NCBI GenBank assembly: GCA_002529455.1 | Contig: NYMS01000038.1 | Span: forward strand, 124,001 to 188,000 | Length of the DNA stretch: 64,000 nt | Source of the DNA: Glycomyces fuscus | GTDB lineage: Bacteria; Actinomycetota; Actinomycetes; Streptosporangiales; Streptosporangiaceae | Reading direction: 5' to 3' | Shown: piece after piece, positions 1-64,000 of the stretch | Position numbering within the stretch: position 1 is the stretch's first letter | How the letters are laid out: each line of letters begins with the position of its first letter | Program-made: the position numbers and the translations under genes | The notes under the pieces: model-generated | What the model was told of the DNA's origin: nothing | What the model saw: only the letters and a program-made list of their open reading frames with translations | The model's database searches: none

Positions 1-8
1 ACCCGGAC

Positions 9-40
9 CGGTCCGCTCCGACCCCGGTCCGCTCCGACCC
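9..40. repeat. Two tandem copies of a 16-bp GC-rich unit
   Basis: The unit CGGTCCGCTCCGACCC occurs twice back to back, and a partial third copy follows. It lies downstream of the minus-strand hydrolase gene. It is probably a simple-sequence expansion in non-coding DNA; no function is visible. Confidence 0.6.
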
Positions 41-98
41 CGGCCCGCGCCGGGAGGGCCGGAGGGGGGCCGGGCGGGCCCGCAGTCTCCGGTGCCCC

Positions 99-935
99 TC
101 AGGCGCCCCCGGCGGGCAGGGCGAAGCGCTGGGCGAAGCGGACCACCTCGCCCAGCACCTCGTCCCGGTTGGTCTCGTTGAACACCTCGTGCCGGGCGCC
201 GGGGAAGATCCGCGCGGTGAAGTCCTCGCCCATGACCGAGGTGATGCCCACCCTCGTGCCCTCCAGCGGCACCAGCCGGTCGTCGGAGCCGTGCACCCAC
301 AGCAGCGGCAGCGGCCCCACGCTTCCGGCGGCCAGGCCGCGCTCGATCTCGGTGAGCATGGCGTTCACCGTGGCGCGCTTGAAGGGGCCGTGCCAGACCA
401 GCTCGTCGGCCACGTACGCCTCGCCCACGGCCGGGTCCCGCGAGAGCGTGGACGGGTCGATGGGGGCGTCGGGGATCTCCTCGGCGGCGGCGAGCCGCTC
501 CAGGGCCTCCCACCGGCCCAGCACCGGCCCGGACAGCACCAGCGCGCTCGGCTGCTCGGGGTGGGTCTGGGCGTAGCGGGAGGCGATGAGCCCGCCCATG
601 GAGTGGCCGATGAGCACCAGCGGCAGCGTCCGGTAGGCGGTGCGCGCCTGGGTGACGATCCGGTGCACGTCCTCGACCACGCCCGCGTAGTCGTCGATCA
701 GCACCCGCTCGCCCGAGGAGCCGCCGTGCCCGCGGTGGTCGGCTCCGTAGACCACCGCGCCCGCCCGGACCAGGTCCTCGGCCACCTCGTGGTACCGGCC
801 CAGGTGCTCGCCGTAGCCGTGCACCAGCACCGCGAGCCAGGTCGGCTCGCCCTCGGACGGGGCCCACGCCCGCGCCGCCAGCTTCCCAGAACCGTCGGGT
901 CCGCCCGCCAGGGCCCACTCGCGTGTGGTGATCAC
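99..935 (-). CDS. Alpha/beta hydrolase, monoacylglycerol lipase-like
   Basis: Predicted cytosolic serine hydrolase that would release fatty acid from monoacylglycerol or a related ester. The 278-residue protein has the lipase-type opening HGYGEH-GRY near residue 40, the nucleophile elbow GHSMGG near residue 112, the acid-containing stretch HGSDDRLVP near residue 217 and the catalytic histidine region ARHEVFNE near residue 248. Length and motif order match the bacterial monoacylglycerol lipase/lysophospholipase family. The GTG start is preceded by AAGGAGG at a good distance. It stands alone and is transcribed away from moaA. The fold is certain; the substrate is inferred from family membership. 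Confidence 0.85.
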   Translation of the reverse strand: MITTREWALAGGPDGSGKLAARAWAPSEGEPTWLAVLVHGYGEHLGRYHEVAEDLVRAGAVVYGADHRGHGGSSGERVLIDDYAGVVEDVHRIVTQARTAYRTLPLVLIGHSMGGLIASRYAQTHPEQPSALVLSGPVLGRWEALERLAAAEEIPDAPIDPSTLSRDPAVGEAYVADELVWHGPFKRATVNAMLTEIERGLAAGSVGPLPLLWVHGSDDRLVPLEGTRVGITSVMGEDFTARIFPGARHEVFNETNRDEVLGEVVRFAQRFALPAGGA

Positions 936-1254
936 CGTGTTCCGCCTCCTTGCCCGAGTCCTCGTCTGCGACGATCGAGACCGCGCGCGACCGTCGGAGG
1001 GTCACCCTACGGCGCGGCGGGGCCGGTGCGCAGCAGGGCGGAACGGGCCCGCGCGGGGCCGCGGCTCCGGGAGTTGGGGGATCAGCCGACACGCCGCCCG
1101 GTGTCTCGTGTCCGCCCACGAAAAACGGCATATCACGCGATGGGGTCTGCCAGTCGCTTAAAGGGATCTTCTACGCTTATCTATGGGTACCCCTCGGGCC
1201 GGGTACTTCTATACACGGACCGCCCGACAACCCGGACCGGAGAGGGTGACGCCC
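936..1254. other. Intergenic region between divergent hydrolase and moaA genes
   Basis: About 320 bases with no supported gene. It must hold the promoters of both flanking genes. An AT-richer patch around 1155-1200 (TTAAAG, TACGCT, TTATCT) is the likeliest moaA promoter, but no pair of boxes has clean spacing. I could not make out a molybdenum-cofactor riboswitch fold. Confidence 0.4.
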
Positions 1255-2262
1255 GTGCTGGCCGACTCCTACGGACGAGTGGCGACCGACCTGCGGGTCT
1301 CGCTCACCGACCGCTGCAACCTCAGATGCACCTACTGCATGCCGCCGGAGGGGCTGGAGTGGCTGCCCAAGCCGGAACTGCTCACCGACGACGAACTCCT
1401 GCGCCTCATCCGCATCGGTGTCACCCGCCTCGGCATCACCGAGGTGCGCTTCACCGGGGGTGAACCCCTGCTCCGCCGCGGCCTGCCCGGCCTCGTGGCG
1501 GGGACGACCGCGCTCCCGCCCCGCCCCCACACCGCCCTGACCACCAACGGCATCGGGTTGGCCCGCATGGCCCCCGCCCTCGCCGAGGCCGGGCTCGACC
1601 GCGTCAACGTCTCCCTCGACACCCTGCGCCCCGACGTGTTCGAGACCCTCGCCCGCCGCCGCAGGCTCCCCGACGTCCTCGACGGCCTGGCGGGCGCCGC
1701 CGAGGCCGGGCTCACCCCCGTCAAGGTCAACACGGTGCTCATGCGCGGCGTCAACGACGACGAGGCCCCCGACCTCCTGCGCTTTTGCATCGAACACGGC
1801 TACGAGCTGCGGTTCATCGAGCAGATGCCGCTGGACGCCCAGCACGGCTGGCGGCGCGACACCATGATCACCGCCGAGGAGATCCTCGCGGACCTCGAAG
1901 CCGAGTTCACGCTCGACGCGGCCGACGCCGACACACGCGGCAGCGCGCCCGCCGAGCTCTTCCACGTGCGCGGAGCCCGCTTCCCCAACGGGGAGCAGGC
2001 CACCGTCGGCGTCATCGGATCGGTCACCCGGCCCTTCTGCGGCGCCTGCGACCGCGTCCGCCTCACCGCCGACGGGCAGGTGCGCAACTGCCTGTTCGCC
2101 CGGGAGGAGTCCGACCTGCGCTCCCTGCTGCGGGACGGGGCCACCGACGACGAGATCGCCGACCGCTGGACCGCCGCCGTGTCCGCCAAGCTGCCCGGCC
2201 ACGGCATCAACGACCCCAGCTTCCTCCAGCCGTCCCGGCCGATGTCGGCCATCGGCGGCTGA
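1255..2262 (+). CDS. moaA: GTP 3',8-cyclase MoaA (molybdenum cofactor biosynthesis)
   Basis: Radical SAM enzyme that starts molybdopterin synthesis by converting GTP to (8S)-3',8-cyclo-7,8-dihydro-GTP, which MoaC then uses. The N-terminal CNLRCTYC is the CxxxCxxC cluster-binding motif, and FTGGEPLL follows. The second cluster site, FCGACDRVRL...RNCLF, lies near the C-terminus. The protein ends in Gly-Gly, which MoaA needs for activity. I chose the GTG at 1255 because family members begin with a (M)xxD-YGR-ATDLR pattern and GAGAGG lies about 9 bases upstream; GTG 1246 and an upstream start at 1183 are also open. Length 335 residues is normal. The mobA-like gene nearby supports an active molybdoenzyme system. 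Confidence 0.95.
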   Translation: MLADSYGRVATDLRVSLTDRCNLRCTYCMPPEGLEWLPKPELLTDDELLRLIRIGVTRLGITEVRFTGGEPLLRRGLPGLVAGTTALPPRPHTALTTNGIGLARMAPALAEAGLDRVNVSLDTLRPDVFETLARRRRLPDVLDGLAGAAEAGLTPVKVNTVLMRGVNDDEAPDLLRFCIEHGYELRFIEQMPLDAQHGWRRDTMITAEEILADLEAEFTLDAADADTRGSAPAELFHVRGARFPNGEQATVGVIGSVTRPFCGACDRVRLTADGQVRNCLFAREESDLRSLLRDGATDDEIADRWTAAVSAKLPGHGINDPSFLQPSRPMSAIGG

Positions 2263-2595
2263 ACCCCGGCCGCGGCACTCCACCGGTGCGCCGAGACCCC
2301 GCGTCCGTCCCGCCGTGGGGAGTGTTCCGCGGAGGCCCTCGGGTCAGCGAGCGGACGTCCGGGCGATCTCCCGCACGACGGTTCGCGCGGGTCGGCCCGG
2401 TCGGCTTTCCATGCGGAGTCGGCGCGGCGAGAGGCGGACCGGTGGTCGCGAGCCCGAAATGATCCAAGGAACACGATCTAAAATCCGTTGCCTCCTCCGG
2501 CCGGCTCTGGCTTGATGTCCCAGGGGTGCGACGACCGCGTGCGTACCCGTACGAACGACCCGCAGGCCTTGCCGGGAAAGGGAGGTGGCCTGTAC
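2263..2595. other. Intergenic region between moaA and the rtcB-like gene
   Basis: About 330 bases. No supported gene. Most is GC-rich, but 2455-2495 is locally AT-richer (GATCTAAAATCC) and is the best place for the promoter of the downstream RNA ligase gene. Confidence 0.4.
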
Positions 2596-3783
2596 ATGCC
2601 CTACACCGAGGTTTCCGGGGAACGCGTCCCCATCCGCATGTGGGCCGCGCCCGACGAGGTCGAGGCCGCGGCCATGGAACAGCTGCGCAACGTCACCCGC
2701 ATGCCGTGGGTGCACGGTCTGGCCGTCATGCCCGACGTGCACTACGGCAAGGGGGCCACCGTCGGATCGGTCATCGCCATGCGCGACGCGGTCAGCCCCG
2801 CCGCCGTCGGCGTGGACATCGGCTGCGGCATGACCGCCGTGCGCACCGACCTGACCGCCGAGCGCCTGCCCGACGACCTCGGACGGCTGCGCTCCGCCCT
2901 GGAGGCCGTGATCCCGGTCGGCTACCACGCCCACGACGAACCGGTCGACCCCTCCACCGTCCCCGCCCTGCGCGAGGCCGACTGGTCCGGCTTCTGGAAG
3001 GGGTTCGACGCCCTGGCCGACGCCGTCCGCCCCCGACGCGACCGCGCCCACCGCCAGATGGGCACCCTCGGCGGCGGCAACCACTTCCTGGAGGTGTGCC
3101 TGGACGACGGCGGCGCCGTGTGGCTGGTGCTGCACTCCGGGTCGCGCAACATCGGCAAGGAGCTGGCCTCCCACCACATCGAGCGGGCCCAGGCGCTGCC
3201 GCACAACCAGGACCTGCCCGACCGCGACCTGGCGGTGTTCGTCACCGGCACGCCCGAGATGGACGCCTACCGCCGGGACCTGTTCTGGGCCCAGGAGTAC
3301 GCGCGGCGCAACCGCGACGTCATGATGGGCCTGTCCTGCCGGACCCTGGCCGAGCAGATCCCGGGCACCCGCTTCGAGCAGTGGATCTCCTGCCACCACA
3401 ACTACGTGGCCGAGGAGACCTACGACGGGGTGGACGTGCTCGTCACCCGCAAGGGCGCCATCCGCGCCGGCGCGGGCGACCTCGGGATCATCCCCGGTTC
3501 CATGGCCACGGGGACCTACATCGTGCGCGGGCTGGGCAACCCGGCCTCGTTCAACTCCGCCTCGCACGGGGCTGGGCGGCGGATGAGCCGGAACAAGGCC
3601 CGCAAGACCTTCACCGAGGCCGACCTGGTCGAGCAGACCAGGGGAGTGGAGTGCCGCAAGGACCGGGGCGTCGTGGACGAGATCCCCGCCGCCTACAAGG
3701 ACCTGGAGGCGGTGATCGAGGCCCAGACCGACCTGGTCGAGGTGGTCGCGCACCTGCGCCAGGTGGTGTGCGTCAAGGGCTGA
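2596..3783 (+). CDS. rtcB: RtcB-type RNA ligase (3'-phosphate/5'-OH joining)
   Basis: Predicted GTP- and Mn-dependent RNA ligase that joins 2',3'-cyclic phosphate or 3'-phosphate ends to 5'-hydroxyl ends in RNA repair. The 395-residue protein carries the family signatures in order: MPDVHYGKG, GVDIGCGM (metal-binding Cys), GGGNHF (metal-binding His), HSGSRNIG, CHHNY and SHGAGRRMSR with the histidine that takes GMP. All expected metal and guanylylation residues are visible. GGGAGG lies about 10 bases before ATG 2596, so the longer upstream reading is unlikely. No RtcA cyclase or archease gene lies nearby; orphan rtcB genes are common in actinobacteria. Confidence 0.93.
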   Translation: MPYTEVSGERVPIRMWAAPDEVEAAAMEQLRNVTRMPWVHGLAVMPDVHYGKGATVGSVIAMRDAVSPAAVGVDIGCGMTAVRTDLTAERLPDDLGRLRSALEAVIPVGYHAHDEPVDPSTVPALREADWSGFWKGFDALADAVRPRRDRAHRQMGTLGGGNHFLEVCLDDGGAVWLVLHSGSRNIGKELASHHIERAQALPHNQDLPDRDLAVFVTGTPEMDAYRRDLFWAQEYARRNRDVMMGLSCRTLAEQIPGTRFEQWISCHHNYVAEETYDGVDVLVTRKGAIRAGAGDLGIIPGSMATGTYIVRGLGNPASFNSASHGAGRRMSRNKARKTFTEADLVEQTRGVECRKDRGVVDEIPAAYKDLEAVIEAQTDLVEVVAHLRQVVCVKG

Positions 3784-3884
3784 GGCGGCGCGGGCGCCGG
3801 GCCCCGGGCGGCCGCGGGCCGACCGGCCCGGGGGCGGTTCCGGCCGTACGGACACCGCCCCGGGACCGGCGTACCCTTCCCTGC

Positions 3885-4322
3885 ATGGGACACCGACACC
3901 CGAGCAAACTCAAGAACTCCGAGGTGAGCCATGCCCGCGCCCGCTGGCTGCTGCGGGCGGAACTGGACGGCTGCGACGAGTGCCGCAGAGAGGGGGACCG
4001 CGAGGCCCTGTCCGACCTCGCCTCCGGCGGCGTGTTCGATTCGCTGCTCACGGGGTTCGTGCTCTCCCGCACCCAGCACTGGTACTCCCCGAGCAGGCCG
4101 GTCCGCTATCCGGCCACGGTGTACCGCATCGCCCCCGTCGACGAGCGCGACTTCTGGCGCCAGCCCACCCAGCACTGCATGCGGGTGTGCACGGTGGAGG
4201 GTTCGGGGGGCACCAGCGTGGACACCGTGCCCGCGCTCAAGGAGCTGCGGCTGATGTCGATGGACCACCGCAGGACCGTCCTGGACGACGTGATGGACGG
4301 GCTCGCCGAGACGGAGGGGTGA
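3885..4322 (+). CDS. Conserved hypothetical protein with Cys pairs
   Basis: A 145-residue soluble protein I do not recognise. It has two cysteine pairs, GCDEC near residue 30 and HCMRVC near residue 103, that could bind a metal or form disulfides, and no membrane segment or signal peptide. The ATG has no ribosome-binding site, but TACCCT lies 7 bases upstream (3872-3877), the arrangement of a leaderless mRNA. It sits between the RNA ligase and the mobA-like gene on the same strand with short gaps (101 and 34 bases). The codon pattern is normal for the genome, so the gene looks real. Confidence 0.7.
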   Translation: MGHRHPSKLKNSEVSHARARWLLRAELDGCDECRREGDREALSDLASGGVFDSLLTGFVLSRTQHWYSPSRPVRYPATVYRIAPVDERDFWRQPTQHCMRVCTVEGSGGTSVDTVPALKELRLMSMDHRRTVLDDVMDGLAETEG

Positions 4323-4356
4323 GCGCGGGGCCGCGGCCGTGGTCCATGCTGGGAGC

Positions 4357-4956
4357 ATGAACGAGACCCTGGACGCCGTCGTCCTCGCCGGAGGCGCGGC
4401 CCGCCGCATGGGCGGCGTCGACAAGCCCGGGCTGTCCGTGGCCGGACGCACCCTGCTGGAGCGGGTCACCGACGCCGTCCGCGCCCACAACGCCGGGGCG
4501 GGGGACGGGGGCCGGTTGATCGTGGTCGGTCCGCCCCGCGAGAGCCCCCGCGCGCTCTACGTCCGCGAGGACCCGCCCGGCTCCGGCCCCGTGCCCGCGC
4601 TGCGCGCCGGGCTGCCGCACGTGCGCACCCCCCGGTTCGCGCTGCTGGCCGCCGACCTGCCCCACCTGGACACCGGCCACCTGGCCGCCCTCGCCGACGC
4701 CGCCGAGGCGGACGCCGAAGGCGCGGGCGCGGTGTTCGTGGACTCCACCGGACGCGAGCAGTGGCTCACCGGCGTGTGGCGCACCGAGGCCGTGCGCGCG
4801 GCCCTCGCCGACCACCGGGGGCGCTCCCTGTACGGGCTGCTCGGCCCCCTCGCCCCCCGCGCGGTGGCCCTGGCGGACGACCTGGCCGTGGCCGACTGCG
4901 ACACCCCCGGCGACCTCGACCGCGCCCGCCGGCTCCTGGAGCCGCCGACCGGCTGA
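4357..4956 (+). CDS. mobA: Molybdenum cofactor guanylyltransferase-like protein (MobA family)
   Basis: Nucleotidyltransferase expected to transfer GMP from GTP to molybdenum-molybdopterin. The N-terminus has the NTP-transferase signature LAGGAARRMGGVDKP near residue 10, with the conserved Gly-rich loop and Lys. AADLPH near residue 91 is the metal-binding Asp region. At 199 residues it matches MobA. GGGAG lies just before the ATG. Together with moaA about 2 kb upstream it forms a loose molybdenum-cofactor neighbourhood. A related cytidylyl- or mannose-type transferase is possible but less likely given the short form and this context. Confidence 0.82.
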   Translation: MNETLDAVVLAGGAARRMGGVDKPGLSVAGRTLLERVTDAVRAHNAGAGDGGRLIVVGPPRESPRALYVREDPPGSGPVPALRAGLPHVRTPRFALLAADLPHLDTGHLAALADAAEADAEGAGAVFVDSTGREQWLTGVWRTEAVRAALADHRGRSLYGLLGPLAPRAVALADDLAVADCDTPGDLDRARRLLEPPTG

Positions 4957-5095
4957 GGAGCGCCGAGGGGTTGCGTGCGCGCGGCCCGCGGCCGTCCCCG
5001 CCCGGGAGGCGCTTCCGACGCCTTCGGAACCGCCCCCCCGTACACGGAACGGGAATGAGGGGGCCTCCCGGCGGGAGAGGGGCCTCCCGCGAGGG

Positions 5096-5305
5096 TCAGC
5101 CCTCGAACTCGTCCATGGGGACGGTCTCGCGCAGGAACCCGCGCACGTCCAGGGACGAGGACAGGTACCCGCGGTGCTCGTCGCAGGCCGTCCACACCTT
5201 GCGCCGGTCGGGGGTGTGCAGCTTGGGGTTGTTCCACACCAGCGCCCACGTCGCCTCGGCGCGGCACCCGCGCCGCGAGCACTGCGGCTCCACCGCTTTA
5301 CCCAA
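5096..5305 (-). CDS. Small conserved actinobacterial protein with CxxxxC and CDEH
   Basis: A 69-residue protein with a putative zinc-type arrangement: CSRRGC at the N-terminus and CDEHR in the middle, around a conserved WNNPKLHTPDRRK stretch. Proteins of this kind are widespread in actinobacteria; some databases label them acetone carboxylase, which this sequence does not support. The TTG at 5305 gives the usual N-terminus (GKAVEPQCSRRGC); GTG 5293 is an alternative. The structured RNA on the same strand ends about 100 bases upstream. Function unknown. Confidence 0.72.
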   Translation of the reverse strand: MGKAVEPQCSRRGCRAEATWALVWNNPKLHTPDRRKVWTACDEHRGYLSSSLDVRGFLRETVPMDEFEG

Positions 5306-5408
5306 TGCTGACCCCCAAGCCGGGGAACGGCCTCCGCGGTCAAGCCACGGGCACGTTCGGGTCTTCGCCTCCGGCCGCCCTCGCGGGCGGTCCGGGGCCG
5401 GACACAAG

Positions 5409-5512
5409 GCGACGCCGGGTGGTTACGGGGGCAAACCACCCGGCGTCGCAGGCGATGTTCCAACGGGGGCTCGGAACATCGCGTCCGCGCTTCGACGGGG
5501 GACCGAAGCGCT
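5409..5512 (-). ncRNA. 6C-type small RNA with three C-loop hairpins
   Basis: Three perfect hairpins follow one another: 5487-5494/5504-5511 (8 bp), 5452-5461/5473-5482 (10 bp) and 5409-5424/5434-5449 (16 bp). Read on the minus strand, the three loops are GTCCCCCGT, GAGCCCCCGTT and TGCCCCCGT, so each presents CCCCCGT single-stranded. Hairpins with C-rich loops define the actinobacterial 6C RNA, which in mycobacteria pairs with G-rich ribosome-binding sites of target mRNAs. The last, longest stem probably doubles as the terminator. A promoter lies immediately upstream on the same strand. The usual family description has two hairpins; three with five Cs each is a variant. Confidence 0.7.
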
Positions 5513-5519
5513 AGAACCC

Positions 5520-5551
5520 AATGTACACCGATGCCCCCTGGTGTACGTCAA
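5520..5551 (-). promoter_or_regulatory. Promoter of the C-loop RNA with an internal inverted repeat
   Basis: On the minus strand TTGACG (5551-5546) is followed, 18 to 20 bases on, by the overlapping -10 candidates TGTACA and TACATT (5527-5520). The predicted start falls at the foot of the first hairpin. Between the boxes lies an inverted repeat, GTACACC (5523-5529) and GGTGTAC (5540-5546), well placed for a repressor. Confidence 0.6.
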
Positions 5552-5850
5552 GAGTCAGTTACGACGTTGTCTCGGGAGAGTCCCGTCGATACATGGCCTT
5601 AAGTCCTATATAGACATTGACCTGGCATTTCATCCATAATCCCCGCTCTGCGGGCCTTGCCCGTCGGGTCAAGGGGACTCCAACCGCCTTTCCGGTCCGT
5701 CCCCGCGAACGGCAAAGTACGCGGACCCTCCGTACAGGTCTGAGGCGTGTGCGCAGGGAGGGCTTCGTGTGGCTTCGGGGGATTGAGGGGAGGCAGGAAG
5801 CGGGGGGTCGCGCTCCGCGCGGCCGAGAAGCGACTACGCAGGGGGTCCAC
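5552..5850. other. Upstream region of the dodecin gene
   Basis: About 300 bases with no supported gene. The part at 5575-5640 is AT-richer (CCTATATAGACATTGACC, TCATCCATAATCC) and likely carries the dodecin promoter, though -35 and -10 boxes with ideal spacing are not clear. Confidence 0.35.
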
Positions 5851-6060
5851 ATGTCCCACAACACCTACCGCGTCACGGAGATCGTCGGCACCTCTCCGCA
5901 GGGGATCGACCAGGCCATCCGCAACGGCATCGACCGCGCCTCGGCCACGCTGCGCGGGCTCGACTGGTTCGAGGTCACCGAGATACGCGGCCACATCGAG
6001 GAGGGCGACGTCGCCCACTTCCAGGTGGGTCTCAAGGTGGGCTTCCGCCTGGAGGAATGA
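5851..6060 (+). CDS. Dodecin (flavin-binding dodecamer subunit)
   Basis: A 69-residue protein that matches dodecin over its whole length: the (V)YRVTEIVGTSP opening, the helix with A-RNGIDRAS-TLRG, and the DWFEVTE-RG-IE strand with the Trp that stacks on flavin. Dodecins assemble into hollow dodecamers that store or buffer riboflavin and FMN or, in some actinobacteria, coenzyme A. It reads from ATG 5851 after a G-rich stretch. It appears monocistronic. Confidence 0.93.
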   Translation: MSHNTYRVTEIVGTSPQGIDQAIRNGIDRASATLRGLDWFEVTEIRGHIEEGDVAHFQVGLKVGFRLEE

Positions 6061-6388
6061 GGACGGGCGGCCGCGGTCACGGCCCGTGTCCGCCGCGACC
6101 CCGGCCGCCTTCCCCCGCTCCCGCAGCGGCACCCCGGCCGCCTTCCCCGCTCCCGCCGCGGTTCTCCGGCCCCAGCCCGCGCGAACCGCGCCTCCCCCGC
6201 CCACCACTGCGCCGCGGCTCCGCGTGCGCCTCCCCGGCGGCCCTTCGCACGGGTTCCCGGCCGCGTCCCGCGGGTCCGCGCTCCCCGGGCGGCCCGGACA
6301 CGGGGGAGGGCCGTGCGGAGCGCCCCCGGGGGGCGGTGGCGGACGGCGGGTGGGACGAAGAGGAGCGGAAAGGTCCCGGGAACGCTCC
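6061..6388. other. GC-rich intergenic region with a short direct repeat
   Basis: About 330 bases between the converging dodecin and DD-peptidase-like genes. Two near-identical copies of a 26-27 bp unit (beginning ACCCCGGCCGCC, ending GCTCCCGC) lie at 6098-6124 and 6131-6156, differing by one C. No gene is supported. Confidence 0.5.
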
Positions 6389-7177
6389 CTAGCCGCCCTC
6401 GGGGGCCTCCTGCCCGCGCTGCACGTCCACGTGCACGTGGTCCAGGTGGCGCAGGATCTCGTTGTCCGGGTCGGCCTCGTAGTCGCGCCACCCCAGGGAC
6501 GGGAAGCTCGTGCTCCAGATTCGGTCGTCGAAGATGATCACGTCGATCTCGTAGTCCGGGGCGTGCGCGATCAGCCAGTGCGCCATCACCCAGCCCGCGC
6601 GGCGGTTGTCCTCGTTGACCGGTCGGTAGAAGACGTCGATCGCGCGGCCGTCGTAGTGCGCCGAGTCCTCGCCGTGGCCGGTGTCGAAACCACCCGGCAG
6701 GTAGCCGCCCGTGCTCAGGCCGGAGAAGTGCTCCTCCATGCCCTCCAGCAGGTGCTGGGCGCGCGGCTTCAGGCCCGAGGGCTCCAGCTCCTCCTGCACC
6801 CGCAGCTCGGGGTTCTTGGTGGAGCGGCAGGTCAGCGAGGGTCCGGCGTCCTCCTCGGGGCCCTCCTCCAGCAGCGTCATCACCGGCTCGGGGATGTCGC
6901 TGGTGTCGGGTGCGTCGACCGGGGCGCTGTCGCCCTGCACGGCGACGGCGGCCGCGGTGGTCGCCCGCCGGGCCTGGTCCCGGTCCAGCCGGACGTGTGC
7001 CTCGCCCGTCCACACCGAGCACTCCGGGCCCCAGGGCGTCGAGGTGGGGAACAGGTCGGTGTTGCGCGCCACCCAGCGCACGCTCACGACGGCGGCGACG
7101 GCCAACACCACCAGAACGGCCACGGCCACGACCACGCCGGTCCACCGGCGCCCGGGCCGGGAACTGCTGTGCGTCAT
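6389..7177 (-). CDS. Membrane-anchored D-alanyl-D-alanine peptidase-like protein (M15-type fold)
   Basis: A 262-residue protein with a positively charged N-terminus and one strong membrane segment at about residues 14-34, so the body faces the outside. The C-terminal 120 residues contain HYDGRAIDVFY near residue 178 and HLDHVHVDV near residue 246. These give the His-x6-Asp and His-x-His pattern of M15/VanY-type zinc peptidases acting on cell-wall peptides. A region of about 80 residues rich in Glu, Pro and Ser separates membrane and domain. GGAGGAGCGGGGC precedes the ATG. A peptidoglycan role is inferred; it may be a non-catalytic relative. Confidence 0.65.
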   Translation of the reverse strand: MTHSSSRPGRRWTGVVVAVAVLVVLAVAAVVSVRWVARNTDLFPTSTPWGPECSVWTGEAHVRLDRDQARRATTAAAVAVQGDSAPVDAPDTSDIPEPVMTLLEEGPEEDAGPSLTCRSTKNPELRVQEELEPSGLKPRAQHLLEGMEEHFSGLSTGGYLPGGFDTGHGEDSAHYDGRAIDVFYRPVNEDNRRAGWVMAHWLIAHAPDYEIDVIIFDDRIWSTSFPSLGWRDYEADPDNEILRHLDHVHVDVQRGQEAPEGG

Positions 7178-7331
7178 GCCCCGCTCCTCCGTGTTCGTGC
7201 CGGGCGGCGCTGTCGCCGCCGGCGCGGTCCTCAGAGAGTCAACTCCCGGAACGGTTCCCGGGTTTCCGGCACTGCGGACATTTTTCCCGTATCGGGATGG
7301 CTCTACCGTCCCCGAGACGCCTCGCCGCAGG

Positions 7332-8063
7332 TCACCGGATCGACCACAGGACGAACAGACCGCCCAGGACCAGGGTCAGCGCCCAGATCCGGTCCATGGT
7401 CACGCCGCGCCAGCGCAGCGCGTGCACCCCCAGGAAGTCGTACGCCACCAGCGCCGCGACCCCCGCCGCGGCCAGCATCGCCAGGGTGTGCACGCCGGTC
7501 GCGGCCAGACCGACCAGCGTCGCGTCCCACAGGGTCCACGCCCCGTCGGCCGCCGCTCCGCCCGCCTCCGCCGTGCGGCCGCCCGCGTCGGCGCCCTCCG
7601 CCTCCGCGGCCCCCGCCGCGGCGGTGCCGTGCCCGCCGTGCCCGCCGCCGGAGTGCGTGTGCGCGATCCGGCCCGCCAGCACCGGCATCAGCATCAGCCC
7701 CGCGCCGTGCGCCGACGACATCAGGAACGACCACGCCGACAGCTGCCACAGCGGCAGCCGCACCTCGCGCCAGTGGAAGTGCCGACGCGTCAGCAGCATC
7801 ACCAGCCCCACCAGAACGATCAGCGTGCCGCCCGCCACCGGAAAGAGCACCGAGGCGGTGACCGAGCCGGTGGCGGTGACGGCCACGGCCGCCACCGCCA
7901 CGCTCGCGGCGTGCCCGGCGGCGATGGCGGGCAGCGACCGCAGCACCTCGGCGCGACCGCCCTCCTGGAGGCCGCGGGTCACGGCCAGCAGCCAGCCCAT
8001 ACCCGGGTGCAGGCCGTGGAAGGCGCCCAACGCGACGAGGGTCCAGATCTGCGCGGGGGTCAC
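7332..8063 (-). CDS. Polytopic membrane protein with His-rich loop, possible metal transporter
   Basis: About six membrane segments in 243 residues. The N-terminus GAFHGLHPGMGWLL resembles the histidine-containing first helix of NicO/HoxN-type nickel-cobalt transporters (HxxxP-H pattern). A second motif, SSAHGAGL, and a third, GVHTLAM, also place His in helices. A hydrophilic loop near residues 130-170 is rich in His, Gly and Ala (HTHSGGGHGGHG), a common metal-buffering feature. I chose GTG 8063 because it leads straight into the first helix. Function is inferred only from these histidines. No cofactor or urease/hydrogenase gene is nearby. Confidence 0.55.
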   Translation of the reverse strand: MTPAQIWTLVALGAFHGLHPGMGWLLAVTRGLQEGGRAEVLRSLPAIAAGHAASVAVAAVAVTATGSVTASVLFPVAGGTLIVLVGLVMLLTRRHFHWREVRLPLWQLSAWSFLMSSAHGAGLMLMPVLAGRIAHTHSGGGHGGHGTAAAGAAEAEGADAGGRTAEAGGAAADGAWTLWDATLVGLAATGVHTLAMLAAAGVAALVAYDFLGVHALRWRGVTMDRIWALTLVLGGLFVLWSIR

Positions 8064-8190
8064 CGCGTCAGGGTCACACGAGCGTGAGGGACCCGCAACG
8101 GTCCGCGTCCGTCTGACCGACACCGGTCACGGGGGATTGCGCACGGCCCCCGCGGGGGAGCGGGGGCCGGGCACCGGGTTCAGAGCCCGG

Positions 8191-9729
8191 TCAGGGGCAC
8201 AGGGCCTCGAGGTTGCTGGGCTCCTCGCCCACCTGGCGACCCGGCTCCGCGGGCTCCTCCTCGTCCAGGCCGGTGTACTCCTGCCACTCGGTCAGCCCGT
8301 CCTCCTCGGCGGACTCGGACGGCTCGGAGGGCTCGGCGGACCCGTCCTCGACCGGGGCGCCGGAGGCCTCCTCCTCGGCCACGTCGCCGCCCCCGGGGCT
8401 CCCCCCGGCGATGGCCTCGGCGACCAGGGCCCTGATCTGCTCCCAGTCCGGGTTGGCCGTGTTGACCTGGGGCGGCGACAGCTGGAACGTGCTCATGCTC
8501 CCGGTGTCGGTGACCCTGTCGGCCAGTTCGACGAACGCGGGCACCTTGGCCTGGGGGATGTCCGTGCTCAGGGTGCGCTCGGTGGCGCCCGCGAGCCTGC
8601 GGTAGCTCGTCAGGACGGTCATCGGGTCGACCTGCTCGGCCACGTACTTGATCAGGCAGCCCTGGCGGCCCATCCGGCCGTAGTCGTCGCTGTTGGTCCG
8701 CGAGCGGCCGTACCAGAGCGCGTCGTGGCCGTTGAGGCGGCGCAGGCCCGGCTCCAGCACCCCGCCGTGCACGCCGTAGGGGATCGGCTCCTCGATGAGC
8801 ACCTCCACGCCGCCGATGGCGTCGATCAGGTCGCGGAAGCCCATCATGTCGACCATCGTGTAGTAGCCGATCTCCAGGCCGAGGTTGTGGCCGATGACCT
8901 TCTTGAGGGTGTCGGCGGAGGGGTCGGCCGCGTTCGGGTTGAGCGCCAGCTCCTCGGGCTCCTCGGCCACCGTCTGGTACACGTCGTTGAGCAGCAGGTC
9001 GAAGCCGTACGGCTCGGGGTAGCGCTCGGCCAGGGCGCTGTCCTCGGGGAAGTGCACGTTCTCCAGGTTGCGCGGCAGGCCCACCAGCACGGTGTCGCCG
9101 GTGGCGGTGTCCATGCTGGCCACCATCATGCTGTCGGTGCGCACCCCGTAGCGGTTGTCCGCCGAGTCCGAGCCGATCAGCAGCACGTTGACCCGCTCCT
9201 GGCCGTTCCACGGGTCGGCCTCGTCGTGCGGGGGCATGAGGGGGTCCTCGTCGGCGTGGAAGACGTTGTTCAGCGTCTGGTAGGCGGTGTAGCCGCCGTG
9301 CAGGGCCAGCGCCGAGGGCGCCGCGACGGTCAGGCACAGCAGCAGGACCACGGCCGCGCCGAGCACCCGCGAGCCCCGGGGCGCCTCCGCGGGCCGGACG
9401 ATCACCCAGGAGTGCACGATCACCGCCAGCCACAGCACCGCCACGACGAACACCACACCCATGGCGCTGAGCAGCCAGCGGCCCTGCAGTGCCATGGTGG
9501 CCAGCAGCGTCATGGTGCTCGTCTCGTCCGAGCCCAGCCGCCACCCCCAGACGACCAGTCCCAGGATCGCGGCCAGGTACGCCCCCAGGATCACCGTGCC
9601 CGCGATCTTGCGGCGCATCCGCAGGTGGGCCACCCCGGGGAGGGGAACCGACGCCGCGGTCCACAGCAGCGCCCGGCCCGTACCCGGGCGCGCGGGCGCC
9701 CCGTCCCGCTGATCGTCCTCCGCTGTCAC
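8191..9729 (-). CDS. LytR-CpsA-Psr family cell-wall glycopolymer ligase
   Basis: LCP enzymes transfer undecaprenyl-linked glycopolymers (teichoic acid, arabinogalactan or capsule) onto peptidoglycan. The 512-residue protein has four hydrophobic segments in the first 200 residues. The extracellular LCP domain follows: NVLLIGSDS, DSMMVASMD, LVGLPRNLENV and later YGRSRTNSDDYGRMGRQ, the arginine-rich site that binds the pyrophosphate lipid. The C-terminal 90 residues are acidic and probably disordered. Several membrane segments instead of one N-terminal anchor is less common but known. GTG 9729 is preceded by GAGAGGAA. No sugar-polymer genes adjoin it. Confidence 0.85.
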   Translation of the reverse strand: MTAEDDQRDGAPARPGTGRALLWTAASVPLPGVAHLRMRRKIAGTVILGAYLAAILGLVVWGWRLGSDETSTMTLLATMALQGRWLLSAMGVVFVVAVLWLAVIVHSWVIVRPAEAPRGSRVLGAAVVLLLCLTVAAPSALALHGGYTAYQTLNNVFHADEDPLMPPHDEADPWNGQERVNVLLIGSDSADNRYGVRTDSMMVASMDTATGDTVLVGLPRNLENVHFPEDSALAERYPEPYGFDLLLNDVYQTVAEEPEELALNPNAADPSADTLKKVIGHNLGLEIGYYTMVDMMGFRDLIDAIGGVEVLIEEPIPYGVHGGVLEPGLRRLNGHDALWYGRSRTNSDDYGRMGRQGCLIKYVAEQVDPMTVLTSYRRLAGATERTLSTDIPQAKVPAFVELADRVTDTGSMSTFQLSPPQVNTANPDWEQIRALVAEAIAGGSPGGGDVAEEEASGAPVEDGSAEPSEPSESAEEDGLTEWQEYTGLDEEEPAEPGRQVGEEPSNLEALCP

Positions 9730-10221
9730 CGGTGGTTCCTCTCCAGCCGCGGGGCGGACCGCCCCGTTGTCTTCGTCGTCCCCGCCGCGGTCGCCGGGCG
9801 GCGCCACGCCGCAGGGCCGCACTCGTGTCCGAAACCCCTGTTATGTACACGCCTGAGGAGGGTCATCCGGTTCCCCGCCGGGCGAGGCCCGTGCTCCCGG
9901 ACGTACCGCGCGGGCCGTCCTCCTCCGGGCGTGGGGAGCCCGCGGGGTGCGTGTGCGGGCCCGACAGTTCAGTGTGGCGCTTTGCGCGAGTTTGTGTGCA
10001 CGGCTACTCAGTCATGAGGGATGTTCTATACAAGTCTGTTATGTGGTTCCCACGTGGCGGATGGGGTGTTGGGTGGCCCCTCCGGCACGGCCAAAGGGGG
10101 AGATCGACCGATTTCTTTGGCGATCAGTAGTGCGCGCACGCCGCAGCTGCGATGATCTGGCCGCAGGAGGGGGCGTCGTCCGGGGGAAGGACGGCGTCAT
10201 GGGAACGAAAGGCAAGCCATC
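9730..10221. other. Divergent promoter region between LCP and Lrp-type genes
   Basis: About 490 bases. No gene supported. The part at 9960-10060 is AT-richer, with TTGTGTGCACGG, GTTCTATACAAG and CTGTTATGTGG, and probably holds promoters. A near-perfect hairpin CGTCGTCC/GGACGGCG lies at about 10173-10195, just ahead of the Lrp-type start. Confidence 0.35.
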
Positions 10222-11130
10222 GTGCTCGATGCGGTTGACGCCGCGCTCATGCGCGCGCTGCAAGGGGACGGCAGAGCGACGTTCCAGGCACTGGCCGACG
10301 GGGTCGGCCTGTCGAGGACCGCGGTGCGCGCCAGAGTGCGCCAGCTCGTGCAGTCCGGGGCGATCAGGATCGTCGGGGTGCTGCACGCCGGGGTCGTGGG
10401 AATGGAGGTCCTCGGCCACGTGTCGTTCCGCGTCAGCGGTCCCGTGGGTCCGATGCTGGACGCACTGGGGGAGAGGGAGGCGGTGACCTTCGCCGCGCAC
10501 TCGGCCGGGCGCTTCCCGGCCGTGGCGCAGGTGCGGGTGGCCGACGACGCCGCACTGACCAAGGAGCTCTCCGAGCTGCGCGCGCTGCCGGGGGTGGACG
10601 GCGCGGAGGTCTTCCGCGCCAACTCCGTGTTCAAGGACGCCCACAGCAGCGTCCGCGAACTGCGCGACGTCGAGCTGGACGCACTGGACTGGCGCCTGGT
10701 CCGGCAGCTGCTCAGGGACGGCAGGTCCTCCTACGCGGACCTCGCGCGCCAGGTGGGCCTGTCGCAGGCCGCCGCCCGCTCGCGGGTGGTGCGGCTGCTC
10801 GACTCCGGAGTGGTGCACGTGACCGCCCTGGTGGAGCCCACGGCGGTGGGCGCCAACGAGCGGCTGGGCTTCGGTCTGCGCTGCCGGGGCGACGCCGAGC
10901 TGCTGGGGGCCGCGCTGGCGAACATGCCCAGGATCTCCTTCCTGGCCAGCGGCTTCGGGCGCTACGACGTCATCGGCACCCTCACCGCGCCCGACCGCTG
11001 CCAGCTGGTGGAGGCGCTGGAGGGCGTGCGCGCCACCCCGGGCGTGGGCTACGTGGAGTCCTGGGACCACCTGTCGGTGCGCAAGGAGCGCAAGGGGGGC
11101 GAACGCCCCCTGGAGTGGGTCGCCCCCTAG
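10222..11130 (+). CDS. Lrp/AsnC-family regulator with two HTH-RAM units
   Basis: Predicted transcription regulator that senses a small molecule, often an amino acid. In 302 residues it holds two successive Lrp modules. The first HTH (residues 1-45, LDAVDAALMRALQGDGR...LSRTAVRARV) is followed by a ligand-type region; a second HTH (about 150-200, LDALDWRLVRQLLRDGR...LSQAAARSRV) is followed by a second ligand domain ending SFLASGFGRYDVIGT. Most Lrp proteins have one unit of about 150 residues; the doubled form is common in actinobacteria. GTG 10222 begins the HTH directly. The RraA-like gene downstream is a possible target. Effector unknown. Confidence 0.88.
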   Translation: MLDAVDAALMRALQGDGRATFQALADGVGLSRTAVRARVRQLVQSGAIRIVGVLHAGVVGMEVLGHVSFRVSGPVGPMLDALGEREAVTFAAHSAGRFPAVAQVRVADDAALTKELSELRALPGVDGAEVFRANSVFKDAHSSVRELRDVELDALDWRLVRQLLRDGRSSYADLARQVGLSQAAARSRVVRLLDSGVVHVTALVEPTAVGANERLGFGLRCRGDAELLGAALANMPRISFLASGFGRYDVIGTLTAPDRCQLVEALEGVRATPGVGYVESWDHLSVRKERKGGERPLEWVAP

Positions 11131-11361
11131 GAGTCCGACCCCGGGGGTCCGGGCCGCGGTGCGGCGGCGGAGAGGCGCGCTCCGGGCGGCGGGCACGCTG
11201 GGTAGGCGCGGGCGCCCTCACCGTCCGTATCTGTAACCAGCGGTAGCATTTTTACGTGTTTCCGCCGTGTATGGCTTGCGTCACGCTTAAGTTACCCGTG
11301 AGTATAGGAAGGGGTCGGTCAGGACCGATCACACCGGGCGCGGGTGTAGTGGGAGGCTGAC

Positions 11362-12141
11362 GTGGCACTGGCGGATACGTTGACGGCTGTGGGCACGGTG
11401 GCGCTCGCGCGGTGCGGCGGCAGGCCGTTCGGGACGCACCTGTTCTCCGTCTGGCCGGGGGCCGCCTTCGCGGCGACCGCCTTCCCGGTCCGCTGCACGC
11501 CGGGGGACAACCTCGCCATCCACGTCGCGGTGGCCCAGGCTCCCCCCGGATCCGCCCTCGTGGTGGACGTCGCGGGGGAGGCCGAGTACGGCTACGTCGA
11601 CGAGATCCTCGCCGTGGCCGCCAGCACCCGCGGGGTCACGGGCATCGTCCTGGACGGCTGCGTCCGCGACATCGCGGCCATCGCCCGGTGCGCGCTGCCG
11701 GTGTTCGGGGCCGGGGTCGCGGTCCGCGAGGCCGCGCACGAGGCGGGCGGCTCGGTGGGCCGCCAGATCAGCATGACGGCGGCCGGCCCCGCGCCCCTGC
11801 CCGTGCGCCGGGGCGACTGGATCGTCGCCGACGACGACGGCGTGGTGTGCCTGCCCCGGGGGCAGGTGGGCTCCATCATCGCCGCGACCGTGGACAGCGT
11901 CTCGCGCGAACGCGAGATCATCGACGCCGTCTACGCGGGGGAGAGCACGCTGGACCTGCTCGGCCTGGACCCCTCGCGGGTCGCGGGCTGGGAGGGCCGC
12001 TCCGAGCACCGCTCCCGGCGCCCGGGGCGCTCACGGGCCCTCGGCACGCTCCGCGACGCCGCCGCGCGCGGCGGCGAGGGGCACTCTTCGACCCGTTCGC
12101 GGGTCTCGCCGCGCTCGGCCGTGGGCGATGCCTGGGAGTGA
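11362..12141 (+). CDS. RraA-like protein (HMG/CHA aldolase or RNase E-inhibitor family)
   Basis: Member of the RraA/4-hydroxy-4-methyl-2-oxoglutarate aldolase family. It shows GxxVVDVAGEAEYGYVDEI and the diagnostic GIVLDGCVRDIAAI near residue 95, where DG-x2-RD binds metal and pyruvate-type substrate in the aldolase branch. Later residues read RRGDWIVADDDGVVCLP, the usual end of the fold. The last 50 residues are Arg/Ser/Gly-rich and look like an added tail, since family members are usually shorter. GGGAGG lies 6 bases before GTG 11362. It could be an aldolase in aromatic or dicarboxylate metabolism or a non-catalytic relative. Confidence 0.75.
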   Translation: MALADTLTAVGTVALARCGGRPFGTHLFSVWPGAAFAATAFPVRCTPGDNLAIHVAVAQAPPGSALVVDVAGEAEYGYVDEILAVAASTRGVTGIVLDGCVRDIAAIARCALPVFGAGVAVREAAHEAGGSVGRQISMTAAGPAPLPVRRGDWIVADDDGVVCLPRGQVGSIIAATVDSVSREREIIDAVYAGESTLDLLGLDPSRVAGWEGRSEHRSRRPGRSRALGTLRDAAARGGEGHSSTRSRVSPRSAVGDAWE

Positions 12142-12362
12142 GCCCGCGGCGCCGCGGACGAGCGGCCCGGCCAGCGCCCGGAGGCGTTCACCGGCCCGGG
12201 GACCGCGCGGTCGCGCCACGGACCCCCGCGTGAGGCCCGGAGCCCTCACCGGGAGCCGCCCGGCGGCCGGGAACCGGTGCGCGCACCGGCCCGGAAACGC
12301 GTGGGAACGCTCCCGGGAGTCCGGTGAGCCGCCCGCGGCCGGACGGGGCCCGCTCGGGCCGC

Positions 12363-13064
12363 TCAGTCCTCGGTGAGCGAGAGCAGTTCGTCGATGTAGC
12401 AGGTGGCCTCCCGCGCCGCCCCGGCCGCGTCGGCGTCGCGGATCGCCTCGGTCAGCTTGGAGTGGTCCACGCCGTCGGTGGCCGACGAGGGGCGGGCGGT
12501 CGCCTCGTCACCCTGTTCGTAGGCCGTGTGCGCGATGCTCGCGTACACCACCTGCGCGATGTCGTCGTACAGGTCGATGAGCAGGGTGTTGTGGGTGGCG
12601 TTGACGACCGCGCGGTGGAACGTGAAGTCCGCCTCCACGAACGCCCCCATGTCGCGGTCGCGCCAGGCGGACTCCCGCAGCGCCATGGCGCGGTCGATGT
12701 CGGCCATGTCCTCGTCGCTGTGGCGCAGCGCGGCCAGCCGGGCGGCCTCCACCTCCAGCGCGCGGCGCACCTCCAGGTTCTCCCGCAGGCGCGAGCGCTC
12801 CAGGCGGCGCCGCAGGGCGCCGCCGAGCTCGCTGGAGGCGCGCACGAAGGTGCCCGCCCCCTGGCGGATCTCCAGAAGCCCCGCGTGGGCCAGCGCGCGG
12901 ACCGCCTCGCGGACGGTGTTGCGGCCCACCTCGAGCTGGTCGGAGAGCTCCGACTCGGTGGGGATGCGGTCGCCCACACCCCACTCGCCCGAGTCGATCT
13001 GTGCTCGTAACTGACTGATGACCTGGTCGACGAGACCGGTCCGGCGTGTCGAGGCGAGGGGCAC
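12363..13064 (-). CDS. GntR/FadR-family transcriptional regulator
   Basis: Predicted ligand-controlled DNA-binding protein of 233 residues. The N-terminal winged HTH (residues 10-75) includes GEWGVGDRIPTESELSDQL-VGRNTVREAVRAL and LEIRQGAGTFV, the standard GntR pattern. The all-helical FCD effector domain (about 95-225) contains D-FHRAVVNATHN, in which Asp and His residues normally hold a metal and a carboxylate ligand. AGGAGG precedes GTG 13064 at 8 bases. It diverges from the CynX/NimT-like transporter, with 169 bases between the starts, so it probably controls that transporter and itself. Confidence 0.88.
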   Translation of the reverse strand: MPLASTRRTGLVDQVISQLRAQIDSGEWGVGDRIPTESELSDQLEVGRNTVREAVRALAHAGLLEIRQGAGTFVRASSELGGALRRRLERSRLRENLEVRRALEVEAARLAALRHSDEDMADIDRAMALRESAWRDRDMGAFVEADFTFHRAVVNATHNTLLIDLYDDIAQVVYASIAHTAYEQGDEATARPSSATDGVDHSKLTEAIRDADAAGAAREATCYIDELLSLTED

Positions 13065-13159
13065 GCGTATACCTCCTAGGGGCGGGTCGCCGGATGACTG
13101 GGCCAGCGCACAGGTACGGAACGGTTAAGGCCGGAGCTTAGACCAGTTACGGTCGGGAA

Positions 13160-13187
13160 TTGGCTTTGAACGGCAATGCGTTATCCT
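13160..13187 (+). promoter_or_regulatory. Promoter of the CynX/NimT-like transporter gene
   Basis: TTGGCT (13160-13165) and TATCCT (13182-13187) are separated by 16 bases. Transcription would begin near 13194, downstream of the ATG at 13189, which argues for the ATG at 13234 as the real start. Confidence 0.5.
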
Positions 13188-13233
13188 CATGAAGTACATC
13201 GGGTCATCCTATGAATTTCTGCGAGTCGCCTCC

Positions 13234-14520
13234 ATGAGCGCCGGACCAGCCTCCCGCACCTCCGTGACGAGCGGCCCCGCCGCAGCCGGGACCGCCCCGC
13301 GCCGGCCCCCGCGCGCGGTACTGCTGCTGCTCGCCGCCGGAATCGCCCTGGCGGCGCTGAACCTGCGCACCGCCATCACCAGTGTCGGACCCGTGCTCGA
13401 CGAGGTCACCGCCGGGCTGGGCATGACCGCGGTCGGCGCGGGGATCCTCACCACCCTGCCCGTGCTGTGCTTCGCGCTCTTCGGCGGTCTGACCCCCGCC
13501 CTGGCCCGCCGCCTGGGCGAGCACCACCTGCTGGTCTACGCGCTCACCGCCGTCACCGTCGGCCTCGCGGCCCGGGCGGCGGCCCCCGAGCCGTGGATGT
13601 TCCTGGCCCTGAGCGCGGTGGCCCTGTCCGGCGGCGCGGTCGGCAACGTCATCCTGCCCGCCCTGGTCAAGGAGCACTTCCCCGAGCGCGTGGGCCTCAT
13701 GACCACCGTGTACACCACCGCCCTGGCGCTCGGCACCACCATCGCCGCGGCGGCCACCGTGCCCCTGGAGCAGTCCACCGGCGAGTGGCGCGCGGCCCTG
13801 GGCGCCTACGCCCTCTTCGGCGTCGTGGCCGCCGTCCCCTGGCTGCTGGTGCTGCGCCACGAGCCCGCGCGCGGCGACGCCTCCCAGGCCCTGGGCTTCG
13901 GCCAGGTGCTGCGCACCGGCCTGGGCTGGCAGTCCGTGCTCTACTTCGGCACCCAGTCCTCGGTCGCCTACATCCTGTTCGGCTGGTACGCGCAGATGCT
14001 GCGCGACCAGGGCATGGACGCCCAGACCGCGGGCCTGGCGCTGTCCTACCTCACCGTCCTGGGCATCCCCATGTCCCTGGTGCTGCCCACGCTGCTGACC
14101 CGGACCGGCGACCAGCGCCCCTTCGTGCTGGCCTTCTCCGCCGCCTACCTCACCGGCCTGGCCGGGCTGTGGTTCGCCCCGATGTCGGGGGTGTGGGCCT
14201 GGACCACGCTCGTGGGGATCGGCATGGGCAGCTTCGTCTTCGCCCTGACCGCCTTCGCGCTGCGCACCCGCACCGGGGCGGGGACGGCCGCGCTCTCGGC
14301 CGTCAGCCAGAGCCTGGGCTACCTCATGGGCGGCGCGGGCCCCTTCCTGTTCGGGCTGCTGCACGAGGTCAGCGGCGGCTGGCACGCGCCCCTGCTCCTG
14401 ATCATGGTGCTGGTCGTGGTCAACCTGGCGGTGGGCCTGCTGCTGGGCCGCCCCCGCTACCTGGAGGACGCCATCGCCGCCCGCGGGCTCACGAGGGAAG
14501 CCAGTCCAGACGGCCGATGA
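13234..14520 (+). CDS. MFS transporter, CynX/NimT-like
   Basis: Major facilitator of 428 residues with about 12 membrane segments. After a polar N-terminus the first helix carries ALNLRTAITSVGPVLDE, a signature of the CynX/NimT (cyanate, 2-nitroimidazole) branch. The middle includes the charged cytoplasmic linker RHEPARGDASQ, and the second half repeats the fold. Members export or import small organic anions or drugs; the substrate cannot be read from sequence. The promoter position favours ATG 13234 over ATG 13189. The divergent GntR/FadR gene is the likely regulator. Its 3' end overlaps the convergent CPBP gene by 32 bases. Confidence 0.85.
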   Translation: MSAGPASRTSVTSGPAAAGTAPRRPPRAVLLLLAAGIALAALNLRTAITSVGPVLDEVTAGLGMTAVGAGILTTLPVLCFALFGGLTPALARRLGEHHLLVYALTAVTVGLAARAAAPEPWMFLALSAVALSGGAVGNVILPALVKEHFPERVGLMTTVYTTALALGTTIAAAATVPLEQSTGEWRAALGAYALFGVVAAVPWLLVLRHEPARGDASQALGFGQVLRTGLGWQSVLYFGTQSSVAYILFGWYAQMLRDQGMDAQTAGLALSYLTVLGIPMSLVLPTLLTRTGDQRPFVLAFSAAYLTGLAGLWFAPMSGVWAWTTLVGIGMGSFVFALTAFALRTRTGAGTAALSAVSQSLGYLMGGAGPFLFGLLHEVSGGWHAPLLLIMVLVVVNLAVGLLLGRPRYLEDAIAARGLTREASPDGR

Positions 14521-15310
14521 GGTAGACCGAGCCGACGAAGGCCACGACGTCGATGACCGTGTGCGCCACCACCAGGGGCATCACGCGCCCGTGGCGCAGG
14601 TAGAACCAGCCGAAGACCAGCCCCATCACCAGGTTGCCGAAGAACATCCCGACGCCCTGGTAGAGGTGGTAGAAGGCGCGCAGCACCGAGCTGGCCAGCA
14701 CCGCCTTCCACGGCGTCCACCCCAGCTGCCCCAGCCGGTGCAGCAGGTAGCCGACCACGATCACCTCCTCCAGGATCCCGTTCTTGGCCGCCTGGAGCAC
14801 CAGGACGGGCACGTCCCACCAGTTCCCGGCCAGGGTGCTGGGCTTGACCGTGACCGTCAGCCCCAGCTGCCAGGAGACCACGTACAGGGCCAGGCCGCTC
14901 AGGCCGATCAGCGCGGCCAGCAGGGCGCCGGTGCCCAGGTCGAAGCCGGGACGGCGCACGTCGAAGCCGATCGTGGCCGAGGAGTCGCCCGAGCGGCGCA
15001 GGAGGTAGGCCACCAGCAGCACCGGGACCAGGGCGCTGGCCACCGCGAACAGCTGCCAGGACAGGTCCAGCCAGGGGCGCTCCTGCGCCGCGCGGGGGCG
15101 CACCAGGCTGGCGGTCTGCTCGGCCAGGGACTGGGGCTCGGTCAGCACGCCGAGGAAGGAGATGGTCGCCGAGACCGCCGCGGCGCCCAGGGACAGGGCG
15201 AGCACGCACAGGATCTCCCAGCGCAGCAGGCCGGGCTCGACGGGGGCGGAGGGGGCGGACGGCGTCCCCGCGGGCAGCTCGGCGCCCGGGGTGTGGGTCT
15301 TGTCGGTCAC
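14489..15310 (-). CDS. CPBP-family intramembrane glutamic endopeptidase
   Basis: Multi-spanning membrane protein of 273 residues with the CPBP/Abi motifs: ILEEVIVVGYL (catalytic Glu-Glu) near residue 187, RAFYHLYQG near residue 217 and VVAHTVIDV near residue 251. These supply the Glu and His residues of the Rce1-like active site in the membrane. Relatives process prenylated or bacteriocin-type peptides or act in immunity; the target here is unknown. GTG 15310 has TACATT 7 bases upstream and no Shine-Dalgarno, as in a leaderless transcript. The last 32 bases overlap the 3' end of the opposing transporter gene. Confidence 0.87.
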   Translation of the reverse strand: MTDKTHTPGAELPAGTPSAPSAPVEPGLLRWEILCVLALSLGAAAVSATISFLGVLTEPQSLAEQTASLVRPRAAQERPWLDLSWQLFAVASALVPVLLVAYLLRRSGDSSATIGFDVRRPGFDLGTGALLAALIGLSGLALYVVSWQLGLTVTVKPSTLAGNWWDVPVLVLQAAKNGILEEVIVVGYLLHRLGQLGWTPWKAVLASSVLRAFYHLYQGVGMFFGNLVMGLVFGWFYLRHGRVMPLVVAHTVIDVVAFVGSVYLIGRLDWLPS

Positions 15311-15424
15311 GGGTTGCAATGTACGCGCTGTCGGCGGGGGCCGGTGACCTGGGGCGCAGGGGCGGGCCGGGCGCGCGACGGGGCGCGCCCGGCCCGTTCC
15401 GCCCGGCCGTGCCGCCGGGAGCGG

Positions 15425-15691
15425 TCAGTTGTCGTTGTTCTCCATGTCGCCCTCGCCGCCGTTGTCCTCGTCCCCGCCGTCGTTGTCCTCGCCGCCCTCC
15501 TCGTTGTTCTCCAGGCCGCCGTCGTCCTCGTCGCCCTGGTCCGTGCCCGGGGTGTCCACGGTCGGGGCGTCGGCCCCCTCGGGGTCCTCGCAGGCGGCGA
15601 CGCCGAACACGGCGACGGCGGCGATCGCCGAGCCCGCCAGCGCACGGCGTACGGCGGTCAGGGTCTCCCTGCTGATGTCCTCGAACCTCAT
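15425..15691 (-). CDS. Small lipoprotein with acidic low-complexity tail
   Basis: An 88-residue secreted protein. An N-terminal hydrophobic stretch ends in FGVAAC, a lipobox, so Cys35 should be lipidated and the protein anchored outside the cell. The remaining 50 residues are almost only Asp, Glu, Gly and Asn, with net strong negative charge. It is clearly paralogous to the next gene on the same strand (15952-16152) in architecture and in the residues around the lipobox. No enzymatic domain fits. Cation binding or surface charge are possible roles, both speculative. Confidence 0.7.
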   Translation of the reverse strand: MRFEDISRETLTAVRRALAGSAIAAVAVFGVAACEDPEGADAPTVDTPGTDQGDEDDGGLENNEEGGEDNDGGDEDNGGEGDMENNDN

Positions 15692-15951
15692 CGCTGACTC
15701 CCTCGGTTCTGGGGTCGTGCCGCGGGCCCGTCCGGGCCTGGACGGCGGGCACGAGCCGGGTGTTATCCGTTCGTGATCCACCCTAGGAGCATTCCGCCTG
15801 CGTGGCCAGGCAGGTGCGGGGAGTGACGGCTTTCGGTGTGGCGGAGCGCCGTCCGGAATCCGGGGGAGGGGCCGGAACCCGCGGGGAGGGGGAGGACCCG
15901 CGCCGCCGCCGGGGGATGCCCGGCGGCGGCGCGGTTCAGCGGGAACCGGCC

Positions 15952-16152
15952 TCAGTCGTCGCCGTCGTCCCCGTCCTCCTCGCCGTCGCCGCCGTCGTCC
16001 TCACCGTCGTCTCCGTCCTCGCCCTGTTCGACGTCCACGCTCGGCAGGACCTCTTCACAGGCAGCGGTGCCCAGGACCACGACGGTGGCCAGGGCTCCCA
16101 CGGCGAGTACCCGGCGCAGCGCGGCCAGGGCGGCGAGGAGGGGTTCGAACAT
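15952..16152 (-). CDS. Small lipoprotein with acidic low-complexity tail, paralogue
   Basis: A 66-residue protein built like its downstream neighbour: a short N-terminus with Arg (AALRRVLA), a hydrophobic stretch, the lipobox VLGTAAC and then an Asp/Gly/Glu tail. GGAGG lies upstream of ATG 16152, though at a long distance. Together with the 15425-15691 gene it forms a tandem pair likely derived by duplication. Function unknown. Confidence 0.65.
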   Translation of the reverse strand: MFEPLLAALAALRRVLAVGALATVVVLGTAACEEVLPSVDVEQGEDGDDGEDDGGDGEEDGDDGDD

Positions 16153-16519
16153 CTTCAAGCCAAGCCTCCGGTTCTCCGGGCGGGCCGCGGGGGCGCGGCC
16201 CCGTGCAGCCGCCAGCCTAGGTCCCGGCCGCACGGGGGGCCAGAACGGTCCCTTTCCCGCGGAGGCCGAACCCGTGCCGGGGATGACCGAAAACGGGCGC
16301 GACGGGCGCTTCGTGCCCCCTGTCCCGGTTCCGGGGGCGGGGCCGCCGGGGAGGGGCCGGCGGACGGGGCTTCGCGGGCGGACCCGGCACAGGACAAGCC
16401 GCCGGCCATGCGCGTGTGACACGGAGCGCGCATGGCCGACGGCTAGGGGGCGGAGGCCGCCCGCCCCGCCCCAGCCACGAAAGCGGGGAGGGACGGCCTC
16501 CTGGGAACGAAGACCAGTG

Positions 16520-17818
16520 TCAGTGAGCCGCTGAGAACTGGTCTTCCTCGGTGGAGCCGGTGAGAGCCGTGGTGCTGGCCTCGGGGGAGATGGTCGTGCT
16601 GATGGAGTCGAAGTAGCCGGTGCCGACCTCGCGCTGGTGGCGGGTGGCGGTGTAGCCCTGCGACTCGGCCGCGAACTCGGCCTCCTGGAGCTCGACGTAC
16701 GAGGTCATCCCGTTCTGGGCGTAGCCCTTGGCCAGGTTGAACATCGAGTAGTTGAGCGAGTGGAAGCCCGCCAGGGTGATGAACTGGAACTTGTAGCCCA
16801 TGTGGCCCAGCTCGCGCTGGAACTTGGCGATGGTCGCGTCGTCCAGGTGGCGCTTCCAGTTGAAGGACGGCGAGCAGTTGTAGGCCAGCATCTGGTCCGG
16901 GTACTCGGCCTTGATCCGCTCGGCGAAGTCGCGGGCGACCTCCAGGTCCGGGGTCGCGGTCTCCATCCACAGCAGGTCGGAGTGCGGGGCGTAGGCCAGG
17001 CCGCGGGCCACGCAGGCCTCGACGCCGTTGCGGAAGCGGTAGAAGCCCTCCGCGGTGCGCTCGCCCGTGATGAAGGGCTGGTCGCGCTCGTCGACGTCAC
17101 TGGTGATCAGGGTCGCGGCCTGGGCGTCGGTCCGCGCGATGACCAGGGACGGGACGCCGGCGACGTCCGCGGCCAGGCGGGCGGCGTTGAGCGTCTTGAC
17201 GTGCTGCCCGGTGGGGATGAGGACCTTGCCGCCCAGGTGGCCGCACTTCTTCTCGGAGGCCAGCTGGTCCTCCCAGTGCACGCCCGCGGCGCCGGAGGCG
17301 ATCATGCCCCGCATCAGCTCGTAGGCGTTGAGGACGCCGCCGAACCCGGCCTCGGCGTCGGCCACGATCGGGGCGAGCCACTCGGGCGCGCTGTCGTCGC
17401 CCTCGGCCCAGGTGATCTGGTCCGCCCGCAGGAGCGCGTTGTTGATGCGGCGGACCACGGCCGGGACCGAGTTGGCCGGGTACAGGCTCTGGTCCGGGTA
17501 GGTGTTGCCCGAGAGGTTGGCGTCGGCCGCGACCTGCCAGCCGGAGAGGTAGATGGCCTTCAGGCCGGCGCGGACCTGCTGGACCGCCTGGTTGCCGGTG
17601 AGGGCGCCGAGGCTGTTGACGTAGTCCTCGGTGTGGAGCAGGTCCCACAGGCGCTCCGCGCCGCGACGGGCCAGGGTGTGCTCCTCGGTGACCGAACCGC
17701 GGAGCTTGACCACGTCGTCGGCGGAGTAGGTGCGCTCGATACCGGCCCACCGGGGGTTGGTCTCCCAGTCGCGCTGGAGTTCGGCGCTGGCTTCCTGTCG
17801 TCGAGCGCTGGTGCCCAT
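16520..17818 (-). CDS. aceA: Isocitrate lyase
   Basis: Glyoxylate-cycle enzyme that cleaves isocitrate to glyoxylate and succinate during growth on acetate or fatty acids. The 432-residue protein holds the catalytic KKCGHLGGK motif near residue 190, with the essential Cys, as well as [10 protein letters not shown] and the conserved [13 protein letters not shown] region near the C-terminus. Length matches the bacterial/actinobacterial form. ATG 17818 follows AAGGCGGGA. It diverges from the ramB-like gene, and in corynebacteria RamB directly controls aceA, so the arrangement supports carbon-source regulation. An acyl-CoA dehydrogenase lies just beyond. Confidence 0.96.
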
Positions 17819-18001
17819 GTTCGATCCCGCCTTACGTGTAGTCCCCAAGTGTTCACACCGGTCGAGAAGGCCAGGTCAGAGCCAGGGGGTGAGCTCTGAG
17901 CGGTAAGTTCCCCGCCGGTAACTAGAATTCTTGGCCAAGTTCCGAGGCTTTTCCACTCGAAATCGTGCGAAGATCGTCGATTCTTTCCGTACCATGAAGC
18001 C

Positions 18002-19474
18002 ATGGCGTACTTTGGTGCTGAAGAAATACCGTCTTTGACAGGTGACCTGGATCTCGTCACCTTTGGTCAGCGGCTCCGCCACCTGCGGCGGGCGCGCGGC
18101 CTCACCCTCTCCGACCTGGGCGAACGCGTGGGCCGGGCCCCCTCCCAGCTCTCCCTGCTGGAGAACGGCAAGCGCGAGCCCAAGCTCTCCCTCCTCACCG
18201 CCCTGGCCTCCGCCCTGGGCGTCTCGGTCGAGGAGCTGCTGTCCAAGCAGCCCCCGAGCCGCCGCGCGCAGCTGGAGATCGCCGTCGAGGAGGCCCAGCG
18301 CGACACGGTCTACCAGGACCTGAACCTGCCGCACCTGAGGATCGGCAAGCGGGTCCCCAACGACGTGCTCGAACACATCGTGGGCCTGTACGAGGAGCTC
18401 CGGCGGCGCAGCGCCAAGGCGACCGCCACCCCCGAGGAGGCGCGCCGGGCCAACGCCGACCTGCGCCGCCAGATGCGCGAGCGCGGCAACTACTTCGAAC
18501 ACATCGAGAAGGCGGCGGCCCAGACCCTCGACGCCGTCAACTACACCGCGGGGGCCCTGTCCCAGGGGCAGATCCTCGCCATCGCCACCCACCACGGCTT
18601 CTCCCTCAAGTACGTGCAGGACCTGCCCCGCTCGGTGCGCTCCCTCACCGACCACGTCAACCGGCGCATCTACCTCAAGCGCGAGACCACGCTGGGCATG
18701 CACAGCCCCCGCACGATCCTGCTCCAGACCCTGGGCCACGTCGTGCTGGGCCACGGCAGGCCGCGCGACTTCGGCGACTTCCTGCGCCAGCGGGTGGAGG
18801 CCAACTACTTCGCCGCCGCCGTCCTCATCCCCGAGTCCACCGCGGTGCGCTACCTCCAGGAGGCCAAGCAGGCCCGCGACCTGTCGGTGGAGGACCTGCG
18901 CGACGTGTACTCGGTCTCCTACGAGATGGCCGCGCACCGGTTCACCAACCTGGCCCACCGCCACCTGGACCTGGTCTGCCACTTCATCCGCAACGACGAG
19001 ACCGGCATCATCTACAAGGCCTACGAGAACGACGGCCTCGTCTTCCCCACCGACGACACCGGGGCCATCGAGGGCCAGCGCATGTGCCGCCAGTGGTCGG
19101 GGCGCCAGGTCTTCGCCTCGCCGGACCGCTACTCGATCTACTACCAGTACACGGACAAGCCCAACGGCACCCACTGGTGCGTGGCGCACGTGGACCCCAG
19201 CCGCGAGCGCAACTTCGCCATCACCCTGGGCGTGCCCTACAAGGAGTCGCGCTGGTTCCGGGGGCGCGAGACCACCAACCGCACCAAGTCCAACTGCCCC
19301 AACGGCGAGTGCTGCGTGCGTCCGCCCGCGGAGCTGGCCGCGCGCTGGGAGGGCAACGTGTGGCCGTCGGCCCGCGCGCACTCCCACGTGCTCTCGGCGC
19401 TGCCCTCGGGGACCTTCCCGGGCGTGGACGAGCACGACGTCTACACCTTCCTGGAGAAGCACAGCCTGGACTGA
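18002..19474 (+). CDS. ramB: RamB-like regulator of acetate metabolism (XRE + IrrE-like domain)
   Basis: A 490-residue regulator with an N-terminal XRE helix-turn-helix (about residues 22-80: [25 protein letters not shown]...[11 protein letters not shown]). A central IrrE-N-like domain of the ImmA type follows (about 200-300: [21 protein letters not shown]), where HxxxLGH resembles a metalloprotease motif. The C-terminal domain is Cys-containing (CPNGECC). This order and length are those of RamB, which in Corynebacterium represses or activates aceA, aceB and pta-ack. The divergent position next to aceA agrees. I could not find a clear copy of the published binding motif in the 183-base intergenic region. 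Confidence 0.88.
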
Positions 19475-19499
19475 GCGGCCGACCGGGAGGGCGGGGAGA

Positions 19500-19529
19500 G
19501 GGGGTCCGGGTGCGCGCACCCGGACCCCC
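19500..19529. terminator. 30-bp perfect palindrome after ramB
   Basis: Positions 19500-19514 (GGGGGTCCGGGTGCG) and 19515-19529 are exact reverse complements. The hairpin starts 25 bases after the ramB stop. It lacks a T-run, as many actinobacterial terminators do. Confidence 0.7.
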
Positions 19530-19591
19530 TCACGCGTGGGGGCGGTGCCGTCGGCGGGAGGGGGTGCGGCGTTGTGGTGCGGAGGGCTGAC

Positions 19592-19608
19592 TGTTACCGT
19601 TGGTAACA
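19592..19608 (+). promoter_or_regulatory. Palindromic operator ahead of the acyl-CoA dehydrogenase gene
   Basis: TGTTACC-GTT-GGTAACA is a perfect 7-3-7 inverted repeat about 50 bases before the gene start, a size typical of TetR-family sites. The cognate regulator is not known; TetR genes at 21061 and 24150 are candidates. Confidence 0.55.
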
Positions 19609-19658
19609 CGCATTGGCCCCCCTCCCTCCCCGGAGGGCCCGACGAAGGATGTAAGCGC

Positions 19659-20888
19659 ATGAGTGAGGCCACCGCGCCCGGCTTCAGCCTGGAACTGAGC
19701 GAGGACGTCCGCGAGGTCCGGGACTGGACCCACGGGTTCGCCGCCGACGTCATCCGCCCCGCCGCCGCCGAGTGGGACGAGCGGGAGGAGACCCCCTGGC
19801 CGATCATCCAGGAGGCCGCCAAGATCGGCCTGTACTCCCTCGACTTCTTCGCCAACCAGTGGCTGGAGCCCAGCGGCATCGGCATCCCCGTGGCCTTCGA
19901 GGAGCTGTACTGGGGCGACCCGGGCATCGCCCTGGCCATCACCGGCACCGGTCTGGCCGCGGTGTCCGTCGCCGCCAACGGCACCCAGGAGCAGCTCTTC
20001 GAGTGGACGCCCCAGATGTTCGGCACCCCCGACGACGTCAAACTCGCCGCGTTCTGCTCCTCCGAACCCGACGCGGGCAGCGACGTCTCGGCCATCCGCA
20101 CCCGCGCCGTCTACGACCAGGCCAAGGACGAGTGGGTGCTCAACGGCACCAAGACCTGGGCCACCAACGGCGGTATCGCCGACATCCACGTCGTGGTCGC
20201 CTCGGTGGAGCCCGAGTTCGGGTCGCGGGGGCAGGCCACGTTCATCGTGCCGCCGAACACGCCCGGCCTCAGCCAGGGGCAGAAGTTCGCCAAGCACGGC
20301 ATCCGCGCCTCGCACACCGCCGAGGTGGTCCTGGACGACGTGCGCGTCCCCGGCTCGTGCCTGCTGGGCGGCAAGGACAAGCTCGACGAGCGCCTGGCCC
20401 GTGCCCGCGAGGGGCGCAAGTCCAAGGGCCAGGCCGCCATGAAGACCTTCGAGGCCTCCCGCCCCACCGTCGGCGCGATGGCCGTGGGGTGCGCCCGCGC
20501 CGCCTACGAGTACGCCCGCGACTACTCCACCCAGCGCGAGCAGTTCGGCCGCCCGATCGGCGACAACCAGGGCGTGGCCTTCACCCTGGCCGAGATGGCC
20601 ACCCGCATCGACGCGGCCCGCCTGCTGGTGTGGCGCGCGGCGTGGATGGCGCGCAACGACAAGGACTTCGACAGCGCGCAGGGCTCGATGAGCAAGCTCT
20701 ACGCCAGCGAGACCGCCACGTTCGTCACCCAGAACGCGGTGCGCATCCTCGGCGGCAACGGCTACACGCGGGAGTACCCCGTGGAGCGCTGGCACCGCGA
20801 CGCGACGATCTTCACGATCTTCGAGGGCGCCAGCGAGATCCAGAAGCTCATCATCGGCCGCGCCGTCACGGGCCTGCCGATCCGCTGA
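19659..20888 (+). CDS. Acyl-CoA dehydrogenase
   Basis: Flavoenzyme that introduces the alpha,beta double bond into acyl-CoA. The 409-residue protein shows the standard order: N-terminal helical domain, the FAD-contact [15 protein letters not shown] near residue 130, TKTWATNGG (flavin ring), [14 protein letters not shown] near residue 290, and [19 protein letters not shown] followed by [16 protein letters not shown], whose Glu is the catalytic base position of MCAD-type enzymes. GAAGGA precedes ATG 19659. A perfect palindrome upstream implies repressor control. Near aceA/ramB it may feed fatty-acid carbon to the glyoxylate cycle. Chain-length preference unknown. Confidence 0.93.
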
Positions 20889-21060
20889 CCTCCGCCCCCG
20901 GGTGCGCCGGGGACGGGGCCCGGCGCACGGGGCGGGCGGGGCGGCGGGTTCCCGGGACCACCTCCCGCAGACCCGCCGTCCCCTCGTGTCCCCGGGGCTC
21001 CGGCGCTCCGCGCTCCGCGGGGCCCGGCGACGGAGCCCGCCCCGCCCCGGGCGGCACCGA

Positions 21061-21672
21061 TCACCGCCGGTCCGGGCTCCCCGCCGGGGTCAGCAGGCGG
21101 CGGGCGGAGTCGGCGGCCAGGTCCTCGGCGCCCTCCGTGAGGGCCACCCCGCCGAGCAGGTGCCGTCTGACCAGCGCGAGCGGCAGGTCGACCACGGCCA
21201 GGCGCACCCGCTCCAGCGTCGCGTCCTCCTCCTCAGCCGGTTCGCGCAGGTCGCGCGCGACCTCGGCGATCCGGTCCCCGATCCCGGCGTTGGCCGCCGC
21301 CATCCGGGCGCGGGCGGCCTCGGGCCAGTGCGGGGCGTCGAAGTCGGCCGGCCGGTGCAGCAGGACCTGTGCGCTCTGGGGACGCGCACGGCTCCACGCC
21401 ACCACGTGGCGGGCGGTGCCCACGGCCGCCTCCAGCGGGGGAGCGGCGGCCAGCGCCCGTCGGCACCCCGCCTGGAAGTCCTCCAGCGCGTGCAGCCACA
21501 CGGCGGCCAGCAGCGCGGGCCGCCCGGGGAAGCGGTGGTAGAGCGAACCGCTGGGCGCCCCGGCCCCGCGGGCCACGGCGGCCATGGTCACCGCCGCCGG
21601 GCCGCCCTCGGCCGCCAGCGCGGTGGCGGTGGCGATCAGTGCTTCGGTGCTGAAGCGCGCGGGTCTTCCCAT
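21061..21672 (-). CDS. TetR-family transcriptional regulator
   Basis: Predicted repressor of 203 residues. The N-terminal HTH reads FSTEALIATATALAAEGGPAAVTMAAVARGAGAPSGSLYHRF (spread over residues 7-48), the usual TetR pattern ending in LYHRFP. The C-terminal part is an all-helical ligand domain with no further recognisable signature. It starts at ATG 21672, 56 bases from the divergent SRPBCC gene, and the gap contains a 22-bp palindrome. It probably represses itself and that gene. Confidence 0.88.
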   Translation of the reverse strand: MGRPARFSTEALIATATALAAEGGPAAVTMAAVARGAGAPSGSLYHRFPGRPALLAAVWLHALEDFQAGCRRALAAAPPLEAAVGTARHVVAWSRARPQSAQVLLHRPADFDAPHWPEAARARMAAANAGIGDRIAEVARDLREPAEEEDATLERVRLAVVDLPLALVRRHLLGGVALTEGAEDLAADSARRLLTPAGSPDRR

Positions 21673-21697
21673 GTTCTGGAGACTATGCTCTACTTCT

Positions 21698-21719
21698 TTT
21701 TAGAGACATCTCTCTAAAA
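21698..21719. promoter_or_regulatory. Operator between TetR and SRPBCC genes
   Basis: Perfect inverted repeat TTTTAGAGA-CATC-TCTCTAAAA. It is AT-rich against the surrounding GC-rich DNA and sits midway between divergent starts, so a TetR dimer bound here would block both promoters. Confidence 0.7.
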
Positions 21720-21728
21720 GGAGCCGGT

Positions 21729-22298
21729 ATGCAGGTGTACAACCTCCACGAACGGCGGCTGCCGGTCGAACCCCGACACGCCGGTGCGCTGGTGGACGGA
21801 CTCTCCACCGGCGAAGACCGGCTCTGGCCCACCGGGGACTGGCCCGCCGTGCGCCTGGACGAACCCCTCGCCGTCGGCGCCTCCGGCGGACACGGGCCCG
21901 TCCGCTACACGGTGGAGGAGTTCGTCCCCGGCCGCCTGGTGCGCTTCCGCTTCCGTGCCCCGCGCGGTTTCGACGGCTTCCACGAGTTCACCGTCCGCCC
22001 CCGCCCGGGAGGCGGGAGCGTCCTGGCCCACCTGCTCGCCATGCGCGCCCGGGGCCCGGCGCTGCTGTCCTGGCCGCTGGTCTTTCGCCCCCTCCACGAC
22101 GCCCTCCTGGAGGACGCCCTGGACCGGGCCGAGCGCGAGCTGACCGGGACGGTGCGCGCGCCCGCGCGGTGGAGCGCACACACGCGCCTGCTCCGGCGCC
22201 TGGCGGGGGCGCCGCGCGGGCGCCGCGTCCCCGGGGACGCCCCGGACCCCGGCCGCGGAAATCCCGTTGCCCCGGGAGGGCGGACACGGCGACCCTGA
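21729..22298 (+). CDS. SRPBCC-family (START-like) protein
   Basis: A 189-residue protein with the helix-grip layout. It runs from ALVDGLSTGEDRLWPTGDWPAVRLDEPLAVGA to VEEFVPGRLVRFRF, GFDGFHEFTVRP and a C-terminal amphipathic helix (LHDALLEDALDRAE). Such proteins bind hydrophobic small molecules; this one is of the SRPBCC/polyketide-cyclase-like type. AAAAGGAG lies before the ATG and overlaps the end of the operator. The divergent TetR gene suggests it responds to a lipophilic compound. The last 35 residues are Arg/Pro/Gly-rich and probably disordered. Confidence 0.72.
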   Translation: MQVYNLHERRLPVEPRHAGALVDGLSTGEDRLWPTGDWPAVRLDEPLAVGASGGHGPVRYTVEEFVPGRLVRFRFRAPRGFDGFHEFTVRPRPGGGSVLAHLLAMRARGPALLSWPLVFRPLHDALLEDALDRAERELTGTVRAPARWSAHTRLLRRLAGAPRGRRVPGDAPDPGRGNPVAPGGRTRRP

Positions 22299-22330
22299 CC
22301 GGGTGTCCCGACGGAAGGGGGAGGGGAGCT

Positions 22331-23257
22331 GTGCATTTCGCCGTACTCGTGGCGGTCGACCGCCGCCACAGCCCGGGCGAGGACCTCGAAGACGCCCTGT
22401 ACGAGGCCCTCGATCCGCTGATGGCTCCGTACGACGAGAGGGTCCGGGTCCCACCGCACCGCGACCACGAGTACGAGGACGACTGGGACGGGGCCCACGA
22501 CGACGCGCTGGACTTCTACACGCGCCATCCCGAGCACGCGCGCGGCCTGGACCTCGGCGACCGGGCGGCGGTCCTCAGCTCGTGGGTGGGCGAACCCGTC
22601 CTGTGGGACGACGAGGTCGGCAGCCACTACGTGGTGACCACGGACAACCCCCGGGCCAAGTGGGACTACTGGGCGATCGGCGGCCGGTACAGGGGGATGC
22701 TCCTGTCCTCCGACCACGCTGACCCCCGCGTCCTGCCCGGAGGGGAGCAGGACCCGCGCAGGGTCACCGGCGCGCCCAAGCACCTGCTCGCCTTCGCCGA
22801 GCACCGGGCCCGCGCGGAGGACGAGGCCGCGCGCCAGTGGGACGCGGCCCACGCCGTCCTGCGCCGCAACCCTCCCGCGGAGACGGCCGAGGCCCTGGTC
22901 GAGCGGGCGCGCACAGGGGAGTTCGGCGGGGACCGGGCCGCCGCGATCCGGCACCACCGGAGCCAGCCCGCGGTGCGCGAGCTCCTCGGGGCCGGACTGG
23001 AACCCGGCATGTCCTGCCCCGTCGAGTGGTACTCCGTGCCCAGGGACGAGTTCACGGCCACCGCCCGGGACCAGGCCGTGCCCGGTTACGCCTTCCTCGA
23101 CCTGGACGGCACCTGGTACGACCGCGACACCCTGCCCGGCTACGAAGGCCCGGACCACTGGCTGCCCCGCCGCCGCGAGTACCTGCGGCGCGCCAACCCG
23201 GCGATCGACGCCCTGCCCGACGACACCTATCTGGTCACCGTGGACTGCCACGTGTGA
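22331..23257 (+). CDS. Hypothetical protein with W-x-W-x-GGRY motif
   Basis: A 308-residue soluble protein of unknown function. It is acidic and begins with VLVAVDRRH, followed by a region with many Asp and Glu. The stretch KWDYWAIGGRYRG near residue 112 resembles a short conserved element I associate with scattered phage and actinobacterial hypothetical proteins, but I cannot name the family. Further on, VEWYSVPRDEF and YAFLDLDGTWYDRD also look conserved. The strong GGGGGAGGGGAGCT before GTG 22331 supports the start. It follows the SRPBCC gene by 32 bases and may share its transcript. Confidence 0.6.
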   Translation: MHFAVLVAVDRRHSPGEDLEDALYEALDPLMAPYDERVRVPPHRDHEYEDDWDGAHDDALDFYTRHPEHARGLDLGDRAAVLSSWVGEPVLWDDEVGSHYVVTTDNPRAKWDYWAIGGRYRGMLLSSDHADPRVLPGGEQDPRRVTGAPKHLLAFAEHRARAEDEAARQWDAAHAVLRRNPPAETAEALVERARTGEFGGDRAAAIRHHRSQPAVRELLGAGLEPGMSCPVEWYSVPRDEFTATARDQAVPGYAFLDLDGTWYDRDTLPGYEGPDHWLPRRREYLRRANPAIDALPDDTYLVTVDCHV

Positions 23258-23335
23258 CCGGTGGCGCCGGGCCGCCGGAACGGGCCCGCCGGACCGCCCT
23301 GGCCCGTCCGGACATCCGACCCCTACCCTGGCCAC

Positions 23336-24115
23336 ATGAACGCCACCACGGGCAACGGCGCCCCCACCATCACCATCCCCGCCGGATACAACGGCCCCGA
23401 CGGGTCGGGCAACGGCGGCTACACCGCGGGGCTGCTCGCCGCGCGGCTCACCGCCGCCGGCGGACCGGCCGTCCGGGTCACCCTGCGCACCCCTCCGCCC
23501 CTGGACCGCCCGCTGACGGTGGAGGGCGGTCCGGAGGGCGCCCTGCTGCTGACCGACCCCGGCGCCGAGGAGGGCGCCCGCCTGGTGGCCGAGGCGGCGA
23601 CCGCCGACCTCCCCGACACCCCCGTCGTCCCCGGCGGCCCGGTCCCGGTGTCCGAGGCCCGCGAGGCCGAGCACCGCTACGCGGGGCTGACCGCGCACCC
23701 CTTCCCGCGCTGCTACAGCTGCGGCCCCGAACGCGCCGAGGGCGAGGGCCTGCGCCTGTTCGCCGGCTCCGTGCGCCCGGGCACCGGCCCCGACGGGGTC
23801 GGCAACACCGTCGCCTGCACCTGGACCCCGCACCCGGGCCTGGACGAGGGCTCCGGCGCGGTCGGCCTCGCCCAGGTGTGGGCCGCCCTGGACTGCCCCG
23901 GCGGCTGGTCCAGCGACGTCTCCGGCCGCCCGGCCGTCCTGGGCCGGATCACCGTCCGCGTCGACGGGGCTCCCCGGACCGGGGAGGCCCACGTGGTGAT
24001 GGGGCACCTGGAGGCGGTCGACGGCCGCAAGATCACCACCGGCAGCGCCCTCTACGACGGCACGGGCCGCCTCCTGGCCCTGGCGAGGGCCACATGGATC
24101 GCGCTCCGGTCCTGA
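23336..24115 (+). CDS. Thioesterase-like (hot-dog) protein
   Basis: A 259-residue protein. The N-terminal GYNGPDGSGNGGYTAGLLAARL and the later AQVWAALDCPGGWS are hallmarks of the acyl-CoA thioesterase-like group with two hot-dog halves. PRCYSCGPERAEGEGL in the middle is typical of one actinobacterial branch and has a CxxC pair. It may hydrolyse acyl-CoA or only bind it; no catalytic proof is visible. ATG 23336 has TACCCT 6 bases upstream and no ribosome-binding site, a leaderless arrangement. It is followed by a TetR gene on the same strand. Confidence 0.68.
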   Translation: MNATTGNGAPTITIPAGYNGPDGSGNGGYTAGLLAARLTAAGGPAVRVTLRTPPPLDRPLTVEGGPEGALLLTDPGAEEGARLVAEAATADLPDTPVVPGGPVPVSEAREAEHRYAGLTAHPFPRCYSCGPERAEGEGLRLFAGSVRPGTGPDGVGNTVACTWTPHPGLDEGSGAVGLAQVWAALDCPGGWSSDVSGRPAVLGRITVRVDGAPRTGEAHVVMGHLEAVDGRKITTGSALYDGTGRLLALARATWIALRS

Positions 24116-24149
24116 TCCGGGGCCCCGCGAACCGCTACGGTGAACCCTT

Positions 24150-24827
24150 GTGGCCCTCCAACGCGCGCGGCAGACCGCGCTGACCGACAGCAGTGACGCC
24201 TCCGGCGCGCCCGTGCCGCAGGCCCCCGCCGCGCGCGGGGGCCGGGGCGGGCGCGGACGCGACCCCGAGCGGCGCCGCGCCCTCCTGGACGCGGCCGACC
24301 GGGTGATCCAGCGCGACGGACCGGACGCGTCGATGCTGGCCATCGCGGCCGAGGCGGGAATCAGCAAGCCGATCCTGTACCGGCACTTCGGGGACAAGGG
24401 CGGCCTGTACCGGGCGCTCGCCCGGCGCCACGTGGACCCGCTCATCGAGCGCATCCGCGAGGAGCTGCACCAGCACACCGAGTTCGAGGTCCGTGCCCGT
24501 GCCACGGTCGGCGCCTACCTGTCGATGATCTCCCAGAACCTCAACCTCTACCGGTTCCTGATGGACCGGGCCACCTCCGAGGACTCCCGGACCCGCGGCG
24601 ACCTGGGCATGATGGTCCGCCGCCTGGGCGAGGAACTCGCCGACCAGCTCGTCGCCGAACAGCGCGTCGGCGACCGCCCGCGCTCCCAGATCGTCGCGCA
24701 CGCCGTCGTGGGCATGGTGCAGGCGGCGGGGGAGTGGTGGCTGGAGCACCCCGAGGTCGGCGAGGAGGAGATCATCGACGACCTCACGAGCGCGGTGGTC
24801 GGCGCCATCCGCGCCGGCGAGGCCTGA
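24150..24827 (+). CDS. TetR-family transcriptional regulator
   Basis: A 225-residue regulator. The N-terminal 35 residues are a Gly/Arg-rich tail. The HTH follows: ERRRALLDAADRVIQRDGP...SMLAIAAEAGISKPILYRHFGDKGGLYRA, a textbook TetR pattern. The remaining helices form the ligand domain; the C-terminus has GMVQAAGEWWLEHP, often seen in regulators of fatty-acid or lipid genes. GTG 24150 is 34 bases after the thioesterase-like gene. TACGGT lies 8 bases before the start. It might act on the nearby TGTTACC-GTT-GGTAACA site, which is inference. Confidence 0.85.
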   Translation: MALQRARQTALTDSSDASGAPVPQAPAARGGRGGRGRDPERRRALLDAADRVIQRDGPDASMLAIAAEAGISKPILYRHFGDKGGLYRALARRHVDPLIERIREELHQHTEFEVRARATVGAYLSMISQNLNLYRFLMDRATSEDSRTRGDLGMMVRRLGEELADQLVAEQRVGDRPRSQIVAHAVVGMVQAAGEWWLEHPEVGEEEIIDDLTSAVVGAIRAGEA

Positions 24828-24921
24828 GGTCCGGTCCACGAGACGGGCTCCGGTCCCGCCGGGCGGCGGGTGACGGGCGGCGTCCAGCGAACGCGCCCGA
24901 GGGGGTTTTTCCGCCTTCCGC

Positions 24922-24952
24922 TTGACCTGGAGCGCGCTCCAGGTCCCATGCT
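24922..24952 (+). promoter_or_regulatory. MerR-type promoter/operator with 19-bp spacer
   Basis: TTGACC (24922-24927) and CATGCT (24947-24952) are 19 bases apart, the stretched spacing that MerR-family activators correct by twisting DNA. The spacer is filled by a perfect palindrome, GACCTGGAGCG/CGCTCCAGGTC (24924-24945). The predicted start of transcription coincides with the ATG at 24960. Confidence 0.85.
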
Positions 24953-24959
24953 TCTACTC

Positions 24960-25358
24960 ATGAGGGACTACTACACGCCGGGTGAGGTCGCCGACCGCTT
25001 CGACCTCACCCTGGACACCCTGCGCTACTACGAGAAGGCGGGGCTGCTCCGCCGTGTGGAACGCGCCCCCAGCGGGCACCGCCGCTACCGGGCCGACGAC
25101 GTCGAGCTGCTCAACATGATCCGGTGCCTGCGCGAGACCGACATGCCCATCGTCCGGCTGCGCGAGTTCGCCGAACTCATCCGTGAGGGCGAGCACACCG
25201 TTCCCGACCGGCTGGACCTGCTCCAGGGCCACCAGGAGCGGCTCAACGAGCGCATCGACGAGATGCGCCGGTGCCAGACGGTGATCCAGCACAAGATCGA
25301 CTACTACCTCGGCGTGCTCGCCGCGCGCACCCCCGAACCCCTCAAGGAGACCTCCTGA
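24960..25358 (+). CDS. MerR-family transcriptional regulator
   Basis: A 132-residue regulator. The winged HTH at the N-terminus reads YYTPGEVADRFDLTLDTLRYYEKAGLL, then R-x4-GHRRY. A dimerisation coiled coil (residues 80-120) follows. No cysteine cluster for metal sensing is present, so an organic or redox ligand is likelier than mercury or SoxR chemistry. Its own promoter has the MerR-type 19-bp spacer, and its mRNA is predicted leaderless. The stop overlaps the start of the aldo/keto reductase gene (TGATG), so both are expressed together and probably activated by this protein. Confidence 0.92.
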   Translation: MRDYYTPGEVADRFDLTLDTLRYYEKAGLLRRVERAPSGHRRYRADDVELLNMIRCLRETDMPIVRLREFAELIREGEHTVPDRLDLLQGHQERLNERIDEMRRCQTVIQHKIDYYLGVLAARTPEPLKETS

Positions 25359-26335
25359 TGCGCTACACCACCATCGGCGACCGCCGCGTCAGCGCCCTGT
25401 GCCTGGGCGCGATGAAGTTCGGCAGCCAGACCGACGACGCCACCTCCGCCGCGCTGCTCGACCGCTTCGTGGAGGCCGGCGGCACCTTCGTGGACACCGC
25501 CGACTGCTACCAGTTCTGGGTGGAGGGCTTCGAGGGGCACGAGAGCGAGACCTTCCTGGGCCGGTGGCGGCGCGAGCGCGGCGTCACCGACGAGGTGGTC
25601 ATCGCCACCAAGCTCGGCGCGCAGCCCACCGTGCCCGGCACCGGCCTGGAGACCAAGGAGGGCCTGTCGGCGCGGGCCGTGGCGACGGCCGCCGAGCGCA
25701 GCCGTGAGCGCCTGGGCATGGACCGCCTCGACGTGCTCTACGCCCACCAGGAGGACCCCAAGACCCCGCTTCCCGAGACCCTGGAGGCCTTCGCCAAGCT
25801 CGTCGCCGAGGGAGCCGTCTCCCACCTGGGACTGAGCAACCACCGCGCCTGGAAGCTGGAGAGGGCCCGCGCCGTCACCGAGGCCCGGGGCTGGCCGCGC
25901 CCCCGGGTGCTCCAGTACCGGTACAGCTACCTCCAGCCCCGGTTCGACCTGCCGCTGCGGTCCATGGGGCACATGCACGTGACCCCCGAGCTCCTGGACT
26001 TCGTCCGGGCCGAGGCGGCCGAGGGCCGCGACTACACGCTGGTCGCCTACACCTCCCTGCTGTGGGGCGCCTACACCCGTCCGGAGAAGGCCGCCGAGCT
26101 GGACCCGGCCTACGACCACCCGGGCACGCCCGCCCGCCTGGCCGTGCTGGACGAGGTCGCCCGGGAGACCGGGGCCACCCGCAACCAGGTCGTGCTCGCC
26201 TGGCTGATGGACAGCGACCCCAGGGTGGTGCCGCTGGTGGGGGTCAGCTCCCTGGAGCAGCTGGACGAGGCGATCGAGGCCACCGACCTGGTGCTCAGCG
26301 ACGAGCAGTGGAGGCGCCTGGCCGAGGCGGGGTAG
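25358..26335 (+). CDS. Aldo/keto reductase
   Basis: NADPH-dependent oxidoreductase of the AKR superfamily, 325 residues. The catalytic tetrad is visible: Asp in FVDTADCYQF (with the Tyr two residues after the Cys), Lys in VIATKLGAQ and His in LYAHQEDP. LGLSNHRAWKLE and VPLVGVSSLEQLDEAI are the usual cofactor-loop features. It is translationally coupled to the preceding MerR gene, which suggests induction by a reactive carbonyl or related compound. A 22-bp palindrome 30 bases after the stop is the likely terminator. Confidence 0.92.
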   Translation: MRYTTIGDRRVSALCLGAMKFGSQTDDATSAALLDRFVEAGGTFVDTADCYQFWVEGFEGHESETFLGRWRRERGVTDEVVIATKLGAQPTVPGTGLETKEGLSARAVATAAERSRERLGMDRLDVLYAHQEDPKTPLPETLEAFAKLVAEGAVSHLGLSNHRAWKLERARAVTEARGWPRPRVLQYRYSYLQPRFDLPLRSMGHMHVTPELLDFVRAEAAEGRDYTLVAYTSLLWGAYTRPEKAAELDPAYDHPGTPARLAVLDEVARETGATRNQVVLAWLMDSDPRVVPLVGVSSLEQLDEAIEATDLVLSDEQWRRLAEAG

Positions 26336-26365
26336 CCGGCGCGCGGGCCGGTCCGCCCCACCAGG

Positions 26366-26387
26366 CGCCCCCGCCGCGGCGGGGGCG
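26366..26387. terminator. 22-bp perfect palindrome after the aldo/keto reductase gene
   Basis: CGCCCCCGCCG and CGGCGGGGGCG are exact reverse complements. It forms a very stable GC hairpin without a T-run. The remaining bases to 26635 include an AT-richer part (26515-26580) that probably holds the promoter of the next gene. Confidence 0.65.
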
Positions 26388-26635
26388 GACCGGAACGGAG
26401 CCGGATGGCGGCGCGGGGCCGACCGTGACCGTGCGCTCCGGTCCCGGTCCGCGGTCCCGGTCCGTCCCGTCAACCGGCGGGCGTGGCCGGGGCCGGACAC
26501 CAGTCCCGGACAAACCACGTGTAACACCTCATATAGATGCATGCACGGTTTTCACCATCCTTTGACCGGATACCTTCCCTAGTGGCGGCGGAGCGGCCGC
26601 GCCGCCTCGGTCCGCGAACCCGTGGGAGGGGCGAC

Positions 26636-29332
26636 TTGCCCGACAGCACGTACCACCAGATCCACTTCGCCTGGGCCGAGCCCACCCTCCTCGGCCGGTT
26701 CGGCCCCGGTCCGGCCGCCTCCTCCCTCCCCGAGTCCGAGCAGCCCGTCCTGCGCTCCTGGCGCGACCGCCTCGTCCCCGCGCTCACCGCCGACTACCGC
26801 TCCGCGCTGCCCGACACCGACCCCGGGGAGTACCCCGAGACCCTCTGGGCGCGCGCCTACCCCGACGGGCAGGCCGCGCTGGTCTACCGGTGGCCCGGCG
26901 ACGTCCGGTCCGCGCACGCCTGGGCGATCGTGGGGCCCGCGCACGGCCTGACCCCGCCGAGGCTGCTCTCCCTGCACGAGAACCCCCACACCCGTCCGGC
27001 CCCGCGCCGCCCCCCGGAGGCGGGCTGGGCGACCATGGACACCCTGCCCGCGCCCGAACCCTGGGAGCGCACCGCCGCGCCCGGGGCCGTGCGCACCCGC
27101 GACCGGCGCGCCGCCGAGGCCACCGTCGAGGACGAACCCCTCCTGGTCGGCGCGGTGGCCGCCGCCCTGTACCGGCCCGACGCGCCGGTCCACATCGCCC
27201 TGGCCCCCGAGCGGGCCGACCTGTGGCAGGCGGTGCAGCTGCGCTTCCTGTGGGGCATGCACCGGGTGCTGCACGACGTGCTCACCCCGCCCCGCGCCAT
27301 CCCCGCGGCCGGGTGGAGCTGGTCGTTCTCCACCTACGAACCGGTGCTGGGCACCGCCGACGGACAGCACCTGGCCTTCGGCCCGCCGGTCGCCGACGGA
27401 GCCGGGCCCTTCCTGGAGCCCCCGGCCCCCGACTACCGCAGGGTCGCCGAGGGGCTCGTGTCCGTCCTGCGGGAGGAGGGCGGGGACGCGCTCGCCCGCC
27501 ACCTGGCCGAGCGCGGCGTCCCCGAGGCCCCGACCTTCGCCGACCGGCGCGCGCTGCTCCGCGACTGGCTCGACCCGCGGCCCCGGGCGTTCGACGGCGT
27601 CCCCGTCCCCGAGCGCCTGCCGGACGAGGACCTCCCGGCCGAGGGGGAACCCCTGCCCGACCTGCCCGAGGCCGAGGCGCCGGGAGAGGAGGAGACCGGA
27701 CCGCAGCCGCCGTCCGGGTCCGGCGTCCCCGCGGGCCGCCCCGGCCTGGAGGCGGACGGGGCCCCGGGCGGGGCCGTCCCCGGCGTGCCCGGCGGTCAGC
27801 GTTCCCTGAAGGGGATCACCGAGGAGGACGCGGAGTCCTCCGCCGCCGGGGCGGGGGACCGAGGCGGACCGTGGCGAAGCTCCGGCGACCCGGACCCCGC
27901 CGCGGGTGAGGGCGCCCGGACACCCGGAGCCGACGGGACACGCCGCGAGGGCGGGACGCACGGCGACGGGGCGGACGGGGACAACGAGGCGCTCTGGCCC
28001 GAGCCCCTGCCCGAGCTCCCACCCGAGGAGCCGGGGAACGGCGGCTCCGGTGAGGCCCCACGGCGTCCGGAGCCGCGTATCGCGCCCGCGCGGGGGCAGG
28101 CGCCCCCGGCCCCGGAGAGCCCCTCCGCGGGGTCCGGGATCTTCGGGGCCCCCGAGCCCCACCGCAGGCCGCGCCTGGTCCCGGACACCGGCGGCGAACG
28201 GGGGTTCGCCCGCGTCCCCGGGCGCCGTGAACGCCCCTCGGGGGCCGAGGCCCCGGCGGGGGGCGGGCTCCGGTCCGCCGGCGCCCCGACGCCGCACGAA
28301 CCGGAGCCGGAGCCGTCCGGGGAGGGTCTGCCCGAGACCTCCCGAAGCGGGCGGGAGAGCTTCCGTTTCCTCGGCCTCGGCAGACGTGCCGTCCCCGAAC
28401 CGGACGAGTCCGCGCTCGCGGGCGGGGCCTCGCGGGACGAGGACGCGCACGCGTCCGCGACCCCGGGCGAAGCGACGGGGAGCCGGAGCGAACCCGCGCC
28501 CGTGTCCCCGGACGGAGCGCCCTCGGACGGGACCGCCCCCTGGGAGGCGGCCCCGCGCGAGGGCGCCGCGGAGGCGTCGCCGGCCCCGGCCCAGGACACC
28601 TTCGGAACGGGCGGGGCGGCGAGCCTTGCCGGGGAGCCCGCCCCGCCCCCCGAATCCCTCGAACACCAGCAGCCGCACGGCCCCGCGGACGGGTGGACCA
28701 TCGCCGCCTCCCCCGTGGCGCAGGGGCCCTCGCCGGACCGAAGGAGCGCGGACCCCGAGCCGGCCCCGGGCCCCGGCCTCACGGACGGCCCCGAGGACCG
28801 GGTCCCCGCCGACGCGCCGCCCCTGCCGGTGGTCCCCGACACGGAGGCCGACCCCCCGCGGCGGGCACCGCTCGACTACGCGGCCGAGACCGAGCCCGAC
28901 CCGGAACAGTTCTCCGACGACGGGGCCCCCGAGGACAACTGGCCCACCCAGTACGCCGACCTCCCCCTGGCCCGGCTGGAGCGCTGGCACTCCCGGCACG
29001 GACCCGAGGGCGCCCGGACCGACGTGGTCGACGCCCGCGCCGCCGTCCGGGCCGAGCGCTCCGAACTCCAGCGGGTCCGCGAGGAGCGCGACCACTACCA
29101 CGCGGAGGTCCAGGAGCTGCGCCGCGAGGTCGCCCGCCTGGACCGGCCCTGGCTGGACCGGGAGGACGAGGGGGAGGACGCCCCCGAGGCTCCCCGCCCC
29201 CGCCGCTGGCCCTCCCGCGTCCTGGTCCTGATCCTCCTGGCGGCCTTCCTGGCCACCGGGCTGGAGGCGGGCGCCCGCTTCGACTGGGGTGTGACGGACC
29301 TCCTCGACGCCCTGCCGGGGCGCAACCCGTGA
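26636..29332 (+). CDS. Large protein: GTPase-associated-type N-domain, disordered middle, coiled coil, C-terminal TM
   Basis: An 898-residue protein. Residues 1-310 are folded (YHQIHFAWAEPTLLG, LWQAVQLRFLWGMHRVLHDVL) and resemble the GTPase-associated protein 1-like domains of actinobacteria; that match is from memory and uncertain. Residues about 320-780 are Pro/Gly/Glu/Arg-rich and disordered. Residues about 800-845 form a coiled coil (RAERSELQRVREERDHY...LRREVARL), and one membrane helix (LVLILLAAFLATG) lies near residue 870. This gives a C-tail-anchored protein facing the cytoplasm. TTG 26636 is 6 bases after GGGAGGGG and starts the conserved part. No partner GTPase is adjacent. Confidence 0.6.
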   Translation: MPDSTYHQIHFAWAEPTLLGRFGPGPAASSLPESEQPVLRSWRDRLVPALTADYRSALPDTDPGEYPETLWARAYPDGQAALVYRWPGDVRSAHAWAIVGPAHGLTPPRLLSLHENPHTRPAPRRPPEAGWATMDTLPAPEPWERTAAPGAVRTRDRRAAEATVEDEPLLVGAVAAALYRPDAPVHIALAPERADLWQAVQLRFLWGMHRVLHDVLTPPRAIPAAGWSWSFSTYEPVLGTADGQHLAFGPPVADGAGPFLEPPAPDYRRVAEGLVSVLREEGGDALARHLAERGVPEAPTFADRRALLRDWLDPRPRAFDGVPVPERLPDEDLPAEGEPLPDLPEAEAPGEEETGPQPPSGSGVPAGRPGLEADGAPGGAVPGVPGGQRSLKGITEEDAESSAAGAGDRGGPWRSSGDPDPAAGEGARTPGADGTRREGGTHGDGADGDNEALWPEPLPELPPEEPGNGGSGEAPRRPEPRIAPARGQAPPAPESPSAGSGIFGAPEPHRRPRLVPDTGGERGFARVPGRRERPSGAEAPAGGGLRSAGAPTPHEPEPEPSGEGLPETSRSGRESFRFLGLGRRAVPEPDESALAGGASRDEDAHASATPGEATGSRSEPAPVSPDGAPSDGTAPWEAAPREGAAEASPAPAQDTFGTGGAASLAGEPAPPPESLEHQQPHGPADGWTIAASPVAQGPSPDRRSADPEPAPGPGLTDGPEDRVPADAPPLPVVPDTEADPPRRAPLDYAAETEPDPEQFSDDGAPEDNWPTQYADLPLARLERWHSRHGPEGARTDVVDARAAVRAERSELQRVREERDHYHAEVQELRREVARLDRPWLDREDEGEDAPEAPRPRRWPSRVLVLILLAAFLATGLEAGARFDWGVTDLLDALPGRNP

Positions 29333-29405
29333 TCGGGCCGTCGGCGACCGCCGAGGCGGGGCCGTCGGCCCGCGGGCTCCCCGCGCCACCTCCGTGTAGG
29401 CGGCC

Positions 29406-31739
29406 TCACCCCTCGGCGGCCCCGCCCCCGGCCAGGCGCCCCAGCACCCGCGGCAGCTCCCCGGTGTGCGCCACCGCCAGCCGCCGCGCGGCCCGGGTGA
29501 CCGCCACGTACAGGTCGTTGCCGCCGCGCGGCTGCGCCAGCACCGCCTCCGGTTCCACGACCACCACCGCGTCGAACTCCAGCCCCTTGGACTCGGTCGC
29601 GGTCAGCACCACCACCGGCTCCTCCAGGGAGTCCCGGACCCGTCCGGAGGCCGCCGCCGGACGCGCGGCCCCCGGCAGCGCCGCCGCCACCGCGTCCGCG
29701 TGCCGGTCCGCGGTGATCACCGCGACCCGGCCCTCGCCGATCGCGGCCGCCTCCCGCGCCACCAGCGCGGGCAGGTCCGCGTCCAGTGACGCCAGCCGCA
29801 CCGCGCGCGGCGGGTCGCCCTCCCCGCGCACCGACTCGGGGACCTCCTCGCCCGGAGCGGCCACCCGCAGCACGTCGGCGGCCACCGCCATGATCGGCTC
29901 CGGCGTCCGGTAGTTCACCCGCAGCCGCTCCACGTGCACCTTGCCGGGCGCGTAGGGCTCCAGCGCCTCCGCCCACGAACGCGTCCCGGACGCGCTTCCG
30001 GTCTGCGCCACGTCGCCCACCACGGTCAACGAGCGGGTCGGCACGCGCCGCATCACCGTGCGCCAGGCCATCGGAGACAGCTCCTGGGCCTCGTCCACGA
30101 TCACGTGCCCGTACGTCCACTCACGGTCCGCGACCGCCCGGTCCGCGGTGGTGCGCCCGGCCCCGGCGTCCCGGTGGCGCGCCGCCAGCGCGGCGGCGTC
30201 CATCATCCGGTCCTCGAAGAGCCCGGTGAACTCCAGCACCCCCTGCGCGTACCGCTCCTCCTCGGCCCGCTCGGCGTCCTCGCGGCGCTCCCGCGCCCGC
30301 CCGGCGCCGTCGTCGTCCCCGAGCAGTTCCGCGGCCTCGTCCAGCAGCGGAACGTCCTCCACGGTCCACGGCCCGTCCGGGGAGCGCGCCAGGACCGCGC
30401 ACGCGCCCTCACCGAACCCGGCCCGCGAGCCGACCCGCTCCAGGGCCGCGGGGTCGGCGAACAGCTCCCGCAGCAGCCGCTGCGGGGTCAGGTGCGGCCA
30501 CAGGGCGTCCAGCGCCTCCCGCACCGGGTCCTCGGACCAGAGCCGTGTGCCCGCGAACTCCAGGTCCTCCTCGTCCGCGGGGCGCCCGAGCAGCCGCGAC
30601 TCGGCCCGGGCCAGCTCCGTGAGCAGGGACCTGAGCACGTACCTGCGCGCGGTGTTGTGCGGCAGGCGCAGACCCCGCGCGATCCGCAGCACGCGCTCGC
30701 ACAGCGACCCCGGCACGGTGAGCGCGCCCGCGTCGGTCTCCACGGCCAGGTCCGCGCCGCCGAAGGCCTCCAGCGGCGTGCGCTGGCGGTCGGCCACGGC
30801 CGCGTGCACCAGGTCGGCCATCGCCAGGCAGCCCTTCACCGCCGCAGTGCCGTACGCGTCGCGGCGGGAGGCCGCCACCCCCGGGAACAGCTCCCCGACC
30901 GTGCGCATCACCACGTCCGTCTCCCCCAGGGAGGGCAGCACGTCGCCCACGTAGCGCAGGAACGCCGGGTTGGGCCCCACCACCAGCACCCCGCGCCGCT
31001 CCAGCACGGTGCGGTGGGTGTAGAGCAGGTAGGCGGCGCGGTGCAGCGCCGCGACGGTCTTGCCGGTGCCGGGGCCGCCCTGGACCACGAGCACCCCGGC
31101 CAGCCGGGCGCGGATGACGCGGTCCTGCTCGGCCTGGATGGTGGCGACGATGTCGCCCATCCGCCCGGTCCGGCCCCGGCGCAGCGACGCCAGGAGGGCG
31201 GCCTCCCCGACCAGCTGGCGGCGGTCGGTGTCGGTCAGGCCGTCGGGGTCGAACACCTCGTCGTCGAGCCCGAGCACCCGGCGGCGGCGCACCCGCAGGT
31301 GACGGCGGCGGGTGACCCCGTGCGGGTCCCCGGGTGTGGCGGCGTAGAAGGGGCGGGCGGCCGGCGCCCGCCAGTCCACCAGGATGGTCTCGTACCCGGC
31401 GTCGCGCAGCCCGATCCGGCCCACGTACCGCGTCTCGGGCCCGTCCCCGTCCTCCTCCGGGGAGAGGTCGACGCGGCCGAAGCACAGGCCCTCCTCGACC
31501 GCCCCCAGCTGGGCGCGGCGGCGCGCCTGCTCGCAGGAGCGGGTCTCGCGCTCCACGAGGGCCGCGTACCCTCCGCGTTCCTGCAGGTGGGCGGAGGCGA
31601 GCTGCTCGGAGGTGTGGGCGCGCAGGGCGTCCAGGCGCTCGTACATCGCACTGATCCGGACCTGTTCCACGGCCAGGGCCGCCGATGACGCCTCCTCGGC
31701 GCCGACTTGACAGAACTCCATCAGCTTGCTATGCTCCAT
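29406..31739 (-). CDS. HelD-like superfamily 1 helicase/RNA polymerase recycling factor
   Basis: A 777-residue UvrD-related ATPase. The N-terminal region is a coiled coil (EQVRISAMYERLDALRAH) typical of HelD. Walker A is GGPGTGKTVAALH near residue 230, the DEAQ box is VIVDEAQELSP, and later motifs are VNYRTPEPI and ATESKGLEFDAVVV. HelD proteins pull stalled RNA polymerase off DNA, and some actinobacterial relatives protect it from rifamycins. The ATG at 31739 directly follows a -10-like CAATAT on the minus strand, so ATG 31721 may be the real start. It diverges from the trp leader region. Confidence 0.85.
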   Translation of the reverse strand: MEHSKLMEFCQVGAEEASSAALAVEQVRISAMYERLDALRAHTSEQLASAHLQERGGYAALVERETRSCEQARRRAQLGAVEEGLCFGRVDLSPEEDGDGPETRYVGRIGLRDAGYETILVDWRAPAARPFYAATPGDPHGVTRRRHLRVRRRRVLGLDDEVFDPDGLTDTDRRQLVGEAALLASLRRGRTGRMGDIVATIQAEQDRVIRARLAGVLVVQGGPGTGKTVAALHRAAYLLYTHRTVLERRGVLVVGPNPAFLRYVGDVLPSLGETDVVMRTVGELFPGVAASRRDAYGTAAVKGCLAMADLVHAAVADRQRTPLEAFGGADLAVETDAGALTVPGSLCERVLRIARGLRLPHNTARRYVLRSLLTELARAESRLLGRPADEEDLEFAGTRLWSEDPVREALDALWPHLTPQRLLRELFADPAALERVGSRAGFGEGACAVLARSPDGPWTVEDVPLLDEAAELLGDDDGAGRARERREDAERAEEERYAQGVLEFTGLFEDRMMDAAALAARHRDAGAGRTTADRAVADREWTYGHVIVDEAQELSPMAWRTVMRRVPTRSLTVVGDVAQTGSASGTRSWAEALEPYAPGKVHVERLRVNYRTPEPIMAVAADVLRVAAPGEEVPESVRGEGDPPRAVRLASLDADLPALVAREAAAIGEGRVAVITADRHADAVAAALPGAARPAAASGRVRDSLEEPVVVLTATESKGLEFDAVVVVEPEAVLAQPRGGNDLYVAVTRAARRLAVAHTGELPRVLGRLAGGGAAEG

Positions 31740-31987
31740 ATATTGGGTTTTTTGTGAGAGTTCCCCAAAATTGACAGTGAGCTCCGCAGCCTAGCACGGC
31801 GCCGCGCGCTCGCGCGAGAGCGCCCCCGTACCCTTTTCCCGGCCGCCGCGCGGCTCCCCGGAGGACCCGGGCCGGACCCGCCGCCGCCCGCGCTCCGGGC
31901 GGGAGCCCCCGGCCGGGCCGCGAACCGGCCCGGGAAACCTCCGCGTCGGCCTCCCCGGCGCACGCCGCACCCGCTACACTCGTGTCC

Positions 31988-32032
31988 ATGCGACAGAGGA
32001 CCACCCAGGCCCAGTGGTGGCGCCGCCCCTAG
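31988..32032 (+). CDS. trpL: trp operon leader peptide
   Basis: Short open reading frame of 14 residues, MRQRTTQAQWWRRP, with two adjacent Trp codons at 32015-32020. Its stop codon overlaps segment 2 of the attenuator. TACACT at 31975-31980 ends 7 bases before the ATG and there is no ribosome-binding site, so the leader appears to be translated from a leaderless transcript. Slow reading of the Trp codons when charged tRNA-Trp is scarce would let transcription continue into trpE-trpG. Confidence 0.85.
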   Translation: MRQRTTQAQWWRRP

Positions 32033-32094
32033 GCGGTGCTCCGAGTTCGCATACCCATGCAGCGACCGCCCCGGACCGGCGGTCGTTTCGTGTT
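32021..32094 (+). terminator. trp attenuator with alternative hairpins
   Basis: Four pairing segments are visible: 1 (32021-32027, CGCCGCC), 2 (32032-32038, GGCGGTG), 3 (32063-32070, CGACCGCC) and 4 (32078-32085, GGCGGTCG). 1:2 and 3:4 pair, the latter followed by TTTCGTGTT as terminator. 2:3 (GGCGGT with ACCGCC) is the antiterminator. Segment 1 overlaps the end of the leader peptide, as expected for ribosome-controlled attenuation. Confidence 0.8.
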
Positions 32095-32147
32095 CCACGG
32101 CCCCGGACGGTGTGGCCCATCCGCCCGCGCAGCCCAAAGGACCGGCC

Positions 32148-34376
32148 GTGAACCCCAGCGACGCACAGACCAGCACCTACCTCACCGAGGGCGGCGTCAC
32201 CGTCCACCGCAGCGCCGCCCCCTGCGACCCCGAGGTCCTCACCGACCTCGTCCGGTCGGTCGAGCGGCGCCGCGGCGGCGTGCTCTCCTCCGGCATGGAG
32301 TATCCGGGCCGGTACGACCGCTGGCACCTGGGCTACGTCGACCCGTGCCTGGAGATCACCACGCGCGGGCGCCGCGTCGCCGCCACCGCCCTCAACGCCC
32401 GGGGCCGCGTCCTGCTGCCCGTCCTCGCCGAGGCCCTGTACTCCGCCGGCCTCCCCGACCCCGACAGCACCCTGTCCGACCTCGAACACGGCAGCGTCGC
32501 CGTCACCGTCCCCGAGCCCGACCCGGGGGAGTTCTTCTCCGAGGAGGAGCGCAGCCGCCGCCCCAGCGTCTTCACGGCGCTGCGTGCCGTCATGGCCGCC
32601 CTGCGCAGCCCCGAGGACGCCAACCTGGGCCTGTACGGCGCCTTCGGCTACGACCTGGCCTTCCAGTTCGAGCCCATCGAGCGCCACATCGACCGCGACC
32701 CCGACGACCGCGACCTGGTCCTGCACCTGCCCGACGCCGTCGTCGTCCGCGACCGCAAGCGCGAGACCTGTGTGCGCTACACCTACGACTTCACGGTCCC
32801 CGCCGACGGCGACCGGGCCGAGGCCACCACGCGCGGCCTGCCGCGCGAGACCGGGACCACCCCGCCCGTGGTCGCCGCCGAGGTGCCCGAGGGTCCCCGG
32901 CCCGGCTCCTACGCGCGCGTCGTGGCCAGGGCCAAGGAGAAGTTCCGCCGCGGCGACCTGTTCGAGGTCGTCCCGGGGCACCGCACCTACGCCCGCTGCT
33001 CCTCGCCCGCCCGCTTCTACGAGTTGCTGCGCGAGCGCAACCCCGCCCCCTACGAGTTCTTCTTCAACCTCGGCGGGGGCGAGTACCTGGTCGGCGCCTC
33101 CCCGGAGATGTTCGTCCGCGTCACCGGTGAGCCCGGCACCGGTCAGCGCGTGGAGACCTGCCCGATCTCGGGTACCATCCGCCGCGGCGAGGACGCCCTG
33201 GGCGACGCCGAGAACATCCAGGAGCTGCTCTCCTCGGTCAAGGAGAAGTCCGAGCTCACCATGTGCACGGACGTGGACCGCAACGACAAGTCGCGCGTGT
33301 GCGAGCCGGGCAGCGTCCGCGTGATCGGCCGCCGCCAGATCGAGATGTACTCGCGCCTGATCCACACCGTCGACCACATCGAGGGCACCCTGCGCCGCGA
33401 CTTCGACGCCCTGGACGCCTTCCTCACCCACATGTGGGCGGTCACCGTCACCGGCGCGCCCAAGACCTGGGCGATGCGGTTCATCGAGCAGAACGAGACC
33501 AGCCCCCGCCGCTGGTACGGCGGCGCCGTGGGCGTGCTCAACTTCGACGGCTCCATGAACACCGGCCTGACCCTGCGCACCGCGCACATCCGCGACGGCG
33601 TGGCCGCCGTGCGCGTGGGCGCCACCCTGCTCTACGACTCCGACCCCGAGGCCGAGGAGCGCGAGACCTTCCTCAAGGCGCGCGCCCTGCTGGAGACCCT
33701 CGCCCTGGGCGAGCGGGACGAGGCCCCGGCCGAGGCGGGCACCGCGACCGCCCCCGAGCCAGCCGAGCTCCCGGGACAGGGCATGCGGGTGCTGCTGGTC
33801 GACCACGAGGACTCCTTCGTCAACACCCTGGCCGACTACGTGCGCCGCCACGGGGCCGACGTGACCACGGTCCGCTACGGGTTCGACCCCTCCCTGCTCG
33901 ACCGGCTCGCCCCCGACCTGGTCGTGCTCTCTCCCGGGCCCGGCCTGCCCGCAGACTTCGGGATGTCCGCCCTGTTGGACGAGCTCGCCGCCCGCCGCCT
34001 GCCGGTGTTCGGGGTGTGCCTGGGGCTCCAGGGGATGGTGGAGCACGCCGGGGGAGAACTGCGCACCCTGGACGCGCCGGTGCACGGCAAGCCCGGACGC
34101 GTGCGGGTCTGCGGCGGGAGGCTCCTGACCGGACTGGACGGCGAGGACGCCTTCCCGGCCGCCCGCTACCACTCCACCTACACCCTCCCCGACCTGGTCA
34201 AGCACTTCGAGGTCACCGCCGTCCTGGACGGCGGTGCGGACGAGGAGCCCGTCGTCATGGCCGTCGAGGACCCGGCCGCGCGGTGGTACGCGGTCCAGTT
34301 CCACCCCGAGTCGATCCTCACCGCGACGGTCGGCGAGGGCATCGTGGCGCGGGCCCTGCGCCTGGCGCGCGGCTGA
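32148..34376 (+). CDS. trpEG: Anthranilate synthase, fused TrpE-TrpG
   Basis: Converts chorismate and glutamine to anthranilate, the first step of tryptophan synthesis. Residues 1-510 form the chorismate-binding TrpE half (VGASPEMFVRV, CPISGTIRRG, ELTMCTDVDRNDKSRVCEPGSV, GGAVGVLNFDGSMNTGLTLRT). Residues about 545-742 form the class I glutamine amidotransferase half, with nucleophile Cys in VFGVCLGLQGM and His-Glu in VQFHPESI. Such fusions occur in rhizobia and some actinomycetes. GTG 32148 follows AAAGG by 6 bases. The attenuator upstream ties expression to tryptophan supply. No other trp gene follows, so this copy stands apart from the rest of the pathway. Confidence 0.95.
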   Translation: MNPSDAQTSTYLTEGGVTVHRSAAPCDPEVLTDLVRSVERRRGGVLSSGMEYPGRYDRWHLGYVDPCLEITTRGRRVAATALNARGRVLLPVLAEALYSAGLPDPDSTLSDLEHGSVAVTVPEPDPGEFFSEEERSRRPSVFTALRAVMAALRSPEDANLGLYGAFGYDLAFQFEPIERHIDRDPDDRDLVLHLPDAVVVRDRKRETCVRYTYDFTVPADGDRAEATTRGLPRETGTTPPVVAAEVPEGPRPGSYARVVARAKEKFRRGDLFEVVPGHRTYARCSSPARFYELLRERNPAPYEFFFNLGGGEYLVGASPEMFVRVTGEPGTGQRVETCPISGTIRRGEDALGDAENIQELLSSVKEKSELTMCTDVDRNDKSRVCEPGSVRVIGRRQIEMYSRLIHTVDHIEGTLRRDFDALDAFLTHMWAVTVTGAPKTWAMRFIEQNETSPRRWYGGAVGVLNFDGSMNTGLTLRTAHIRDGVAAVRVGATLLYDSDPEAEERETFLKARALLETLALGERDEAPAEAGTATAPEPAELPGQGMRVLLVDHEDSFVNTLADYVRRHGADVTTVRYGFDPSLLDRLAPDLVVLSPGPGLPADFGMSALLDELAARRLPVFGVCLGLQGMVEHAGGELRTLDAPVHGKPGRVRVCGGRLLTGLDGEDAFPAARYHSTYTLPDLVKHFEVTAVLDGGADEEPVVMAVEDPAARWYAVQFHPESILTATVGEGIVARALRLARG

Positions 34377-34381
34377 GGCCC

Positions 34382-34417
34382 GCCGCGGCCCCGGGGACCC
34401 GCCTCCGGGGCCGCGGC
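34382..34417 (+). terminator. GC hairpin after trpE-trpG
   Basis: Perfect 13-bp stem, GCCGCGGCCCCGG with CCGGGGCCGCGGC, and a 10-base loop, starting 6 bases after the stop codon. There is no T-run. Confidence 0.65.
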
Positions 34418-34568
34418 CCGCTCGGAGGGCGTGCGGGAGGGGGCGCGGGCCGGCTCCGGGGAATACGGGGGAGCCCGGTGATCAGGCTCTCACCTGCACC
34501 AAAGCTCCTTTCCCAAATCACATCCAACCGAAAAGTTTGATCAACCCGTTACGGGACAGTGGTTGTGT

Positions 34569-34709
34569 ATGGGTATTCTACTGACAATCCTCGGAATCAT
34601 TCTCATCGTCGCCGGCGTTCTCGGGGTGCTGCGCGGGCAGCTCCTGTGGGGCATCATCGCCATTGTCGTCGGGCTCTTCGTCGCCCCCGGCTATTTCTAC
34701 GGCTTCTAG
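34569..34709 (+). CDS. Small membrane protein, GPGG-motif type
   Basis: A 46-residue protein that is almost all membrane: MGILLTILGIILIVAGVLGV then LRGQLLWGIIAIVVGLFVAPG. Two helices are separated by a short polar turn. It matches the layout of the actinobacterial small membrane proteins that end in a GPGG-like motif, here changed to APGY. TTGATC at 34537-34542 may be its -35 box. Function unknown. Confidence 0.75.
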   Translation: MGILLTILGIILIVAGVLGVLRGQLLWGIIAIVVGLFVAPGYFYGF

Positions 34710-35301
34710 CGTTTGTCCCTCCTCTCCGTAGCGGGACAGCACGACCAGGGAAGCACGTACGGAACCGAACACGGGCCGGGCGCCGGACCGGGGAGACCCG
34801 GCGGGCGCCCGGCCCGCCCGCCGTTCCCGGCCGGTCCGCGGCGCCCGCGGTTCCTCTTCCCGGCCGTCCCGCTGCGGGGCGCCCTCGCCATGCTGGGGGT
34901 GTACGCCCCGGGCGGCGCGGCACAGGCGGTCGGCATGCTCCCCGGACCGAGGGGTGCCGCCGACCAGGCCGACGCGTCGGGTGTCGGCTGCGTGCCGATC
35001 TTCCTCCTGGCCGCGACCGGTTGCGGTGTGCCGGCGGTCTCCCGCCCGCGACGGCGCGCGGTACACCGGGGCCGTGCCGCACTCGGGGCCCCGCCCGCGC
35101 CGTGACCTCGGCGAACCCGCGGGCCGCCGCGTGGCCGGCCGGCTCCGGGAGCACCGTGGTCTCCGGGCGGGATGACCCGTGTACCCTCGGGGAGGGCTGG
35201 TCAGCCCCCGCCCCCGTCACGCCCCGTGCCCCGCGCCGTCCGCCGGTCGCGGCGCTCAGGCGTGCGCTCGGGGAGCCGGGATCACGAACGGGAGGCATGC
35301 T
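34710..35301. other. Long intergenic region before thyX
   Basis: About 590 bases with no gene that I can support on either strand. Reading frames here are Arg/Pro/Gly-rich and lack start signals. TACCCT at 35180-35185 could be the -10 box for thyX. It may contain a decayed gene, but I could not recognise one. Confidence 0.4.
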
Positions 35302-36099
35302 GTGAAGAGGGTCGAGCCGCAGGTCCGTCTGGTGGCGCGTCCGCAGGTGGACTACGACGCCGTCGCCGACTACCTCAAGGAGGTCGGCGGGGAGGCGTGG
35401 CTGGAGCGGTTCGACCGCGGTGAGCTCGACGCCCACCTCAACGACCCCCAGAACCTCGCCGAGTTCGCCGGGCGCCTGTGCTACCGCTCCTGGGAGCCGG
35501 GCCTGAACCCCAACGTGACCCGGGTGCGCACCGACCAGGACGCCTACCTCGGCAACATCCTGGCCAGCATGCACGGCTCCGTCCTGGAGCACATCAGCTT
35601 CAGCTTCGTGCTGCACAACGTCTCGCGCGTGCTCACCCACGAGCTCATCCGCCACCGTCCGGGCGTGGCCGTCTCGCAGGAGTCCCTGCGCTTCGTGCGC
35701 CTGAGCGACCTGCCGTTCTGGTTCCCCGACTGGGCGGAGGAGGACCCCGAGCTGATGGAGCGCGCCACCGCGATGCTCCGCCAGATGGAGGAGTTCCAGC
35801 TCTGGATGGCCGACCACTTCGGCCTGGACGACGAGGGCGTCAAGTTCGCCGAGAAGAAGCACAAGACCTCCTTCATGCGCCGCTTCGCACCCGAGGGCGT
35901 GGCCACCGGCCTGGTGTGGACCGCGAACGTGCGCACCCTGCGCCACACCCTGGAGGCGCGCACCGCGCCCGGCGCGGAGGAGGAGATCCGCCTGCTGTTC
36001 GACCTCATCGGCCGGACCCTGCAGGAGGAGGCCCCCGCGCTCTTCGGCGACTACGAGGTCCAGGACGGCGCCTGGGTGCCGAGGTACCGCAAGGTCTGA
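35302..36099 (+). CDS. thyX: Flavin-dependent thymidylate synthase, variant ThyX
   Basis: Makes dTMP from dUMP using methylene-tetrahydrofolate and FAD. The 265-residue protein carries the ThyX core, with the signature region HELIRHRPGVAVSQESLRFV near residue 118. The classic motif is RHR-x7-S; here one extra residue gives RHR-x8-S, a form I know from a divergent ThyX branch. VLEHISFSFVLHNVSRVLTHE just before is typical. GGGAGG lies 6 bases before GTG 35302. A clear terminator follows. Whether it is the main thymidylate synthase or a second copy cannot be told from this window. Confidence 0.88.
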   Translation: MKRVEPQVRLVARPQVDYDAVADYLKEVGGEAWLERFDRGELDAHLNDPQNLAEFAGRLCYRSWEPGLNPNVTRVRTDQDAYLGNILASMHGSVLEHISFSFVLHNVSRVLTHELIRHRPGVAVSQESLRFVRLSDLPFWFPDWAEEDPELMERATAMLRQMEEFQLWMADHFGLDDEGVKFAEKKHKTSFMRRFAPEGVATGLVWTANVRTLRHTLEARTAPGAEEEIRLLFDLIGRTLQEEAPALFGDYEVQDGAWVPRYRKV

Positions 36100-36113
36100 G
36101 CTTTCCCGGACAG

Positions 36114-36140
36114 GGCCCGCCCCCACGGGGCGGGCCTTTT
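36114..36140 (+). terminator. Rho-independent terminator of thyX
   Basis: 10-bp perfect stem GGCCCGCCCC/GGGGCGGGCC with a CAC loop, followed by TTTT. Confidence 0.85.
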
Positions 36141-36621
36141 CGCGCGTGCAGGAAACCGGGATTCCCTTTCCCCTCAGGCGCGCCGACCGCCGCGCCGCGG
36201 CGCGGCCGTTCCCGTTCGGCACCGCGCGCGGAGGCGGTCGTGCCGCCGGTCCCGCGCGGAATTCGCGGCGGCGGAAGACGCCCCGCTCTCGTGGTGTCCC
36301 TGCCCTCCGGGGAGATCCGCCCGTTCTGGAACCCCGCCCCGCCGGGGTACGTATCTTTCCGGAGATAACACCACCTAACCGGGCGATCGGTGTGTCCCTT
36401 CCGAAGAGTCGGAAAGCATACTTTTGTGCATTTTCCTTCCCCGGCGCTTTCCCCCTGTTCCGTTCCGGGTAGCGGTTGGCCGAAACCACCCGTGGAATCG
36501 GTCTGGGTCTGGTCTTTGCGGTGACAGGGGGTCAGTATGTTCGGGGCGGCTTCGCCGTATCGGTGATATGGGCGGGCCGATCCTCCGGAAAAAGTGTGGA
36601 ACGGAAATGGAGGCAATCGGA
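36141..36621. other. Intergenic region with AT-richer promoter-like patches
   Basis: About 480 bases without a supported gene. It includes an inverted repeat TATCT-TTCCGG-AGATA near 36353-36368, AT-richer runs at 36415-36440, and TTTGCGG and CAGTATGTTC near 36515-36545 that may form the promoter of the small secreted protein. Confidence 0.4.
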
Positions 36622-36939
36622 ATGAGGGCTCTCGTGTCCGCCGCGGCGGCACTCGCGTTCGCGGTGGGCGGGACCGTGACGGGCGCCGCTCCGGCGTACG
36701 CCGCGACCGGCGAGGTCGTGGTGTTCACGACCGAGCTCGAGGAGCTGCGGCACTACCCCGACCCCCCGTCGGGCAGTTGCCACAGGCTTCCCGAGACCGC
36801 ACACGTCCTGGTCAACCTGACAGATGCGAACGTGCGTATGCACGCCGGTCCGGGCTGCTTCGGGCCGGGCGTCGTGGTCGCTCCGGACCGGGGCTGGCAC
36901 GCTCCGCCCAGCGGGATGTTCAGCTTCTCGGTGGCCTGA
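36622..36939 (+). CDS. Small secreted protein of unknown function
   Basis: A 105-residue protein with a clear signal peptide (MRALVSAAAALAFAVGG... ending APAYA-A near residue 28), so the mature part of about 77 residues is exported. The mature part has two Cys (SCHRLPE and PGCFGPG) that may form a disulfide, and reads like a small beta-rich extracellular domain. GGAGG lies 8 bases before ATG 36622, which makes it preferable to ATG 36607. It precedes the biosynthetic cluster by 290 bases on the same strand; a link to it is possible but not shown. Confidence 0.68.
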   Translation: MRALVSAAAALAFAVGGTVTGAAPAYAATGEVVVFTTELEELRHYPDPPSGSCHRLPETAHVLVNLTDANVRMHAGPGCFGPGVVVAPDRGWHAPPSGMFSFSVA

Positions 36940-37230
36940 CCCCCACCGGCCCCGCGTCCGCCGCGCGGTGGACGCGGGGCCGGCCGCCGACCGCGCGGCG
37001 CTCGGGCGGCAGTGCGGCCGCAGGGGAGAAATCGCCATGAAGGCGCGCATTTCCTTCTCTCGCCGCGGGTGGCAACAGGTCCGTTTCCGAGTTTTCGGAC
37101 TCAGGAACCGGTTCTCTTCTTTGACGATTTCGGCGCGGTGTCCGAGTGTGGTGGACAAGCGCGTGATCGGTGCGTTCCGTGATTTCACGGGGCACCGCCG
37201 TGAAGAGGAAGGGAAAGGTGCCCGTACGTT

Positions 37231-38244
37231 ATGCTGCACACCCTCATCGTCGGTCTGGGCAGATCGGGAGAAGGGCTGCACCTGCCGTCGCTGGCCAAGG
37301 CGCGGGCCCAGGACCCCGCCCTGTTCGCCCCGGGGCCGGTGATGGGGCTCGACCCGTTCCGCGCTCCGGCTGAGGGAGTCCTCACGGTCGACTCCCCGGA
37401 GGAGGCGGCCCGCTGCGCGCCGCCCTCGCACACCGTGGTCCACCTGTGCACGCCGCCGCACCTGCGCTCCGGCCCGCTGGAGCACCTGGCCCGCCTCGGC
37501 TACCGCATGGTCGTCGTGGAGAAGCCGCTGGCCCTGGACCTGGTGGACCTGGCCGCCGTCGCCCGGCTGAGGCGGCGCTGGGAGCTGGACCTGACCGTCA
37601 CCACCCAGTGGCTGGACAGCGCGCTCACGCGGCGGCTGCACACCGCGGTGCAGGGACGCGCCTTCGGCGACCTGCGCACCATCACGGTCCTGCAGAACAA
37701 ACCCCGCTTCACCCGCACCGCCGAGGTGCCGGGCCATCCCACCGCCTTCGACGTGGAGGTCCCGCACGCGCTGGCCGTGGTGATCAGCCTGGCCGGGGGA
37801 GCCTACGTCACCGCGGCCTCCCTGGAGGACATGGTCACCGACCAGTCCCGGCTGCCCGGACTGGGTCGGGCCCGGATCGACCTGGCGCACCACTGCGGGG
37901 TGCGCAGCCGGATCGACTCGGACCTGACCTCCCCCGTCCGCGAGCGCCGCATCGTGCTGGAGTTCGACCGCGCCGTGCTCACCGGCCACTACCCGTGCAG
38001 CGCGGCCGACCACACCGCCCAGCTGTCGGTGGACGCCACCGGGCACCGGACCTTCCACTCGGTCTTCGCCGACGACGCCCTCCCCGCCTTCCTCCGCGCC
38101 GCCTACGCCCGCTACGGCCGCTCCTTCCGCGGCCCCGGCACGCTCCCGGTCCAGGTCGAGGCGGTCCGGCTGCTCAACGAGGCCAAGAGGCTGTGCGCGG
38201 CCGACGTCCGCGGGCAGGAGGTGGGCAGTGCCGTCGGTGTCTGA
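37231..38244 (+). CDS. Gfo/Idh/MocA-family oxidoreductase (cluster gene 1)
   Basis: NAD(P)-dependent dehydrogenase of 337 residues, expected to oxidise a hydroxyl of a sugar, cyclitol or related polyol. The N-terminal Rossmann fold starts HTLIVGLGRSGEGLHLPSL (G-x-G-R-x-G). The family EKP motif is VVEKPLAL with Lys98, which normally contacts substrate and cofactor. FDVEVPHALAV near residue 172 corresponds to the D-x3-H catalytic region. ATG 37231 is preceded by a purine-rich stretch. It overlaps the next gene by 17 bases. The pairing of Gfo/Idh with DegT enzymes recalls kanosamine, streptidine and actinamine pathways. The substrate is not known. Confidence 0.88.
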   Translation: MLHTLIVGLGRSGEGLHLPSLAKARAQDPALFAPGPVMGLDPFRAPAEGVLTVDSPEEAARCAPPSHTVVHLCTPPHLRSGPLEHLARLGYRMVVVEKPLALDLVDLAAVARLRRRWELDLTVTTQWLDSALTRRLHTAVQGRAFGDLRTITVLQNKPRFTRTAEVPGHPTAFDVEVPHALAVVISLAGGAYVTAASLEDMVTDQSRLPGLGRARIDLAHHCGVRSRIDSDLTSPVRERRIVLEFDRAVLTGHYPCSAADHTAQLSVDATGHRTFHSVFADDALPAFLRAAYARYGRSFRGPGTLPVQVEAVRLLNEAKRLCAADVRGQEVGSAVGV

Positions 38245-39133
38245 ACACACCCCTCCGGCGCTCGCCGGTATCGGCGACGAGGCCGCGCCCGGCCTCGACG
38301 GGCAGCTCGCCGCCCTCGACGAGCTGGGCTGGAACCGCCTGGAGCTGCGCACCGTCGACGGGACCGCGGTGGCCGCCATGGACGGACGGGCCTTCGACCG
38401 CGCCGCCGGGCGCATCCGCGAGGCCGGTGCCGAGGTGGTCGCCGTCGCCTCCCGCATCGCCGACTGGTCCCGGCCCGCCAGCGGGGACTTCGCCCTCGAC
38501 CTGGCCGAACTGGACGTCCTGGCCCGGCGCTGCGCGGCGCTGGACACCCGGCTGGTCCGGATCATGTCCTACCCCCGCGGAGGGCTCCCCGAGGCCGAGT
38601 GGGGGCGGCGCGTCCGCGACCGGCTGCGCGAACTGGCCCGCCGCGCCGAGGACGCGGGCCTGGTGCTGGTGCACGAGAACTGCGCGGGCTGGGCCGGGGA
38701 CCGCGCCGACCGCGCCCTGGAACTGCTGGCCGAGGTGGACAGCCCGGCGCTGCGGCTGCTGTTCGACACCGGCAACGGCGTCGCCCACGGCTACTCCGCT
38801 CCAGCGATGCTGCGCGACCTCGTCGGCCACGTGGCGCACGTCCACGTCAAGGACGCGGTCACCGCACCCGGCGGCCGGGTCGGCTACGTCCTCCCCGGGC
38901 GGGGGGAGGCCGGAACCGCCGAGTGCCTGCGGCTGCTGGCCGCGCACGGCTACCGCGGAACACTGTCCATCGAACCCCACCTGCACCTGCGCCCGCACCT
39001 GCGGGTCTCGGGCGCGGACCCCGGCCGCGGCGACCGGACCGCCTTCGTCGCCTACGGACGCGCCCTGGAGGAACTCGTGGCCGGCACCTGGCCCGCAGGG
39101 GACGGCGCCCCACGCGCGGAGGGGGTCCGGTGA
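38228..39133 (+). CDS. Sugar phosphate isomerase/epimerase-like TIM barrel (cluster gene 2)
   Basis: A 301-residue protein of the xylose-isomerase-like/AP-endonuclease-2 superfamily, which includes IolE (inosose dehydratase), IolI, hydroxypyruvate isomerase and the AsbF/QuiC dehydroshikimate dehydratases. Metal-binding residues are visible in order: Glu in VLVHENCAGWAGD, Asp in LLFDTGNG, His in HVAHVHVKD and Glu in SIEPHLHL. So it is probably an active metal-dependent isomerase or dehydratase. The start at GTG 38228 overlaps gene 1; its stop overlaps gene 3 by 4 bases. Together with two Gfo/Idh enzymes it hints at inositol-like chemistry, but aromatic (protocatechuate-type) chemistry is equally open. 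Confidence 0.85.
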   Translation: MPSVSEHTPPALAGIGDEAAPGLDGQLAALDELGWNRLELRTVDGTAVAAMDGRAFDRAAGRIREAGAEVVAVASRIADWSRPASGDFALDLAELDVLARRCAALDTRLVRIMSYPRGGLPEAEWGRRVRDRLRELARRAEDAGLVLVHENCAGWAGDRADRALELLAEVDSPALRLLFDTGNGVAHGYSAPAMLRDLVGHVAHVHVKDAVTAPGGRVGYVLPGRGEAGTAECLRLLAAHGYRGTLSIEPHLHLRPHLRVSGADPGRGDRTAFVAYGRALEELVAGTWPAGDGAPRAEGVR

Positions 39134-40413
39134 CCGCCGCGCTCACCCCCGCCGACCGCGACCTGCTGCTGCGGCTGCTGGAACTGCCCACCGCAGGACC
39201 GCTGGAGACCGGTTTCGACGCTCCCCCGCCGTGCCTGCGCGAGGCGCAGCTCCTCTACGCCCGCGCCGCCGCCGGAGCGGGGTTCGACGTCGTGCGCCAC
39301 GCCCCGGCCGACCCCGCCGACATGGACCGCCCGGACGTCCCGGCCCCGGTCCGCGAGGCCCTGGCCCGCCCCGGCTTCCTCGACTGCCAGCCCAGCCTGG
39401 TGCTGCGGCTGGGCCCCGAACTGCCCGCCGAGCGCACCGTGATGTTCAACGTGCACCTGGACACGGTCGCCGGGCGGCAACCGGTCGGCTTCGACGGCGA
39501 GCGCTTCCACGGGCGCGGCGCCATCGACGCCAAGGGCCCGGCGGTGGCACTGCTGGCCGGGGTGCGCGCCGCCCGCGAGCGCGACCCCGCCGTCGGCCGC
39601 GACGTCGCGGTGCTCGTCCAGGCCGTGGCCGGGGAGGAGGGCGGCGCCATGGGGACGTTCGGCACCCGGCCGCTGGTCGAACGCGGCCACACCGGCCGCC
39701 TCAACGTCTTCTGCGAGCCCACCCGGATGCGGTTCCTGCCGCGCAGCACGGCGGCGATGACCGCGCGGGTCTCGGTCCGCGGGGACGACGCGATCGACGA
39801 CCGCCCGCACACCGGGCACAACGCCTCCGTCCTGCTGGGCTACCTGGCCCAGCACCTGGGCCGCGCCCTGGACGCGCACGCCCGCGGCGGCGCGGTGTGC
39901 CTGGCCGGACTGCACACCGGCACCCTGCACAACAGGGTCTACGGCAGCGGGTCGCTGCTGCTCAACCTGGCCTACACCGACGCCGCCGCGGGGCGCGCCC
40001 TGGAGCGGGCGCTGACCGACGCGCTCGACGAGGGGCTGGACGCCTTCACCAAGGACTTCGCCGCCACCGCGCTGTTCGCCCGTACCGCCGCCGACGCGCG
40101 CGCCCTCACCCGCCTGGAGTGGCCCAAACGCGGCCTGCCCGCGCTGGACGACCGCGACCCCTGGGGACACGCCCTGCTGCGCCGCGCCGGAATCGCCCCG
40201 TGGCCCGCGGACGAACCGGCCTTCACCTGCGACGCGATCTGGATGGCCGGGGTGGCCGGAGCCGGCACCGTCGTGCTGGGCCCCGGCGACCTGGCCGCCA
40301 ACAACGCGCACGCCGACGGCGAGTTCGCGCGCGCCGACGAACTCGACGGGTTCGCCGACGCGGTGGCCCGCGTCGTGACCGCCTTCACCGACCACACGAA
40401 CGGACGGACGTGA
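39130..40413 (+). CDS. M20-family amidohydrolase/deacylase (cluster gene 3)
   Basis: Zinc-dependent hydrolase of the ArgE/DapE/carboxypeptidase family, 427 residues. Catalytic features are intact: VHLDTV with His109 and Asp111, HGRGAIDAKGPAVALL around residue 135, and AVAGEEGGAMG with Glu169-Glu170. The insert after residue 220 is the lid/dimerisation domain, and VLGPGDLAANNAHADGE near the end supplies the last metal His. In a biosynthetic setting it would remove an N-acyl protecting group or cleave an amide. It is joined by 4-bp overlaps to genes 2 and 4, so it belongs to this operon. Confidence 0.88.
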   Translation: MTAALTPADRDLLLRLLELPTAGPLETGFDAPPPCLREAQLLYARAAAGAGFDVVRHAPADPADMDRPDVPAPVREALARPGFLDCQPSLVLRLGPELPAERTVMFNVHLDTVAGRQPVGFDGERFHGRGAIDAKGPAVALLAGVRAARERDPAVGRDVAVLVQAVAGEEGGAMGTFGTRPLVERGHTGRLNVFCEPTRMRFLPRSTAAMTARVSVRGDDAIDDRPHTGHNASVLLGYLAQHLGRALDAHARGGAVCLAGLHTGTLHNRVYGSGSLLLNLAYTDAAAGRALERALTDALDEGLDAFTKDFAATALFARTAADARALTRLEWPKRGLPALDDRDPWGHALLRRAGIAPWPADEPAFTCDAIWMAGVAGAGTVVLGPGDLAANNAHADGEFARADELDGFADAVARVVTAFTDHTNGRT

Positions 40414-41549
40414 ACACCACCTCCTACGCCCCGCTCCAGGCCCCACCGCAAGAGGGCACCGTGCGGGTACGCCACGACGACCTGGTCGCCCTCGCCGCCG
40501 GGGTGTTCGCCGCCCGCGGCCTGCCCCCCGCCCGGGCGGCCGAGGCGGCGCGCGCGCTGTGCCACGGCGACCTCGCCGGACCGCGCTCGCACGGCCTGGC
40601 CAACCTGACCCGCCTCTACCTGCCGCTGCTCGACGAGGGCAGGGCCGACCCCGCCGCCGAGCCGCGCGTCCTCGCCGACCTCGGCGCCGCCGTGCTCTGG
40701 GACGCCCGACGGGCCCTGGGCCTGTGGGCGGCGAGCGAGGCCATGGACCTGGCCGCCGACCGCGCCGCACGCCACGGCATCGGGCTGGTGTCCGTGCGCG
40801 GCGGCACACACCTGGGCTGCGCCGGGTACCACGCGCTGCGCGCGGCCGAACGCGGCATGGTGGGCATGGTGGCCAGCAACTGCGGCCGCCAGCGCATCGC
40901 CCGGCCGCCCGGCGGCGCGGTCGCGATGCTGGGCACCAACCCGCTCAGCGTCGCGGCCCCGGCGGGGGAGCACCCCCCGTTCCTGCTCGACATGAGCACC
41001 ACGGCCGCGCCCACCGGTCGGATCCGCCAGGCGGCCAGGGAGGGCCGCGCCCTGCCCGAGGGCCTGCTCTGCGACGACACCGGGGCGCCCGTCACCGACC
41101 CCTCCGCCTTCGACGCCGGGCGGGCGCACCTGATGTGGCTGGGCGGCGACGCGGGCCGCTACAAGGGCTTCGGCCTCGGACTCATGGTGGAGGTGCTCTC
41201 CGCTCTGGTCCCGGGGGCCGGCCCGGGCCCCCACCCCGACGCCCTCGACGGGGACGGCGGCCCGAGCGGACGCGACGACGACATCGGCTTCTTCGTCGCC
41301 GCGATCGCGCCCGACGCCCTGCGGGAGGGTGCCGCCGACGACGCACGGGGGCTGTTCGGCGCGCTGCTGGCCTGCCCGCCCACCGACCCCGCCGCCCCGG
41401 TGCGCTACCCCGGCTGGCACGAGTACCACCGGGCGCGGGAGCTGCGCCTGGGGGGCGTGCCGCTGGAGGCGTCGCTGTACGCCGAGCTGACGGAGCTGGC
41501 CGACCGGACCGGGCTGCCCTTCGAGGCGATGCGGGAGGACGCGCGATGA
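40410..41549 (+). CDS. Ldh2/malate-lactate dehydrogenase-type oxidoreductase (cluster gene 4)
   Basis: A 379-residue NAD(P)H-dependent enzyme of the Ldh2/MDG2 superfamily, which reduces 2-oxo acids, cyclic imines such as piperideine-2-carboxylate, or diketo-sugar acids. The N-terminus has LCHGDLAGPRSHGLANL, with the catalytic HG-x2-SHG pattern. Later come GLVSVRGGTHLGCAGYHALRA, LGTNPLSVAAP, LLDMSTTAAPTGRI and YKGFGLGLMVEVLSAL, all typical. GTG 40410 overlaps the stop of gene 3 by 4 bases, and its stop overlaps gene 5. It makes an unusual partner for M20 and Gfo/Idh enzymes. The substrate cannot be predicted. Confidence 0.88.
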   Translation: MNTTSYAPLQAPPQEGTVRVRHDDLVALAAGVFAARGLPPARAAEAARALCHGDLAGPRSHGLANLTRLYLPLLDEGRADPAAEPRVLADLGAAVLWDARRALGLWAASEAMDLAADRAARHGIGLVSVRGGTHLGCAGYHALRAAERGMVGMVASNCGRQRIARPPGGAVAMLGTNPLSVAAPAGEHPPFLLDMSTTAAPTGRIRQAAREGRALPEGLLCDDTGAPVTDPSAFDAGRAHLMWLGGDAGRYKGFGLGLMVEVLSALVPGAGPGPHPDALDGDGGPSGRDDDIGFFVAAIAPDALREGAADDARGLFGALLACPPTDPAAPVRYPGWHEYHRARELRLGGVPLEASLYAELTELADRTGLPFEAMREDAR

Positions 41550-42478
41550 GCACCCCGCTGCGCACCGGGCTGGTCGGCCTCGGCGTGATCTCCCGCTTCT
41601 ACCTCGGCGCCCTGCGCGCCGCACCCGGCCTGGACCTGGTCGCGGTGTGCGACCGCGACCCCGCGGTGCTCGCCGCCCACCCGGTCGGGGCACGGGGCTA
41701 CACCGACCACGCCCGGATGCTGGACGAGGCGGGCCTGGACGCGCTGGTGGTCACCGCGCCCAACGACGCCCACGCCCCGATCTGCGCCGACGCGCTGCGG
41801 CGCGGGGTGGCCGTGTGCGTGGAGAAGCCGCTCGCGCTGGACGCCGCCCAGGGGGAGGCGCTCGCCGGGCTCGCCCGGGACCGGGGCACGGTGCTGTTCA
41901 CCGCCTTCCACCGCCGGTACAACTCCGCGCTCGCGCGGCTGCGCCGGGAGCTGGCCGGACGGCGGGTGGAGGAGCTGACCGTGCGCTACCTGGAACGGAT
42001 CGAGGAGCACGCCGGAACGGACACCTGGTACCTGGACCCGGCCCGCTGCGGCGGCGGGTGCGTCGCCGACAACGGGCCCAACGCCTTCGACCTGGTGGAG
42101 TGGCTGCTCGGCCCCGCCGAGGCGGTGTCGGCGCACGTCACGCGCGACGCCGCGGGCACCGACCGCGGGGCCGAGGTCGCGCTGCGCGCCGCGGGGGCGC
42201 GCGTTCGCGTCCTGCTCGACTGGTCCCACCCCGGCGAGCGCAAGGACGTCGAGGCGCGTACCGCCGACGGGGCGGTGCTCACGGCGGACATGCTGGAGGG
42301 CCACCCGGGGTTCAAGGACTCCCTGTGGCACGAGTACGTGGGCGTGCTCGCCGACTTCGAGCGGCGGGTGCGCGGCGGCGTGGTCGCGGACCCGGGCGGC
42401 CCGTCCGCTCTGCGGCTGGTCGGGGAGGCCTACCGCCTGGCGGAGTCCGCGGAGCGGGCGGGGGAGGGAGTGCGGTGA
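41546..42478 (+). CDS. Second Gfo/Idh/MocA-family oxidoreductase (cluster gene 5)
   Basis: A 310-residue NAD(P)-dependent dehydrogenase. The Rossmann start is RTGLVGLGVISRFYLGAL, the EKP motif is CVEKPLAL with Lys94, and GGGCVADNGPNAFDLVEWLLG near residue 170 provides the D/N-x3-H/D catalytic stretch. It is shorter and only distantly similar to gene 1, so they are not recent duplicates and probably act on different intermediates. ATGA overlap with gene 4 and GTGA overlap with gene 6. Two dehydrogenases and two aminotransferases in one cluster fit two oxidation-transamination rounds. Confidence 0.88.
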   Translation: MSTPLRTGLVGLGVISRFYLGALRAAPGLDLVAVCDRDPAVLAAHPVGARGYTDHARMLDEAGLDALVVTAPNDAHAPICADALRRGVAVCVEKPLALDAAQGEALAGLARDRGTVLFTAFHRRYNSALARLRRELAGRRVEELTVRYLERIEEHAGTDTWYLDPARCGGGCVADNGPNAFDLVEWLLGPAEAVSAHVTRDAAGTDRGAEVALRAAGARVRVLLDWSHPGERKDVEARTADGAVLTADMLEGHPGFKDSLWHEYVGVLADFERRVRGGVVADPGGPSALRLVGEAYRLAESAERAGEGVR

Positions 42479-42936
42479 ACCCCCGTGAGGACGGTCCCAA
42501 AAGGGACGTCACCGCGACGCTGGTCAAGGTCCTGGTCCACCGCAGGAGCGAACGGGGCATGCGGCTCGAACCCCACGCCAGCCGGTGCGTGCGGGCGGGG
42601 GAGGTGCACGAGCTGGTCGCGACCGACCACACCGAGACCGCCCCGGGAGCCAGGATCGACCGGGTGGGCTTCCTCGGGTTCGCCGAGATCACCAGCGCCG
42701 GGGTGGTGGACCGGGGCGACGAGGTGTGGATCGGCTCCCGCCGGGTGGGGACGGTACTCGGCTTCGACGGCTGCCACATGCCCAACCACTACAACGTGCT
42801 CATCCGGGCCGACCCGCTGCCGACCGGGCGGGACCTGGGGCTGGACGCGGGGGAGCCGCTGGTGTTCCGCCAGGGGGCACCGGTCGCCGCGGCCCCGGCC
42901 GCCGAATCGTTTTCCGAAGAATCCGGTATTTGCTGA
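42475..42936 (+). CDS. Small conserved protein, DUF6917-like (cluster gene 6)
   Basis: A 153-residue protein whose core (residues 10-125) contains KRDVTATLVKVLVHRRSERG, GEVHELVATDHTE, IDRVGFLGFAEIT and GCHMPNHYNVLI. I associate this pattern with the DUF6917 family seen in actinobacterial and proteobacterial biosynthetic loci, but I cannot confirm it here. It has no membrane or signal segment. The conserved His and Cys-His residues (GCHMPNHYN) could bind a metal. The start overlaps gene 5 by 4 bases and no other gene follows for 180 bases, so it ends the first operon. Function unknown. Confidence 0.65.
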   Translation: MNPREDGPKRDVTATLVKVLVHRRSERGMRLEPHASRCVRAGEVHELVATDHTETAPGARIDRVGFLGFAEITSAGVVDRGDEVWIGSRRVGTVLGFDGCHMPNHYNVLIRADPLPTGRDLGLDAGEPLVFRQGAPVAAAPAAESFSEESGIC

Positions 42937-42986
42937 AAATGTCCGATATAAAAAATCAATAGCATCTCCTTATTCTTCTGAACCCC

Positions 42987-43015
42987 TTTTGGGGCAGGTG
43001 TTTCCGCGCTAATAT
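42987..43015 (+). promoter_or_regulatory. Promoter of the EF-hand gene
   Basis: TTTTGG (42987-42992) and TAATAT (43010-43015) with a 17-base spacer, in a distinctly AT-richer stretch (42937-43110). A small inverted repeat, CCCC-TTTT-GGGG, overlaps the -35 box and could act as terminator of the first operon or as an operator. Confidence 0.5.
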
Positions 43016-43120
43016 TCTGGGTGTGGGGAAGGCGCGACCGGGCCCGCCTGGAGGTCCTTTCCTCTGCTCGAATAGAGCATCGTACGTCTGTTTTTCCATA
43101 TTGAGCGAGAGGGAAAATCA

Positions 43121-43648
43121 ATGACGACCGCAACCAAGGCCAGCAGCCGCCTCGAAGAGCGCTTCCGCCTCTGGGACGCCAACGGCAACGGCGCCATCGA
43201 GCGCTCGGACTTCGAGGCCGAGGCGAACGAGATCGTCTCGCGCCTGGGAGCCGAGGGCACCGCCCAGGGCAACGAGCTCAAGACCGCCTACCTGGCCATG
43301 TTCGACCACCTGGCCTCCGCCGCCGGCACCCAGCGCATGAGCCAGGAGCAGTTCGTGCAGGCCGCCGAGCAGGAGATCATCAGCAAGGGCGACGCCGGCT
43401 TCGCCTCGGTCGTCCAGCCGACCATCCAGGCCATCGTCAACGTGCTCGACGTCGACGGCGACGGCGAGATCAGCCCGACCGAGATGCAGAAGTGGTTCGC
43501 GGCCATCGGCATCGACGGCGCCGAGGCCGACCGGGCCTTCTCCGAGCTCGACACCGACGGCAGCGGCAAGCTGTCCACCACCGAGCTGGTCGACGCGGTC
43601 CGCGACTACCACCTCGGCCGCAACGACATCCCCCTCCTCGGGAGCTGA
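43121..43648 (+). CDS. EF-hand calcium-binding protein, calerythrin-like (cluster gene 7)
   Basis: A 175-residue soluble protein with three canonical 12-residue EF loops: DANGNGAIERSD (residues 19-30), DVDGDGEISPTE (110-121) and DTDGSGKLSTTE (144-155). A degenerate fourth lies between the first two. Layout and length match actinobacterial calerythrins, which bind Ca2+ and are thought to buffer or sense it. GAGAGGG precedes ATG 43121. It has its own AT-rich promoter, and a strong hairpin separates it from the next operon, so it may be an insertion into the cluster, not part of the pathway. Confidence 0.92.
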   Translation: MTTATKASSRLEERFRLWDANGNGAIERSDFEAEANEIVSRLGAEGTAQGNELKTAYLAMFDHLASAAGTQRMSQEQFVQAAEQEIISKGDAGFASVVQPTIQAIVNVLDVDGDGEISPTEMQKWFAAIGIDGAEADRAFSELDTDGSGKLSTTELVDAVRDYHLGRNDIPLLGS

Positions 43649-43657
43649 GTCCCTCCG

Positions 43658-43688
43658 CCCCGGCCGCGGCAGACCGCCGCGGCCGGGG
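43658..43688 (+). terminator. Strong hairpin between EF-hand gene and second operon
   Basis: 13-bp perfect stem CCCCGGCCGCGGC/GCCGCGGCCGGGG with loop AGACC, starting 9 bases after the EF-hand stop. The bases after it are ACCGTTT. It ends the EF-hand transcript. Confidence 0.75.
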
Positions 43689-43731
43689 ACCGTTTCCCCC
43701 CGCCCCCTCCGCAGCGTAGAAACGTGGAAAA

Positions 43732-44937
43732 GTGAAGAGAACGCTCGCGCCCCCCGAGGCGGCGCCCCCGGGGAGAACACGATTTCCCGTCCCCTTCTTC
43801 GACCAGTCCGAAAGCTTTGGAGAACTGTGGCCGCACATCCGTGAAAACTGCCTCCGGGTCATGGACCGGGGGAAGTTCTCGCACGGGGCCATGGTCGCCG
43901 AATTCGAGGGGGCGCTGGCCCGCTGGACCGGCGCCCGGCACGTGGTCGGCGTCAATTCCGGAACCGACGCCCTGGTGCTGCTGCTGCGCGCCGCCGGACT
44001 GCGCCCCGGCGACGGGGTGATCGTTCCCGCCTACTCCTTCGTCGCCACCGCCAGCTCCGTGGCGCTCGCCGGGGGAGTCCCGGTCTTCGCCGACATCGAG
44101 GAGCACGGGTACGGCGTCGACCCGGCCTCGGTGGACGCGGTGGCCACCCACCGCACCCGGATGGTCATGCCGGTGCACCTGTTCGACCGCCTGGCCGACA
44201 TGGAGGGCGTCGGCGAGGTCGCCCGCCGCCGCGGTCTGACCGTGCTGGAGGACAGCGCCGAGGCCATCGGCATGCGGCTGCACGGCGTGCACGCGGGACT
44301 GCTCGGCGCCGGCGGCGTGCTGTCCTTCTTCCCCTCCAAGACCCTCGGCGCGATCGGTGACGCGGGCGCGCTGCTCACCGACGACGAGGCCATCGCGGAG
44401 ACCGCGCGGGCGCTGCGCCACCACGGCCGCTCCGGGCGGACCCTGGACGACTTCCCCGGCATCGCCAACCCGACGGTGGTCGCGGGCTGCAACAGCAAGA
44501 TGGACGACCTCCAGGCCGCCGTGCTGCTGGCCAAGCTCTCCCGGCTCGACGCCGACATCGCCCGCCGGGCCGAGCTGTCGGCGCGCTACGACGCCCGCCT
44601 GCGCGACCTGCCGGGGATACGTGCCGTGCCCGGCGCCGTAGCGCCCCACCCCGGCAGCACACGGGTGGTCTACGTCCACCTCGTCGAGGCCCGGGACCGC
44701 GACGCCCTGGCCGCCCGTCTGGCCGCGGCCGGGATCGGCACCGAGACCTACTACCCGATCCCGCTGCACCTGCAGCCCTGCTTCGCCCACCTGGGGTACG
44801 CGCCGGGCGACTTCCCGCGCGCGGAGGCGGCCTGCGAGGCGGCGCTCGCCCTCCCGCTCCACCCCGACCTGACCGACGCCCAGGTGGACCGGGTCTGCGA
44901 GGAGATCGAGGACTTCTGCACCGGGAGGCACGGATGA
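43732..44937 (+). CDS. DegT/DnrJ/EryC1/StrS aminotransferase 1 (cluster gene 8)
   Basis: PLP enzyme of 401 residues that should convert a keto-sugar, keto-cyclitol or related ketone to the amine. VGVNSGTDALVLLLRAAGL binds PLP phosphate, LEDSAEAIG holds the cofactor Asp, and SFFPSKTLGAIGDAGALLT has the Schiff-base Lys203. The C-terminus has the usual TYYPIPLHLQPCF pattern. Full length and all key residues present. GTG 43732 lies 43 bases after the upstream hairpin, and its stop overlaps gene 9 (ATGA). It heads the second operon. Confidence 0.92.
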   Translation: MKRTLAPPEAAPPGRTRFPVPFFDQSESFGELWPHIRENCLRVMDRGKFSHGAMVAEFEGALARWTGARHVVGVNSGTDALVLLLRAAGLRPGDGVIVPAYSFVATASSVALAGGVPVFADIEEHGYGVDPASVDAVATHRTRMVMPVHLFDRLADMEGVGEVARRRGLTVLEDSAEAIGMRLHGVHAGLLGAGGVLSFFPSKTLGAIGDAGALLTDDEAIAETARALRHHGRSGRTLDDFPGIANPTVVAGCNSKMDDLQAAVLLAKLSRLDADIARRAELSARYDARLRDLPGIRAVPGAVAPHPGSTRVVYVHLVEARDRDALAARLAAAGIGTETYYPIPLHLQPCFAHLGYAPGDFPRAEAACEAALALPLHPDLTDAQVDRVCEEIEDFCTGRHG

Positions 44938-46088
44938 GCACGACGACCGCACGGGGCATCCCGTTCTTCGCCCCCGACCTGTTCGACGCCGACCGCGACG
45001 CCCTGCTGGAGGCCGTCCGCGCGACCGGCACCGGCAGCGCGCAGAAGTTCATCCTCGGCGAGCGCACCGCCCGACTCGAACGCGAGCTGCGCGACCGCCT
45101 CGCCGCCGCCGACGTCGTCGCCTGCTCCAGCGGCACCTCCGCGCTCACCCTGGTCCTGACCGCCATGGGGGTCGGCCCCGGCGACGAGGTGGTGGTACCG
45201 GCCTTCGGCTGCGCGCCGCTGGCCAGCACCGTCCTCGAACGCGGCGCGCGCCCGGTCTTCGCCGACGTCGACCCGGTCTCCCTGACCCTGGACCCGGCCG
45301 CGGCCGAGGCCGCCCTCACCGCCCGTACCCGCTCCCTCATGCCCGCGCACGTGTTCTCGACGATGGCCGCCATGCCCCGCTTCCGGGAGCTGGCCGACCA
45401 GTACGGGCTGCACCTGGTCGAGGACTCCGCCCTGGCCCAGGGCGCGACCCTCGGCGGCCGCCCCGCCGGACTGTGGGGCGACGCCGGGGTCTACTCCTTC
45501 GTCCAGGTCAAGACCTTCGGCATGCCCGGAGAGGGCGGCGTGGTGGTCACCGGCGACGCCGAACTCGCCGTGCGCGTGCGGATGCTGCGCAACCACGGCC
45601 AGGACGGCACGCACCGCTTCCTGCACCACCGGATCGGCTTCAACAGCCGCTTCGACGAGGTGATGGCCGAGTTCCAGCTGCACCGGCTGGACGGGCTGGA
45701 GGCCCGGCTCGCGCGCCGGGCCGAGATCTGCGCCTACTACTCCACCCGGTTCGCGCCGCTGGCCGGGGCCGGGATCGCGGCGCCGCCCGTGGGCGGGGAC
45801 GGGCGCTGCCCCTACGTCTACACGCTCCTGGCCGAGCGGCGCGACGAGCTGCGCGCCCACCTGGCCGCGCACGGGGTCGACACCCACGTGTACTACCCGC
45901 GGACGTTGCCCGCGCAGCCCGCGTTCGCGCCGCACGCCCCGGCCGGGGCCCGCTGGCCCCACGCGGAGTCGGCGGCCCGGCGCAACATCTCCCTGCCGCT
46001 GTACCCGCACCTGGACGACGCCCGGGTGGAGCACATCGCCGACACCGTGTGCGCGTTCGCCGACCGTTCCGGGAGGACGACGAGATGA
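44934..46088 (+). CDS. DegT/DnrJ/EryC1/StrS aminotransferase 2 (cluster gene 9)
   Basis: A second PLP aminotransferase, 384 residues. VVACSSGTSALTLVLTAMGVGPG, VEDSALAQGATLGG and SFVQVKTFGMPGEGGVVVT with Lys193 are the cofactor-binding elements. The active-site segment differs from gene 8 (VQVKTFG against FPSKTLG), so they belong to different DegT subgroups and probably aminate different positions. HHRIGFNSRFDEVMAEFQLHRLDGLEARL is a conserved DegT dimer-interface region. ATGA overlaps on both sides couple it to genes 8 and 10. Confidence 0.92.
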   Translation: MSTTTARGIPFFAPDLFDADRDALLEAVRATGTGSAQKFILGERTARLERELRDRLAAADVVACSSGTSALTLVLTAMGVGPGDEVVVPAFGCAPLASTVLERGARPVFADVDPVSLTLDPAAAEAALTARTRSLMPAHVFSTMAAMPRFRELADQYGLHLVEDSALAQGATLGGRPAGLWGDAGVYSFVQVKTFGMPGEGGVVVTGDAELAVRVRMLRNHGQDGTHRFLHHRIGFNSRFDEVMAEFQLHRLDGLEARLARRAEICAYYSTRFAPLAGAGIAAPPVGGDGRCPYVYTLLAERRDELRAHLAAHGVDTHVYYPRTLPAQPAFAPHAPAGARWPHAESAARRNISLPLYPHLDDARVEHIADTVCAFADRSGRTTR

Positions 46089-47071
46089 CCGACCACACCG
46101 CGGCGCCCCCCGCCGCCCCGGCACCCCAGGCCGCGCCGGCCCGGGGCACCCTGGCCGCCTACGCGCGGCTGGCCAAGCTCGACATCTACGACTACTACAT
46201 CGGCCTTCCCCTGGTACTGGCCATGCTCGCGCCCGCACTGCGCTGGGAGCCGGGCACGCTGGGGCTGCTCCTGCTCATCCTGCTCGCCGAGGTGGCCGTG
46301 GTGGCCGCGATGGTCGCCTTCGACGACGTCACCGGCTACCGGGACGGCAGCGACGCGGCCAACTACGGCTCGGACGCGGCCCGGCGCCGCCTGGCCCGCA
46401 AACCCCTCGTCGCCGGGACGCTCACGGAACCGCAGGCGCTGCGCTTCGCCTGGGCGGCGACCGCGGTGAGCGCCCTGCTCTGGGGCCTGGTCGTCCTGGT
46501 CGCCCCGCACCAGCCCGCCTGGGCGGTCGCCCTGGCCGCACTGTGCGTGGTCGCCTCGGTCCAGTACTCCTGGGGCCTCAAGATCAGCTACCGGGGCTTC
46601 CAGGAGGCCTTCCTCATCGGCCTGGGCGTGGGCTGGGTCCTGGTGCCCTACGGGCTGCTCACCGGGGAGCTGAACGGCTTCGTCGTGGTCCAGGCCCTGC
46701 TGTTCGGCTTCGGGCCCATGCTCTTCGGCCTGTACTCCAACACCAACGACGCCGCGGGCGACCGCGCAGCCGGGCGGATCACCGTGGCCGCGATGGTGCC
46801 CCGGCGCCTCAACACCGCCTTCATCATCGCGGCGACCGCGGCCGAGAGCCTGCTCATCAGCGGCTCCACCCTGGCCGGGATCTCCCCGTGGTGGTTCCCG
46901 CTCGCCCTGGCCCCCGTCTTCCTGATGCGGGTGGCCCAGCTGGTGATCGGGTTCGTCCAGGGCGACATCCTGCGCGCCCGCCGCCTGGCCATCCACACCC
47001 ACCGGGTCACCGTGCTCCTGCTCATCGCCGCCCACCTGCTGGCGCCCGTGCTCGTGGGAGCCGCCGTATGA
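46085..47071 (+). CDS. UbiA-family membrane prenyltransferase (cluster gene 10)
   Basis: Integral membrane protein of 328 residues with about eight or nine helices. It should transfer an isoprenyl group from a diphosphate to an aromatic, quinone-like or other acceptor. The two Asp motifs are present but variant: the first is FDDVTGYRDGSD where NDxxDxxxD is usual, the second is NTNDAAGDRAAGR with a clean DxxxD. Mg-diphosphate binding is therefore likely kept. It overlaps gene 9 and gene 11 by 4 bases each. A UbiA enzyme beside two sugar-type aminotransferases is an uncommon combination. Confidence 0.88.
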   Translation: MTDHTAAPPAAPAPQAAPARGTLAAYARLAKLDIYDYYIGLPLVLAMLAPALRWEPGTLGLLLLILLAEVAVVAAMVAFDDVTGYRDGSDAANYGSDAARRRLARKPLVAGTLTEPQALRFAWAATAVSALLWGLVVLVAPHQPAWAVALAALCVVASVQYSWGLKISYRGFQEAFLIGLGVGWVLVPYGLLTGELNGFVVVQALLFGFGPMLFGLYSNTNDAAGDRAAGRITVAAMVPRRLNTAFIIAATAAESLLISGSTLAGISPWWFPLALAPVFLMRVAQLVIGFVQGDILRARRLAIHTHRVTVLLLIAAHLLAPVLVGAAV

Positions 47072-48438
47072 GCGAGGGGCTGGACGTCGCCGTGGTCGGG
47101 GCGGGCCCCGCCGGGCTGGCCACGGCCCACGCGCTGGCCCGGGCGGGGCGCTCGGTACGCGTCCTGGAGGCCGACGGGGCCGTGGGCGGACGGATGCGCA
47201 CCCTGCGCGAGCACGGCTGCCTCATCGACACCGGTGCGGAGATGCTGCCCCCGGCCAGCGCCTACCCGGCCACCTGGCGGCTGATCCGCGAGGTCGGCCT
47301 GGACGCCGACCGGGGCGCGGTGCCCCGCATCCGCGGCGCCCTGGCGTCGTGGCGCGGGGGCCGGGCCCGACCGCACGTGGGCCGCCCCCTGGGCCTGCTC
47401 ACGGGCGCGGGGCTGTCCCCGCGAGCGAGGGCCGACCTGCTGCGGCTGCAGCTCCGGCTGGCCCGCCTCGACCTGGACCCCGAACACCCCGAGCGCTCCC
47501 CGCTGGGCGCGCGCACCCTCGCCGAACTGCTCGGCCCCTACCACCCCGAGCTGCGCCACCGGCTGCTCGGCGCCCTGGCCGCGGGGTTCTTCGGCTGGGA
47601 TCCCGAGCACACGGCCGCCGCGCCCTTCGCCGCGCACCTGGTCTCCGCGGGCAGCAGTGCCCGCTGGCGCACCTACCGCGACGGCATGGACACCCTCGCG
47701 CGGGCCCTGGCCGACCGGCTGGACGTGGCCACCGGCCATCCCGTGACCGGCGTGTCCGCGGGCCCCGACGGGGTCAGGCTGGACTCCCCGGCGGGCACGG
47801 TCACCGCCCGCGCGGCCGTGCTGGCCGTGCCCGCCCCGATCGCGGCCGGGCTCCACCCCGGCGCGTCCGGCGTCGAGCGCGCCTACCTGGAGGCCTGCGA
47901 GTACGCGCCCATGCTCCGCCTCTCCCTGGTCCTGGACCGCCCGATGGAACCGGCCGGCGCTCGCGGGGGCTTCGCCACCCTGGTGCCCGCCCCGGAGGAC
48001 CCGCTGCTCAACGTGGTCACCGCCGACCACAACAAGCACCCGGGCCGGGTACCGCCCGGGCGGGGCCTGGTCTCGCTGGTCGCCTCGCCGCGCGGCGCCG
48101 CCGAGCTCCTCGACGCCCCCGACGAGCTGGTGGCCGACCGGCTCACCGCCCGCGCCGAACACCTGCTGCCCGGCCTGTCCCGGCGGGTCGAGGCGGTCCG
48201 GGTGCACCGCTTCCGCCACGGACTGCCCGCCCCGGGGCCGCGCGCGCTGCGGGAGCGCGCCGCCTTCGCCGTCCGCCCGCCCGCCGCCGTGGACTACGCC
48301 GGGGACTGGATCGCGCTGCGCCCGTGCAGCGAGGGCGCGGTCTCCTCCGCGGCCACGGCCGCCGCGCGGGTCCTGGCCTTCCTCGCCCCGACGGCCGCGG
48401 CCCCCGTTCCCACCTCCAGTGAGGACCGACACCGATGA
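47068..48438 (+). CDS. FAD-dependent oxidoreductase, protoporphyrinogen/amine oxidase type (cluster gene 11)
   Basis: A 456-residue flavoprotein. The N-terminus reads VAVVGAGPAGLATAHALARAG with a Glu-ending second strand (RVLEADGAVGGRMRT), the dinucleotide-binding fold of the NAD(P)/FAD amine oxidase and PPOX group. The middle contains GMDTLARALADRL, and the C-terminus has YAGDWIALRPCSEGAVSSAATAA, the FAD-contacting end. It could oxidise a prenylated intermediate, desaturate a ring or oxidise an amine. It is coupled to the UbiA and ligase genes by 4-bp overlaps, so it likely acts next to prenylation. Confidence 0.85.
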   Translation: MSEGLDVAVVGAGPAGLATAHALARAGRSVRVLEADGAVGGRMRTLREHGCLIDTGAEMLPPASAYPATWRLIREVGLDADRGAVPRIRGALASWRGGRARPHVGRPLGLLTGAGLSPRARADLLRLQLRLARLDLDPEHPERSPLGARTLAELLGPYHPELRHRLLGALAAGFFGWDPEHTAAAPFAAHLVSAGSSARWRTYRDGMDTLARALADRLDVATGHPVTGVSAGPDGVRLDSPAGTVTARAAVLAVPAPIAAGLHPGASGVERAYLEACEYAPMLRLSLVLDRPMEPAGARGGFATLVPAPEDPLLNVVTADHNKHPGRVPPGRGLVSLVASPRGAAELLDAPDELVADRLTARAEHLLPGLSRRVEAVRVHRFRHGLPAPGPRALRERAAFAVRPPAAVDYAGDWIALRPCSEGAVSSAATAAARVLAFLAPTAAAPVPTSSEDRHR

Positions 48439-50114
48439 CGCCGTTCACCAAGCCCATCCACCTGGGCACCCTCTTCGACGACCTGGCCGCGCGCGGCTCC
48501 GCGACCGCCGTGCACCTGAGCAGACCACTGGACCTCGCCCCCGGCCTGGGCACCGAGCTGGACGTGCCCCGGGTGGCCGAACTGGTGCGCGAGGCGGCCG
48601 GATGGCTCGCCGCGGCCGGTGTTCGGCCCGGCGACCGCGTCGCGATCGCCAAGCGCAACCACTGGGACTACGTACTGCTCAACTGCGCCGCGGCCCGGCT
48701 GGGCGCGGTGCCCGCCTCCCTGTCGGCGCACCTGGAGCCGGACGCGCTGGAGGTCCTGCTCAAGCGGCTGGACCCGGCGCTGCTGGTCACCGACGCCGCC
48801 CTGCTCGCCGCGTCCCGTGAGGCGGGGGCCGATCCCGCCGTGCACGCGGCCCGCACCCTGGTCATCGACGGTCCGGTGCGGGACGCGGGTCCGGCCGGGA
48901 ACGGGGCTCCGGTCGGTGACAGGGCTCCCGTCGGGGGAGGGGGTCCGGCCGGGAGCGTCCTGCGTCTGGACGACGTGCGGGGCACCGACGCCCCGCCGCC
49001 CCGCAGGCCGCACCTGGACGCGCCCCTGGCGATCATGCACACCTCCGGCACCACGGGCGTGCCCAAGCTGGTCCCGCACTCCACCCGCACGATCATGCGC
49101 CGCCTGGCCGGGTTCGAGGCGCACCGCTGGCCCGTGCTGGGCAGCCGCCCCGGTGACACGGTGACCGGCGCGTACTCCTTCGCGCACGGGCGCGCGCTCG
49201 CCTGGACCGCCAGCGTGCTGTGGCTGTCCCCGGGCGCGCTGTCCGTGGTCACCGGCGCCGACTGGGCCGAGGCCGGGCCGCTGCTGGAGCGGCACCGCCC
49301 CACCACCCTGGAGGCCGCCCCCGCGGTCTTCGCGCGCTGGCGGGGCCGGGCGGAGCGGGAGGGCACGCCGTTCGACCGGGTGCGGCTCTACGTCAGCACC
49401 TTCGACGCCGTGCACCCGCCGACCGTGCGCGCCTTCCTGGGCGCCACCGGCCACCGGCGCCCGGTGTGGATGCAGGGCTGGGGCCAGAGCGAGACCGGGC
49501 CGCTGACCTTCCGGTTCCTCACCCGGCGGGCGCTGGCCGCGGAGAACGAGCGCCACCCGACCACCCGACACCTGGGCCGCCCGATACCCACCCGCACCAA
49601 ACTGCGCGCGGTCGACCCGCGCACCATGCGCCCCGTCCCGACCGGTACGCCCGGACTGATCTTCTGCCGCACCGAGGCCCTGTGCCTGGGCTACGTCGGC
49701 GAGGAGGGCCGGTGGCGGTCCAAGCTGGTGGGGGAGTGGTGGAACACCGGCGACATCGGTGTCCTCACCCGCACCGGCGGCCTGCGGCTGGTGGACCGCG
49801 AGGTGGACGCCCTGCGCGAGGGCGGTTGCCTGGAGGTGGAGGACGTCGTGGACGACCGCCTGCCCGAGGTGCTGGAGTGCGTCGTCCTGAGCGTTCCCGA
49901 CGGCCCCCCGGTACCGGTGGTGGCCACCGAGAGCGGGGGGCTGGACATCGTGGCCTGGCGCGGTGCCGTCGCCGACCTGCCCGAGCTCGCCGACCCGGTG
50001 ACGGTGACCTGGGACGAGCTGCCGCGCACCGGTACCGGCAAGGTCCGCCGCTCCGTGCTGCGCGACCGCTTGGGCCTGCGCCCCGACACCTGCGGGACGG
50101 GGCGGTGGACGTGA
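48435..50114 (+). CDS. Adenylate-forming acyl/aryl-CoA ligase 1 (cluster gene 12)
   Basis: ANL-superfamily enzyme of 559 residues that activates a carboxylic acid with ATP. Core motifs are canonical: the P-loop HTSGTTGVPKLV near residue 200, GWGQSETGPL near residue 350, WWNTGDIG near residue 437 and TGTGKVRR with the catalytic Lys near the C-terminus. It lacks any carrier protein or condensation domain. A Gly/Pro-rich repeat (PVGDRAPVGGGGP) sits in a surface loop near residue 165. The neighbour CoA transferase suggests that the activated acid is handled as CoA thioester. Substrate unknown. Confidence 0.88.
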   Translation: MTPFTKPIHLGTLFDDLAARGSATAVHLSRPLDLAPGLGTELDVPRVAELVREAAGWLAAAGVRPGDRVAIAKRNHWDYVLLNCAAARLGAVPASLSAHLEPDALEVLLKRLDPALLVTDAALLAASREAGADPAVHAARTLVIDGPVRDAGPAGNGAPVGDRAPVGGGGPAGSVLRLDDVRGTDAPPPRRPHLDAPLAIMHTSGTTGVPKLVPHSTRTIMRRLAGFEAHRWPVLGSRPGDTVTGAYSFAHGRALAWTASVLWLSPGALSVVTGADWAEAGPLLERHRPTTLEAAPAVFARWRGRAEREGTPFDRVRLYVSTFDAVHPPTVRAFLGATGHRRPVWMQGWGQSETGPLTFRFLTRRALAAENERHPTTRHLGRPIPTRTKLRAVDPRTMRPVPTGTPGLIFCRTEALCLGYVGEEGRWRSKLVGEWWNTGDIGVLTRTGGLRLVDREVDALREGGCLEVEDVVDDRLPEVLECVVLSVPDGPPVPVVATESGGLDIVAWRGAVADLPELADPVTVTWDELPRTGTGKVRRSVLRDRLGLRPDTCGTGRWT

Positions 50115-51925
50115 CCGCGGCGCCGGCGGACGCGGCCGTGCTCCCGCTGGCCGGGGCCGCCGCGCGGGCGGTGGGCGACTCGGTCGCGCTGCGGATCGCG
50201 GCGGCGCGGCTGGAGGCGCTGGGCTGCGCGGTCTCCCGGTCGGACGGCCCCCCGCCCCCGGAGGCTCCGGCCGGGTGGATCGGACTGGTGGCCGTTCCCG
50301 GCGGGTGGGGCCGGAGCGGCGACGGCCCCGGCGCGGGGGACCCGGCCGGGCGGGGTCCGGGCGCGTTGCCGGTGCCGGTCGGCTGCGCCATCGGCTGGTC
50401 CGGACCGGTCGCGGCGCCCCTGGCGGGGGAACGCGACGTCCAGGCCGCCTGCGGTCTGGCGTACCTGCACGGACGGGCCCGCGGGCTGCCACGGTTCCTC
50501 GGTGTGGACTACGCGTCGGTGTGCGCGGGGGTGCTGGCCGCGCAGGCGGTGGCGGCCGGCGCGCTGGCCCTGGCGCGCGGCGGACCGGCGCTGTCGGCGT
50601 CGGTCTCCGCGGCCCAGGCCGCGCTGCTCGCGGCGGGACCCTACGTCGCCGCGGCCACCGCACCGGGCCGGGAGGCCCCGGCGGGCGGTGCGGAGCCCTC
50701 CGGGTCCGGTGCGGGCGCCGGTGGTGGCGGCGCGTCCGCCGCGCAGGCCGCCCCGCCGTTCCGTTCCGCCGACGGGGCCCGCTTCGAGATCGAGACCCTG
50801 GACGCCGAGGTGTGGCTGCGCTTCTGGACCGACCTGGGCGCCGCCCCGGCCGCGGTCGCCGCCGGGTGGCCGCCCTTCCAGCGGCGCTTCGCCACCGCGG
50901 TGTGCCCCCTGCCGTCCGAGCTGCCCGCCGCGACCGCCGCCGTGGACCTGGCCCGGGTGCGCCTGGCGGCTGCGCGCGCGGGCATGAGCCTCGCCCTGGT
51001 CCGCGGCCTCCGGGACGCCGCGGAGCCCGCTCCGGCCTCGGAGTGGCGGCTGCGCGCGCAGGGCGGCGCCGGCGTTCCGATCCCCGGGCCGGTCCCGCTC
51101 GGTCCCGGCTCCACCGCGCCCCTGGCCGGGGTGCGGGTGGTGGAGGCCACCAACCGCGTGCAGGGACCGCTCGCCGGACTGCTGCTCGCCATGCTCGGCG
51201 CCGAGGTGGTGCGGGTCGAACCCCCGGGCGGCGACCCCATGCGCGGGGTGGCGCCGATGGCGGGGGAGTGCTCCGCCCGGTTCCTCGCCCTCAACCGGGG
51301 CAAGGGCGCGGTCGAGGCCGACCTCAAGACCGCCGCCGGGCGCGAGACCGCCCGTGACCTGGCCGCCACGGCCGACGTCCTGCTCTACAACTGGCCGCCC
51401 GGCCGCGCCGAGGGGTTCGGCCTGGGCCCCGACGACCTCGCCGACCACGCCCCCGCCCTGGTCCACGTGCACGCCGACGGGTGGGGCGGCCAACCCCCCG
51501 AACCCGGCGCGCTGGCCACCGACTACCTGGTCCAGGCGCACGGCGGGGTGGCCGGGCTCCTGGCCGGGCCCGGCCAGGAGCCCGCGCCGTCCCTGCTCAC
51601 CCTCACCGACGTGCTCGGCGGGCTCCTGGCCGCCGAGGGGGCGCTGGCCGCGCTGCTGCTGCGCGCCCGCACCGGCACCGGAGTCCGTGCCCGGACCGCC
51701 CTGTCGGACGCGGCCCGGCTGCTGCGCAGCGCCGGACGCGGCACCGCCCCCGGGGGGCGGGGCGGCCCCGCCCCGGTGCGGGACCTGGCGGCGATGGCCG
51801 CCGCACCGGCGTTCGCGGCGGCCTTCGACACGGTCGGCGGCGCGTCCTGCGTCCGGGCCCCGTGGGGTTTCGCGCCCGCCGTCGGCGCACCGCGCGCCGC
51901 GGAGCTCCTGGGGCGGCCCCGGTGA
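50111..51925 (+). CDS. Class III (CaiB/BaiF) CoA-transferase, two-part (cluster gene 13)
   Basis: A 604-residue protein. The C-terminal half (about residues 335-604) is a class III CoA-transferase start: GVRVVEATNRVQGPLAGLLLAMLGAEVVRVEPPGGDPMRG, LNRGKGAVEADLK, DVLLYNWPPG and TDYLVQAHGGVAGLL. Asp500 in LTLTDVLGGLLA is the likely catalytic aspartate. The N-terminal half (1-185) is a diverged relative joined by a Gly/Ala-rich linker, so the protein resembles doubled or rearranged transferases. It would move CoA between acids. GTG 50111 overlaps the ligase stop; GTG 50105 is an in-frame alternative. Confidence 0.8.
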   Translation: MTAAPADAAVLPLAGAAARAVGDSVALRIAAARLEALGCAVSRSDGPPPPEAPAGWIGLVAVPGGWGRSGDGPGAGDPAGRGPGALPVPVGCAIGWSGPVAAPLAGERDVQAACGLAYLHGRARGLPRFLGVDYASVCAGVLAAQAVAAGALALARGGPALSASVSAAQAALLAAGPYVAAATAPGREAPAGGAEPSGSGAGAGGGGASAAQAAPPFRSADGARFEIETLDAEVWLRFWTDLGAAPAAVAAGWPPFQRRFATAVCPLPSELPAATAAVDLARVRLAAARAGMSLALVRGLRDAAEPAPASEWRLRAQGGAGVPIPGPVPLGPGSTAPLAGVRVVEATNRVQGPLAGLLLAMLGAEVVRVEPPGGDPMRGVAPMAGECSARFLALNRGKGAVEADLKTAAGRETARDLAATADVLLYNWPPGRAEGFGLGPDDLADHAPALVHVHADGWGGQPPEPGALATDYLVQAHGGVAGLLAGPGQEPAPSLLTLTDVLGGLLAAEGALAALLLRARTGTGVRARTALSDAARLLRSAGRGTAPGGRGGPAPVRDLAAMAAAPAFAAAFDTVGGASCVRAPWGFAPAVGAPRAAELLGRPR

Positions 51926-51992
51926 GGACGCCCGTCCGGAACGCCCGCGCCTCCCGCCCCACCCGGGCCGCCCACACACTCGCGGAGAACCG

Positions 51993-54488
51993 ATGACCTG
52001 GACCTCGTCCAACGGACTGGTGCTGTCCGACCTCGTCCCGGCCGACCTGCGCGCGCGGTGGACCGCGCGCGGCTGGTGCCCGGGGCGGGACCTGTACGCC
52101 CTCTTCCGTGAGCACGCGCTCGCGCACCCCGGACGCGACGCCGTCGTCGACGACCGCGGCACGCTCGACTACGCCGGGCTGGACGCCGCGGTGCGCCGCG
52201 CGGCCGCCGCGCTGGCCGCCGGGGGAACGGGGGAGCGCGACGTCGTCGCCGTCCTGCTGCCCAACGGACGCGACGCCGCCGCGGCCGAACTCGCCGTCGC
52301 CGCCGTCGGCGCGGTCGCGCTGCCCGTCCCCGACGGCCGCTCCCCGTCCGACGTGCGCGGCCTGCTGGTCCGCTCCCGGGCCTCCGACCTGGTCACCACC
52401 CCGGAGCGGGCCGAGCGGATCCGCCGGACGGACCTGCCCCACCTGCGCCGGGTGTGGACGTTCGGCCCGGCCCGGCCCGGGACGCGCAGCCTGGACCGGC
52501 CCGACGCCGGGGCGGTCCGGGACTGGCGTCCCGCGCGGCCCGACCCCGAGTCCCCGGCCCGCGTCCTGGTCTCCTCCGGCTCGGAGGGGGAACCCGGCAT
52601 GGTCGCCTACAGCCACAACGCCATGGCGGGCGGCCGGGGCAACTACGTGGCGGCGCTGCACACCGGACCCGGTCCCATGCGCAACCTGGTCCTGGTCTCG
52701 CTGGCCTCCTCCTTCGGCTCCTGCGGGGTGCCGGTGACCCTGGCCCGGCTCGGCGCGACACTGGTGGTCCTGCCCCGCTTCGACCCGGCCGCCGCGCTGC
52801 GCGCGATCGAGCGGCACCGCCCCACCCACCTGATCGGGGTGCCCACCATGCTGCGGCGGATCGCCGCGCTGCCCGAGAGGGCCGACACCTCGTCCCTGCG
52901 CGCGGTGGTGGCCAGCGGGGCCCCGCTGCACCGCGAGGTCCGCGACGCCTGCGCCGCCCGCTTCGGCCGGCCCGTGGTCAACGTCTACGGCTCCACCGAC
53001 GGGGTCAACTGCCACACCGGCCGCAGCCCCGGGGCCTGGGAGCCGGGCCTGGCCGGGCACCCCGCCCCCGACGTCGCCGAGGTGAGCATCCGCGACCCGC
53101 GGGGGCTCCCGGTCCGGCGGGGGGAGACCGGTGAGATCTGGGCCCTGGGGCCGATGACGCCGCTGTGCCGCGTCGCCGCGCCCGAGCTGGACGCCGAGCG
53201 GCGGGCCCCGGGCGGGTGGGTGCGCACCGGCGACCTGGGCCGGCTGGACCCCGACGGCGCGCTGCGGGTGGTGGACCGCCTGCGCCGGACGGTGATCCGG
53301 GGCGGCGTCAACATCTTCCCGGCCGAGGTGGAGCGCGAACTCGGCGCCCACCCCGCCCTCGCGGAGGCCCACTGCGTCCCCGTCCCCGACCCCGACCTGG
53401 GCGAGCGCCTGTGCGCCTGTGTGGTCCCCGCCCCGGGAGCCGCCGTGCCCTCCCCCCGGGAGCTGATCGCCTTCCTGCGCGAGGAGCGCGGCCTGGACAC
53501 CCGCGCACTGCCCGAACACGTCCTCGTCCTGCCCGAACTCCCGCTCGGCCCGACGGGGAAGGTGTGCACGGCCACCCTGACCCGCGTCGCGGCCGAGGCC
53601 GTCGGCGCGCACCGTCCGCAGGCCGCGCCGGCCCGACCGGCCCCGACGATCCGACCGACCGACCCGACACCGAAGGAGGAGCCGGTGACCGACACCGCCG
53701 CCGGGGAACAGCGCTACGTCTTCGACAACCACAGCGAGCACGCCTTCGACCAGCACCGCTTCCTGGCCGCCGCCTACGACCCGATGACCACCGAGCGCCT
53801 GGAGCGGACCGGGGTCGGGCCGGGGTGGAACTGCCTGGAGGTGGGAGCCGGGGGCGGCAGCGTCGCGCTCTGGCTGGCCGACCGGGTCGCCCCGGGCGGG
53901 AGCGTGCTGGCCACCGACATCAAGCCCGAGCGCATCCCCGACACCGAGGGCCTGGAGGTCGTCCGCCACGACGTGGTCCGCGACCCGCTGCCCGAGGCCG
54001 CCTTCGACCTCATCCACTCCCGGCTGGTGCTGCTGCACCTGCCGGAGCGGATCGCGGTCCTGGACCGCCTGGTGCGCGCCCTCAAACCCGGCGGGGTGCT
54101 CCAGCTCGACGAGTTCGACATCACCTACGGCCCGGCGCTGCTCATGCCCGACGCCGCCTCCCAGAAGCTCTACGAGGAGTTCCAGGAGGCCAAGACCAGG
54201 CTGATGATCCGCGCCGGGGCCGACCCGGCCTGGGGGCGCAACGCCGCCGAGGCGATGCGCCGGGCGGGCCTGGTCGACGTCGACCCCCGGCCCCGCCTGG
54301 AGCTGTGGGAGGCCGGTTCACCGGGCGTGCAGCTGATCGCGCACCACACCCGCCACCTGCGCGACGCGTTCGTGCGCGAGGGGATGACCGACGAGCGGCT
54401 CGCCGAGGTGCGCGCGCTCCTGGCCGACCCGTCCTTCCGGGCCTGCTCCTGCGCGATCTACTCGGTCCAGGGCCGCCGACCCCTCTGA
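51993..54488 (+). CDS. Adenylate-forming ligase 2 fused in frame to a SAM methyltransferase (cluster gene 14)
   Basis: An open frame of 831 residues. Residues 1-560 are an ANL ligase: LVSSGSEGEPGMVAYSHN (P-loop, with Gly where Lys is usual), VYGSTDGVN, GWVRTGDLGRL, RGGVNIFPAEVE and LGPTGKV at the C-terminal Lys. Residues from 565 on are a class I methyltransferase: EQRYVFDNHSEHAF, WNCLEVGAGGGSVALWLADR (SAM loop), LATDIK, and FDLIHSRLVLLHLPER. At the junction AAGGAGGA (53673-53680) precedes GTG 53685 by 4 bases, so the methyltransferase may also be made alone (267 residues). The stop that would normally separate the two is absent. Confidence 0.8.
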   Translation: MTWTSSNGLVLSDLVPADLRARWTARGWCPGRDLYALFREHALAHPGRDAVVDDRGTLDYAGLDAAVRRAAAALAAGGTGERDVVAVLLPNGRDAAAAELAVAAVGAVALPVPDGRSPSDVRGLLVRSRASDLVTTPERAERIRRTDLPHLRRVWTFGPARPGTRSLDRPDAGAVRDWRPARPDPESPARVLVSSGSEGEPGMVAYSHNAMAGGRGNYVAALHTGPGPMRNLVLVSLASSFGSCGVPVTLARLGATLVVLPRFDPAAALRAIERHRPTHLIGVPTMLRRIAALPERADTSSLRAVVASGAPLHREVRDACAARFGRPVVNVYGSTDGVNCHTGRSPGAWEPGLAGHPAPDVAEVSIRDPRGLPVRRGETGEIWALGPMTPLCRVAAPELDAERRAPGGWVRTGDLGRLDPDGALRVVDRLRRTVIRGGVNIFPAEVERELGAHPALAEAHCVPVPDPDLGERLCACVVPAPGAAVPSPRELIAFLREERGLDTRALPEHVLVLPELPLGPTGKVCTATLTRVAAEAVGAHRPQAAPARPAPTIRPTDPTPKEEPVTDTAAGEQRYVFDNHSEHAFDQHRFLAAAYDPMTTERLERTGVGPGWNCLEVGAGGGSVALWLADRVAPGGSVLATDIKPERIPDTEGLEVVRHDVVRDPLPEAAFDLIHSRLVLLHLPERIAVLDRLVRALKPGGVLQLDEFDITYGPALLMPDAASQKLYEEFQEAKTRLMIRAGADPAWGRNAAEAMRRAGLVDVDPRPRLELWEAGSPGVQLIAHHTRHLRDAFVREGMTDERLAEVRALLADPSFRACSCAIYSVQGRRPL
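53685..54488 (+). other. Methyltransferase half with possible independent translation start
   Basis: Starting at GTG 53685 after a strong AAGGAGGA, this 267-residue product matches stand-alone relatives, which begin at the same point (TDTAAGEQRYVFDN). It would methylate an oxygen, nitrogen or carbon of the product or a carboxylate. It shares the reading frame of the preceding ligase without a stop codon. Confidence 0.6.
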
Positions 54489-54565
54489 GGGCGCGCTCCG
54501 TGTCAGCTGACAGCTGTTCCCCGGTCGAAAAAGTTGCTGATGTGACGTGAGTGTTCTGACCTGCG

Positions 54566-54624
54566 GTGATCTTGTACTTATAGCGAGTCTGGGGCACCGA
54601 ACCTCGCTATAAGTACAAGATCAC
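54566..54624. repeat. AT-rich palindrome copy 1, 22-bp arms
   Basis: Arms 54566-54587 and 54603-54624 are exact reverse complements (GTGATCTTGTACTTATAGCG... outward), with a 15-base loop. It is 78 bases after the cluster's last stop. The same sequence occurs inverted at 58522-58576. The arms are about half A+T in DNA that is otherwise over 70% G+C. Confidence 0.85.
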
Positions 54625-54720
54625 GCGGGTGACACCTGTCCGGTCGGGGCGCACGCCGTCTGTCAGCGGTGGCGGCTAGATTGCCCGTGCACGAAGGCGC
54701 GGATTCGAAGAGGAGCGGCC

Positions 54721-55194
54721 ATGGCCGGGACACCCCGACGAGTCGACCGCGCGATCAGGACCGTCCGGGCGTCCGCGGCGGCGGTCTACACGGCGATGAC
54801 CGACCCGGACGCCCTCGCGGCCTGGCTGCCTCCGGAGGGTATGACCGGCCGGATCGACCGCTTCGACGCGCGGCCCGGAGGCGGGTACCGGATGGTGCTC
54901 ACCTACCTCGATCCGGGGGCGGGGCGGGGCAAGACCTCGCGGACGGAGGACGTCACCGAGGTCGTCTTCGCCGAGCTGCTGTCCGGGAAGCGGGTCGTGC
55001 AGCGGATCGGCTTCGCATCCCCGGACCCCGGCTTCGCCGGAACGATGACGATGACCTGGACCCTCACCGAGGGGCCGGAGGGCACCCTGGTCGCCGTCGA
55101 GGCCACCGACGTGCCCCGGGGCATCGACCAGGCCGTCCACGAGCAGGCCCTCGCCTCGTCCCTGGCCAACCTCGCGGCCCACGTCGAGGGGTGA
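54721..55194 (+). CDS. SRPBCC/AHSA1-type protein
   Basis: A 157-residue START-like protein. It begins RRVDRAIRTVRASAAAVYTAMTDPDALAAWLPPEGMTGRIDRFDARPGGGYRM, the AHSA1 pattern, and continues with MTMTWTLTEGPEGTLVAVEATDVP and a C-terminal helix. Members bind small hydrophobic ligands or assist chaperones; the exact role is unknown. GAAGAGGAG precedes the ATG. It may form an accessory module with the TetR and NAD(P)-binding genes that follow, inside the two palindrome copies. Confidence 0.85.
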   Translation: MAGTPRRVDRAIRTVRASAAAVYTAMTDPDALAAWLPPEGMTGRIDRFDARPGGGYRMVLTYLDPGAGRGKTSRTEDVTEVVFAELLSGKRVVQRIGFASPDPGFAGTMTMTWTLTEGPEGTLVAVEATDVPRGIDQAVHEQALASSLANLAAHVEG

Positions 55195-55297
55195 GCCCCG
55201 CCCGCGGGGGCGGGCGCCTCGGCCGTCAGACGGCCCGGGCACTGCCTCCGCCCGCCGGGCACGGGGGCCGTCGTGGCCGCCCGGTTCCGCGCGGGCC

Positions 55298-55987
55298 TCA
55301 CTCCGGTCGGACGGCGCCGCCGCCCGGCGCGGCGAGGGCCCTCTCCAGGCCGTCGAGGATCAGGTCCAGGCCGAGCTCGAACTCGTTGGCGTAGGAGTAG
55401 CCCGGGCGCAGGGCGTGGTCGGTCATCATCTCGGTCAGATGGGGGTACTGGTCGGCGGGCATCCCCTGGCGGATCGTGTTGGCCACGTCGTCCAGCTCCT
55501 CGGTCGTTTCGAAGGGCAGGCTCGACTCCTGGAGCACGAACCCGTAGACGTAGCTGTCCAGGGTCGAGAACGCCTGGGCCGCCATCGCGATCGGGAACCC
55601 CGCCCGGCGCAGGCACCCGATCACCCGGTCGTGGTGGCGCAGCGTCGCCGGACCCGGGTTGCGCCGCGAGTCCATCAGCCCCAGCGCCCAGGTGTGCCGC
55701 GAGAGCGCCGCCCGGGCGGACAGCGCCCGCACGCGCATGGCGCCGCGCCAGTCCTGCGCGCCGTCCGGCAGTTCGATCTCGCCGAAGACCAGGTCGACGA
55801 CCCCGTCCAGGACCTCGTCCTTGTTGGCCACGTGGTGGTACAGCGACATCGCCTCGACGCCCAGGTGCTCGGCCACCTTGCGCATACTCACCGAGGCCAC
55901 GCCGCGCTCGTCGGCCACGCTCGCGGCCGCCTGGAAGATGCGTTCCCGGCTCAGGGGCGGGCGCTGCCGTTCGGGGGTCGGTGCCAC
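55298..55987 (-). CDS. TetR-family regulator with TetR_C-type ligand domain
   Basis: A 229-residue repressor. The HTH reads LSRERIFQAAASVADERGVASVSMRKVAEHLGVEAMSLYHHVANKDEVLDGVVD, spread over residues 13-66, and is of the class-1 tetracycline-repressor type. The C-terminal helices (TLDSYVYGFVLQE) belong to the same branch. GTG 55987 lies 160 bases from the divergent NAD(P)-binding gene. The intervening DNA carries two copies of CTTACA-N2-TGTAAG, the likely operators. It probably represses the divergent gene and itself. Confidence 0.9.
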   Translation of the reverse strand: MAPTPERQRPPLSRERIFQAAASVADERGVASVSMRKVAEHLGVEAMSLYHHVANKDEVLDGVVDLVFGEIELPDGAQDWRGAMRVRALSARAALSRHTWALGLMDSRRNPGPATLRHHDRVIGCLRRAGFPIAMAAQAFSTLDSYVYGFVLQESSLPFETTEELDDVANTIRQGMPADQYPHLTEMMTDHALRPGYSYANEFELGLDLILDGLERALAAPGGGAVRPE

Positions 55988-56029
55988 GTGGAATCTCCGT
56001 GAACTACGTCGGTGCTCCGCCGTCTCTCC

Positions 56030-56084
56030 TTGACGGCCTTACATGTGTAAGGCTAGCCTCCAAACACAGCCTTACAGGTGTAAG
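56030..56084. promoter_or_regulatory. Divergent promoter with two TetR-type operators
   Basis: CTTACA-TG-TGTAAG (56038-56051) and CTTACA-GG-TGTAAG (56071-56084) are perfect palindromes 33 bases apart, about three DNA turns. On the plus strand TTGACG (56030-56035) and TAGCCT (56054-56059) are 18 bases apart, so operator 1 fills the spacer. Confidence 0.8.
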
Positions 56085-56147
56085 GGAAGAGGTTCGCGGC
56101 CGTGCCGGTCCTCGGGGCGTTCGACGGACGATCGGAAGGGGACGGGC

Positions 56148-56879
56148 ATGGACACCGAGCGGGGAGAGAGCGGACGCAGGCTGAGGGTCTGCGTCGTCGG
56201 GGCCTCGGGCAAGCTGGGGCGGTACATGGTCCAGCACGCCCTGGACCGCGACTACGAGGTCGTGGGCGTGTGCCGGGCCAAGAGCGTCGGCAAGCTGGCC
56301 GGTTTCGGGGACCGCATCACCGTCGTCCCGGGGCCCACGGACGACCGGGAGGTCATCGCCCGCGCGGTCGCCGGATGCGACGCGGTGCTCACGGTCCTGG
56401 TCCCGTGGGGGGTCCGCGGGTACTCGTCCGGAACGGCCCAGGCGGTGCTCGACCTGGCGCCCAAGGGCGCGCGGCTGGTGTTCTCCTGCGGCTGGCACGT
56501 CGCCCGCGACGGCCGGGACGTGTACTCGCGCCGGTTCCTCGCCACCGTCCGGATCATGACCGTGCTGGCGCGGCTGGTCCGCGCCGTCGACGTCGACGAC
56601 CAGGTGGAGGCGTGCCGCAGGATCTTCCACAGCGAGACCCGGTGGACGGTCGTGCGCGGCAGCGACCTGGAGGAGGGGGAGAGCCAGGGACTTCCGGTGT
56701 GGAGCAGGTACGTCGGGGACCCGGTGCTGGCCAGCAACCTCACCCGGCGGACCGACTTCGCGCTGTTCATGGTCGAGGCGGTCACCGACGACGGACTGGT
56801 CCACGAGGCCCCGGCGATCGTCGGCCGGGGCACGCCCTCGGCCCTCGCGCACGCCCGGCGGCGGGGAGGCGCGCGATGA
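56148..56879 (+). CDS. NAD(P)-binding (NmrA/SDR-like) protein
   Basis: A 243-residue atypical short-chain dehydrogenase. The N-terminus RLRVCVVGASGKLGRYMVQHALDRDYEVVGVCR has the G-x2-G-x2-G dinucleotide loop. The catalytic Tyr-x3-Lys is not obvious, so it may be an NmrA-like sensor or a reductase with altered chemistry. RWTVVRGSDLEEGE is the usual substrate-side loop. GGAAGGGG precedes ATG 56148. It is governed by the divergent TetR operators and is probably induced by a toxic or reactive ligand. Confidence 0.82.
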   Translation: MDTERGESGRRLRVCVVGASGKLGRYMVQHALDRDYEVVGVCRAKSVGKLAGFGDRITVVPGPTDDREVIARAVAGCDAVLTVLVPWGVRGYSSGTAQAVLDLAPKGARLVFSCGWHVARDGRDVYSRRFLATVRIMTVLARLVRAVDVDDQVEACRRIFHSETRWTVVRGSDLEEGESQGLPVWSRYVGDPVLASNLTRRTDFALFMVEAVTDDGLVHEAPAIVGRGTPSALAHARRRGGAR

Positions 56880-56992
56880 CGGCGCCTGCCCCCGGCGCCT
56901 CGGGCCGCGTCCGGCCCGGGACCGCTGGCCCTACCGGCGGGTAACCCCCCAACGCGGGGAACAGCGCCGCATGCTAACTTGCCAGACCTCGA

Positions 56993-57020
56993 GGGCCCTT
57001 GTGAGCGTTCACAAGGGCCC
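56993..57020. terminator. 12-bp hairpin at the edge of the truncated gene
   Basis: GGGCCCTTGTGA (56993-57004) and TCACAAGGGCCC (57009-57020) are exact reverse complements with a GCGT loop. The homology to the intact beta-helix gene begins right after it. It may terminate the NAD(P)-binding gene or mark a recombination end. Confidence 0.6.
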
Positions 57021-57760
57021 CTGTCCGTGCCCCACCTGTCGGTGACGGGCACCCCCTACTTCGGGGTGTACGTGCGCACCTCGCAGAACGTGCACCTGGG
57101 CCAGATCGACCTGCGCCTGTCCCGCGGCCTGGGCATGCGCATCGACAGCCGCGACGACGACTCCGTGCGCGGGGCGCGCGACATCAGCATCGACGACGTG
57201 TACGTGTCCGGTACCAGCGGCCACGGCGTGGAGACCTACGGCGTGGACGGGCTGACCATCGGCACCGTCACCGCCCGCGACACCGGTAACTCCGGTCTGC
57301 TGCTCAACGACACCGTCAACGCCACGGTGGACCTGGTGGACGCCGAGGGGGCCGGAACCGGAACCGGCTACGCGGCCTTCCGCATGGCCAACCGCAACGG
57401 GCGGGTGGGCGAGGACTACCCGGTCAACATCCGGGTGGGCGAGGTGCGGGCCCGCGGCGGCGGCCGGGGGTCTTCTGCGTCTCGGAGAGCGGCGGCGCGG
57501 TGATCGAGCGGGTGGACATCGCCCAGACCGGCAACAACGCGGTGCTGGTCGAGAACTGCCACAACGTCACCATCTCCGGGGGCACGATCGCGGGCCCCGG
57601 CGACGTCCGCATCGCCGCCCGCACCGAGTTCGCCAACACATCGGGTGTCACGTTCGAGGGCCTCACCCTGACCGCCACGGCGCTCAACGAGAGCCCGTGC
57701 GCCGTGGACACCGTCGTTCGCGAGATCACCTGGGACAACAGCCAGGACAACTCCTGCTGA
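57021..57760 (+). pseudogene. 5'-truncated, frameshifted copy of the beta-helix gene
   Basis: Matches the last 740 bases of the intact gene at 59224-60897, with about nine in ten residues identical by eye. It lacks the signal peptide, the ricin-type domain and the first part of the helix. A single A is missing after the G-run near 57470 (GGGGGTC here, GGGGGATC in the intact copy), which shifts the frame before the last 87 residues. Beyond the shift the frame is intact to the stop at 57760, ending DNSQDNSC. No proper start codon or secretion signal remains. Confidence 0.85.
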
Positions 57761-57789
57761 CGCCTTCCGGGACCCTTTGCCGCAGACGA

Positions 57790-58008
57790 TCAGACCTGTC
57801 TCTGGCGGTGGCGCTCGACGGCGGCGAGAACGACCTCGGGGGAGATACGGACCGCGGTCTCCCCGGGCAGGGGGTTCTCGACCTTCGCCCAGTCCTCCGG
57901 CGCCAGGGCGGGGCCCTGGACGACGAACTCTCCGGTGTCGCTGAGGTAGACCGAGGGGCAGCCCTTGCCTCCGGACGCGGGGTCCTTGGCGAGCAGTTCC
58001 AGTTCCAT
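57790..58008 (-). CDS. Small conserved actinobacterial protein
   Basis: A 72-residue soluble protein beginning MELELLAKDP-SGG-GCPSVY and containing FVVQGPALAPEDW and LPGETAVRISPEVV. This matches a family of short proteins common in Nocardiopsis and Streptomyces, often next to DUF6879- or HTH-type genes. I do not know its function. CGGAGA precedes the ATG. Such pairs often lie in variable genome regions, which fits the rearranged neighbourhood. Confidence 0.72.
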   Translation of the reverse strand: MELELLAKDPASGGKGCPSVYLSDTGEFVVQGPALAPEDWAKVENPLPGETAVRISPEVVLAAVERHRQRQV

Positions 58009-58521
58009 GGATCTCCGTTCAGGCTTGGAGAGGGGCCTTCAGGGGACGCCGAAACTAGCACGCGAGCCTTGCGCCACAGGGATTCTGGCCGTTTCCGGTC
58101 CGCGCGGTCCCGATCCCTTCTCCGCACCCGTTCCACTCCCGTCCCCGGGTTCTCGTCGGCCACGAGCGCATACGGCCCTGCGGGGCCCATGGCCGCTCCT
58201 CCTTTCCTGCTCAGCGGTATGGCGGGCGGGGCGCCGCGACCGGTCACCGGTCGCGGCGCCCCTGAGGGTCAGGGGTCCCGGTGGAACCCACGGAAGGGTG
58301 AGGTGCCCGGTGCTCCTGCGACGGGGGTGACCGCGCGGAGCAGTTCCTCGGGGGTGTCGGCGCAGACCAGTCGCATGCGGCCGGTGTGCAACGTCGAGCC
58401 CCGAAAGCACCACTGCTTCCGGGGCTTCGTAGTACCCGGCCTCCTCGCCGACCTCAGGACGTCCGCCAATGCGTTCGATCCGCGTGCACCCTCTCCCAGC
58501 GGCCGCGCCCCTCTTCACCGC

Positions 58522-58576
58522 GATCTTGTACTTATAGCGAGGTTGGACGCTCCAACCTCGCTATAAGTACAAGATC
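58522..58576. repeat. AT-rich palindrome copy 2, 26-bp arms
   Basis: Arms 58522-58547 and 58551-58576 are exact reverse complements with a CGC loop. The outer 20 bases of each arm equal copy 1 (GATCTTGTACTTATAGCGAG). The right flank (GATCACCGCAGGTCA) is the reverse complement of the left flank of copy 1, so the two elements face each other. Confidence 0.85.
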
Positions 58577-59059
58577 ACCGCAGGTCAAGGCCCTTGCGCC
58601 ACACCAGCGACGTTTCCGGCCAGTCCGCACCCAGCACCCACTGGCGGGCGCTCTCCGTACAGGACGTCGAGTTCGTGGAGGAGAGCGCGCAGCTCGCGGG
58701 CCCGGTGGAGGGCCTCCGGTACGCCACCGCGTCCAACAGGCCCCGCGTTTCCCGGAGGTCGTTACAACGACCCGGCGCACCCCGCGGACCTCCTGTTCGT
58801 GGTCCCGCAGCCGCCGGTACGGATCTTGTACGAACCGGGCCCAGGAACCGAAGACCTCACGGACGCGCCCCGGATACAGTTCCGGACGCTGGAACTCGAT
58901 CCGGGCGATCCCGGCGTTCGCCGCTCCGGACCCTCCCGGCAGTGCGAACGGTTTTCCCAGCCGGCGCCTTACTCCTCGGAGGAGCGCCGGCACGCACGCT
59001 TCCCGGCCGTTCACGCGGCACGGCCTCGTCCGCTGGCCGACACTCCGCGACGATGCCAC
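58577..59059 (-). pseudogene. Possible decayed gene, unrecognised
   Basis: On the minus strand several coding-like segments lie in different frames: RRLGKPFALPGGSGAANAG and ELYPGRVREVFGSWARFVQDPY (near 58990-58830), PEALHRARELRALLHELDV (near 58700) and WVLGADWPETSLVWRKGLDLR followed by a stop beside palindrome copy 2. Third-position GC is high within segments. I read this as one gene broken by frameshifts, but I cannot name the family. A further short piece (MRLVCADTPEELLRAV) lies at 58376-58269 on the same strand. Confidence 0.4.
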
Positions 59060-59123
59060 GGCCGGTCCCGCCCTCCACCTCCGGAACCCCGTTCCTTCCA
59101 GACCGTAGTCGCACGGCTACCGT

Positions 59124-59169
59124 AAAAACGTTTTTCGTGTTAGCTTCCGTGAGCATGGGAGCGCTCCCT
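59124..59169 (+). promoter_or_regulatory. CelR/CebR-type operator and second LacI-like palindrome
   Basis: TGGGAGCGCTCCCT (59156-59169) differs by one base from TGGGAGCGCTCCCA, the known CelR/CebR operator that controls cellulose-degradation genes in Thermobifida and Streptomyces. Upstream, AAAAACGTTTTT (59124-59135) is a perfect 12-bp palindrome with a central CG, another LacI-family feature. Both precede the secreted beta-helix gene. Confidence 0.72.
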
Positions 59170-59223
59170 AACCCCCCACTCCTTCCGGACACCGCCGTCC
59201 GGAGTTCGCACAGAGGAGCAGCA

Positions 59224-60897
59224 GTGCCCATCAACCCCCCGGTTTCCCCCGGCGCGGCCCGAACCGCGCCGCCGTCCTCCCCGCCGTCCCGCGGACCCCT
59301 CCCGCGCCTGCGGCGGTTCCTGTACTCCGCCCTGGCCGTCGTGCTCTGCACGAGCGGCCTCTCCGCCGCCGCCGTCGCCCCCGCCCTGGCCGCCGACATC
59401 GACACCGGTGCCTACTACGTCCTGCGCAACCAGCACAGCGGCCTGGTCGCCGACGTCGAGAGCGCCGGAACCCAGGACGGCGCACGGATCATCCAGTGGG
59501 AGCGCACCGACCGCCCCTGGCAGCAGTTCCGCTTCGTCTCCGCCGGTGACGGCTACTACCGCATCGTCAACCGCAACAGCGGCAAGGCCGTCGACGTCTG
59601 GGAGCACTCCACCGCCAACGGCGCCGAGATCCGCCAGTTCACCGACCTCGGCGGCGCCAACCAGCAGTGGCGCCCGGTCGACACCGGCGGCGGCGTCCAG
59701 CTGATCAACCGCCTCAGCGGCAAGGCCCTGGAGGTCTGGGAGTGGAGCACCACCCCGGGCGACCGCCTGTCGCAGTACGACTCCCTCGGCGGCGCCAACC
59801 AGGTCTGGGACCTGGTCCGCGTGGACGGCGCCGGCGGCGGGGGCGACGGCGAGTGCGGCAGCGGTTCCCACGACGCCGAGGCCGTCCAGAACGGCTCCAC
59901 CTGGACCGCCCGCAACGGCGGCAGCACCGTCTACACCGGCGGCGACATGCTCGCGGCCATGCGCGCGGCCGTGGGCAGCCTCAGCTCCGGCCGCACCTCG
60001 CAGGAGAGCGTCGTGGTGCGCGGATCCGGTTCCATGCCGGGCAACACCTCGCTCGACCTGCCCAGCCACACCTCGCTGGAGGTCTGCGGCACAATCAACG
60101 TCACCGGATCGGCGACCGGCAGCAACGCCGCCGTGCGCGTCAGGCACGCCGAGAACGTCTCCGTGCCGCACCTGACGGTCACCGGCTCCCCGTACTTCGG
60201 CGTCTACGTCCGCACCTCGCAGAACGTGCACTTCGGTCAGATCGACCTGCGCCTGTCCGGCGGGCTGGGCATGCGCATCGACAGCCGTGACAACAACGCG
60301 GTCCGCGAGGCCCGCGACATCAGCATCGACGACGTGTACGTGTCCGGTACCGGCAACCACGGCGTGGAGACCTACGGCGTGGACGGGCTGACCATCGGCA
60401 CCGTCACCGCCCGCGACACCGCCTACTCCGGCCTGCTGCTCAACGACACCGTCAACGCCACGGTCGGCCTGGTGGACGCCGAGGGGGCCGGAACCGGAAC
60501 CGGTTACGCGGCCTTCCGCATGGCCAACCGCAACGGGCGCGTCGGCAGCGCCTACCCCACCAACATCCGGGTCGGGGAGGTCCGCGCCCGCGGCGGCGGC
60601 CGGGGGATCTTCTGCGTCTCCGAGAGCGGCGGCGCGGTCATCGACCGCGTGGACATCGCCCAGACCGGCAACAACGCGGTGCTGGTCGAGAACTGCCACA
60701 ACGTCACCATCTCCGGGGGCACGATCGCGGGCCCCGGCAGCGTCCGGATCGCGGCCCGGTCGGAGTTCGCCAACACCTCGAACATCACGTTCCAGAACCT
60801 GACCCTGGCCAACACCTCGCTCGTGGAGAACCCGTGCTCGGTCAACCTGACCGTCCGCAACGTCACCTTCCAGAACAGCAGCGACCAGACCTGCTGA
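59224..60897 (+). CDS. Secreted ricin-type lectin plus parallel beta-helix protein
   Basis: A 557-residue exported protein. Residues 1-58 hold the signal peptide (RRFLYSALAVVLCTSGLSAAAVAPALA). Residues 60-200 form a ricin B-type carbohydrate-binding domain with three repeats ending QQF, QQW and QVW (QxW pattern). Residues 215-557 form a right-handed parallel beta-helix (VSVPHLTVTGSPYFGVYV...ISIDDVYVSG...LTIGTVTARD), the fold of pectate lyases and related polysaccharide enzymes. AGGAG precedes GTG 59224. The CelR/CebR-type site implies induction by cellulose breakdown products. Catalytic residues are not evident, so the activity is open. Confidence 0.87.
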   Translation: MPINPPVSPGAARTAPPSSPPSRGPLPRLRRFLYSALAVVLCTSGLSAAAVAPALAADIDTGAYYVLRNQHSGLVADVESAGTQDGARIIQWERTDRPWQQFRFVSAGDGYYRIVNRNSGKAVDVWEHSTANGAEIRQFTDLGGANQQWRPVDTGGGVQLINRLSGKALEVWEWSTTPGDRLSQYDSLGGANQVWDLVRVDGAGGGGDGECGSGSHDAEAVQNGSTWTARNGGSTVYTGGDMLAAMRAAVGSLSSGRTSQESVVVRGSGSMPGNTSLDLPSHTSLEVCGTINVTGSATGSNAAVRVRHAENVSVPHLTVTGSPYFGVYVRTSQNVHFGQIDLRLSGGLGMRIDSRDNNAVREARDISIDDVYVSGTGNHGVETYGVDGLTIGTVTARDTAYSGLLLNDTVNATVGLVDAEGAGTGTGYAAFRMANRNGRVGSAYPTNIRVGEVRARGGGRGIFCVSESGGAVIDRVDIAQTGNNAVLVENCHNVTISGGTIAGPGSVRIAARSEFANTSNITFQNLTLANTSLVENPCSVNLTVRNVTFQNSSDQTC

Positions 60898-61005
60898 CCG
60901 CGGTCTGAGCAACTGATCACGGCCTGACCACGCGCGACGCCGGGGCCCGACCCCCTGGGGCCCCGGCGTCGCCCATCCCCGGAGCGGACCGGACCCGTCC
61001 GGTGC

Positions 61006-62703
61006 TCAGCCGCGCGCGGCGGCCAGGCGCTCCGCCAGCCACGCGGGGACGTGCTCCCGCGCACGCGGGTAGTACGCCTGGTCCAGGGCGTAGTCGAAGT
61101 CCAGCGGGGCCATGTCGAAGGCGGGCTCGGAGTCGTGGTCGGCCTCCAGCCGGCCTCCGTCCCGGTCCACGGTGTACCGGAGGCCGAACCAGGTGCCCCG
61201 GTCCGGTCGGTACATGCCCTCCCGCAGGGTCCGCACCAGGTCGGGGAGCCGGTAGTGCCCGCGCCCCTCGCGCACCGTTCCGTCCGCCAGGACCACCCTC
61301 ACCCGCAACCGCTCGTAGCCCACCAGGAACCGGGCGTCCAGCACGGCCTCCCGCCAGCCCTCCGGCCGCGGCAGGAACCCCGCGATCCTCCCGAGCAGGG
61401 CGCGCCGCCCCTCCTCGTCCAGGAGGGCGACCGGACGGCTCGGCCGTGGGGAGGGCGCCGGGGCGGGCGGACGTACGAGGGCCTCCTCCTCCAGCAGCTC
61501 CGCCCACGCGGGACGCCACTCCGGCGACCGCAGGGCGCCCTCCCCGTTGAGCCGGTACGGGGCCTCCGGCAGGTACCCGTCGAGGGACCCGGGAGCCTCC
61601 TCCGGCCAGCGGTCGTAGCGGCGCCGGGCGCCGTACCCCTCCTCCGACACGGCCAGCCGCAGGTACAGCCATCGGCCGCGCCCCTGGACGTCCTCGGCCG
61701 CGCGCAGGGCGTCGAGGCCGTCCATCAGGTCCGTGTCGTAGTCCACGAACTCCCCGCCGGACGCGTCGAGGATCCTCCGCTCCCCCGCGAAGGTGTACTC
61801 CACGACGGCCTCGCCGCCCTCGGCCAGGCCCAGCGCGCGTACCCGTTCCAGGACCCGGCGCAGCTCGCCGGTCTCGGGGACCGGGGGCCGGTCCCGCTCC
61901 GGCTCCCGGCGGAGCGCGTCCCACAGCAGCAGCGACCGCGTCCTCTCACTGATGACCGGGTGCGCGGGGCGCCCGGGCCGGGCCCCGCCGAGGGGGAGGA
62001 AGGGGCGGGGCGCCCCCGGGACCAGGCCGAGCCGCTCGGCCGCCGCCAGCGCGGCCCCGGCGTCCCACGCGGGGGCCTCGTACTCGTCGTCCTTGTCCGT
62101 GTACTGGGTGTCGAGGAGGCTCAGCACCGCCGCGAGCGAGTCCGCGTCCACCGTGCCCTCCCGCGCGCGCCGCATGAGGGCGGTGCCCGGCTCCGGTAGC
62201 AGCGCCTCCCCGTGCTCGTTCTCGGGAGCGAACCCCTCGAAGACCAGCCCGACGACCGCGTCCACGGCCGCCTCCGCCGACGCGTACCGGTCCAGGCGCA
62301 GTCCGTCGCCCTCCCAGTCGTCGGGGTAGGGGCCGCGCGCCCACGCCCGCCCGTCCCACCAGTAGGCGAACCCGACGTTCGTGCGCGCCTCGTGGGAGGC
62401 GACCCACTCCCAGGGCAGCCAGTCGGGCGCCTCGGCGAACAGGTCCACCGGGCGCTTGTCGCTGTGGGTGGAGTCGCTGGTGTCGCGGTCGTAGCCGACG
62501 ATCACGGCCCGGCCGTCACCACCGCACCAGGCCAGGTACCAGTCGCTGCTGCCGCCGTCGTGGTAGCGCAGCATCCCGTTCTCCGGGGAGAGGGTCCCGG
62601 GGTCGTCCTCCAGCCCCGCCGTCAGCGCGGCGACCGCTCCCGCGTGGGCCCACAGGACCTCGGGGTGGGGCAGGTCCTCGGGGCGTCCGGGGCTGTGGCT
62701 CAT
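61006..62703 (-). CDS. Multidomain hypothetical with YezG/DUF600-like C-terminus
   Basis: A 565-residue cytoplasmic protein. The last 110 residues (VRVVLADGTVREGRGHYRLPDLVRTLREGMYRPDRGTWFGLRYTVDRDG, then PRAREHVPAWL, each over its own stretch) follow the pattern of YezG/DUF600-type immunity proteins of polymorphic toxin systems. The middle (VEYTFAGERRILD...RGRWLYLRLAVSEEG) looks like a second related unit, and the N-terminal 170 residues are an unassigned alpha/beta domain (WYLAWCGGDGRAVIVGYDRD). GGAAAGG precedes ATG 62703. No toxin gene is adjacent. The domain match is from memory and needs a profile search. Confidence 0.6.
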   Translation of the reverse strand: MSHSPGRPEDLPHPEVLWAHAGAVAALTAGLEDDPGTLSPENGMLRYHDGGSSDWYLAWCGGDGRAVIVGYDRDTSDSTHSDKRPVDLFAEAPDWLPWEWVASHEARTNVGFAYWWDGRAWARGPYPDDWEGDGLRLDRYASAEAAVDAVVGLVFEGFAPENEHGEALLPEPGTALMRRAREGTVDADSLAAVLSLLDTQYTDKDDEYEAPAWDAGAALAAAERLGLVPGAPRPFLPLGGARPGRPAHPVISERTRSLLLWDALRREPERDRPPVPETGELRRVLERVRALGLAEGGEAVVEYTFAGERRILDASGGEFVDYDTDLMDGLDALRAAEDVQGRGRWLYLRLAVSEEGYGARRRYDRWPEEAPGSLDGYLPEAPYRLNGEGALRSPEWRPAWAELLEEEALVRPPAPAPSPRPSRPVALLDEEGRRALLGRIAGFLPRPEGWREAVLDARFLVGYERLRVRVVLADGTVREGRGHYRLPDLVRTLREGMYRPDRGTWFGLRYTVDRDGGRLEADHDSEPAFDMAPLDFDYALDQAYYPRAREHVPAWLAERLAAARG

Positions 62704-63154
62704 GGGGCGGCCTTTCCGGCGGGGACACGGGTTCTTCGGGGCTACGGGTTCCCGTTCTACCGGACGCTCCCGACAGGCCCTCCGCCCGGCGGCGGGGCGC
62801 GGTGTCCGGCCGGCCGGGCGGCGCTCCTCCGCGGCCCGGCTCCCACGCCATCGGTCCTTCGGGGGCGCCTCCCGCGCGCTCCTCCCGCGGGCGGAAGGCC
62901 CCCTCCGCGGGCCCTCCCCCCGAGACGGCCCAGCCGGGCCCACCGGCGGCACCAAGGACGCTTGACCCCGCCGGGCCAAACCCCCCGTGTTCGTCAATTC
63001 CCCGCCGCCAGGGGCAAGGGAGGGCCAACACTGTCCCCGGACTCGTTAGCGGCTTGGGCGGGCCGTTAGTCGCCGCAGGTCATGGCGGGTAGGGCAGTGG
63101 GCGGACAGCGTTGGGGCACCCGCCCCTCGACCGCGCGAACCATAGGGGGACATC
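62704..63154. other. Divergent intergenic region
   Basis: About 450 bases without a supported gene. The right part contains GTTAGTCG and GGGTAGGG near 63052-63098; that spacing is longer than the usual GTTT-N14-16-GGGTA stress-sigma promoter, but such a promoter would suit the DUF2382 gene. Confidence 0.35.
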
Positions 63155-63976
63155 GTGGCACGCGATCGCACACCCGCAGACCTGATCGGGCACCACGTCC
63201 TCGATCAGGAGGGCCACACCGTCGGCAAGATCAACCAGGTCTACCTGGACGACAACACGGACCAGCCGAGCTGGGTGTCCGTGAACACCGGCCTGTTCGG
63301 CAGGCACGAGACCCTCGTACCGCTCCAGGGCTCCCAGCCGGCGGAGGAGGACATCCGGGTTCCCTACGACAAGTCCGTCGTCAAGGACGCCCCGCACATC
63401 GACGCCGACCGGCACATCTCCCCCGAGGAGGAGCAGACCGTCCGCCAGTACTACGCGCAGCACGGCGGCCCTCCGATGCGGGGCGAGGAGACCGCCATGG
63501 GCCGGGGGCCGGGGCCGCAGACCACCGGCCGGTCCGACATGGACGCGGGGGCCGCGGGCGGTATGGCCGGGGACACCGCCAGGTCGGACGAGCGCGACGA
63601 CGTGTCCGTGACGCGCTCGGAGGAGCGCGTGGACATCGGTGTGGAGCGGCGCGAGGCCGGACACGCCCGCATCCACAAGTACGTGGAGACCGAGCAGTTC
63701 GACGAGTCGGTTCCGCTGCACCACGACGAGCTCCAGGTCGAGCGGCGCCCGATCGACGACCCCTCCGCGGTGCGTGAGCCCCGGGAGATGGGCGAGAGCG
63801 AGGAGACCTTCACGCTCTACGAGGAGCGCCCGGTCGTCTCCAAGGAGCAGGTCCCCGTCGAGGAGGTCCACGTCCGCAAGCGCGACGTGAGCCGTGAGGA
63901 GCACGTCCAGGGCCAGCGCCGCCGCGAGCGGGTCGAGCTGGAGGACGACGAGGGGGAGCCGCCCGCCAACGCCTGA
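63155..63976 (+). CDS. PRC-barrel and DUF2382 protein
   Basis: A 273-residue protein. Residues 5-75 form a PRC-barrel (LIGHHVLDQEGHTVGKINQVYLDD...VPLQGSQ). The C-terminal 100 residues are DUF2382: RIHKYVETEQFDESVPLHHDELQVERRPID and EETFTLYEERPVVSKEQVPVEEVHVRKRDVSREE. The middle is a disordered linker. Such fusions are common in actinobacteria and are linked with stress. AGGGGGA lies 4 bases before GTG 63155. It is complete in the window and runs in the opposite direction to the preceding gene. Confidence 0.92.
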   Translation: MARDRTPADLIGHHVLDQEGHTVGKINQVYLDDNTDQPSWVSVNTGLFGRHETLVPLQGSQPAEEDIRVPYDKSVVKDAPHIDADRHISPEEEQTVRQYYAQHGGPPMRGEETAMGRGPGPQTTGRSDMDAGAAGGMAGDTARSDERDDVSVTRSEERVDIGVERREAGHARIHKYVETEQFDESVPLHHDELQVERRPIDDPSAVREPREMGESEETFTLYEERPVVSKEQVPVEEVHVRKRDVSREEHVQGQRRRERVELEDDEGEPPANA

Positions 63977-64000
63977 CCCGGCCGCCCGGCCGGGCCTGGA

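Follow-up and report, generated by a model that had tools for sequence, protein, structure and literature searches.

The window, the stretch of 64,000 nucleotides of Glycomyces fuscus DNA analysed here, carries three perfect stems of 8, 10 and 16 bp on the minus strand at 5511-5409, with CCCCCG in every loop. The stems lie exactly where the initial annotation had placed them, and the CCCCCGT that it had reported for each loop is common to all three loops of the window copy. The features of the locus are listed below in order of coordinates.

5096..5293, minus strand: gene for a small cysteine-containing protein, downstream of the RNA; open reading frame with a putative start codon
5403..5408, minus strand: tail after hairpin 3, CUUGUG, a weak U tract (CCUUUU in the alignments of several relatives)
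5409..5511, minus strand: small RNA gene with three hairpins, assigned from covariation, a strand test and matches in 291 of 297 genomes of the order
5409..5449, minus strand: hairpin 3 (H3), 16-bp stem, loop TGCCCCCGT, CCCCC at 5431-5427, terminator-like
5452..5482, minus strand: hairpin 2 (H2), 10-bp stem, loop GAGCCCCCGTT, CCCCC at 5469-5465
5487..5511, minus strand: hairpin 1 (H1), 8-bp stem, loop GTCCCCCGT, CCCCC at 5501-5497
5520..5525, minus strand: -10-like box TACATT, 6-8 nt before H1; TAnnnT in 59 of 59 distinct members
5524..5547, minus strand: inverted repeat GTACACC-N10-GGTGTAC, overlapping the boxes and the spacer
5546..5551, minus strand: -35-like box TTGACG; TTGA(C/T) in 59 of 59 distinct members
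5552..5584, minus strand: upstream element GGGACTCTCCCGAGACAACGTCGTAACTGACTC, a possible activator site
5851..6060, plus strand: dodecin gene, divergent neighbour (Pfam PF07311, E 3e-29)

A scan of the window for hairpins with a stem of at least 7 bp and CCCCC in the loop returned ten, and H1, H2 and H3 were the only ones within 150 nt. No such cluster appeared in 40 order-1 Markov resamplings of the window. The 111-nt RNA was predicted to fold into the three hairpins at -68.4 kcal/mol (z -8.2), and none of 200 shuffles was as stable. Within the predicted transcript the hairpins fold independently, with no evident alternative fold. A longer stretch that includes the promoter gave a different fold, in which the G run of the spacer is paired with a C run. 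A standard terminator scan reported no terminator at this locus. We infer that the window copy terminates at H3, with a poor tail.

Conservation and promoter region of the RNA

By DNA search, 26 of 41 relatives carry the stretch: all 25 genomes of the genus (own genome included), one of four other genomes of the order and none of 12 genomes of the class. In a first alignment of 26 sequences (25 distinct), two-sided changes were seen at 9 of 37 pairs, and 99.1% of 923 cells pair. When the distinct rows were read as the minus strand, 915 of 923 cells paired, compared with 857 for the opposite strand. From these counts, the observed changes rely on G-U pairs available to the minus-strand RNA alone.

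We built a covariance model, R1, from the three-hairpin RNA. R1 has matches in 59 of 62 genera of the order and in 291 of its 297 genomes, nearly always one per genome, and among the matches listed all span the whole model. We also aligned 35 members from many genera, chosen by hand from the loci available and fitted to the model. Two-sided changes occurred at 18 of 37 pairs in this alignment, in 81 cells; shuffles gave 22.4, and sliding the partners gave no more than 11. They affected 5 of the 9 modelled pairs of H1, 8 of the 12 of H2 (the outermost of these is paired in 62.9% of cells) and 5 of the 16 pairs of H3. The covariation, the strand test and the R1 matches agree with the structured minus-strand small RNA proposed in the initial annotation, and on this comparative evidence the locus would encode such an RNA.

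An extra hairpin and five-C loops had been noted as departures from the usual 6C RNA, and three hairpins with five Cs are present in all 35 aligned members. The initial annotation had counted a lack of loop conservation as evidence against the RNA. In the 35 members 22 of 23 loop columns are invariant, compared with 29 of 74 stem columns, and CCCCCG is the invariant core. The unpaired Cs are more constrained than the helices, so the loops are the likely active sites.

A stretch without any role as RNA, acting at the DNA level or as clustered terminators, is hardly credible in view of the G-U strand asymmetry, the invariant loops and the conserved promoter-like boxes, although H3 resembles a bidirectional terminator and there are genes on either side.

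The promoter region was surveyed in 68 loci, with spacers of 18-22 bp allowed. All 68 were found, and they comprise 59 distinct but related members. The spacer between the two boxes is 20 bp in 58 of these and 21 bp in one. The RNA is predicted to start at about 5511-5513. A standard sigma-70 scan, which allows spacers of 16-18 bp, does not report this promoter. At 20 bp, the spacer exceeds the usual length in housekeeping promoters and resembles that of MerR-type promoters, which have an overlong spacer of 19-20 bp and a conserved dyad within it. The promoter of the RNA has the overlong spacer, but its dyad is not conserved.

A promoter with an inverted repeat between its boxes had been described at this locus. 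The promoter-like boxes are conserved in all 59 members, but the repeat is not: it is complete in only 10, and GTAC..GTAC is retained in 36. We therefore rejected the repeat as a conserved operator, and it is probably inessential. It holds a G run able to pair with the C loops. GGGGG is found within the spacer of 38 of the 59 members, and for this reason the pairing looks incidental.

Of the 25 genus loci (L001-L025), 24 retain the upstream element in close form, and L013 differs over most of its length. The locus from another family, L026, shows loose similarity only, and in other genera the element is degenerate at best. This element, taken with the fixed spacer length of 20 bp, suggests a dedicated activator. 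The 18-base core of the element has one exact copy in the own genome and one with 3 mismatches. A regulon sharing the element was rejected, since that second copy is the only further place.

Two-hairpin relatives and neighbouring genes

In the class, R1 matched 32 of 197 genomes at E <= 0.01, and 16 of these are outside the own family. Fourteen of these loci (L069-L082) were fetched. Twelve of them form two hairpins, each with five or more Cs in its loop; these hairpins correspond to H1 and H3, and H2 is missing. The second loop of L073 has four Cs. None of the 14 loci gave an Rfam match at E <= 0.1. In L080 the first hairpin lacks a C run and the terminal hairpin retains CCCCCG, which suggests that the terminal loop matters more.

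A DNA pattern of the two-hairpin form was found in at least 117 stretches. The 80 loci among the matches listed are mostly from Streptomyces, with others from Kitasatospora, Embleya, Actinacidiphila and further genera. Promoters were extracted with 88 of 94 two-hairpin loci. The first loop mostly has five Cs and the second five or six. Covariation was seen at 7 of 23 pairs in this set, and the minus-strand reading pairs 555 of 557 cells, compared with 502 for the opposite strand.

At E <= 0.01, R2, the covariance model that we built from the two-hairpin form, had matches in 150 of the 394 class genomes searched, and the weakest of them may be due to chance. Of these 150, 41 belong to the own family and are thus of the three-hairpin kind. 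Across the phylum, with strict filters that lose weak matches, 9 of 198 genomes gave an R2 match at E <= 0.001, and none of the 9 lies outside the class. On the RNA of the window R2 scored 65 bits and covered H2 and H3. Judged from these matches and from the overlap in neighbouring genes described below, the two-hairpin RNA is likely the ortholog of the three-hairpin RNA.

R2 had a second match in the window, at 60899-60976 with 29 bits. It covers the region of a 15-bp plus-strand hairpin at 60934-60972, which has CCCCC in its loop and resembles H3 in its outer stem (CGACGCCGG...CCGGCGTCG). This hairpin lies shortly past the apparent end of a putative reading frame and is probably an ordinary terminator.

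Upstream of the two-hairpin RNA in Streptomyces-type loci such as L133, L141 and L145 is a conserved stretch, AGCTCA-N5-AGCTCA-GATCAATCATG, with an 11-bp phase. We take it to resemble the binding sites of OmpR-type regulators. It could belong to the divergent gene instead.

Neighbouring genes were searched by tblastn at E 1e-4, with flanks of about 1.5 kb for the loci from other genera (L058-L068). Besides dodecin, the RNA adjoins a mobA-like gene, which was near the RNA in all 11 loci L058-L068. Dodecin was in the flanks of all 26 loci L001-L026, 8 of the 11 loci L058-L068 and 6 of the 14 class loci L069-L082. The small downstream gene, here labelled "ace", has a product with no Pfam match. 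It accompanies the RNA in 25 of 26 loci L001-L026, 2 of 11 loci L058-L068, 7 of 14 loci L069-L082 and 6 of 20 loci L083-L102, the last with flanks of only 200 bp. Here and in the Streptomyces-type locus L077, the RNA is upstream of the small gene on the same strand.

This arrangement, together with the frequent presence of the gene in L001-L026, L069-L082 and L083-L102, would suit a 5' leader or attenuator of the gene at 5096-5293, with H3 as a regulated terminator. We consider such a leader very unlikely. The same tblastn search did not find the gene near the RNA in 9 of 11 loci L058-L068 or in 7 of 14 class loci, and the independently folding hairpins offer no evident alternative structure for attenuation. 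Since the neighbours change and the RNA stays, a trans-acting RNA is favoured over a leader on balance.

A motif just upstream of the small gene, (GTCAG)CATTGGGTAA at about 5298-5312 on the minus strand, recurs in many genus loci. It may be the promoter or start region of the small gene itself, in which case the gene could be expressed independently of the RNA.

Relation to 6C RNA

The initial annotation had assigned the RNA to the 6C family as a variant. We ran the 6C covariance model and found no 6C match at the locus, an outcome that the initial annotation itself, in combination with a lack of loop conservation, had counted against its reading. The window had no match in Rfam 15 at the gathering score. 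At 5300-5700, 6C was absent from the eight sub-threshold Rfam matches at E <= 10, of which the best (E 0.21) was to an archaeal RNA. The gathering score of the 6C model, RF01066, is 47 bits, and the three-hairpin RNA does not reach it. A search of the own genome with RF01066 returned nothing at E <= 0.001.

The 6C model exceeded its cut-off in 12 of 26 selected genomes and in 65 of 101 genomes of the order. In all 11 genomes for which both places are listed, the R1 place differs from the 6C place. At E <= 1, the RF01066 matches also lie away from the R1 locus in G000, G013, G050, G078, G045 and G127. The own-genome 6C candidate, G000:C3:94020-94099 (L124), scored 29.2 bits (E 0.197). Its flanking genes on both sides are common to the 6C loci L104, L105 and L107 of relatives. 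Because of these matching flanks, the own genome very likely holds a diverged, syntenic 6C RNA on another contig besides the three-hairpin RNA. In the genus, only G003 and G023 reached E 0.001 with the 6C model, and 20 listed genus genomes remained below. Within the genus 6C seems to be drifting, in contrast to the three-hairpin RNA, which hardly changes.

The reverse comparison was made on 19 loci from the 6C search. R2 matched the 6C gene L104 weakly (26.3 bits, E 0.0067) and had no match at E <= 1 on the other 18. The best R1 value on the same 19 loci was E 0.15. As far as tested at the sequence level, the three-hairpin RNA is a family separate from 6C.

A true but diverged 6C member that has moved or been duplicated is a rival explanation, and we regard it as unlikely. 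Both RNAs have C-run hairpins and a longer, terminator-like last hairpin, and the weak R2 match on L104 would fit such a descent. The terminator loop of Mycobacterium marinum B11 is numbered loop 3 in PMC12395582, and counting hairpins may therefore not suffice to tell the two families apart. The failure of the 6C model, the 18 of 19 6C-search loci without an R2 match, and the separate locus with co-occurrence of both RNAs in the same genomes argue against it. The shared 6C-like design may come from ancient duplication or from convergence, and it is possible that the two RNAs are related by a very old duplication.

Proposed function and comparison with known systems

By analogy, we think it probable that the locus is a free-standing small noncoding RNA gene and that its product, like 6C/B11, is an antisense repressor acting through C loops, the second of this kind. 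An RNA of about 105-110 nt would be transcribed from the conserved boxes on the minus strand and would end at H3. The promoter, with its upstream element and constant spacer of 20 bp, would respond to a dedicated activator. Each rigid stem would present a pre-ordered C-rich loop, and the loops, with the seed CCCCCG, would pair with CGGGGG or ACGGGGG tracts at or near ribosome-binding sites. Pairing would then block translation and promote decay, the outcome reported for 6C/B11. With three equal loops the RNA would gain multivalency or redundancy.

The mechanism is modelled on the C-loop and G-tract pairing that PMC10470900 and PMC12395582 describe for 6C/B11, in which C-rich loops, including that of the terminator, pair with G tracts near ribosome-binding sites. 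For the terminator loop, PMC12395582 places the guanine tracts beside these sites. According to PMC10470900, either C loop is sufficient for repression: a reporter whose 5' UTR carries a six-G tract is released from repression only when both loops are mutated. The sequence searches reported in PMC6789036 found no Hfq in actinobacteria.

The identical and invariant loops are compatible with antisense pairing, and they fit a protein ligand equally well. The main rival is thus a small RNA whose three C loops bind an RNA-binding protein, as a titrating RNA or a scaffold, and not mRNAs. Protein sponges typically carry multivalent identical sites, and here the loop core is present three times and is invariant, including the G after the Cs. 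We hold this reading to be somewhat unlikely. The data indicate no protein partner, valency is not fixed since H2 is missing in the two-hairpin relatives, and the closest studied analogue, 6C/B11, acts through G-tract pairing (PMC10470900, PMC12395582).

For antisense pairing, candidate targets were counted in 21 genus genomes. ACGGGGG was found 4-10 nt before ATG 1832 times, compared with 782 for backward controls (2.34 times), and other NCGGGGG sequences 9335 times, compared with 5328 (1.75 times). The backward control is imperfect: in the DNA sampled, ACGGGGG occurs 135 times and its reverse 63 times, with the RNA's own copies included. The excess of ACGGGGG is not diagnostic and could be explained by purine-rich ribosome-binding sites.

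Shared targets were compared using 52 places of G011 (53 matches, with one overlapping start dropped), 60 of 65 places of G008 (one near a contig end and four left out) and 8 of 120 places of G020, picked by eye among the matches listed. G011 and G008 share four ACGGGGG pairs in this comparison, which had no control motif, and one of the four is a 40-aa frame. The other three we take to be a rapZ-like gene, an acetoin-utilisation-type deacetylase and an aldo/keto reductase. The genes shared by G011 and G020 are presumably rapZ-like and phytoene-synthase-like. Descent alone could explain these shared sites.

RapZ binds small RNAs in other bacteria. The best shared candidate is a RapZ-like gene: in the own genome, ACGGGGG lies just before its start codon (G000:C11:31420, L397), and homologues with ACGGGGG are present in G011, G008 and G020 (L295, L393 and L333). 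Among the RapZ-like start regions of 30 genomes, only that of the own genome has ACGGGGG, and the gene is thus unsupported as a core target. Several other genera have a G run at that place.

More tentatively, and with less than even confidence, actinomycetes may have two parallel C-loop sRNA systems: 6C, and an uncatalogued second one that has two hairpins in its Streptomyces type and three in this order. The second would be activator-dependent, would repress many G-tract mRNAs and would perhaps have assumed some of the 6C regulon within the genus of the window, where 6C has diverged until its own model barely detects it. Post-transcriptional control in actinobacteria is poorly mapped, and 6C/B11 is among the sRNAs with a tested mechanism there. 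A second, nearly universal C-loop RNA with invariant loops and a gene of its own, if true, would make G-tract targeting a general strategy in these GC-rich genomes. It would also provide a defined gene and seed to test in Streptomyces, which is culturable and genetically tractable.

The three-hairpin RNA is unrelated in lineage, size and architecture to RNAIII of Staphylococcus aureus. Closer in kind are the scr1434 and scr5583 groups of Streptomyces, whose naming flank genes, by the gene order that we assume, seem to be outside the neighbourhood of the two-hairpin relative. The relative is set apart from these groups by those flank genes and not by sequences, and identity with one of them is possible. 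The two groups (scr1434/sar6912/svr1031 and scr5583/sar2652/svr5279) are conserved, highly expressed sRNAs with C-rich loops (PMC3765725), and the two-hairpin relative may be among the sRNA lists of that paper. In the literature searched, supplementary sRNA tables such as those of PMC3765725 excepted, no description of the three-hairpin RNA or its two-hairpin relative was found.

As far as tested, the kind of RNA is known, a 6C-like C-loop sRNA, and the family is new, with three hairpins and an unusual promoter. 6C/B11 (RF01066; scr3558 in Streptomyces coelicolor) is likewise a short actinobacterial RNA with C runs in its hairpin loops. As described in PMC8388888, 6C has two stem-loops, each with at least six Cs, whereas the RNA at this locus has three hairpins, each with exactly five Cs followed by G. 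In S. coelicolor, scr3558 lies beside SCO3558 with scr3559 on the other side, as given in PMC8539372; unlike that locus, the three-hairpin RNA adjoins mobA-like and dodecin genes.
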